NCBI GenBank assembly: GCA_016200005.1
Contig: JACQFP010000067.1
Span: 1 to 34,686, forward strand
DNA from: Verrucomicrobiota bacterium
Lineage (GTDB): Bacteria; Verrucomicrobiota; Verrucomicrobiia; Limisphaerales; PALSA-1396
Reading direction: 5' to 3'
Length of the DNA stretch: 34,686 nucleotides
The position numbers and the translations under genes were made by a program. A model generated the notes under the pieces. The model saw nothing but the letters and a program-made list of their open reading frames with translations. It made no database searches and had not been told where the DNA came from. Numbering within the stretch: position 1 is the first letter of the stretch; each line of letters begins with the position of its first letter. Shown here one piece after another: positions 1 through 34,686 of this stretch.

Positions 1-64
1 GTCACGCGCAGAATGTTCGTCGCGAGGGCGCGACGAACGACACGCGAGGCGCGTGTGCTCCCCC
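1..64. repeat. Partial copy of a multi-hairpin repeat (family A)
   Basis: Two adjacent hairpins are visible. The first has a perfect 10-bp stem (15-24 with 29-38) and an AGGG loop. The second has a 7-bp stem (40-46 with 50-56) and an AGG loop. A GCTCCC end follows. The arrangement matches the ends of the copies at 22797-22976 and 31682-31826, although the stem sequences differ. The rest of the element would lie left of the window. It sits downstream of the last gene of the minus-strand operon and could also help end transcription, but no T-run is visible. Confidence 0.7.
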
Positions 65-86
65 GAAGTAAGTTGGTCCAGAATTT

Positions 87-1337
87 TCACAGGGTAAAAT
101 AGAAAGTGGCGCCTTCGCCCACTTTGCCTTCGGCCCAGGCGCGTCCACCGTGGCGTTGGACAATACGCTGCACAATGGACAGCCCCAGGCCGGTGCCTTC
201 GAATTCGCTGGCGGGGTGCAACCGCTGGAACACGCCAAAAAGTTTGGGCGCATATTGCATATCGAAGCCCACGCCATTATCGCGGACCAGGAAGACCTGC
301 TCACCCGCTTCGTTGGCCTGTCTGCCGATTTCGATTTCTGCCGATGGCTTTGTCCGGGTGTACTTGATGGCATTGGAGAGCAGATTGAAGAATACTTGTT
401 TGAGCATTGATTCATCGGCCTGGACAGTGGGCAGTTCGGAAATTCTCCAGGTGATCGCGCGGTCCTTCATTTCTGGCTTCAGTTCGGCCTGCACTTGGGC
501 GACGACCGCATCGAGTTTGACCGCGGACCGGCGCAATTCTGCGCGGGACAGCCGGGCGAACGCCAGCAGATCGGTAATCAAGCGGCCCATCCGTTCACCC
601 GCTTTGGCGATCGTGAGGAGATGTCCCTGAGCCGTGGGATTCATTCCGGCGGAACACTCCTCGAGGAGAATGCGCGCATAGGCGGCCACGTGGCGCGCGG
701 GAGCGTGAAGGTCGTGGGCCACCGTGCTGGCGAAGGCGTCCAGCTCCTGGTTGGCCGCTTCCAGTTCGGCGGTGCGTTGCTGGACCCGCTGTTCCAAATC
801 CCGGTTCAATTGCGATATTTCCTCGTGTGCCCGTTGAATCTTTGCCAATGCCTCTTGGAGTTCGCTGTTCTTTTCCTCCAGCTTGCGCACCAGCACCTCG
901 CTGTATTGCTTGAGCACGTAAACCTCGTTGGCCCCCGGGACCAGCGGGTGTTTACGCTCGCGGGCCTTGAACATCGCTTCGTGCAACGCTTCGAGGATGA
1001 CCGGCGTGGGAGCGGGCTTGACGACGTAGCGGTCGGCGCCGACGGCCTCCGCGAGTTGCCGGTCAGTGGGCGAATCGTAGGTGCTGGTGTAAAGGACGAA
1101 CGGCAGCGCGCCGAACTTTTCCTTCCGGCGAATCTCGCGGCACAGGTTGAAGCCGTCCATGTTTGGCATGAGGATGTCCGAAATGACGCCGTCCACAGGT
1201 GCGCCCTCGAGCACGGCCAGCGCCTGGACGCCGTCGCTGGCTTCAAGCACGTTGTGACCCTCGGCCTCGAGTTGCGCGCGCAGCAGTTTCAGGTTGGTCG
1301 CGTGGTCGTCAACGATGAGGAGGTTCATGGGATTCAT
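87..1337 (-). CDS. Receiver-histidine kinase, last gene of the chemosensory operon
   Basis: A 416-residue soluble protein. An N-terminal receiver domain (about 4-120; phospho-acceptor D54, lysine in VVKP) is followed by a coiled coil (about 145-200), a HisKA domain with phospho-histidine H208 in AHDLHAP, and an HATPase domain (N-box NLLSNAIKY, G1 DNGVGF, G2 GTGLGL). Putting the receiver before the kinase suggests that a kinase upstream, perhaps CheA or another operon kinase, controls this one. Its start overlaps the previous gene's stop by 4 bases (ATGA). An alternative ATG lies three codons in. From the coiled coil onward it is almost identical to the kinase at 5153-6436, so it is a recent duplicate or has been homogenised by gene conversion. 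It lacks that protein's last eight residues. The signal sensed is unknown. Confidence 0.9.
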   Translation of the reverse strand: MNPMNLLIVDDHATNLKLLRAQLEAEGHNVLEASDGVQALAVLEGAPVDGVISDILMPNMDGFNLCREIRRKEKFGALPFVLYTSTYDSPTDRQLAEAVGADRYVVKPAPTPVILEALHEAMFKARERKHPLVPGANEVYVLKQYSEVLVRKLEEKNSELQEALAKIQRAHEEISQLNRDLEQRVQQRTAELEAANQELDAFASTVAHDLHAPARHVAAYARILLEECSAGMNPTAQGHLLTIAKAGERMGRLITDLLAFARLSRAELRRSAVKLDAVVAQVQAELKPEMKDRAITWRISELPTVQADESMLKQVFFNLLSNAIKYTRTKPSAEIEIGRQANEAGEQVFLVRDNGVGFDMQYAPKLFGVFQRLHPASEFEGTGLGLSIVQRIVQRHGGRAWAEGKVGEGATFYFTL

Positions 1338-1720
1338 GCTTTCCCCGCCGGCCCGGTCTTGTGCACCGCGGCGCTCACGATTTGTCCGGAGAGCTTCCGT
1401 GTATCCACCGGCTTGATGATGTAGGCGTCACAGCCGGCGGCGAGCGCGTCCGCCTTGCTGAATTTCTCGGGCGCGGCGGTAATCGCGACGATGGGGATGT
1501 GCTGCGTCTCCGGGTCTTGCTTCAAGCGCCGCGCGAGCGCGAGGCCATCCATGCCGGGCAATTTCAAATCCAGGAGGATTATGTCAGGATGGCGGGCTTT
1601 AATTTCCTCCATCGCCTGTTCGGCGGAGTCGTTTTCGCGGACGCTATGGCCGCTGGAGTTCAGTACCGCGCTCAACAGTTTCATGTCGGTCGCGTCATCT
1701 TCGACGAGCAGGATGTTCAT
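1334..1720 (-). CDS. Single-domain response regulator (CheY-like)
   Basis: A 128-residue protein made only of a receiver domain. The acidic pair is in LLVEDD, the phospho-acceptor is D51 in LLDLKLPGMDG, and the conserved lysine is in IIKPVDTRKL. There is no output domain, so it probably works by protein contact or as a phosphate relay or sink. It lies 3 bases after the previous receiver gene and overlaps the next kinase gene by ATGA. Its C-terminal KPVDTRKL motif is nearly shared with its upstream neighbour (KPIDTRKL), which suggests a tandem duplication. The partner kinase is unknown; the PAS kinase or the CheA-REC protein of the same operon are the natural candidates. Confidence 0.9.
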   Translation of the reverse strand: MNILLVEDDATDMKLLSAVLNSSGHSVRENDSAEQAMEEIKARHPDIILLDLKLPGMDGLALARRLKQDPETQHIPIVAITAAPEKFSKADALAAGCDAYIIKPVDTRKLSGQIVSAAVHKTGPAGKA

Positions 1721-1723
1721 AAG

Positions 1724-2125
1724 TCAGGTTCCTTTGGTTTTTGTGGTTGCGCTGCGTTGGAGGATTTCAGCCACCTGGACGGGCAGCTTGCGCGTATCAA
1801 TCGGCTTGGTGATGTAGCCGTCGCAGCCGGCTTCGCGCGCCTTTTCTTCGTCGCCCTTCATCGCGAAGGACGTCAGCGCCACGATGTGGATGTGCTGGTA
1901 GGCAGGGTTGGCTTTCAAGAGGCGGGTCAAGGTCAGGCCGTCCATGCCGGGCATCTGGATGTCCATCAGGATGAGGTCCGGCGTCGTGCGCTTGAGGATT
2001 TTCTGGGCTTCCTCGGCGTCCGGCGCGCGCAGGACCGAATGGCCCTCACATTCAAGCACGTCGGCGGCCAGTTTCAGGTTCGTCGGATTGTCGTCCACGA
2101 TCAGGATGGTAGCCGGAGCGCTCAT
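1724..2125 (-). CDS. Single-domain response regulator (CheY/DivK-like)
   Basis: A 133-residue receiver domain with the acidic pair in IVDDNPTN, phospho-acceptor D55 in LMDIQMPGMDG, T/S in ALTSF and lysine in ITKPIDTRKL. The sequence style (DDNPTNLKLA, MDIQMPGMDG) resembles DivK and the receivers found with hybrid kinases. There is no output domain. Its ATG overlaps the stop of the six-PAS kinase (ATGA at 2122-2125), so the kinase and this receiver are probably made together and form the most likely cognate pair. The next receiver gene starts only 3 bases after this one ends. Confidence 0.9.
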   Translation of the reverse strand: MSAPATILIVDDNPTNLKLAADVLECEGHSVLRAPDAEEAQKILKRTTPDLILMDIQMPGMDGLTLTRLLKANPAYQHIHIVALTSFAMKGDEEKAREAGCDGYITKPIDTRKLPVQVAEILQRSATTKTKGT

Positions 2126-5100
2126 GCGGTCACCTTCTCGCTCACGCGCGGCAGCACCACGGTAAACGCGCTGCCTTTGCCGACTTCGCTCTCAACGCTG
2201 ATGGCACCTTGCTGGAACTCGACGATTTTCTTGGTGAGCACCAAACCCAGGCCCGTGCCCTGGTAGCGCCGCGCCACGCCGGCATCGAGTTGCTGGAACT
2301 CGACGAAGAGCTTGCCCAGGTCCCCGGCCTTGATGCCAATGCCGGTGTCCCGCACTTGCAGGCGGAGCCGCGCCCCGTCGTGCGGGCTGGCCAGAATGTC
2401 CACTGAGCCGCCTTCATCGGTGAACTTCACCGCGTTGGAGAGCAGGTTGAACAGTACCTGTTTGAACTTCTGCTGGTCCAGCGTCACCTCGTCCACCGCG
2501 CGGTCCACCTCGCGGCGGATGACGAGGTTTTTCTTTTGCGCCATCGGCGCCACGACCGAGCACACCTCCTCGATGGCCTTGCCGACCGAGAAGGTTTCGG
2601 GATGCAGTTCCATCTTGCCCGCCTCGACTTTCGAGAGGTCGAGCACGTCGTTGATGAGCTGCAAGAGATGGCGGCCACTGTTGAGGATGTCCTTCAGATA
2701 CTCCTTCTGTTTCGGGACCAGCTTGCCCGGCTTTTCGTCAATGAGGAATTCGGAGAAGCCGATGATGCCGTTGAGCGGGGTGCGCAACTCGTGCGACATG
2801 TTGGCGAGGAACTCGCTCTTCATCCGGTTGGCCTCCTGAAGCGATTGCTCGAAGCGCTTGCGCTCGGTCACGTCGCGGGCGGCGGCAAAGACCCCGAGCA
2901 CCCTGCCTTTGTCGTCCTTATAGACCGAGGCGTTGTAGAGCACATCCGTGATGCGGCCGGTCACGTGCCGGATGGCCAGCGGATAGTCGCGCACGAAGCC
3001 TTCGGAGAACACCTTCTGATAACCGGCGCGCGCCTTCTCCGGCTCGGTGAAGTAGTCCGAGAAGTCGCGCCCGATGAGCTGTTCGCGCCCGACGCCGGTT
3101 GCCTGCACGGAGGCTTCGTTCACGTCGGTGATCTTGCCTTTCGGACTGATGGTGACGAGTGGGTCCAGCGAGGCTTCGATGAGCGAGCGGGCGTATTGCG
3201 AGGCCTGCTTCTGCACCGTCACGTCACGGGCGGCGGCGAACACCCCGAGCACCTTGCCTTTGTCGTCCTTATAGACGCTGGCGTTGTAAAGCACGTCCAT
3301 GATCCGGCCCGTCGTGTGGCGGATGGCGAGTGGGTAATCGCGCACGAAGCCCTCGGAGAACACCTTCTGATAACCGGCGCGCGCCTTGTCCGGCGCGGTG
3401 AAGTAATCCGAGAAGTCCGTGCCGATGAGTTGCTCGCGCGGCACGCCGGTGGCCTCGACCGAGGCTTCGTTCACGTCCGTGATTTTGCCCTGCGCGCTGA
3501 TGGTGACGAGCGGGTCGAGCGAGGCTTCAATAAGCGACCGCGCGTAGGCCGAGGAGGCGCGTTGCAATTCCTCGGCCATCTTGCGCTCCGTCACGTCGCG
3601 CGCGGCGGCGAACACCCCGAGCACCTGGCCCTGGTCGTCCTTATAGACGCTGGCGTTGTAAAGCACGTCGGTGATGCGGCCCGAGGAATGGCGGATGGCC
3701 AGCGGGTAGTCCTTCACGAAACCCTGCGAGAACACCTGCTGATAACCTTCCCGCGCCTTGTCCGGCTCGGTGAAGTAATCCGAAAAGTCCGTGCCCGTCA
3801 GCCGCTGGCGCGGAATTCCCGTGGCCAGCTCCGTCGCCCGGTTCACGTCGGTGATCTTGCCGTCGGGGCTGATGGTGACCAGCGGGTCCACGGACGCTTC
3901 GATCAAGCTGCGCGCGTAGGCGGCGGCGGCGCGTTGTTTGGCTTCGGCTTGCTTGCGCTCGGTCACGTCGCGCGCGGCGGCGAAGACGCCGAGCACATTG
4001 CCCTTTTCGTCCTTGTAAACACTGGCGTTGTAGAGCACGTCGGTGACGCGGCCTGACGAATGGCGGATCGCCAGCGGATAATCGCGGACGAAGCCGAGCG
4101 AGAACACCTGCTGATAACCTTCGCGAGCCTTCTCCGGCTCGGTGAAGTAATCCGAAAAGTCCGTGCCGATCAGCTTCTCGCGCGACAGGCCAGTGGCCTG
4201 GACCGACGCCTCGTTCACGTCGGTAATCTTGCCTTCGGGACTGATGGTGACAAGCGGGTCGAGCGAGGCTTCAATCAAACTGCGCGCGTAATACTGAGTG
4301 GCCCGGAGTTCCTCGGTGAGACGGATTTCGTCCGAGATGTCCTTGGAGATGAGCAGGAAGCCGATGGGTTTGCCCTTGCTGTCGCGGCGCGGCGTGATGA
4401 CCACACGCGCGGTGAAGCGATCGCCGCGCTTGCGCACGCGCAGCAGCGTCCCCTCCCACTTGCCGTCGCGCAGCGCGGCCTGGACAATGTCCGTGTGCCG
4501 GCCCGCCTTCACGTCCTCCGGCACGTGCAGGATGGAGGAGTTGGCCTTGCCGACGACTTCCTCCGGCTCGTAGCCGTAAAGCCGGCGCGCGCCTTCGTTC
4601 CACAACAGAATTTTCCCGTCGAGGTCCTTGCCGATGACGGAATACTCCGTGGACGATTCGAGGATGTTCGTGATGAAGTCCACCGCCTCCTGCGCGTTGC
4701 CGACGATGGCGCTGTCGAACAGCTTGGCCCGCCGCAGCTCCTCGGTGAACGCCAGCTCGTTCGTCACGTCCTTGGACATGAGCAGGAAGCCGATGGGCTT
4801 GCCGGCGGCGTCGCGCCGCGGTGTCACGACGACGCGGGCATTGAACTGCTCGCGGTTCTTGCGGACGCGCTTGATGTTGCCCTCCCAATGGCCGTTTTGC
4901 ATCGCGGCGTCGAGCATCTGCTGCGGCTTGCCCGCGTTCACGTCCTCGGCCGTGTGCAGGATTTGCGAGTTGGCCTTGCCGACCATCTCCTCCGGTTCGT
5001 AGCCGTAAAGGCGGCGCGCGCCCTCGTTCCACAACAGAATTTTCCCTTCGAGGTCCTTGCCGATGATCGAATACTCGGTGGAGGATTCGAGGATGTTGCC

Positions 5101-5163
5101 GATGAAGTCGAGCGCCTGCTCCGTGGTCTCAATGACGGTGCTGTCGAACAGTTTAGTTTTCAT
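2122..5163 (-). CDS. Sensor histidine kinase with six PAS domains
   Basis: A 1013-residue soluble kinase. Two PAS domains of one type (about 18-137 and 160-280, each with SSTEYS-IGKDL and LLWNEGARRLYGYEPEE) are followed by four near-identical PAS repeats of another type. Those repeats start at ARSLIEAS near 293, 417, 541 and 658, and each contains TDFSDYFT, DYPLAIRH and VLYNASVYKD. A HisKA domain follows (H791 in MSHELRTPLNG), then an HATPase (N910 in the N-box, DTGIG 939-943, GTGLGL 969-974). No transmembrane segment is seen, so it should sense cytoplasmic signals. The start is ATG at 5163, where homology to paralogous fragments begins; the open frame continues upstream, but only as antisense of the previous kinase. 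It overlaps that gene by 11 bases and the next receiver by 4. Ligands are not predictable. Confidence 0.93.
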   Translation of the reverse strand: MKTKLFDSTVIETTEQALDFIGNILESSTEYSIIGKDLEGKILLWNEGARRLYGYEPEEMVGKANSQILHTAEDVNAGKPQQMLDAAMQNGHWEGNIKRVRKNREQFNARVVVTPRRDAAGKPIGFLLMSKDVTNELAFTEELRRAKLFDSAIVGNAQEAVDFITNILESSTEYSVIGKDLDGKILLWNEGARRLYGYEPEEVVGKANSSILHVPEDVKAGRHTDIVQAALRDGKWEGTLLRVRKRGDRFTARVVITPRRDSKGKPIGFLLISKDISDEIRLTEELRATQYYARSLIEASLDPLVTISPEGKITDVNEASVQATGLSREKLIGTDFSDYFTEPEKAREGYQQVFSLGFVRDYPLAIRHSSGRVTDVLYNASVYKDEKGNVLGVFAAARDVTERKQAEAKQRAAAAYARSLIEASVDPLVTISPDGKITDVNRATELATGIPRQRLTGTDFSDYFTEPDKAREGYQQVFSQGFVKDYPLAIRHSSGRITDVLYNASVYKDDQGQVLGVFAAARDVTERKMAEELQRASSAYARSLIEASLDPLVTISAQGKITDVNEASVEATGVPREQLIGTDFSDYFTAPDKARAGYQKVFSEGFVRDYPLAIRHTTGRIMDVLYNASVYKDDKGKVLGVFAAARDVTVQKQASQYARSLIEASLDPLVTISPKGKITDVNEASVQATGVGREQLIGRDFSDYFTEPEKARAGYQKVFSEGFVRDYPLAIRHVTGRITDVLYNASVYKDDKGRVLGVFAAARDVTERKRFEQSLQEANRMKSEFLANMSHELRTPLNGIIGFSEFLIDEKPGKLVPKQKEYLKDILNSGRHLLQLINDVLDLSKVEAGKMELHPETFSVGKAIEEVCSVVAPMAQKKNLVIRREVDRAVDEVTLDQQKFKQVLFNLLSNAVKFTDEGGSVDILASPHDGARLRLQVRDTGIGIKAGDLGKLFVEFQQLDAGVARRYQGTGLGLVLTKKIVEFQQGAISVESEVGKGSAFTVVLPRVSEKVTA
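2854..4290 (-). repeat. Four-copy tandem repeat encoding PAS domains
   Basis: Four consecutive coding repeats of about 350-372 bases each encode the near-identical PAS domains of the large kinase. The first three are spaced 124 codons apart and the last 117 codons, because its linker is shorter. High identity in both DNA and protein points to recent unequal crossing-over, so copy number may vary between strains. Confidence 0.85.
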
Positions 5164-6436
5164 GGTTCGATTCTTTGGTTGGCAGAGTGAAATAAAAGGT
5201 CGCGCCTTCACCCACTTTGCCTTCGGCCCAGGCGCGTCCGCCGTGGCGTTGGACAATGCGCTGCACAATGGACAGCCCCAGCCCGGTGCCTTCGAATTCG
5301 CTGGCGGGGTGCAACCGCTGGAACACGCCAAAAAGTTTGGGCGCATATTCCATATCGAATCCCACTCCATTATCGCGGACCAGGAAGACCTGCTCACCCG
5401 CTGTCGTGTCCTGACTGCCGATTTCGATTTCTGCCGATGGCTTTGTCCGGGTGTACTTGATGGCATTGGAGAGCAGATTGAAGAATACCTGTTTGAGCAT
5501 TGATTCATCGGCCTCAACGGTGGGCAATTCAGAAATTTTCCAGGTGATCGTGCGGTCCTTCATTTCCGGTTTCAATTCGCGTCGCACTTGAGCGACGAGC
5601 GCGCCGAGGTTGACCGGGGTTCGGAGCAATTCTGCGCGGGACAGCCGGGCAAAGGCCAGCAGATCTGTAATCAACCGACCCATGCGCTCACCGGCTTTGG
5701 CAATCGTGAGGAGATGTTCCTGAGCCGTGGGATTCATTCCGGCGGAACATTCCTCGAGGAGAATGCGCGCATAGGCGGCCACGTGGCGCGCGGGCGCGTG
5801 AAGGTCGTGGGCCACCGAGCTGGCGAAGGCGTCCAGTTCCTGGTTGGCCGCTTCGAGTTTGGCGTTGAGTTTGTGAAGATCGTCTCGGGCGACGCTCAAC
5901 TCCTTGTTCCGGTGGATGGCGGCCTCGTAGGTGGACAGCAGGAGATTGAGAATTTGCAGACGGTCGGCGGTGATGAAGTGTTTGTGGCCGTTGAAGTAGA
6001 TTTCCACCCCCATCCCTGCCTGTTCCGCCTGGCGCAAATCGCGATTGACGAGCACGAACTGCACGCGGCTCAACAGGTGATGTTCGTCATAGGGTTTAAG
6101 GATGAAGTTGTCCGCGAGGCACTCCAGCCCGCGAATCACGTCCTGTGGATCGGATAAAGTTGTGACTAGGATGACCGGAGTCCCGCCCAGGCTGGCATCT
6201 GATTTGACGCGGCGGCACAATTCATAGCCGTCCATTTCGGGCATGACCACGTCGCTGATGATGAGCGTGGGCTTGTGACGCTGCGCCGCTGCCAACGCTT
6301 GCCGGCCGTTGGTCGTGGCAGTGACGTGGTAGCCTTGCTGTTCAAGGATGTGTTGGAGCCGTTGGGCCTGCGTCGGGCTGTCTTCGACGACCAGGATTTC
6401 GACTGGCGGGTTGGCGGGTTGGGCGGTGGTGCTCAT
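5153..6436 (-). CDS. Receiver-histidine kinase next to cheB
   Basis: A 427-residue protein. An N-terminal receiver domain (D62 in SDVVMPEMDG, lysine in ILKPYD) is followed by a linker containing GVEIYFNGHKHFITADR and LLLSTYE. Then come a coiled coil, a HisKA domain (H210 in AHDLHAP) and an HATPase (NLLSNAIKY, DNGVGF, GTGLGL). The start was set at ATG 6436, whose ATGA overlaps the cheB stop; upstream codons in the frame are only cheB antisense. I infer that the receiver domain is the output target of the CheA-REC protein, passing the chemosensory signal into a second kinase. It overlaps the next kinase gene by 11 bases. The kinase half is nearly identical to the one at 87-1337, while the receiver halves differ. 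Confidence 0.92.
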   Translation of the reverse strand: MSTTAQPANPPVEILVVEDSPTQAQRLQHILEQQGYHVTATTNGRQALAAAQRHKPTLIISDVVMPEMDGYELCRRVKSDASLGGTPVILVTTLSDPQDVIRGLECLADNFILKPYDEHHLLSRVQFVLVNRDLRQAEQAGMGVEIYFNGHKHFITADRLQILNLLLSTYEAAIHRNKELSVARDDLHKLNAKLEAANQELDAFASSVAHDLHAPARHVAAYARILLEECSAGMNPTAQEHLLTIAKAGERMGRLITDLLAFARLSRAELLRTPVNLGALVAQVRRELKPEMKDRTITWKISELPTVEADESMLKQVFFNLLSNAIKYTRTKPSAEIEIGSQDTTAGEQVFLVRDNGVGFDMEYAPKLFGVFQRLHPASEFEGTGLGLSIVQRIVQRHGGRAWAEGKVGEGATFYFTLPTKESNHEN

Positions 6437-7512
6437 GGTGTAATTGCTTCGGAGGTGTGTCGGCGGTTGACCACGGAGATGAGGGTGGCGGCGATGTTGT
6501 CGGCGGCCAGCACGTGCGTGGCGCCACCCAGTTCGATGGCTTCGCCGGGCATGCCATGCACGACGGAGCTTTGGCGATCCTGAGCGATGGTAATGGCGCC
6601 TTGGTCTTTCATCAACTTCAGTTCCACTGCGCCGTCCTGGCCCATGCCGCTGAGCAGCACGCCCAGCGCATTGCGTCCGCACACTTCCGCCAGCGAGCGG
6701 AACATATACGAGACGGCGGGCCGCAAACCATTCTCAGGCTCTTCCCGCGTCAACAGAATGCGACCGTTGGCGCTGATGCCCATGTGAAAATCATCCGGCG
6801 CCAGATAGGCGTGGCCGGGCAACGGGCAAGTTCCGTGTGAAGCAACGTGAACCTGCAAGCCGGTGGTCTGGTTCAGCCACTCAACCAGGCCGGGCAGAAA
6901 TCCATGCGCGATGTGCTGCACGATGAGGATGGCCGCGGGAAAATCTTTCGGCAGGCTCGAGAGGATGGTTTGCAAAACCGGCGGACCGCCGGTGGAGGCG
7001 CCGATGCCGATGAGTGTGACCCCGGCGGGCGCGCACTTCCCTTCGGCGGCCGGGGGCGCGGGCCAGGAAGCCGGGCGCGACCGGGGCCAGCGGCGCACCA
7101 CTTTGACTTCGGACATCAGCTTGACCGTTTGCAGGAGGTCGGTCACCAGTTGTTCAAATTCGGCGTGCGCGCGCGCGACCGGCTTGGCCACACAGGCCAC
7201 GGCGCCGGCTTCCAGCAAACGGAAGGTGGTGGCAACTTCCTTGGGGTCCGTGGTGGCGGTGCAAATGATGATCGGGACGGGTTGCGTCTCCATGATGCGT
7301 CGCGTCGCCTCGAACCCGTCGAGGCGCGGCATGTGAATGTCCATGACGATGACGTCAGGTTTGTTCCCATTAACGAAATCCAGCGCGGCCTGGCCGTCGT
7401 TGACCGCGCCGACGACCTGGATTTGCGGATCGGATTCCAGGAGGTGAACGAGCAGCATCCGTGACACCGGCGAATCATCTGCCACGAGCACGTTGATCTT
7501 GCGGTTGGTCAT
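6433..7512 (-). CDS. cheB: CheB-type chemoreceptor methylesterase (WspF-like)
   Basis: A 359-residue protein with the standard CheB layout. The N-terminal receiver domain has phospho-acceptor D58 in VMDIHMPRLDG and a lysine in VAKP. The C-terminal methylesterase domain has the catalytic triad S173 (GIGASTGG), H200 (IVQHI) and D293 (GMGQDG). CheB removes methyl groups from glutamates on chemoreceptors (and deamidates glutamines), resetting receptor activity. It follows the CheA-REC gene by 15 bases, as WspF follows WspE in Pseudomonas, so its likely substrate is the receptor encoded at 9753-11480. It overlaps the next kinase gene by ATGA. Confidence 0.96.
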   Translation of the reverse strand: MTNRKINVLVADDSPVSRMLLVHLLESDPQIQVVGAVNDGQAALDFVNGNKPDVIVMDIHMPRLDGFEATRRIMETQPVPIIICTATTDPKEVATTFRLLEAGAVACVAKPVARAHAEFEQLVTDLLQTVKLMSEVKVVRRWPRSRPASWPAPPAAEGKCAPAGVTLIGIGASTGGPPVLQTILSSLPKDFPAAILIVQHIAHGFLPGLVEWLNQTTGLQVHVASHGTCPLPGHAYLAPDDFHMGISANGRILLTREEPENGLRPAVSYMFRSLAEVCGRNALGVLLSGMGQDGAVELKLMKDQGAITIAQDRQSSVVHGMPGEAIELGGATHVLAADNIAATLISVVNRRHTSEAITP

Positions 7513-7527
7513 GCAGGGTCCTTTCGT

Positions 7528-9756
7528 TCAAACCAGCCGGCGGACGGCCTCAAGCAGATTGCTTTGATCGAAGCTGCTTTTTACGAGGTAGGCGTTGGCG
7601 CCGGCGTCAATACCGCGTTCCCGATCCTCGCGAGTTTCCAGCGCGGTCACCAGCACCACCGGCAATTCCGCCAGCTTTTTGTCCGCGCGAATCTTTGCCG
7701 TCAGGTCGAATCCATTCAGGCGCGGCATTTCCACGTCGGAGACGACCAGATCGAAACGTTCCGCGCGCAGCGTGGTGAACGCTTCCAATCCGTCCACCGC
7801 TGTTTTCACCTGGTAGCCTGCGGATTCGAGGATGCCTTTCAACAACATGCGGGACGTGATTGAATCTTCGACCACGAGAATTGCCTTGGCCTGTGCTGCC
7901 GTCGGCTTGGTTCCCGCTGCGACGCGTGCGGCCGCGCCGCCGGTCTCCCGAGCCGACTTGAGCAAGTCGGCGACGTTGAGAATCGGTGCGATCCGGCCAG
8001 AGCCGAGCACGGTCGCGCCGGTGATGTTGCGCACGCGCGACAACGGTTTGCCGAACCGCTTGACCAGCACTTCCTGTTCGTCGAGCACGGCATCCACCGC
8101 GAAAACCACGCGCTGGTCGCCCACGCCGAGAATGACGACCGGAGTGGCGTCGAGTGGATCGCCGTTGCGTTGCGTCGGCGGCAGTTCCAGCGCTCCGGCC
8201 AGACAGGCGAGCGCCACGGCGCGTCCGTTCAGTGAGAGGGTTTCGCGACCTTCGACGGTTTGAACGTCCTCCGCCTTGAAACGCGCCACACGCTCCACCT
8301 GGGCGACCGGCACGATAAACAGCCGCTCGGCCACCTCGACGAGGATTCCCCGAAACGTCGCCAGGGCCACCGGCAGGGTGATTCGAATGGTTGTTCCTCC
8401 GTGGCGACGGCTCTCAACGGAAACGCGACCGCCGAGCTTTTCGGTCTTCTCCCGCACAATTGCCAGACCCAGCCCGCGACCGGACAATTGCGTGATGATC
8501 GGGCTGGTTGACACATCGGCCTGAAAGATCAACGCCTGCGCTTCGGATTCGCCGAGTCGGCTCCCTTCCTCCGGTGAAATGAAACCGTGTTTGACAGCGG
8601 ACTCTTTAACCTTTGCAACTTCGATGCCCGCGCCGTCGTCGGACACGAGGAACTCCACCTTGTTGCCGTTCCCCGGCGACACGGCGAGGGTGATGGTGGC
8701 GCGCGGAGGTTTGCCCAGCTTGATGCGCTGTTCGGGCGTCTCGATGCCGTGATCCACGCAGTTGCGCAGGAGATGAATGAACGGGTCTTTCATCTCCTCC
8801 AAAATGCGCTTGTCAATCTCGACTTCCTCGCCACGGATCACCAAGTCAGCCTCCTTGCTCTGATCGCGGCAAAGGTCGCGCACCAATTTCGGGAAGAGCG
8901 CGCCCAGCGTGGCAAACGGCAGCATGAGCAGTTTCTTGGAATCTTCCAGCAGATCGTCCACCAGTTTGCCAACGACCAAGTGATCCGATTCTGCCGTCCG
9001 CCTGAGCGCCGTGACTTTGTTTTCAAGTGACCGGAGGTGATCGTGATTCCAATCGAGGAACTCAACCAGCTTGGTCAAACCTGATGGCGGTGTGGCTGCG
9101 CGGGCCGACGCGGGCCGCTCGAATGTCTGGCGGAGCGTGCGCACTTCCGGCTGAACTGTCGCCCACTCTTTCTTCCACTCCTCCAACCGATCCACCAACT
9201 CACGCAAGTCGGATGCCCGCTGGCCAGTGGTCAATTTCGCCGCAAGCATTTCTTCCGCTTCCAATAGTTGCGTATCCAGTTTGGCAACGGCGATGCGCAC
9301 GGTCTCTCCGGCGTCAGGTTTCTCCAGAGCGACTGATTCGCTGGCGGACAACGACGGCGCGGATTTTTCCACTGGGCGCGATGACAAAGGAGGCTGTGTG
9401 TCCGCAGATCGTTGGGCTGCGGGGGCGGCAAGAATTCTGGTCACAGCGTCCAGCGAGCGATGCACCTTGTCCAGCGCCGGCGGCGAGGGTTTGTTTTCCC
9501 CTCGTTTCCAAGCGGCGAAGACATCTTCCAGAGACTGGCAAATTGACTCAACCTCGGTGAAGTTCACCGCGCGCGCCGCGCCCTTGAGGCTGTGCGCGGC
9601 GCGGAACACGGTCTCGATGAGGCCGCGTTGTTCGTCGGGCACAAGCGTTTTCTCCAATGCCAGCAAGCCGGCGGCCATCGCCTGCAAATGCTCGTCGGCC
9701 TCGACTTTGAACGTCGCCCGCAGTGATTTGAGGAATTGGTCTTCCTGGATGCTCAT
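7528..9756 (-). CDS. cheA: CheA-receiver hybrid kinase (WspE-like)
   Basis: A 742-residue chemosensory kinase. The N-terminal Hpt domain carries phospho-histidine H55 in AAHSLKGAARAV. A long linker follows with no recognisable CheY-binding P2 domain. Next come the dimer helices and the ATPase domain (LLRNCVDHGIETPEQR near 329-344, DDGAGI near 373, GRGLGL near 426) and a CheW-like domain (about 465-600). A C-terminal receiver ends the protein (from 626; phospho-acceptor D674, lysine in LVKSSF). The fused receiver is typical of WspE and other alternative-pathway CheA proteins. It can act as a phosphate sink or as a relay to other proteins. The gene starts inside the receptor gene's stop (ATGA at 9753-9756) and is followed by cheB. 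Confidence 0.96.
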   Translation of the reverse strand: MSIQEDQFLKSLRATFKVEADEHLQAMAAGLLALEKTLVPDEQRGLIETVFRAAHSLKGAARAVNFTEVESICQSLEDVFAAWKRGENKPSPPALDKVHRSLDAVTRILAAPAAQRSADTQPPLSSRPVEKSAPSLSASESVALEKPDAGETVRIAVAKLDTQLLEAEEMLAAKLTTGQRASDLRELVDRLEEWKKEWATVQPEVRTLRQTFERPASARAATPPSGLTKLVEFLDWNHDHLRSLENKVTALRRTAESDHLVVGKLVDDLLEDSKKLLMLPFATLGALFPKLVRDLCRDQSKEADLVIRGEEVEIDKRILEEMKDPFIHLLRNCVDHGIETPEQRIKLGKPPRATITLAVSPGNGNKVEFLVSDDGAGIEVAKVKESAVKHGFISPEEGSRLGESEAQALIFQADVSTSPIITQLSGRGLGLAIVREKTEKLGGRVSVESRRHGGTTIRITLPVALATFRGILVEVAERLFIVPVAQVERVARFKAEDVQTVEGRETLSLNGRAVALACLAGALELPPTQRNGDPLDATPVVILGVGDQRVVFAVDAVLDEQEVLVKRFGKPLSRVRNITGATVLGSGRIAPILNVADLLKSARETGGAAARVAAGTKPTAAQAKAILVVEDSITSRMLLKGILESAGYQVKTAVDGLEAFTTLRAERFDLVVSDVEMPRLNGFDLTAKIRADKKLAELPVVLVTALETREDRERGIDAGANAYLVKSSFDQSNLLEAVRRLV

Positions 9757-11480
9757 ACTTTGTAACGTTCGACCATTTGTTTGAGCCGCCGGCCCAGCTC
9801 ATTGATGTTGCGCGCCGCCGTCTCCAACTGTTTTGCGCCCGCCACATTCTGGGTGCTCGCCTGCTTGATGCTCTCCATTGCGGTCGCGACCTGATCGACG
9901 CCGACCAATTGCTGCTGACTCGACGACGCGATCTGCGTCGCCGCCTGCGCCGCTTCCGACACGCTGCCCGCCAGCACCTGAATGGATTCGCCCGCCGCAC
10001 CGGTCTGTTTCTCGCCCGCCTCCACCGCCTTGTTTCCTTGCTCGGTCGCCATCACCGCGGCGGTCGTCGCCTTTTGAATGTCGCTCAGAATTGTCCGCAC
10101 CTGATTGGTCGCCTGCCGCGATTGTTCGGCGAGGCTCTTCACCTCCTGGGCCACCACGCCGAAGCCCTTGCCATGCTCACCCGCCTTGGCCGCCTCGATG
10201 GCGGCATTGACCGCCAAGAGATTGGACTGCGCCGCCAGGTCCTCCACCGTCGCGATGATCTGGCCGATGGTTTGGCTCTGTTCGCTCAAACGAACCATGC
10301 TGGCGGCGATGGCTTCCATCTGCTGACGGATACGGTTCATGCCGGCGCTGGCGTCCTCTGTGGACTTGCGACCGCTTTGAGAAATTTGCGCCGCCTTCTG
10401 CGCGCTGTCGGAGACGGCCTTGGCCTTCTGGCTGGCGACCTGCGCCGTTTGGCGGACTTCTTCCACCGTGGTGGTGGTTTCGCTCACGGCGGCGGCAGAC
10501 TCGCTGGCGCTGGAGGCCAACTGGGTGGTGGAGGCGACGATCTCGCTCGCCGCAGAGCCAAGGACATTCGCGCCTTCGACTAACTGGCGCGTTTGCTCGC
10601 GCAGATTCTCGACCATCCGCGCAAAGGCGTTGCCCAAAACATCGTTCGGCGCTTGCGGTTTGATCGTGGAGCGCAAATCACCGGCGGCGATCTGCTCGGC
10701 TGCGCCGGCCATCGTCCGCAGCGACTGCGTCATGCGGTCGAAGGTTCGCGCCAGCACGCCCACTTCGTCAGTTCGTCCATCGGATGAGACTTGGACGCTT
10801 AGATCACCGACGGTGATTCGTTCGGCAACGGTGGTCAGGTTCTGGAGCGGGCGGGCGATATTGCGGGTTATGGCAAACCCCGCCAGCGCCGCGAGCACGA
10901 AGGCCGTGAGTGTGCCCAGCACAATGGTCCATTTCGCGTTGCGGGCATCGTGCTGCGCGGCTTCCACCCGATTTTTGAGTAAATCGTTCTCTTCACCTTC
11001 CATCTCACCGATCACCTTGCGAATTTCATCCATGTTCGTCTCCCCCTTGCCGGCTTTGATGATCTGCACGGCTGCTTCCAGGCTGTTCGTCCGGCGGACC
11101 TCAATCATTTCCCGAGAGAGCGACAATCGGGTTTTGATGAGTGGTTCCAACATCTGCAGCCGGCGCTGCTGATGTGCGTTGTCCGACGTTAACCGGCGAG
11201 TCTCCGAGACCGTCTGATCCAACTTGCCCAGCGCGCTCTGATACGGCTCCAGATAAGCGTCCTCCCCGGTGAGGACGTAACCGCGTTGGCCAGTCTGAAC
11301 GTCCGTCAACAGCCACAGCACCTCCGCGAGTTGCGTCAGCACGTCGTGGGTGCGCTTGCGCAAGTCCGACGCCTCAATCAACTGGGTCGTGCTGCGGTAG
11401 GAAACCGCGCCGACGATGACGAAAATCACCATCACAAGGCCAAACCCGACGCCAATTTTTGTTCCGACATTCCATTTCAT
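9753..11480 (-). CDS. Methyl-accepting chemoreceptor with CHASE3-like sensor domain
   Basis: A 575-residue receptor. Transmembrane segment 1 spans about 7-27. The helical extracytoplasmic domain (about 35-170) has the CHASE3 signature TGQRGYVLTGEDAYLEPY. Transmembrane segment 2 spans about 184-204. A HAMP domain follows (IARPLQNLTTVAERITVGDL), then a second HAMP-like segment (about 255-300) and a signalling coiled coil. The hairpin tip is intact (DLAAQSNLLAVNAAIEAAKAG, about 414-434). Pseudomonas WspA is also a receptor encoded beside its kinase, though its sensor domain is of another type. GGAG lies 10 bases before the ATG at 11480. CheW and CheA should dock at the tip, and the CheR and CheB encoded nearby should modify it. 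The stimulus is unknown. Confidence 0.95.
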   Translation of the reverse strand: MKWNVGTKIGVGFGLVMVIFVIVGAVSYRSTTQLIEASDLRKRTHDVLTQLAEVLWLLTDVQTGQRGYVLTGEDAYLEPYQSALGKLDQTVSETRRLTSDNAHQQRRLQMLEPLIKTRLSLSREMIEVRRTNSLEAAVQIIKAGKGETNMDEIRKVIGEMEGEENDLLKNRVEAAQHDARNAKWTIVLGTLTAFVLAALAGFAITRNIARPLQNLTTVAERITVGDLSVQVSSDGRTDEVGVLARTFDRMTQSLRTMAGAAEQIAAGDLRSTIKPQAPNDVLGNAFARMVENLREQTRQLVEGANVLGSAASEIVASTTQLASSASESAAAVSETTTTVEEVRQTAQVASQKAKAVSDSAQKAAQISQSGRKSTEDASAGMNRIRQQMEAIAASMVRLSEQSQTIGQIIATVEDLAAQSNLLAVNAAIEAAKAGEHGKGFGVVAQEVKSLAEQSRQATNQVRTILSDIQKATTAAVMATEQGNKAVEAGEKQTGAAGESIQVLAGSVSEAAQAATQIASSSQQQLVGVDQVATAMESIKQASTQNVAGAKQLETAARNINELGRRLKQMVERYKV

Positions 11481-11509
11481 AGTTTTAGGTCTCCGTTGCT
11501 GGTTTGAGT

Positions 11510-12043
11510 TCAGTTCTCCACTTCTTCATGGACAATAATTTTCGGGTCCGCCAGAATGCGAACCAGGTCGAGCACCACAAGGCGTTCGGCCGTCACACCT
11601 TTCAAGTAGTCTTTGCGAATGCCCGTGAGCGTCGGCAGCGAAGGCTGCAAACTGTCCGCCGGAATCGAGCGCACGCCGACGATGACATCCGCCAGCAGGC
11701 CCAGTTCAAGGTCGTTGCCGCGAACGAGGATGATGCGGTGCAAGTCAGTCAAGCCCTTTTCGGGCAGGTCGAAAAACTTTTTGAGGTCGATCACTGGCAG
11801 GATATGGCCGCGCACGTTGACGATCCCCAGCACGAACGGCGGCGTGCAGGGCAGCGGCGTCAGATCCTTAAGCGGATACACCTCGCGCACGAAGCGCGTT
11901 TCCACGGCATAGCGTTCCTGCGCGAGGCGGAACTCCAGCACTTCGAGCAACGTTTCCGCGGCCGGAGCGGGCGGTGGGGTGCGTGCCAGCGCTGTCGCGC
12001 GGGCGCGGAGAATTTGTCTGGCGTCGTTGGCTTCGTTCTTCAT
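11510..12043 (-). CDS. cheW: CheW-like coupling protein 2
   Basis: A 177-residue protein with one CheW domain (about 33-170), recognisable by LEVLEFRLAQERYAVETRFVREV, GIVNVRGHILPVIDLKKFF and VVLDLVRIL. CheW links receptors to the CheA kinase in the signalling array. The start was set at ATG 12043, which overlaps the CheR stop (ATGA); codons further upstream are antisense or out-of-frame within cheR. The roughly 30-residue proline-rich N-terminus is longer than in E. coli CheW. The receptor gene begins 29 bases after its stop. Two CheW genes around a CheR-TPR gene match WspB and WspD. Confidence 0.94.
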   Translation of the reverse strand: MKNEANDARQILRARATALARTPPPAPAAETLLEVLEFRLAQERYAVETRFVREVYPLKDLTPLPCTPPFVLGIVNVRGHILPVIDLKKFFDLPEKGLTDLHRIILVRGNDLELGLLADVIVGVRSIPADSLQPSLPTLTGIRKDYLKGVTAERLVVLDLVRILADPKIIVHEEVEN

Positions 12044-13542
12044 GGCCTGGTCTCCATGGCAACAATTGAAGAGATGATTTCGGTGAGCCGGCCCGCCGTG
12101 AGGCCGTCGGATTCCGGCAGCAGATCGCCGGGCTGGCAGCGGCGCAGCAGACGCAACGCAGTGGTGAAATGTTTTTCCGCCCCGGCGATTTCGTCGCGGC
12201 TGCGCGCGAGGTTGGCCAATGCGAAATGTGCCAGCACAAAGTCGGGTTGCAGATAAAGCGCTCGTTGCAGCGAGCGGCGCGCCGGCTCGTGGTCGCCGAG
12301 TTCCTGCAAAACCACCGCGCGCAGATAGTGGCCGGACGGATCGAGCTTGTCGGCGGCCACCCACCGCTCACACCAGGTCAACGCGCCGGCCAGTCTGCCT
12401 TGATTGGCCAGCGCGCGCGCCAGCAAGGAAAACGCTTGCGGATCCGGCGCGGCGTTCGCAGTGAGCGAGGCCAGCAACGTGTCCGCTGCTTCCGCATAGC
12501 GGCCTTGTTGGTAAAACGATGTGGCCACGTCGAGCGGCGTCGGCGCTGACTCCGGCGACGCGGGTTCTTCCGGCGGCAAGTCAACCGGCGTTGGCGGTGT
12601 CCACGGCAAAGTTGCTTCAAACGCGGGCGCAACAAACTCCGCCGGTTCGCGGTGTGACGACAGCGTCCAAGGTTGTTCCGCGTGAACCTTCGCGTCGCTT
12701 TTTTGATAGAGGATGACGCCGGGAAAATTCACCAGCACGAACCGCGAGGACAACGCCTGCAAGCCTTCGCTCGGACTGACGGCCAGCCAGCCGTCATCCA
12801 CCAGCGCGCAGCGAAGATTGCGGACGACTTTCCGCGCCTGCGGTGGCGTGAAATACATCAATACGTTCCGGCAGAAGATCACGTCCATCGCATTGGTGTC
12901 GGTGGCCAGTGAGGGATATACGTCCTCCGCCAGATTCAAGTTCATGAAGGTCACCCGCTTTTTGATTTCCGGGAGGATCGCGTGGCGGCCATCGCTGGTG
13001 CGGTGGAAGTAACGTTCTTTGAACCACGCCGGCGACTCGCGGAACGACCATTCGCCATACACGCCGGCGGCGGCCTTTTGGAGAAAACGCTCGTTGATGT
13101 CGGTCGCCAGGATCGTCACGTTCCAGTCCGGCAGGTCGGGAATGGCCTGGTCGAGCTGGATCGCGAGGGAATACGGCTCTTCACCCGTGCAACAGGCCGC
13201 GCTCCAGAAGCGCAACCGCCGTTCGCCGTTTTGACGGGAGCGGATCAAATCTGGAAGCACGCTTTCGGCGAGAACCTCGAACGTGCGCTTCTCCCGAAAA
13301 AAATAAGTCTCGCCGATGGTGAGATGGCTCGCCAGCACTTGAAGTTGTGCTTTGGTCAGTGGCGATGACAACAGCCACTGCGCACACGCCGCGCCGCCGG
13401 CAAAACCCAATTCATCCGCCGCCCCGGCCAGCCCGCGCTGCAAATCCGCCCGCCGTTCGGGTGGAAAATGCAGTCCGATTCGCGCCGCTATGAATTCGCT
13501 TACTTGACCGCACAGAATTTCCGACACCGCGCTAGTTTCCAT
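12040..13542 (-). CDS. cheR: CheR methyltransferase with C-terminal TPR domain (WspC-like)
   Basis: A 500-residue protein. The N-terminal half is a CheR methyltransferase that uses S-adenosylmethionine to methylate receptor glutamates. It shows the TIGETYFFR motif (75-83), the AdoMet-binding segment FWSAACCTGEEPYSLAI (about 112-128), ATDIN (146-150) and CRNVLMYF. A Pro/Glu-rich linker (about 290-340) follows, and then TPR helices to about 490. The same CheR-plus-TPR build is seen in WspC. In the AdoMet loop it reads SAACCTG where most family members read SAGCSTG, but the fold motif is otherwise intact. It overlaps the first CheW gene by 11 bases and the second by 4. Confidence 0.95.
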   Translation of the reverse strand: METSAVSEILCGQVSEFIAARIGLHFPPERRADLQRGLAGAADELGFAGGAACAQWLLSSPLTKAQLQVLASHLTIGETYFFREKRTFEVLAESVLPDLIRSRQNGERRLRFWSAACCTGEEPYSLAIQLDQAIPDLPDWNVTILATDINERFLQKAAAGVYGEWSFRESPAWFKERYFHRTSDGRHAILPEIKKRVTFMNLNLAEDVYPSLATDTNAMDVIFCRNVLMYFTPPQARKVVRNLRCALVDDGWLAVSPSEGLQALSSRFVLVNFPGVILYQKSDAKVHAEQPWTLSSHREPAEFVAPAFEATLPWTPPTPVDLPPEEPASPESAPTPLDVATSFYQQGRYAEAADTLLASLTANAAPDPQAFSLLARALANQGRLAGALTWCERWVAADKLDPSGHYLRAVVLQELGDHEPARRSLQRALYLQPDFVLAHFALANLARSRDEIAGAEKHFTTALRLLRRCQPGDLLPESDGLTAGRLTEIISSIVAMETRP

Positions 13543-14005
13543 GATTCACCTCCGTGTTCAGCGCTTTGTCCAAAGCGCGCGCTTCGTCCAAGGAGAGAAA
13601 TTTTTCCAGGTCGTGAATTAACACCAGGCCGTCGTCGAGCCGGACCACGCCCTGAAGGTGATCCAGCCCCGGAACAATCTGCGCCGCGCCGATGATCTCG
13701 GCTGAGGAACGCTCAATCACGCCCTGCGTCTCATCCACGGCCAGAACGACCGTGCGCTGCGCCGTCTGCGCAATCAGGAATTGATCGGCGGGACGGACCT
13801 CCCGTTCCGGCAACCGAAACCTGCGCCGGATATTGAGCACGGGCAGAACGCGTCCCGCCACGTCAATCGCCCCGAGCACGATGTCCGGCGACTTCGGCAA
13901 CGGAGTTATTTCCGCAGCCCGGACAATGCGCTCGACCACGACCAGTGGCACCGCATACCGCTGTGCATCCAGGCGGAAAACAACGAGTTGGGTAAGTTCG
14001 CTCAT
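13532..14005 (-). CDS. cheW: CheW-like coupling protein 1
   Basis: A 157-residue single CheW domain, with LTQLVVFRLDAQRYAVPL, VVERIVRAAEITPLPKSP, GAIDVAGRVLPVLNIRRRF and GLVLIHDLEKFLSLDE visible. It couples receptor to CheA. It is the first recognisable chemosensory gene of the operon. Its ATG lies one base after the stop of the preceding PAS fragment ORF and has no clear Shine-Dalgarno sequence, so it may depend on translation of that ORF. Its end overlaps cheR by 11 bases. Confidence 0.93.
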   Translation of the reverse strand: MSELTQLVVFRLDAQRYAVPLVVVERIVRAAEITPLPKSPDIVLGAIDVAGRVLPVLNIRRRFRLPEREVRPADQFLIAQTAQRTVVLAVDETQGVIERSSAEIIGAAQIVPGLDHLQGVVRLDDGLVLIHDLEKFLSLDEARALDKALNTEVNHGN

Positions 14006-14006
14006 C

Positions 14007-14402
14007 TTAAACTTTTGGAGTCGGCTTTAAGAAATAACTGCGAGCCCTAAATCCATGCGCTCGTCCGGCCGCTGAGCCTCGTAGGGAACATCTTACCAGC
14101 CTCGCCGTGGGTGGCTTTGTCCTCGGCTTTTTTTGCTCTGTAATTTCGCGCGACCGCTCCGCCTGCACGTCCTCCGGCGTGTGGAGAATGGCGGAGTTGG
14201 CCTTGCCGACCACTTCCTCAGGACCGTAGCCGTACAGCCGCCGCGCGCCTTCGTTCCACAACAGGATTTTTCCGTCAAGGTCCTTGCCGATGATGGAATA
14301 CTCGGTGGAGGATTCGAGGATGTTTTGGAGGAAGCCGGACAGATTATTGGTGTCCTGCCCGCGCAGCGGGTTGACAATGGGAGGTTCTTTGTTGGTTTTC
14401 AT
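14007..14402 (-). pseudogene. Truncated PAS-domain ORF (fragment of the PAS kinase family)
   Basis: An open frame of 131 codons. Residues about 22-85 closely match the first PAS domain of the kinase at 2122-5163 (ILESSTEYSIIGKDL, LLWNEGARRLYGY, GKANSAILHTPEDV). Homology then stops, and about 45 Arg/Pro/Lys-rich residues unlike any PAS sequence follow. The second half of the PAS fold and all kinase domains are missing. It looks like the 5' stump of a duplicated kinase gene. Its stop lies one base before the cheW start, so it may still serve as a translated leader for the operon. A small functional half-PAS protein is less likely. Confidence 0.7.
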
Positions 14403-14742
14403 AGTGCATGAACGGGGTTGGATAAAGCGGTAACCAGGCTGTTGAACGCGCTCCTCACGGCACGGTGACGGGGCTGCGCGACAGCGTTTGGAGTGCGGTG
14501 ATTTGTCACCGCTGTCGAAAGCGCCGACAAGTCGGCGCACTCCAAACGCTCCGCGAGGTTCAGAGCATCCCCCGCAGTGATAGCATTGCCTGCGTGCTGG
14601 TTCATGGACAGGGTGAGGGGTTCGTCGGTCGGCACGGTTACGAACAAAGGGGAAGCCGCCGGTCTTTTTGTTGCGCCATTCAAGTTCATATCAAATTTGG
14701 TTTACCTGGAAATTCATTGTCACTCTTCTCAGGCCGCCGCCA
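14403..14742. other. Gene-free spacer with palindromic repeat
   Basis: No credible gene is seen. The stretch holds the cloverleaf-like repeat at 14483-14550. A 96-codon minus-strand frame covers it (14399-14689), but its RLECADLSALST-type sequence is simply the translation of that repeat. Any promoter for the downstream chemosensory operon should lie here, but I could not identify one with confidence. Confidence 0.5.
14483..14550. repeat. Cloverleaf-like palindromic repeat (family B, complete copy)
   Basis: A perfect 14-bp outer inverted repeat (agcgtttggagtgc at 14483-14496 with its complement at 14537-14550) encloses two perfect inner hairpins: ggtga/tcacc at 14497-14510 and gccgac/gtcggc at 14523-14536. 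A 12-base connector (GCT...AGC) joins them and can form a 3-bp stem. The two halves of a related element occur at 22737-22774 and 23042-23075. Confidence 0.85.
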
Positions 14743-15171
14743 TTAACGTTTCGAAGTTCCGTCACGGAACAAACCACGAATCACGGCCGGCAATTCCTTG
14801 CGCAGGCCATGCTTGGAAACGAAGCCGTCCGCCCCGCGCTCCAGGCACACGTCCCGAATGATCTGGCCGTCGTGCATCGTGAGGATGATCACGCGCGTGG
14901 CGGGACTGCATGGGCGGATGCGGTCCATGGCATCCAAGCCGTTGAGGTCAGGCATTTGCAGGTCCAGCAGGACGAGATCGGGGCAGTGACTGGCCGCCAA
15001 CCGGATCGCTTCCTCGCCATTGGCCGCTTCGCTGGGCGGTTCGAAACCAAGCAGCGACGCTAGAAACGTCGAAACCGTTTCGCGAAATTGCGCGGAATCG
15101 TCCACGATCAACGTCCGGATATTTTTGCCGGACTGGGCGCGGGCGGGCCGAAGTTTGCTTGACTGAGGCAT
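14743..15171 (-). CDS. Single-domain response regulator (NarL-type receiver, no DNA-binding domain)
   Basis: A 142-residue protein with a short basic N-terminus and one receiver domain: acidic pair in LIVDDS, phospho-acceptor D70 in LLDLQMPDLNG, T in ILTMHD and lysine in FVSKHG. The style (SPATRVIILTMHD, ERGADGFVSK) is that of NarL/FixJ receivers, but the LuxR helix-turn-helix is absent and the frame ends about 15 residues after the receiver. It may have lost its DNA-binding half or act by protein contact. An in-frame TTG lies two codons before the ATG chosen here. It stands alone between repeat-rich spacers. Confidence 0.88.
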   Translation of the reverse strand: MPQSSKLRPARAQSGKNIRTLIVDDSAQFRETVSTFLASLLGFEPPSEAANGEEAIRLAASHCPDLVLLDLQMPDLNGLDAMDRIRPCSPATRVIILTMHDGQIIRDVCLERGADGFVSKHGLRKELPAVIRGLFRDGTSKR

Positions 15172-15740
15172 GATCAAAATAGGGGTATAGACTACGCGAG
15201 CAGAAGGGGAATGGTATCAGGAGGATTCTGATTATACCGCAAATGAATACCTAGGGGTAAACCCTGATTTATTTCGAAATCCGAAGTCCGAAATCCCAAT
15301 GGCCTCCGGCGTCCGCTGCGAGCGACCTCCTGGCGAAACGGGCGTGGCGCGGCGAAACCAGAGCTTTGACGCCAAAACCTGGTGATGATCGGTGGGAATG
15401 AACGCGTTTGACCTCCCGCTCCTCCTGACGAAGGAAGGAGGAGAGGGTCGGGGAGAGGAGGCGCTTTTATTTGGACCACCCCTCTCTCCGGCTCTCTCCC
15501 CGCTCGTTCCTCGCGGAGAGAGAGTGTCAGATCGCGTTGGCAGTGACACCCCGCTCTCGCCACATTTTACCGATTATCAAAGGAAGTTGGTATGAGATCA
15601 GAACCCACACCCATGCGTGCGTTTCGGATTTAGGGTTTCGGATTTCGGATTTCGTACCGAGGGGCGCCGTACGGAATGGAGATTACTCTTGGCAAACGCT
15701 GGAGCGCTCCGTGGTGGCGGCTGTGCCTGTCAGCGGCCGG
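15172..15740. other. Gene-free spacer rich in dispersed repeats
   Basis: No convincing gene is found in 569 bases. Two repeat types are visible. At about 15410-15530 there is a purine/pyrimidine-rich inverted element (gaaggaggagagggtc... and ...ccccgctcgttcctcgcgg) whose antisense translation gives the SPRPSPP/RGERAG-type peptides common as false ORFs. Copies of a ttcggattt / aaatccgaa heptamer-like motif stand in opposite orientation at about 15271-15300 and 15625-15656. Frames of 70-260 codons here are repeat translations. Confidence 0.6.
15410..15530. repeat. Purine-rich inverted repeat element (family C)
   Basis: Two polypurine/polypyrimidine arms (ggaggagagggtcggggaga on the left; ctctccggctctctcccc on the right) can pair across a short AT-rich loop (cttttatttgga). 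Similar elements are common between genes in Verrucomicrobiota and Planctomycetota, from general knowledge. The exact ends are uncertain. Confidence 0.55.
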
Positions 15741-16409
15741 TCAGGCCCCAATCAGCTTGTTGCGGATGGCGTAGCGCACCAGTTCACTCACCGAGCGAAG
15801 ATGCAGTTTGTTCATGAGGTTGGCGCGGTGGCTCTCCACCGTTTTAACGCTCCGGCCCAGCAGAGCGGCGATTGCCTTGTTGCTCCGGCCTTCGGCCACC
15901 AGTTGCACAATCTCCCGCTCCCGCGGCGTCAGCGCACCACGCCTCGGTCTGGAACTGGCGGAAGATGTTTCCGGATGGAGACGGCCTTGCATGATCCACT
16001 CGGACATTTGGGGAGTGAAGAACGGCTTGTGCTGAGACAGGGCTTCGACTGCCGAAACCAAAAATTTCCGGACCTCGGTCTTCAAGAGCAGGCCGCGCAC
16101 GCCGACCGCCAACGCCTCCTGGGCCAGTTGCTCGGACTCATGCATGGTGAGCAGCAGCGCTTCGGTTTGCGGCAGCGCCTTGCGAATCTGTCGGGCGGCT
16201 TCAATGCCGTTGAGTTCCGGCATGCTGAAATCGAGGGCGACGATGTGCGGTTTGAATTGTAGCGCGAGCGTGACTGCTTCGCGGCCAGTGGTGGCTTCAC
16301 CGCAGACCTGCCAGCCGCGGTGCATGGCGATCATCGTGCGCAGCCCTTCCCGTACGATGTCGTGATCATCGGCGATCAAAATACGTAACGGTGTGGAACT
16401 GTGGCTCAT
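15741..16409 (-). CDS. NarL/FixJ-family response regulator
   Basis: A 222-residue DNA-binding regulator. The receiver domain (about 8-125) has phospho-acceptor D60 in ALDFSMPELNG, T in LLTMHES and lysine in LLLKTEV. The C-terminal LuxR-type helix-turn-helix reads LTPREREIVQLVAEG and NKAIAALLGRSVKTVESHR. It should bind DNA as a dimer after phosphorylation. The start was chosen at ATG 16409 (MSHSSTPLRIL); the frame can extend 12 codons upstream without homology. The NarX-type kinase ends 364 bases upstream on the same strand and is the likely partner. Confidence 0.93.
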   Translation of the reverse strand: MSHSSTPLRILIADDHDIVREGLRTMIAMHRGWQVCGEATTGREAVTLALQFKPHIVALDFSMPELNGIEAARQIRKALPQTEALLLTMHESEQLAQEALAVGVRGLLLKTEVRKFLVSAVEALSQHKPFFTPQMSEWIMQGRLHPETSSASSRPRRGALTPREREIVQLVAEGRSNKAIAALLGRSVKTVESHRANLMNKLHLRSVSELVRYAIRNKLIGA

Positions 16410-16773
16410 AAATCCAACGCTCGCGGTGTGCGTGATCCTGCACACAGACCCCGGGCCAAATCAAGAAGATACTCCGAACTGGTGAATCACGATCCTTGTA
16501 AGCACTCAGAGGAGCACGGCGTGAACGCGCGCCCCGACCCCCTGAAGGGCCGCACCAAACCAGGGCTTCGCAAATCGAGCGCATCCTGGCGATGCCCCCG
16601 TAGCGTAGGCGTCCCCGCCTGCGAGTTCTGGCTGCGTCTCGCGGCCAAGCCCAGCCCACGGGGCGCGGACGCCCCGCGAACTCGCAGCCGAGGACGGCTG
16701 CGCTTAGGCGCGCGGAGGCCGTGCCGGATGCGCTTCGCAAATCCCAGTTCGAACACCACAGATTGGTTTGGCG
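16410..16773. other. Gene-free spacer with a direct-repeat-flanked palindromic element
   Basis: There is no credible gene between the NarX-type kinase and its likely regulator. Most of the space is taken by the element at 16565-16743. Confidence 0.5.
16565..16743. repeat. Palindromic element flanked by 12-bp direct repeats (family D)
   Basis: A perfect 12-bp direct repeat, GCTTCGCAAATC, stands at 16565-16576 and 16732-16743. Just inside are short inverted ends (GCGCATCC at 16579-16586, GGATGCGC at 16726-16733). The interior folds into hairpins: GGGGCG/CGCCCC near 16660-16675, GCAGCCG/CGGCTGC near 16684-16701, and a long-range CTGCGAGTTC/GAACTCGCAG pair. The layout resembles a small non-autonomous mobile element with a target duplication, but no transposase is nearby. 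Confidence 0.65.
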
Positions 16774-19700
16774 TCATTGCTCCGTTTGTTTCAGTGGGAC
16801 GGTGGCCCGCACGGTGGTGCCGCGCTTGCCGGAAATAATTTCCAGATGACCGCCCGCCAAACGCAAGCGTTCGGTCATTCCGACGATTCCCACTCCCAAA
16901 GCCTCCGGTTTACCTTCGCGCTTCGATGGTTTTCGAGACGAAATCCCGTGGCCTTTGTCCCGCACTTCCAACACCACACTATTGGGTTCGCGCCGCAGCC
17001 GGATGGATGCCGACTTGCTCCCCGAGTGCCGATGGATGTTGCCCAGACTTTCCTGGACCACGCGGAACATTGTCAGTTCCAATGCGGCGGGCAGGCGCTG
17101 CGGGCCGCGCGGCAGATCCAGGTTCACCGTTATGCCGCTACGTTTGCTGAAGCCGTCTGCATACGAACGCAGCGCAACCGTTAGTCCGAGTTCCTCCAGC
17201 AACGGCGGGTGCAGCAGATACGAGATGGTCCGGATTTCCTGGGAGCAGCCATCCACCAGGGCCAGACTGTCGCGAAGGACTCTCCTGATCTTCGCTGACT
17301 CGTTAGTCAGTTCGTCATCGAGTTTTCCCAGGTTTATCATCAAGGACGCCAATTTCTGGGCGGTGGAATCGTGCAACTCGCGGGCGATGCGGCGGGCTTC
17401 CTCATCCTGCGCCTTGAGCAGCCGGCCGGAAAGTTCGTGCAACGCCGCCTCGGTACGTCGGTGCTCGGTCACGTCCTCGACAGTCGCTACATGGCCAGAT
17501 GATTCGCCTTCGCTCCGGATTGGGGCCGTCCTCATCGAAACCTGACGAAGGGTTGAGTCAGGAAGCCGCAGAGAAAATTCCGTCGAGTATTCGGCGCGAT
17601 CCTGCAAGGCGGCAAGGAAGCCAGCGATGGTTCGCGCGCGATCCGCAGGCAGGATGTAGCGGGTCCAACCCTCTCCCATGACCGCAATGGCTCCAACCTT
17701 GAAGATGGCTCTGGCCCGCGGATTGGCGTAGGTGCAGTTGCCGAGGTCATCCAACAGCAGTATCCCCAAGGGCGAACTTTCGCTTAGACTGCGAAAGACG
17801 GCTTCGCTTTCGCGGAGCGCCTCCTCCACCCGCTTGCGCCCGGTGATGTCGCGGCCAACCGACTGAATTTCCGTGAGCCGCCCCTGCGGGTCGAAGAAGC
17901 CCCGGTTGACAAACTGCATCCAATGCAGGTCACCTTTCCCCGAATAGACCCGATTTTCAACCAGGATGATCGGATGAGCTGGCGACATGGTCTTGAGTTT
18001 CTTCTGGATCATTTCCACATCTTCCGGGTGAGCCTCGGGAAACCATTTTTGACCCACCATTTCGTCTTTAGTTTTCCAAAAGAAGCGGCAGAACACATCG
18101 TTGACGAACACGTAGCTTCCGTCCGGCTTAATACGACAGATGATCTCGGTCTGATCTTCCACTACAGCCCGATAGTGTTCTTCGCTCTCCCGCAGCGCCG
18201 CCTCCGCCCGCTTGCGCTGAGTGATGTCCACCATAATCCCGCGCAGCTTTGCGGGCCGGTCGTTCTCCACGACCACGGTGACCATGTCCCGCAGCCAGAC
18301 CGCATGCCCGTCGGCGGCCAGTATCCGATACTCGAACTCGTGGTCGTATTTCTCCCGGGTGCATTGTGCGCAGTAACGCACCGCCTCCTCGCGGTCGTCC
18401 GGGTGAAGGTGATCGGCCCAGAAGGCCGGTTCTTCGGTCCACCGTGACAGGGGGAAGCCCAGCAACCGCTCGGCCCGCGAACTGACGAATGTGAAGCGAA
18501 ACGTTTCCGCGTCCGCTTCCCAGACGATTCCATCCAGACTGGCGATCAGTTCCTTCCGTTGCCGGTCGGCCAGCCGCACGGCCTCCTCGGCCTGCTTGCG
18601 CGCGGTGATATCCCGGGCAATCGTTGACCCACCGATGACATTCCCTGCGGTATCCTTCAGCGAAGAGACGGTCAGGGAAAGATGAATTCTTTTTCCGTCC
18701 TTGCGCAGTCTTATCGTTTCAAAATGCTCCAAGCGTTCATCGCGTCGGAGACTTTCGAATATCTGCTCTAATTCTTCCGTACTTTCCGGGCAACAAAGGA
18801 TTGAAATTGGTTTGCCGATGACTTCATCGGGGCGGTAACCGTAAATCCTCTCGGCGCCGCGGTTCCAACTCAGAATGGTGCCTTCCAGCGTCCTGCTGAG
18901 AATTGCGTCGTCCGACGATTCGACAATGGCTGCCAACTGCCGTGCCGAGTCCTCCACCTGCTTGCGTGCGGTGATGTCTTCTGCAATGCCAGCGACGCGA
19001 TACACTTCACCCGCCTCGTTCCGAATGGGGAAACCCCGGTCGTGGATCCAACGCACCGAGCCATCGGGCCGCACGATGCGATACTCTCCTTCGAAACCCT
19101 GGACGCGCTTCGGCGTGTCCAACGCCACAATCACGCGATCACGATCCTCGGGATGGACGGCCTCCAACCAGGAACTCGGGCGCTCATACAGACTTTGAAG
19201 GCTGCGACCCCAAACCTTCTCATACGCGGGACTGACATACAGCATCTGGGTCAGATCGAGGTTGGCCACCCAGAATACCTGCGTGACGGCCCCCGCTAAT
19301 TGCCGGAAGCGTTCTTCGCTGCGACGCGACTCTTCGGTCTGCTTGAGCAACTGGGCGTTCTTCTCCTCTAATTTCTCCACCAATTGCCGGTTGTAGGTCT
19401 TCATCAGGCTCAACTCCTGTTCGGGCCGGATGGCGGTGGGGTGATGCTCTGGCGGACGCTTGAGCAGATCGCGGAGGGTGGCGAGGATTTCTACGGTGGC
19501 CGCTGGCTTCTTGAGGTAACGGTCCGCGCCCACTTCCGCCGCCAGCCGTTTGTCGCCCCGCGAGGTGAAGGTGTTCGTGTAAACGATGAAGGGGATGCGG
19601 CAAAGCCGTTCGCGGGCGCGCACCTCGGCACAGAGGCGATAACCGTCCATCTTCGGCATTAAGACGTCGGAGATGATGGCGTCCACCGGCTCGCGCTCCA

Positions 19701-19818
19701 GAAGGCCGAGGGCTTCGACGCCATCGGGGGATTCGAAGACGGTGAAGTTGTCGGCCTCCAACTGTGTGCGGAGCAGCTTGCGATTGGTCGCGTGGTCCTC
19801 AACGATGAGAACGTTCAT
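16774..19818 (-). CDS. Receiver/5xPAS/NarX-type hybrid sensor kinase
   Basis: A 1014-residue soluble kinase. It has an N-terminal receiver (D51 in ISDVLMPKMDG, lysine in LKKPA), a coiled coil (about 130-165) and five PAS domains (about 168-290, 293-410, 422-540, 545-665, 668-790), several ending in DIT-RK linker motifs. A HisKA_3 dimer/phospho-acceptor domain follows, with H816 in RRIARELHDSTAQ, then a NarX-type HATPase (DKGHGIS, LGVGIVGMTER). HisKA_3 kinases normally phosphorylate NarL-type regulators, which fits the gene at 15741-16409. ATG 19818 was chosen because homology starts there; the frame can extend 18 codons upstream. Its receiver start resembles that of the kinase at 87-1337. Confidence 0.94.
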   Translation of the reverse strand: MNVLIVEDHATNRKLLRTQLEADNFTVFESPDGVEALGLLEREPVDAIISDVLMPKMDGYRLCAEVRARERLCRIPFIVYTNTFTSRGDKRLAAEVGADRYLKKPAATVEILATLRDLLKRPPEHHPTAIRPEQELSLMKTYNRQLVEKLEEKNAQLLKQTEESRRSEERFRQLAGAVTQVFWVANLDLTQMLYVSPAYEKVWGRSLQSLYERPSSWLEAVHPEDRDRVIVALDTPKRVQGFEGEYRIVRPDGSVRWIHDRGFPIRNEAGEVYRVAGIAEDITARKQVEDSARQLAAIVESSDDAILSRTLEGTILSWNRGAERIYGYRPDEVIGKPISILCCPESTEELEQIFESLRRDERLEHFETIRLRKDGKRIHLSLTVSSLKDTAGNVIGGSTIARDITARKQAEEAVRLADRQRKELIASLDGIVWEADAETFRFTFVSSRAERLLGFPLSRWTEEPAFWADHLHPDDREEAVRYCAQCTREKYDHEFEYRILAADGHAVWLRDMVTVVVENDRPAKLRGIMVDITQRKRAEAALRESEEHYRAVVEDQTEIICRIKPDGSYVFVNDVFCRFFWKTKDEMVGQKWFPEAHPEDVEMIQKKLKTMSPAHPIILVENRVYSGKGDLHWMQFVNRGFFDPQGRLTEIQSVGRDITGRKRVEEALRESEAVFRSLSESSPLGILLLDDLGNCTYANPRARAIFKVGAIAVMGEGWTRYILPADRARTIAGFLAALQDRAEYSTEFSLRLPDSTLRQVSMRTAPIRSEGESSGHVATVEDVTEHRRTEAALHELSGRLLKAQDEEARRIARELHDSTAQKLASLMINLGKLDDELTNESAKIRRVLRDSLALVDGCSQEIRTISYLLHPPLLEELGLTVALRSYADGFSKRSGITVNLDLPRGPQRLPAALELTMFRVVQESLGNIHRHSGSKSASIRLRREPNSVVLEVRDKGHGISSRKPSKREGKPEALGVGIVGMTERLRLAGGHLEIISGKRGTTVRATVPLKQTEQ

Positions 19819-20270
19819 GGGATTTTTGATTTGCCATTGGCGACTTGCGATTGCATCGTTGTTTCTATTCACCTTTTAGTGTGCTCGATTATTTGCACGA
19901 ACGAATCCTCCTACATGGAGCGATCCATGAGATGAAACCGCCGGAAGGGACGATGTGGAAAAGTGCACTTCGGAGGAAGGCGTCTTTGCGGCACCGTTCG
20001 AACTGCACCGATTTATCGGTCTGCTGTTCGTAAAGATTGCGTGACCATTTCTCGAACGCGCTGTCTATGGCTAAGATCACGCTATCTCGCCCGTTGAAGC
20101 AGCGGCGAGCGAAATTGATGTGCAAAAATTGAGGTGATGTCGTCAAGATTTGGTTGTTTGGTTTCGCGATTAACGCCACGATTGGAGTGATGTCATACTG
20201 TTAATACGCGCCGTGGACTCAAATCTTTCAAAAAAAGAACGAGCGAATTACAACTTGGGATAAAGAAAGG
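19819..20270. other. AT-richer gene-free stretch
   Basis: The base composition is lower in GC than the flanks. A 96-codon minus-strand frame (19889-20179) has no recognisable motifs and no clear ribosome-binding site. I cannot support it as a gene. The stretch may hold the promoter of the large kinase and a decayed sequence. Confidence 0.4.
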
Positions 20271-20990
20271 TCATATCGTTGTTCTCTCACTCGGTGTTAG
20301 TAGTGCCCAATCGAACTGCAACTGGGGCGTGATCCGGCTGAAATTGTGAAACTCCACCGGCTTGACCAGGTAGGTCTCGGCACCCAAACGCCGCGCTTCA
20401 CGAATGTCGCGGTCCTGCTGCGAAGCCGTGAGCACCACCACCGGGATCATCCGTGTGCGTTCATCGTTCTTGATCTGCCGCAGCACTTCAAAGCCATGCA
20501 CCTTGGGCAAATGAAGGTCCAGCAGCACGACTTGCGGGCGCTCCTCGACTTTGCGACTGGCAAACGCGCCACGGCAAAAGAGAAAGTCCAGCGCCTCCGC
20601 ACCGTCCCCGACGATGTGGACGCGATTGGTGAGCCGCGCCTGCTTGAAGGCGCGCATAGTCAAATCCGCATCCTCGCGGTTGTCCTCGACCAGCAGGATG
20701 TCAACAATTCTTCCTTGGGCTCCGTTGCCGGCTTCCACATCGGACGGCGGCGACTCAGCCGCGGGTTCAAAGAAAGCGCTGAGGGAAACCTTCAAGGCGC
20801 GCGCGAGTTTGTGAATGCTTTCGAGCGAGGGATTGCGCGCGCCGCGTTCGATGTCGGTCACGTACGTGCGGTGCAGACCCGCCCGCCAGGCCAGTTCTTC
20901 CTGCGAGATTCCCAATCGGCTTCTACGACTCTTCACCGCTGTGCCGAAACTGACTTTGACATCGAACCTGATGGGTAGCTTTTTCGCCAT
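20271..20990 (-). CDS. XRE helix-turn-helix fused to a C-terminal receiver domain
   Basis: A 239-residue protein. The N-terminal part (about 14-72) is an XRE/Cro-type DNA-binding domain (VKSRRSRLGISQEELAWRAG, YVTDIERGARNPSLESI). After a roughly 22-residue linker comes a receiver domain (about 96-225). It has VEDNREDADL, phospho-acceptor D158 in LLDLHLPKVHG, T in VLTASQQDRD and lysine in LVKPVEF, in the style of Rcp1-type receivers that pair with PAS kinases. Most response regulators place the receiver first and use other DNA-binding folds, so this order is unusual. The phosphorylating kinase is unknown; it is not adjacent to an intact kinase gene. Confidence 0.9.
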   Translation of the reverse strand: MAKKLPIRFDVKVSFGTAVKSRRSRLGISQEELAWRAGLHRTYVTDIERGARNPSLESIHKLARALKVSLSAFFEPAAESPPSDVEAGNGAQGRIVDILLVEDNREDADLTMRAFKQARLTNRVHIVGDGAEALDFLFCRGAFASRKVEERPQVVLLDLHLPKVHGFEVLRQIKNDERTRMIPVVVLTASQQDRDIREARRLGAETYLVKPVEFHNFSRITPQLQFDWALLTPSERTTI

Positions 20991-20996
20991 CTGCGG

Positions 20997-21325
20997 TTAA
21001 TGTATCAAACCGGCACAAGAGACGATAAGTGACAATCGTCGCAACGCGGCCGGATGGTTACTGCGTCCAAGCCTGTCATGGCGGCTTCGTCTCGAAACAA
21101 GCCCAAGGTGGAGCAATTGGCCTCGCCGATGTGCTCCCTCGTTCCGCAGGAGAATTTTCCCGTCGAGATCCTTGCCGATGATCGAATACCCGGTGGAGGA
21201 TTCGAGGATGTTGCCGATGAAGTCGAGCGCCTGTTGCGGCGTGTGGACGATGGTGGAGTCAAAGAGTCTGGCCGGCACAGTTCGCTCCTTTGGTTGGAAG
21301 ACCGAAATGGAAAGTCGCGCCCGCC
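20997..21325 (-). pseudogene. Decayed copy of the receiver-kinase/PAS-kinase junction
   Basis: On the minus strand the stretch 21325-21285 still translates as GATFHFGLPTKGAN, matching the C-terminus GATFYFTLPTKESN of the kinase at 5153-6436. It is followed directly, as at that locus, by a start region with AAAGGAG (21285-21291) and GTG at 21278. The 93-codon frame then begins PARLFDSTIVHTPQQALDFI and continues through a PAS start (NILESSTGYSIIGKDL). An internal loss at RNEGAH follows, then a jump to a GEANCSTL segment in another frame. Everything after that is missing. This is a relic of a second copy of the operon junction, with deletion and frameshift. Confidence 0.75.
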
Positions 21326-21431
21326 AGCACCACCGCGCCGAGGAGCAGAACGGCCCCGCCGGGGCCGCGGGCCGCGGGCCTGAACCTGGCTCGGCGTCGG
21401 GCGACACGCTCAAATGTTGGTTTCAAGCTCT

Positions 21432-22064
21432 TCAAGGGCCGTCAATATCCTCCGGGGTTAGACCCGGAAAAAACTTCTTGGTACACGCGGGGCAGAAGCC
21501 GTGGGTGAACTTGGCCTCCGAGCGCTCCGCGATGTAGGATTCAACGTGGCTCCAGTAACCGCGGTCATCGCGAATCTTTTTGCAGCCGGCGCAGATGGGC
21601 AGCAGGCCGCTGAGTTGTTTCACGTCGGCCAGCGCCATTTGCAGGTCGGCAATCAGCCGTTCGCGCTCTTGCTGCATCCGCTGGCGCTCGGCGATTTCCG
21701 CGCGCAGGCTTTCGTTGGCCGTCTGCAATTCGTGCGTGCGCTCCTGCACGCGCTGCTCCAGCGTCCGGTTCACTTCCTGGAGTTGCGCTTCGGCGGCTTC
21801 CCGCGCCCGGAGATGCCGGAGCAACGGCACGAACGCGAACGCGCGCAGCGCCGGAAAGGCCAGCACAACCAAAATGGTCGCGTCGAGAACGTTGGTCAGC
21901 AGCGGCGGCATCGTGGGCAGCGCCGCCACGAGCAGCATCGCGATCACCTCCGCCACGAACAGCGAGGCGGCCAGGATGACGAACAGCCTCGCCGGGGAGC
22001 GGGCGGAGGCGGGGTGTCGGGCGGCCAGTTGCACTGGGCTACGCATTGTTATTGGAGCTGGCAT
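21432..22064 (-). CDS. Membrane protein with coiled coil and double-CxxC C-terminal module
   Basis: A 210-residue protein. Two transmembrane segments (about 27-50 and 58-80) are followed by a coiled coil (about 88-150, LEQRVQERTHELQTANESLRAEI). The C-terminal module reads LSGLLPICAGCKKIRDD, GYWSHVESYI, and GFCPACTKKFFP, with four cysteines in two CxxC pairs. From general knowledge this module is often found at the end of bacterial PAS or receiver proteins; its function is not established to my knowledge. The cysteines suggest metal binding or redox sensing (inference). Here it stands without any kinase domain. A second ATG at 22046 is possible. It is divergent from the XRE gene at 22289. Confidence 0.85.
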   Translation of the reverse strand: MPAPITMRSPVQLAARHPASARSPARLFVILAASLFVAEVIAMLLVAALPTMPPLLTNVLDATILVVLAFPALRAFAFVPLLRHLRAREAAEAQLQEVNRTLEQRVQERTHELQTANESLRAEIAERQRMQQERERLIADLQMALADVKQLSGLLPICAGCKKIRDDRGYWSHVESYIAERSEAKFTHGFCPACTKKFFPGLTPEDIDGP

Positions 22065-22237
22065 AGTTGGGCTTTCTCACGATTCGCGCCGGCGATGTGG
22101 AGAATTGATGGGATCGCGAGTGGTCGCCCGCCCCCGCAATAGCGACCCGAGATGCGTGTCTCGAAGGCTTTTCAAAGCTGAACAACGCTTGGTTTCGGTC
22201 ATGGTCATGTGTCTCCCTCGCCGGTGATTGCTCCGGT

Positions 22238-22265
22238 TTGGTGCAAAATATGTACAAGATATGAT
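22238..22265 (+). promoter_or_regulatory. Possible sigma-70-type promoter for the XRE gene
   Basis: TTGGTG at 22238-22243 and TATGAT at 22260-22265 are separated by 16 bases, close to the sigma-70 consensus, and lie 23 bases before the ATG at 22289. The region is locally AT-rich. No ribosome-binding site is visible before that ATG. Confidence 0.35.
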
Positions 22266-22288
22266 AACTTCAAGCCTTATTTTGTCTT

Positions 22289-22591
22289 ATGGCAAACAAG
22301 AACCGACGGAATAAAAATACGGACTTGAACAAGGTTTGGGCTAACGGCAAGACGGCGAACGTCGTAGGGCTGCTGGTGCGCAAGTTGCGCCGCGAGCGCG
22401 GCCTCACCCAGGAGCAACTGGCCGCTCAGTGTCAGGTGCGCGGATTGAATCTTTCGCGCAGCACCTTGGCGAAAATCGAAGCGCGCGTGCGGTTCATCAA
22501 GGCCTGCGAGCTGTTCATCATCGCCAAGGTATTGAACGTGGCGATGGAAGATTTTTATCCTGCGGATTTCGGTGGACGGCGCACCAGGTGA
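22289..22591 (+). CDS. Small XRE-family helix-turn-helix regulator
   Basis: A 100-residue basic protein. After a Lys/Asn-rich N-terminus comes a Cro/XRE-type domain (about 26-90): VRKLRRERGLTQEQLAAQCQ, LSRSTLAKIEARVRFI and IIAKVLNVAMEDFYP. Such small regulators typically bind operator DNA as dimers and often control mobile or stress-related genes. No clear Shine-Dalgarno sequence is seen. It is divergent from the double-CxxC membrane protein, so it could control both directions (inference). A repeat-borne hairpin with a T-run follows at 22749-22774. Confidence 0.85.
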   Translation: MANKNRRNKNTDLNKVWANGKTANVVGLLVRKLRRERGLTQEQLAAQCQVRGLNLSRSTLAKIEARVRFIKACELFIIAKVLNVAMEDFYPADFGGRRTR

Positions 22592-22736
22592 TACGGACTG
22601 AAAACGCGCCGGCGGAGAGCGCCCATGAAAGGCCGGGCATACCGCATTGGTTCATCCGCATGACTTGGCAATGCTGAGAAGGCGATCGTCGCCCCGGGAG
22701 GCGGGATCACGAACCATTGGACGAGGCCGGGCGCGA

Positions 22737-22774
22737 AGCGTTTGGAGCGCGGTGACTCGTCACCGCTTTTTTTT
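22737..22774 (+). repeat. Left half of a split family B repeat
   Basis: Agcgtttggagcgc is followed by the inner hairpin ggtga/tcacc, as in the complete copy at 14483-14510. After the hairpin the sequence becomes a T-run instead of continuing into the right half. Confidence 0.75.
22749..22774 (+). terminator. Rho-independent-type terminator formed by a repeat hairpin
   Basis: A perfect 7-bp stem (GCGGTGA at 22749-22755, TCACCGC at 22760-22766) with a CTCG loop is followed by eight T residues. It lies 157 bases downstream of the XRE gene on the same strand and is part of a family B repeat. Confidence 0.6.
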
Positions 22775-22796
22775 GGAACGATGCATTTTGAGTTGA

Positions 22797-22976
22797 GGAG
22801 CGCGCCCGCCCCCGGGGCGCAGCCGACGACGCCCTCGTCGTTGGCATCCGCTTGCATGTGTGTGAACCATTTGGTGCCGACGCGCCGCGCGGGGCGATCG
22901 GCGCTCCTGCCGCGACGATGCGTGCAGTGTTCGGCACGAGGGCGTGCCGAACCGCAGCCGGGGCGGCTGCGCTCCC
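22797..22976 (-). repeat. Family A multi-hairpin repeat, 180-bp copy
   Basis: The element begins ggagcgcgcccgcc and ends ggctgcgctccc. On the right it contains a 10-bp-stem hairpin (22929-22938 with 22943-22952, AGGG loop) and a 7-bp-stem hairpin (22954-22960 with 22964-22970). On the left it contains a gacgac...gtcgtc hairpin. It matches the element at 31682-31826 in inverted orientation over its whole length, with gaps in the middle. Confidence 0.85.
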
Positions 22977-23041
22977 GATTCGTTTCAGATGAATTGTTCC
23001 GGACTAGCGAACGGTCGAGCTTGCGAACGTGCGGCTGCGTG

Positions 23042-23075
23042 CGAAAGCGCCGATGAATCGGCGCACTCCAAACGT
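23042..23075 (+). repeat. Right half of a split family B repeat
   Basis: Gaaagcgccga...tcggcgc followed by actccaaacg matches the right half of the complete copy at 14517-14549, including the inner gccga/tcggc hairpin. It is separated from its left half by about 267 bases containing a family A element. Confidence 0.75.
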
Positions 23076-23230
23076 GGCGCACTTATCGAAGCCTCGCTCG
23101 CAGTTCCACCATTGCCGTTACCAAGGTTCACGGTGGGCGCAGAAAAACTGCTGGTTTTGGCTTGCTCCCTGCTGAAGTGACGAGTAATTAGAACCTGTCG
23201 CGGCCTCGGGCGAGGCCGGGCAAATGAGTG

Positions 23231-23315
23231 GCCCGCGTGGCGGAATTGGCAGACGCGCTAGATTCAGGTTCTAGTGAGTAACATCGTACAGGTTCAAGTC
23301 CTGTCGCGGGCACCA
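23231..23315 (+). tRNA. tRNA-Leu (anticodon CAG)
   Basis: An 85-base tRNA with encoded CCA. The 7-bp acceptor stem pairs GCCCGCG (23231-23237) with CGCGGGC (23305-23311). The discriminator is A and CCA is at 23313-23315. The anticodon loop TTCAGGT in a CTAGA/TCTAG stem gives anticodon CAG, reading the leucine codon CUG. The long variable arm (GTGAGTAACATC region) is typical of the class II leucine tRNA, and the T-loop GGTTCAAGTCC is intact. Confidence 0.97.
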
Positions 23316-23377
23316 TTTCGAGACAGTCGAGGTGCCCCGATGTGGAGTTTTTAGACCGAGGTAACATCACAAGTTTC

Positions 23378-24976
23378 ATGTCCGCAACGATTCGTCTGGC
23401 AACCCGGGATGACGCCGCGCTCTGGCTGGATTTGCTGCAAGCGACGTTGGGGAGCGAGTATCCCGCCAAAGAGGTTTACGATCCCGCCTGGATCGCGAAG
23501 GAACTTGATTTGGCCACCGGTCAGGAAACCTGGGTCGCCGAGGTCGATGGCCGATTACACGCCAGCATTTCGTTTTTGCAGCCGGTGGAGGCCAACATCA
23601 ATCCCATCGCCAACCTCGGCCGCAATCTGCATCGTCCGGAAAGTTATGCCGACGGTTCATCCGAAGCGTTGGGTCGCAAGCTCATTGACCTGGCGGCGGA
23701 ACGGAAACAGATGATTGTCGTCCGCGTGCCGGCCGCCGACAACGGACAGCAAACCCTGTATGAAAAACTCGGTTATGTGTGTGTCGGCTTTCAGCCGTTG
23801 AAACACATCCTGAAAACGCGACAGGGAATTCTTTTTTATGTTCATGCGGCGCAGCCGGGGCAGGTCACCCGCCTGCCGCTCTCGGAATCATTGCCGCAGA
23901 TCAGTGAACTGGCCAGCATCGTCCTGACCAGCCTGGACATTCCCAATCCGCTCTTGGTGCGGGATGGTGTAACGGGTTATCCGTTGCACGCCGAGTTGAC
24001 CATCCATGATGCGACGTATGACGATTTCGTCGTGTGGCGCGAACAATTGCACAAGGTGCACCATGCGCCGGAGGTTTCCACGGGCTTCAATCGCGGCTGC
24101 GGTTTGTTGCGCACAACCACGGACGCGCCGCTACGCGCGGTTTTGGGCCAGCGCGAATCCGGGATCGTCTCGGGCCTGGCATACATTCACGACGAGCAGG
24201 ACCGGTGCGTGCGGATTTTGGACGCCTTCTCCACGGATGAACTATCCATCGGGACATTGTTCCAACACGTTGACCGAATTGCCCAGGAAGAATTGAGCGC
24301 CGCCTATTTGGAAGTGGACATTCTGATGACCGCGCCGCGTTTGTTAAAGAGTGCCGAGCAGCTTGGCTTTGCACCCATCGCCTACTTGCCGGCCTTTTTC
24401 AATCAAGGCGGGCTGTGCACGGATGTCGTGAAGCTGGTCAAATTGAACATGATGTATGACACGGAATATACGGCCCTGACGGACACCGCCGCGGCCATCG
24501 TGGGCACCATCGATCAGAATTTTGAGTACTACAAAACGGGGCGGGCGGTGGTGAATCTGTTGCGGGCCTTGCCGGTTTTTGCGGGGCTGGGCGATGGTGA
24601 ACTGCGCAAGATCGCCCGGCTGTTCAGTCAAAAACTCTATCGTCCCGGCGAACCGGTCTTTCAGAAAGGCGACGCGGGCGAACAGGCCTACATCGTCATG
24701 CGTGGGCAGGTGAATATTTATCTGGACGACCCCACGGACCCGGTGGCCACGACGCAAAGCGGCCAGATTTTAGGTGAACTGGCGTTTTTGGACAACGCGC
24801 CCCGCTCGGCCACCGCCGTCGCCAGTCAGGCCAGCATCCTCCTGGTCGCGCACCGCGCGGCGTTCAACGACCTGGCGCAGAAGGAACCGCACCTCGGTCT
24901 GGCAGTCATGCGGAACATGGCCATGGACCTGTCCCATAAACTCCGCCGGGCCTCGGTTGCGCGCGCAGCCCGATAA
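23378..24976 (+). CDS. Protein with two GNAT-like halves and a C-terminal cyclic-nucleotide-binding domain
   Basis: A 532-residue protein. Residues 1-155 look like a GNAT acyltransferase fold (MSATIRLATRDDAALW; ADNGQQTLYEKLGYVCVGF). Residues about 205-345 look like a second, degenerate GNAT half (LEVDILMTAPRLLKSAEQLGFAPIAYLPAF). Residues about 398-515 are a cNMP-binding domain with an intact phosphate-binding cassette, GELAFLDNAPRSATA (466-480), including E467 and R476. GNAT enzymes transfer acyl groups from acyl-CoA to amines. Mycobacterial lysine acetyltransferases that are cAMP-controlled carry the same two modules in the opposite order, so cAMP or cGMP control of acylation is inferred here. 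GTG 23342 is an alternative start. It follows tRNA-Leu by 62 bases. Confidence 0.85.
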   Translation: MSATIRLATRDDAALWLDLLQATLGSEYPAKEVYDPAWIAKELDLATGQETWVAEVDGRLHASISFLQPVEANINPIANLGRNLHRPESYADGSSEALGRKLIDLAAERKQMIVVRVPAADNGQQTLYEKLGYVCVGFQPLKHILKTRQGILFYVHAAQPGQVTRLPLSESLPQISELASIVLTSLDIPNPLLVRDGVTGYPLHAELTIHDATYDDFVVWREQLHKVHHAPEVSTGFNRGCGLLRTTTDAPLRAVLGQRESGIVSGLAYIHDEQDRCVRILDAFSTDELSIGTLFQHVDRIAQEELSAAYLEVDILMTAPRLLKSAEQLGFAPIAYLPAFFNQGGLCTDVVKLVKLNMMYDTEYTALTDTAAAIVGTIDQNFEYYKTGRAVVNLLRALPVFAGLGDGELRKIARLFSQKLYRPGEPVFQKGDAGEQAYIVMRGQVNIYLDDPTDPVATTQSGQILGELAFLDNAPRSATAVASQASILLVAHRAAFNDLAQKEPHLGLAVMRNMAMDLSHKLRRASVARAAR

Positions 24977-24997
24977 CCGTTCTCGTGCCCGCTTGAA

Positions 24998-25531
24998 CTA
25001 CCAATTGATCGGAACGGTCAGTTTCTTTCCGAAGCGATTGCTGTAATGAAGTTGTTTCCTCGCGGCGCCGTATTCGTGGACCAGCTTGGTCAGCTTGACG
25101 TCATAACAGCAATACTCGGCGATCTCCAGCAGCTTGCCTTCGCGATACCAGCGGATGGCCTGCATCCCCTCGGCCGTTTTCTCCACGCCGAACGTGGCGG
25201 TGGCGATGGCATCCAGCGAGAGCCGGTGTTGCAGGGTCTTTTGCAACTCCACCAGCATGTCGAGCGTCGGAAGCTGGCGCAAATCGAAGGCCGTGTAACC
25301 ATGCAGCACTTCGTAATCGAACCTCAGGTTGTTGAAGCCGACCACGAGATCCGCGCGTTGCAAATCTGCGATGAGTTCATTGATCTGCCGTTCGCCGTAG
25401 ATTCTGTAATCGCCGCGGGCCGTGCTGTAGGTCACGCCGATGCTCATGCCCATTTTGCTGATCTGGTTCCAGCCGCCCACTTCATCGGCGGACTTCTGCG
25501 TTTCCAGATCGAAATAAACTATGTTCTTCAT
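24998..25531 (-). CDS. Small DEDD-type 3'-5' exonuclease-like protein
   Basis: A 177-residue protein with the RNase H-like exonuclease fold. Exo I is YFDLET (D8, E10), Exo II is VVGFNNLRFDYEVL, and Exo III is EIAEYCCYDVKLT (Tyr and Asp), so it looks like a complete DEDDy set. Such domains cut DNA or RNA from the 3' end. It is much smaller than polymerase proofreading proteins and has no helicase attached. It is convergent with the GNAT-cNMP gene, with 21 bases between stops, and lies 62 bases after the DUF2127 gene on the same strand. The exact role is unknown. Confidence 0.8.
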   Translation of the reverse strand: MKNIVYFDLETQKSADEVGGWNQISKMGMSIGVTYSTARGDYRIYGERQINELIADLQRADLVVGFNNLRFDYEVLHGYTAFDLRQLPTLDMLVELQKTLQHRLSLDAIATATFGVEKTAEGMQAIRWYREGKLLEIAEYCCYDVKLTKLVHEYGAARKQLHYSNRFGKKLTVPINW

Positions 25532-25593
25532 CGGCTTGTTCGGCGCGACATCTTAAGCATAACGCCAACCGTCAGGAAACGGAAAATCGGTTC

Positions 25594-26094
25594 TCAGTGA
25601 TGGTGGTGATGTCGGAAGAGGCGTCCGCGGTTCTGGAACAGATACCAGACGATGAAAATGTTCAGCGCCAGAATGATAAACACCGGCCAGGAGAATTCCC
25701 TCACCAAATCGTGCACTTCGATCGGGATGAAAAAGGCCGATTCGCCGATGGCCAGCCAGCCGGCCCAGGGCACCCGAAACATGAGTCCAACAGCTTCCAC
25801 CAACGAGAACAGGCTGTAAAACAACGTGCCCGCCGCCACCCACACAACTTTCGCCTCGGTGAGCAGTCCGACCTGGACCGCCAGTTGCGCCCAGAACTTT
25901 CTCTCCGGATTCAATTTCAAGTGGCGCAGCAAACCCTGATATTCAGCCGGCAGGTCGTTGTCCGAAAGTGTATAGGCTACGAGGGCCAGGATGGCGAAGA
26001 GCGCAAATTTAAGAAGCTTGATCGCAATGATGACATAAAGCGTCGGCGCCCGTTTCTTGACGAAGTCCGTGTCGCTGGTTGGCTGGTCGGACAT
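25594..26094 (-). CDS. DUF2127-family membrane protein
   Basis: A 166-residue protein with about four transmembrane segments: about 18-45, 75-95, 100-115 and 140-155. The end has LAIGESAFFIPIEVHDLVREFSW followed by ALNIFIVWYLF, characteristic of the DUF2127 family, whose function is unknown. Its ATG directly abuts the glyS stop (TAAATG), so it is probably expressed with it. The protein ends in five consecutive histidines, RLFRHHHHH. Confidence 0.85.
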   Translation of the reverse strand: MSDQPTSDTDFVKKRAPTLYVIIAIKLLKFALFAILALVAYTLSDNDLPAEYQGLLRHLKLNPERKFWAQLAVQVGLLTEAKVVWVAAGTLFYSLFSLVEAVGLMFRVPWAGWLAIGESAFFIPIEVHDLVREFSWPVFIILALNIFIVWYLFQNRGRLFRHHHHH

Positions 26095-28005
26095 TTAACG
26101 AATCTTCTCCAGCAGCAGCGGCAACAAATCCTCAATCTTCACACGCGTTTGCTGCATTGTGTCGCGGTCGCGAAGTGTCACCGTGTCCTTCAACTCCGGA
26201 CCTTTTTCGCCGAGCGTGTCAAAATCAATTGTGATGCCGAACGGCGTGCCCGCCTCGTCCTGGCGGCGATACCGTCGGCCAATCGCCCCGGCTTCATCGT
26301 AAAACACCGTCATGTGCGGACGAAGCAACTCCCGGACTTCCTGCGCTTTTCTTACCAGGTCAGGCTTATTTTTCAGCAACGGGAAGACCGCGACTTTGGT
26401 TGGGGCGATGCGCGGGTGAAACTTCATCACGACCCGCGACTCCAGTTTGCCTTTTTCATCCGGCGCCTGGTCTTCGCAGTAGGCGCTGCAGATGAGAGCG
26501 AGAATGAGACGGTCCACACCGGCGCTCGGCTCGATGACGTGTGGGATGTACTGGCCTTTGGCGAGGTCGTCAGCGTCTTCCTTGGCGTCCTTCTCGATTT
26601 GTTCCGCGGTCTCCTCCGGTCTCGCAGTCTTGGTCAGATATTTTTTCCGGTTTTCATAATACCGCTGCCAAAGCTCCTTTTTCTTGGCGTCGTCAAGTTT
26701 GCCCCACGCGGCGCGGAGTTCGTCATCGAACACGCCCATGGGTTTGCCGGAGAACCGTTCGTGCTGGCTCAGATCAAAATCGCTGCGCGCGGCGATGCCT
26801 TCGAGTTCCTCGCCCATCAACTCACCTTTCTCGTCGCGCTTGCTGAATGGGAACTTGAACAGGATGTCCACCGTGGCGCGGGCGTAATGCGCCAGCTCCT
26901 CCGGCTTCTGCCAATACTCGACGAGCGTGGTGCGCGGCAGTCCGATGCCTTCGTAAAACTGGATGCGTTGCTCAACCCAATACTTGTGCCACGCTTCCCA
27001 ACCCCAGTTGGGTTGAGGTTGGAGCGACGCTTCACTTCCTGCGGTAGCAGCGGACGTGAGTCCGCTCTGACTTTCTGTCGTGGAAGAATGAGCGGACTCA
27101 CGTCCGCTGCTACAAAGTTCAGATGCGCTTGCCACGTTTCCGCAAATCGCTGCCACCACCTCGTCCGGCCTGATGAAGAACTCCAGCTCCATCTGCTCGA
27201 ACTCGCGGGAGCGGAAGGTGTAATTGCGCGGCGTGACTTCGTTGCGAAAGGCCTTGCCGATTTGCGCGATGCCGAACGGGACTTTTTGCCGCGACGTTTC
27301 GAGCACGTTCTTGAACTGCGCGAAGATGGCTTGTGCAGTTTCCGGGCGGAGATAAGCAATGTTTTCGTCCAATTCAACTGGGCCGTAGTGAGTCTTGAAC
27401 ATCAAGTTGAATGGCCGTGCTTCGCTTAACTCCGCTCCACTTTCAGGATGGAAATCCAGTGAATCCGAAACTGTTGTCGTGGTTTCACCTTTCAGTTCTA
27501 GATTCGTCCATTCACCAGTCGCCGAATCAATCGAACCTTGCGCATAGAACTCCCGCGCTTTTTTTCGAGCACTTTCAGGATTCTCTCCCTTGCGCAAAAG
27601 GAGTGCGAAATTCTTTTCCGGTTTCCATCCAGATGATTTGGATTCAGCGCCAGTCCAGCGGTAAACTACCCCCGATTGAGGCTCGACTTGATCTGCGCGA
27701 ACTCGCTTCTTCGTCAAAGGACATTCGCGCATCAGGTCTGCAAACGTATCCACATGCCCGCTCGCCTTCCAGATCTGTGGATGCATGATGATCGTCGCCT
27801 CCAGCCCCACAACGTCGTCACGCTGGCGGGTCATGGAGTTCCACCAGAGTTCCTTGACGTTGCGCTTGAGCTCCGCGCCGAGCGGGCCGTAATCCCAAAA
27901 ACCGTTGATGCCGCCGTAAATCTCCGACGATTGGAAAATGAATCCACGCCGCTTGCACAGCGACACGATTTTTTCCATCAACGGATTTTCTTTTGGCTCG
28001 GCCAT
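26095..28005 (-). CDS. glyQS: Glycyl-tRNA synthetase, single-chain type
   Basis: A 636-residue class II synthetase that charges tRNA-Gly with glycine in the cytoplasm. The N-terminus MEKIVSLCKRRGFIFQSSEIYGG, the GFWDYGPLG motif, motif 2 (FGIAQIGKAFRNE, RNYTFRSREFEQMELEFF), the class signature PSAGVDRLILALI (motif 3) and a C-terminal anticodon-binding domain are all visible. The start is ATG 28005 (MAEPKENPLM); the frame continues upstream through the inverted repeat, without homology. Between motif 2 and WHKYWVEQR, residues about 293-328 are an unrelated Ser/Ala/Thr-rich stretch encoded by an inserted palindromic repeat. The DUF2127 gene abuts its stop. Confidence 0.96.
   Translation of the reverse strand: MAEPKENPLMEKIVSLCKRRGFIFQSSEIYGGINGFWDYGPLGAELKRNVKELWWNSMTRQRDDVVGLEATIIMHPQIWKASGHVDTFADLMRECPLTKKRVRADQVEPQSGVVYRWTGAESKSSGWKPEKNFALLLRKGENPESARKKAREFYAQGSIDSATGEWTNLELKGETTTTVSDSLDFHPESGAELSEARPFNLMFKTHYGPVELDENIAYLRPETAQAIFAQFKNVLETSRQKVPFGIAQIGKAFRNEVTPRNYTFRSREFEQMELEFFIRPDEVVAAICGNVASASELCSSGRESAHSSTTESQSGLTSAATAGSEASLQPQPNWGWEAWHKYWVEQRIQFYEGIGLPRTTLVEYWQKPEELAHYARATVDILFKFPFSKRDEKGELMGEELEGIAARSDFDLSQHERFSGKPMGVFDDELRAAWGKLDDAKKKELWQRYYENRKKYLTKTARPEETAEQIEKDAKEDADDLAKGQYIPHVIEPSAGVDRLILALICSAYCEDQAPDEKGKLESRVVMKFHPRIAPTKVAVFPLLKNKPDLVRKAQEVRELLRPHMTVFYDEAGAIGRRYRRQDEAGTPFGITIDFDTLGEKGPELKDTVTLRDRDTMQQTRVKIEDLLPLLLEKIR
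27044..27113. repeat. Palindromic repeat inserted in frame in glyS
   Basis: A perfect 24-bp inverted repeat (27044-27067 with 27090-27113) surrounds a 22-base loop. Each arm starts gtagcagcggac and is itself a small hairpin (CGGAC/GTCCG). It is translated without stop codons as part of the synthetase. Confidence 0.9.
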
Positions 28006-28358
28006 AAGGCGGAGCAGTGTTGGTGAAGGTTTTGTCGCTGTCAAGGCACGGAGCTTGGTTGGGTCTGACCTGAAGTGGCGGCAACGAATCTTGACGGAGC
28101 GCGGCTGTGTCGTCCTCGACCAGCCGCAGCACGCCGAAATGCTGGAGGCACAAGGTCTATACCAGCGGCCACACGTTCCGAAACTGCTGCGGCTGGTCTT
28201 CGACACAGCCGCGCTCCGGACAGTTTCAAGATCCGCCTGATCACGAAGCGCAGACCTCGCTATCGTTTCAACCGCGGATTCGTCGTCCGATCAGGATTGC
28301 ATTCACGGACGATCTGTTCCTTCATTCTCCCGTGCAGACGATAAATGCGAATCCCGAA
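28006..28358. other. Divergent promoter region with a long inverted repeat
   Basis: The spacer between the divergent glyS and hydrolase genes is dominated by the inverted repeat at 28095-28218. No clear promoter motifs were identified. Confidence 0.5.
28095..28218. repeat. Long inverted repeat (family E)
   Basis: The arms 28095-28130 and 28186-28218 pair over 18 perfect bases (cggagcgcggctgtgtcg), a small asymmetric bulge, and 14-15 more (accagccgcagc). The pairing can extend outward through TCTTGA/TCAAGA flanks. The 55-base interior has no clear second hairpin. Confidence 0.8.
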
Positions 28359-29263
28359 ATGATCGGGCAAACCATCGACGCGCCGGAGTGGTTCAAGCGC
28401 GCCGTTGCCACGCCGCGCGAAGATCGCGTCGTGGAGGTGGAAGGCTGTCCTATTCATTATCTCCGCTGGGGCGACACCGCCAAGCCGGGTTTGCTGTTGG
28501 CGCACGGCAGCGGCGCGCACGCGCACTGGTGGGATTTCATCGCGCCCTATTTCACCGACCACAACTGCGTCGCGGCGATCGATCTGAGCGGCATGGGCGA
28601 CAGTGGCCATCGCAAGAGTTATTCCTCCGAAGTGTTCGCCAAGGAACTCATCAGTGTCTGCGCGGATGCGGGTTTCAAAAAGGACACCGTCATCATTGGT
28701 CACAGCTTCGGCGGATTTGTGACGTTGAAGACCGGGCTGATTTATGGCGACAAACTCACGGGCGTGGTGCTGGTGGATGCGCCGGTTCGCCCGCCCGATT
28801 ATGAATGGGAACGCGATCCCAAGTATTCTCCGATCCAACGCAAGAAGCTTTATCCCGATTTTGAAACGGCGCTCGCGCGCTTTCGTCTCGTGCCCGCACA
28901 GCCGTGTGAGAACAAATTCATTTTGGATTACATTGCCCGACATTCATTGGTCAATGTGGACGGCGGCTGGAGTTGGAAGTTCGACGACCAGCTTTTCAAC
29001 GGATTCAAAATTGGCAACATGTCGGAAGACCTTTCCAATCTGGCGTGCCGCGTCGGTGTGATTTACGGCGAGAACAGCCAGTTATTCTCTCAGGAAATCG
29101 TCGATTACATGTTCAAGGTGCTCGACAGCAGCGTGCCGTTCGTCTCGATTCCAGAAGCGCAGCATCATCTGTTGCTCGATCAACCGCTGGCGTTTGTTTC
29201 CGCGATCAGGACACTCTTGGCCGAGTGGCGCCATTCCAAACCGCAACGCGGCGGGCGCCGACC

Positions 29264-29267
<4 letters not shown>
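28359..29267 (+). CDS. Alpha/beta-hydrolase
   Basis: A 302-residue alpha/beta-hydrolase fold protein. It has LLLAHGSGAHAHWW (oxyanion-loop region), the nucleophile elbow GHSFGG (S116), a likely acid in the VIYGENS region, and the catalytic histidine in PEAQHHLLLD near the C-terminus. No signal peptide is present. The substrate cannot be predicted; esterase, lactonase or epoxide-hydrolase activity is possible. The start is ATG 28359; the open frame upstream runs through the inverted repeat and is not supported. Its stop overlaps the stop of the convergent metallohydrolase gene by three bases (TTAA at 29264-29267). Confidence 0.9.
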
Positions 29268-31606
<2,339 letters not shown>

Positions 31607-31681
31607 AATCATTCCTTTCGGGGTTATCAGCAACCAGTGTAACAAAATGCCGTAGGGTGACCAGTGTTTATTTGCAACACA

Positions 31682-31826
31682 GGAGCGCAGCCGCCCCGGC
31701 TGTGGATTCGGCGCGCCCCCGCGCCGAACCCGACGCACACGCGCCACATCATCTCGTTTACACCGCGGCACCAAACGGCCAACGACGAGGGCGTCGTCGG
31801 CTGCACCCGAGGGCGGGCGCGCTCCC
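31682..31826 (+). repeat. Family A multi-hairpin repeat, 145-bp copy
   Basis: The element begins ggagcgcagccgccccggct and ends gggcgggcgcgctccc. It aligns with the reverse complement of the element at 22797-22976. Shared blocks include the CAGCCG/CGGCTG hairpin, a GTTCGGCGCG-type stem, ggcaccaaa and the gacgagggcgtcgtc hairpin. It fills the 236-base spacer between trxB and the metallohydrolase gene. Confidence 0.85.
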
Positions 31827-31842
31827 ATTCTTAACTTGCTCG

Positions 31843-32772
31843 TTACTTGCTCAAGGCCGCCAGATAGCGTTCCGCATCAATGGCAGCGGCGCAACCCAGT
31901 CCCGCAGCGGTCACCGCCTGCCGATAGACGTGATCGGAACAATCACCCGCGACGAACACACCTTCGACATTCGTGGCGCTGCCCTGTTTCGGGAGGATGT
32001 AACCGTTTTCGTCCATGTCGATGATGCCTTTGAAGAGTTGCGTGTTGGGTACATGACCAATCGCCACAAACACTCCGGCGCAATCAAGCACGGTTTCAAC
32101 GTTGGTCTTCAGGTTCTTGAGGCGGACGCCGGTGACCTTGTCCTGTTTCACGTCCAACACTTCCGTCACCACCGAGTCCCAGATCGGTTTGACCTTGGGA
32201 TTGGAGAACGCGCGGTCAGCCATGATTTGCGACGCGCGGAGTTTGTCGCGCCGATGCACCAGATAAACGGCCGACGCGAACCGCGTCAGATAGATCGCTT
32301 CTTCGCACGCGGAATCGCCGCCGCCAACGACGACCAGCGGTTGATTGCGGAACATCGGCAACGCGCCGTCGCACGTCGCGCAATAGGTCACGCCCTTGCG
32401 CTCCAACAACGATTCGCTTTCAAGGCCGAGATGACGATGGCCGGCGCCGCTGGCGATGATGATCGTCTCGGCTTCCACCGCGTCGCCATCCACCGTCAGC
32501 ACGAAAGGCCGTTGCGATACATTCACCGCTTCGACCGTGCCGAACTTCACCTTCGCGCCGAACCGCTCCGCCTGTTTCTGCATGCGCACCATGAGTTCGT
32601 AACCATCGATGCCCTCCGGAAAGCCGGGATAGTTTTCGACGATGCTGGTCGTTGTCAACAGGCCGCCGGGCATCGTGCCGGTCAAGACGAGCGGGTGGAG
32701 GTTGGCGCGCGCGGTGTAAAGCGCGGCGGTGAGGCCGGCACAACCTGTGCCGATGATGACGACTTTTTCCAT
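31843..32772 (-). CDS. trxB: Thioredoxin reductase
   Basis: A 309-residue flavoprotein that uses NADPH to reduce thioredoxin in the cytoplasm. The FAD-binding motif is GTGCAGLTAALY (8-19), the redox-active cysteines are C131 and C134 in YCATCDG, the NADPH-binding motif is GGGDSACEEAIYL, and the C-terminal FAD motif is VFVAGDCSD. The length is typical. GTGCAG in the first motif replaces the more common GSGPAG. The start is ATG 32772 (MEKVVIIG). The upstream open frame has no homology. Confidence 0.96.
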   Translation of the reverse strand: MEKVVIIGTGCAGLTAALYTARANLHPLVLTGTMPGGLLTTTSIVENYPGFPEGIDGYELMVRMQKQAERFGAKVKFGTVEAVNVSQRPFVLTVDGDAVEAETIIIASGAGHRHLGLESESLLERKGVTYCATCDGALPMFRNQPLVVVGGGDSACEEAIYLTRFASAVYLVHRRDKLRASQIMADRAFSNPKVKPIWDSVVTEVLDVKQDKVTGVRLKNLKTNVETVLDCAGVFVAIGHVPNTQLFKGIIDMDENGYILPKQGSATNVEGVFVAGDCSDHVYRQAVTAAGLGCAAAIDAERYLAALSK

Positions 32773-33132
32773 AAGGACGCGAAAGGTAATTTCAACCCGT
32801 GACCTTGGCAAGCGCTGGTTGGAATGGGATGAGTGAAATTTAGTGCGATTCAATGTCGGCGTCACATCTCTTACGGAGCGCGACCGTGTGTGCGAAGCAC
32901 TAAGCCGCAGCGATGCAGTTGCGAGGCGGCCCGAGCGCGCCTTTTGCCCAAACGGGGCGACGTCAATCAGCCCACGGTTGGCCGCGCCAGCGGACTACCC
33001 TGGGAAAACCGTTCCCCGAATTTCATCAACCCTGAAGGGTTGATGATTTTTTGCCGGGTGACCCAGGGTAGCTCTGGTGGCCAGTCCGGCACGGACCTCG
33101 CAACCCGGAACTGATGGATGGAAATCTTATTC
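32773..33132. other. Gene-free spacer with a palindromic repeat
   Basis: No credible gene is seen. It contains the repeat at 32995-33071, and the composition shifts towards AT-rich on its right side where the HEPN/Cas2-like pair begins. Confidence 0.5.
32995..33071. repeat. Nested palindromic repeat (family F)
   Basis: The outer inverted repeat ctaccctggg / cccagggtag (32995-33004 with 33062-33071) encloses a perfect hairpin at 33024-33045 (CATCAACCCT, GA, AGGGTTGATG). The hairpin is followed by a T-rich run (gattttttgcc), so transcripts reading rightwards could end there. Confidence 0.75.
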
Positions 33133-33408
33133 CTATTTCATCCTTGCGAGAATCCAATCACTAACGTCTTTAGGCATACCCTCCCATGCTGCGGGAGGCG
33201 GACAAGTCCCAACAAAAATCTTATCTGATTTGTCAATGACTGCCCAAAGATGATCTCTGACTTGAACTGGGGTGTATTGAGTAAAAACCAAATAGGCAGA
33301 ACCGCCAAGACGTGCCCAATCGCCGAGTCCTTTGATTCTTTGGATCAAAGGCTCATAGGACTGACCAGGTTTGGTCAAATCGTAGGAAATTATTAGGACC
33401 TTTTTCAT
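33133..33408 (-). CDS. Small Cas2/SinR-like protein
   Basis: A 91-residue protein with the ferredoxin-like start VLIISYDLTKPGQSYEPLIQ and a second half SAYLVFTQYTPVQVRDHLWAVID / DKIFVGTCPPPAAW. This pattern resembles the small proteins annotated as SinR family, related in fold to Cas2. No CRISPR repeats or other cas genes are present. Its ATG follows directly on the HEPN gene's stop (TAAATG), so the two proteins are made together. By analogy the pair may be a toxin-antitoxin or defence module, with this protein as the possible partner or control element (inference). Nuclease activity is not shown. Confidence 0.75.
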   Translation of the reverse strand: MKKVLIISYDLTKPGQSYEPLIQRIKGLGDWARLGGSAYLVFTQYTPVQVRDHLWAVIDKSDKIFVGTCPPPAAWEGMPKDVSDWILARMK

Positions 33409-34146
33409 TTAGTTAGCCTTTGACAATTTATGAATTGTAGCAGCTATCTGACTCACTAACTTGATGCAATCTAGGGCATCCTTTTTACGGATGCTGCTTT
33501 CAACCGGTGGATTTTGCGATAAATCGTAATCTCCTTGATGAGCTATGGCGTGGCGACGTTCTGTAAACCGCGTCAGTTCTATTTTCAGATTGTCTTCGTT
33601 AATTGAGATACTAACTGCAACCTCGTGGAAGACGTCCGTAAAGCCAGCAATTTGCAAGCAGTCGGTAATATTTTTTACACCCTGAAATGATTTACGTTGA
33701 AACTCCTGCCAGAATGCTTTGTCAACTCGAGATAAAAGATCGTCCATGCGTGCGGCTTCAAGAAGATGATCATCTTTTATGAGGCGTTTGATTTCATTTG
33801 CAAGAGGTCCCGGCAGTGGTTTTTTCCTATCGACCAAAATCATCCGAATTCTTTCGAGACAACAGGTTCTCACATATGCATCAAGTGCCGATATCGCAAG
33901 GACAATTGCGGCCCGATGGGCATCAGCAAGATAAGCTTCAGGTCTGGACTGACTTTTTCCATGAGCGGTTTCGTGAATCTTTAGCAAATTATTTGCGCGA
34001 CCGATGCAGAGCTTGAAAACGGCGTGAGCGTCCAGCGTTCTTGCTGACGAAATTGCCTGTGGTGGGACTGGCGGAAGTTGAACAGGCTTTGCGGGAGCTC
34101 CAATCGCATTCTGAGAAACACCAGTCTGTTTCGTTTCCTTGCTCAT
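33409..34146 (-). CDS. Putative HEPN-domain protein
   Basis: A 245-residue protein. After a Pro-rich N-terminus (about 1-40) come alpha-helical segments. These include a conserved-looking helix, AAIVLAISALDAYVRTCCLERI (about 79-100), and near the end ERRHAIAHQGDYD. The latter gives the R-x4-H motif (R198 to H203) typical of catalytic HEPN ribonucleases. HEPN proteins often cut RNA as dimers in toxin-antitoxin and phage-defence systems. The gene is clearly richer in A and T than the flanks, suggesting transfer. ATG 34146 was chosen; an in-frame TTG lies 7 codons upstream. It abuts the Cas2/SinR-like gene. Confidence 0.7.
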   Translation of the reverse strand: MSKETKQTGVSQNAIGAPAKPVQLPPVPPQAISSARTLDAHAVFKLCIGRANNLLKIHETAHGKSQSRPEAYLADAHRAAIVLAISALDAYVRTCCLERIRMILVDRKKPLPGPLANEIKRLIKDDHLLEAARMDDLLSRVDKAFWQEFQRKSFQGVKNITDCLQIAGFTDVFHEVAVSISINEDNLKIELTRFTERRHAIAHQGDYDLSQNPPVESSIRKKDALDCIKLVSQIAATIHKLSKAN

Positions 34147-34174
34147 GGTTTTGCTTAACTTAATCAAACAATGC

Positions 34175-34400
34175 TTACAACTTCAAATCCGCATCCGTCA
34201 CCGCGCCGAGTGAGGCGCTCGTGACGTGGGCGGCGTATTTGGCGAGCACGCCGCGGGTGTAGCGGGGCGCGGGTTTCTTCCACGCTTTCTTGCGCTTCTT
34301 CAATTCGACGGATGGGACTTCGAGCGTCAACTCCCGCTCCTCCTCGTCGATCATGATCGAATCGCCGTTCGTCACGAGGGCAATCGCGCCGCGATGCGAC
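34175..34400 (-). pseudogene. ilvD: C-terminal remnant of dihydroxy-acid dehydratase
   Basis: The last 75 or so codons match the end of IlvD, an Fe-S enzyme of branched-chain amino acid synthesis. [20 protein letters not shown] and [21 protein letters not shown], ending in GAVTD, are visible. The roughly 500 residues carrying the cluster-binding cysteines and active site are missing. Upstream of about 34400 the frame turns into an unrelated Arg/Ser-rich sequence that is antisense or out of frame to the small gene at 34401-34613. The fragment is well conserved, so the truncation is probably recent. It lies 28 bases upstream of the HEPN gene. Confidence 0.8.
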
Positions 34401-34613
34401 TCATGCGGTCGCCGGTTCTGCACGGGCGAGGGCCGCTTCAAAGACACCGAACAGCTTCTCCTTCTGGCTGGCGACCGGTTTCTGAGGATCGAGCTTCTTT
34501 TCCAATACAAGTCCCGATCGAGGTTCGGTCAAACGCAATAACCTATCCCCCCCGACCAATTGAATCAGGTCAATCTGGATGTTCTTGCGGTCAACCATAG
34601 CCATATTTTTCAT
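34401..34613 (-). CDS. Small protein of unknown function
   Basis: A 70-residue protein ([12 protein letters not shown]...). [20 protein letters not shown] suggests two beta-strands, followed by a helix near [17 protein letters not shown] do not recognise a family. Its ATG overlaps the stop of the upstream gene (ATGA at 34610-34613), which supports real translation. ATG codons at residues 4 and 6 are alternative starts. The ilvD remnant begins at its stop codon. It is probably cytoplasmic, with no signal or membrane segment. Confidence 0.6.
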
Positions 34614-34686
34614 GCGACCAGCAGTCGTCCGCGCGGTTGCGGGATTTCTTTTCCGTCATCCTTCGCGGTCTTGATCCAGAATTTGA
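34610..34686 (-). CDS. C-terminal end of a gene cut by the window edge
   Basis: The last 24 codons, reading KFWIKTAKDDGKEIPQPRGR and ending LLVA, then TGA. The stop overlaps the ATG of the small gene at 34401-34613, and the charged, protein-like composition supports a real frame. The family cannot be told from this piece. Confidence 0.5.
   Translation of the reverse strand, partial: KFWIKTAKDDGKEIPQPRGRLLVA

Follow-up and report, generated by a model that had tools for sequence, protein, structure and literature searches.

A HEPN-family gene abutting a Cas2-like gene behind a partial ilvD copy in a Verrucomicrobiota genome: a possible CRISPR-free two-gene module

Both HEPN toxins and Cas2-fold nucleases occur widely in the conflict systems of prokaryotes, and CRISPR immunity has drawn on both, using the Cas2 fold for adaptation and the HEPN fold for RNA-cutting effectors. 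The described systems closest to the locus analyzed here contain one fold or the other. In HEPN/MNT (HepT-MntA, type VII), the gene of a HEPN ribonuclease toxin is adjacent to that of a minimal nucleotidyltransferase, and HEPN proteins of the RiboL-PSP/MAE_28990 type are encoded in restriction or ParB operons. VapD, a small Cas2-fold protein with a conserved aspartate and serine, lies beside the gene of VapX, VapY, or VapW; BPSL1038 belongs to a Cas2/VapD nuclease sub-family and occurs without CRISPR; and in GhoST (type V), a Cas2-like fold is found on the antitoxin side.

The window, i.e., the whole stretch of 34,686 nucleotides analyzed, carries near its right end a gene pair that combines the two folds:

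33409 to 34146, minus strand: P0002, a HEPN_RiboL-PSP family protein of 245 amino acids counted from its ATG (assigned by PF18735, phrog_13503, and the structure model)
34036 to 34146, minus strand: proline-rich N-terminal tail of P0002, residues 1-37, predicted to be disordered (pLDDT under 50)
33538 to 33555, minus strand: codons of R198-x4-H203, the predicted HEPN ribonuclease motif, invariant in the aligned HEPN sequences
33406 to 33411, minus strand: TAA-ATG junction of the HEPN and Cas2-like genes, read from the sequence
33133 to 33408, minus strand: P0001, a Cas2-like (SinR-like) protein of 91 amino acids (assigned by phrog_1090 and the fold of its model)
33379 to 33381, minus strand: codon of the Cas2/VapD-type aspartate D10, which does not vary in alignments of 13 and of 36 sequences
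33298 to 33300, minus strand: codon of S37, a conserved serine, likewise invariant in both alignments

The original prediction described two genes that abut as TAAATG and are AT-rich compared with their neighbors, and both points were confirmed; the absence of CRISPR that it noted holds for positions 32700-34686. Both ORFs lie on the minus strand with the TAA of one joined to the ATG of the other (GCTAACTAAATG), an operon-like abutment in which an AAAGG is found 8 nt 5' of the ATG of the second, Cas2-like, gene; an alternative upstream TTG at 34167 would extend P0002 to 252 amino acids. GC3 is 0.41 in the Cas2-like gene and 0.39 in the HEPN gene. Of the 17 other window ORFs computed, 16 have values of 0.66-0.84, and the remaining one (11510-12200) was set aside because the start used for it was out of frame; composition thus supports a foreign pair. 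Positions 32700-34686 contain no CRISPR-like repeat family. Downstream of the pair, there is an inverted repeat at 32995-33071; its bases 33000-33071 have no other match in the window's genome, and 35 bp of the repeat match the congener G589 at 89%. The window's genome yields one match each for the HEPN and the Cas2-like protein.

P0002 is identified from its sequence as a HEPN-family protein, and this identity was rested on the Pfam match and the motif first because the VIA Z scores of its HEPN rows are at a level where helical folds can mislead. P0002 scores 45 bits against HEPN_RiboL-PSP (PF18735; curated cut-off 28.4), covering model positions 19-188 of 191; the match to the MAE_28990 Pfam model is weak (16.4 bits), and phrog_13503 is matched at 3e-13. 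The combination by which HEPN superfamily ribonucleases are recognized, an R-x4-6-H motif on a HEPN fold, is present, and R197, R198, I201, H203, and D206 are invariant in 7/7 and in 9/9 aligned HEPN sequences (P0002 included). The HEPN identity and the R198-x4-H203 motif of the possible ribonuclease proposed earlier were borne out, with the residues correctly numbered. The AlphaFold model has a mean pLDDT of 75, and a tail similar to its low-scoring residues 1-37 is found in the HEPN protein of a second pair (genome G555, see below) and missing from most of the aligned unpaired viral relatives. On VIA realignment of the model, the best 12 rows were all HEPN-containing entries (Z 9.5-7.4), comprising sacsin, HepT-type toxins and their complexes, and Csm6; Foldseek gave no convincing match, its first HEPN row being at rank 29 with E 2.2. 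P0002 is a probable RNA-cutting toxin.

The locus is like HEPN/MNT in having two adjacent genes, one of them for a HEPN protein whose fold is that of the ribonuclease toxin (VIA Z 9.2-7.5), but the partner is the Cas2-fold P0001 instead of a minimal nucleotidyltransferase. The R-x4-H-x-Y sequence that we take to be the AMPylation motif of HEPN/MNT is absent from P0002, where H203 is followed by Q204 and G205 and there is no tyrosine. Proteins of the RiboL-PSP/MAE_28990 type share PF18735 with P0002, and the G555 copy is beside a type II restriction-modification system; the operon partner here, a Cas2-like gene, is what differs.

We read the pair as a horizontally acquired two-gene toxin or abortive-infection module composed of a HEPN ribonuclease effector and a Cas2-like regulator, a reading that we consider about evenly balanced between right and wrong. 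The HEPN protein would be a metal-independent endoribonuclease, dimeric when active, that uses R198/H203 to attack RNA of the cell or of a phage. Its dedicated regulator would be the Cas2-like protein, translated immediately afterwards from the shared message, which would keep the ribonuclease silent by binding the HEPN dimer or cutting the HEPN message; phage infection or loss of the locus would then remove the Cas2-like protein and release the ribonuclease. Ribonuclease activity, toxicity, direction of control, and trigger are all what we infer in this reading, which is supported by the invariant HEPN motif, the Cas2 fold with its D10 and S37, the abutment, the pair in G555, and the restriction-modification company.

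The description of P0001 as a Cas2-fold-like small protein is upheld both by family profiles and by structure comparison. P0001 matches phrog_1090 at E 5.5e-21 (positions 2-86 of 90); it matches no Pfam family itself at E 5, and of 13 aligned members of its family, five reach Pfam CRISPR_Cas2 with E values of 1 or lower, the best being 2.7e-5. Its model (pLDDT 91) has Cas2 topology, with strand 3-10 ending in D10, and so possesses the ferredoxin-like fold with an aspartate ending strand 1 that defines Cas2. The top VIA row was BPSL1038 (7vxr_B; Z 10.3, rmsd 2.4, 85 residues), followed mainly by Cas2 structures at Z 9.8-8.1, with the unrelated 2nyi (Z 8.6) as an outlier amid them. Foldseek also placed Cas2 structures first, with a best E of 5.8e-3 and nothing at E 0.001 or better. 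The invariant D10 and S37 correspond to the kinds of residue, aspartate and serine, that are conserved in the putative catalytic site of VapD according to the available part of PMC11980593, and P0001 is for that reason probably not a dead scaffold. BPSL1038, the best structural match, has the Cas2-type aspartate in common with P0001, but the two are only 12% identical, and the D-x26-S of P0001 is D-x20-SST in BPSL1038; the portions of the literature on BPSL1038 that are available mention no HEPN partner.

The roles might instead be reversed, P0001 being a VapD-type toxin and the HEPN protein a binding antitoxin or an RNA-binding regulator. The Cas2 fold is also that of VapD toxins, which depend on the same aspartate (PMC11980593, available part), D10 and S37 are invariant, and Cas2-like genes occur on phages and plasmids. 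We nevertheless judge this reading improbable, as the HEPN motif is intact and invariant, and the VapX, VapY, and VapW antitoxins are small SH3-fold or VapD-like proteins according to the same excerpt. The locus is like the Vap systems in that a small Cas2-fold protein is encoded beside another gene, but the partner of VapD is VapX, the SH3 protein VapY, or the VapD-like VapW, whereas here it is an all-helical HEPN protein; furthermore, Cas2 and BPSL1038 structures outrank VapD as Foldseek matches to P0001. Control of the type V kind, in which the Cas2-like nuclease would cut the HEPN mRNA as GhoS cuts ghoT mRNA, appears to us similarly improbable. GhoS (2llz), a type V antitoxin by a reference title in PMC12737573, is among the fold matches (Foldseek E 0.019, prob 0.98; VIA Z 6.8), and the catalytic residues of P0001 are kept, but the match is no better than those to unrelated ferredoxin folds at the same Z, and GhoS is not among the family-profile sequence matches to PDB chains. 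GhoST would share with our module a Cas2-like fold on the antitoxin side; it differs in that GhoT, which by a reference title acts on the membrane, is not a HEPN protein.

The recurrence of the pair was found only by a profile search over the order. A single-sequence HEPN search gave no close relatives in genome_contigs, plasmids, phages, or 193 other genomes of the phylum. The profile search detected this kind of HEPN in 8 of 320 genomes, and in two of the eight, the window's genome and G555, the next gene is Cas2-like; the neighborhood search proposed as a check was thus only partly rewarded, recovering the pair again beside a restriction-modification system but not in the other six genomes. 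The half of the proposed refutation by which the two genes would never occur together elsewhere is thereby answered, since they do. G555 belongs to another family of the order, and its pair is in the same order and on the same strand, with the genes 3 bp apart (0 bp in the window). The HEPN proteins are 51% identical and the Cas2-like proteins 56%, and the window and G555 members are sister rows in both trees (support 100/99 and 99/99, the Cas2-like tree resting on few columns and on a bootstrap that had not converged). In each gene, third codon positions differ most often (0.63 and 0.70, compared with 0.26 and 0.28 at second positions), dS not being computable; because the third-position values far exceed the second-position ones, purifying selection holds both proteins. 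The G555 HEPN scores 47.4 bits against PF18735, and no HEPN matching this profile lies near the second Cas2-like gene of that genome. The two genes have thus passed on together as a unit at least once and sit in different neighborhoods, but the pair is rare in the genomes searched.

That rarity counts against the module. The PF18735 search of 384 genomes of the class found 32 positive and returned 30 loci, and all 29 loci other than the window's are without a Cas2-like ORF within about 1.5 kb. When a two-sequence HEPN profile was run on 387 genomes of the phylum, it added one good match (in G882, at 1.6e-20, interrupted by two stops) and three weak ones, all four lacking a Cas2-like ORF in the sequence stretches examined. 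HEPN pairing was found at 0 of the 119 other distinct Cas2-like loci, and among 156 Cas2-like and 28 HEPN-profile loci, the two genes occur together in none but copies of the window's own locus. Neither gene has a match in the congener G589 (82% complete), viral contigs matching two short patterns yielded no HEPN or Cas2-like relative with the G555 sequences added, and the G555 HEPN as query found no relative in plasmids or phages. Since HEPN relatives are mostly without a Cas2-like gene, any antitoxin that they need does not have to be Cas2-like. A rival reading is a passenger pair, that is, two separate selfish or defense genes on one mobile segment with no mutual action: the two families are mostly seen apart, the Cas2-like relatives come from 70 plasmid and 30 phage records with changing neighbors and no fixed partner, and some HEPN relatives are found alone. 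We consider such a pair rather unlikely, because the two genes abut directly and have stayed adjacent in two families of the order, at distinct loci, while roughly half of their residues changed.

The company of the HEPN genes is in keeping with the module reading. The G555 pair adjoins a BglII-type endonuclease and, at the contig end, a piece of an N6_N4 methylase, both on the opposite strand. HEPN relatives without a Cas2-like gene adjoin type I restriction-modification genes or a type ISP restriction-modification protein, and others follow ParA or DUF262-like genes or are solitary phage cargo (the HsdM/HsdS of L186 and the DUF262 neighbors were assigned by eye). The same company is described for HEPN toxins and effectors by Anantharaman et al. 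(PMC3710099, available part).

The Cas2-like genes were surveyed over the 119 distinct loci by taking same-strand ORFs within 150 bp (n = 73, many of them doubtful), and the control drew one other gene from each locus, for the first 73 of the 119 on a shuffled list. Among the 25 of 41 families shown for the neighbors were Abi_alpha (two) and SAVED, PIN_8, AAA_15/AAA_21, DUF3800, and DUF2971 (one each), and among the 25 of 46 shown for the controls MqsR, RES, PIN_8, Fic, and HNH were present too. We dropped the notion of a general partnership between Cas2-like genes and HEPN or defense genes, as 73 neighbors against 73 controls gave no clear enrichment. Neighbors that vary and are not clearly richer in defense genes count against the module; the absence of a steady neighbor to serve as antitoxin for many Cas2-like relatives also counts against reversed roles.

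Several individual Cas2-like loci are worth recording. MtlR-like and Abi_2-like HEPN proteins, both below their family cut-offs, adjoin the Cas2-like genes of L055 and L007, and a clear AbiU2 HEPN is two genes (379 bp) from that of L126. At L154 (3292-4449), the Cas2-like gene is 9 bp upstream of the gene for a SAVED-domain protein that also matches HNH weakly, a sensor-effector type found in CBASS. The Cas2-like genes of L152, L158, and L167, from two phyla, have a common downstream partner family 6-9 bp away, whose members are hydrophobic over an N-terminal stretch and contain FGLMK[SN]NYE[AI]MQS; those of L003 and L005 have another common partner, apparently a two-TM protein. Proteins near the Cas2-like genes of L076 and L172 contain R-x4-H by eye with no Pfam match at E 1, and are possible divergent HEPN proteins.

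Upstream of the pair, the window carries a fragment of ilvD:

34175 to 34392, minus strand: partial ilvD 3'-end copy of 218 bp, ending 28 bp upstream of the HEPN start
34401 to 34613, minus strand: unrelated 70-amino acid ORF in place of the rest of ilvD, no Pfam match at E 0.1

Over its 218 bp, the ilvD piece has 88% identity to the terminal part of the intact G589 ilvD, and it matches ILV_EDD_C at positions 124-191 only. No intact ilvD was found in the window's assembly, where the only other ILV_EDD_C match is another IlvD/Edd-type gene. A DNA search with the piece, scored on at most eight candidates per genome, matched 51 of 97 genomes of the order, eight of them with at least two matches. 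Of the genomes with possible partial copies or repeats, six were inspected (G589, G555, G531, G469, G556, and G254); G222, G456, and G473, each with a second match, and further genomes with a single short match are outside this set. In G254, the additional match turned out to be a second whole ilvD and was not counted; in the other five, as in the window, 3' ends of 42-218 bp are found without the rest of the gene:

G589, contig C487, 10006 to 10047: partial ilvD copy
G555, contig C22, 784 to 908: partial ilvD copy
G531, contig C144, 804 to 871: partial ilvD copy
G469, contig C227: three partial ilvD copies
G556, contig C34: partial ilvD copy

A same-strand gene follows the partial ilvD in five of the six genomes that have one, the window's included, starting anywhere from a 1-2 base overlap to 271 bp later, and in the sixth the partial ilvD runs into the contig end. 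The genes that follow are the HEPN pair, an AlbA_2 protein, two NOV_C proteins, and an Mrr-type endonuclease. This suggests that the ilvD 3' end is an integration hot spot in the order, as inferred from a count made without a control gene. No ilvD integration site is named among the publications that surfaced. Integron cassettes are noted to carry HEPN domains and, frequently, Cas2-like proteins (PMC3710099, available part), but reading the flanks for attC sites or an integrase gave no support for a cassette origin. The fuller reading is that of a CRISPR-free module for defense or addiction, with a HEPN ribonuclease under the control of a Cas2-family protein, that was carried into an ilvD 3'-end hot spot; it is tentative and falls short of an even chance.

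Two further genes were seen at these sites. Between the intact and partial ilvD of G555 (L225, 784-1750) are a PemK/MazF toxin gene and an upstream small ORF. In G589 (L226, 8733-9542), the second gene after the ilvD copy, following a NOV_C gene, encodes a 270-amino acid protein with RNCIAH (R-x4-H by eye) and no Pfam match at E 0.01; it may represent another unlisted HEPN family.

The claim that the unit matches no named system stands for the pair, as PADLOC and NCBIfam gave no match at E 5 for either P0001 or P0002, but not for its halves, each of which belongs to a known family. The publications searched (PMC3710099, PMC11980593, PMC3506569, PMC10491678, PMC10714953, PMC12839542, PMC13092281, and PMC12737573, all in part, and with subscription literature thinly covered) contain in their available parts no description of a HEPN plus Cas2-like operon. 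The pair looks like a small, mobile toxin or antiviral unit, a HEPN-based conflict module with an unusual partner, in which each half is known and the combination is undescribed in that literature. If the module reading is true, the pair would provide a simple, testable case of mutual regulation between HEPN and Cas2-fold parts in a minimal two-gene unit, and a role for phrog_1090, the large unnamed SinR/Cas2-like family of phages, plasmids, and chromosomes. Confirmation of the ilvD 3'-end repeats would provide a place to seek further defense genes in the order.
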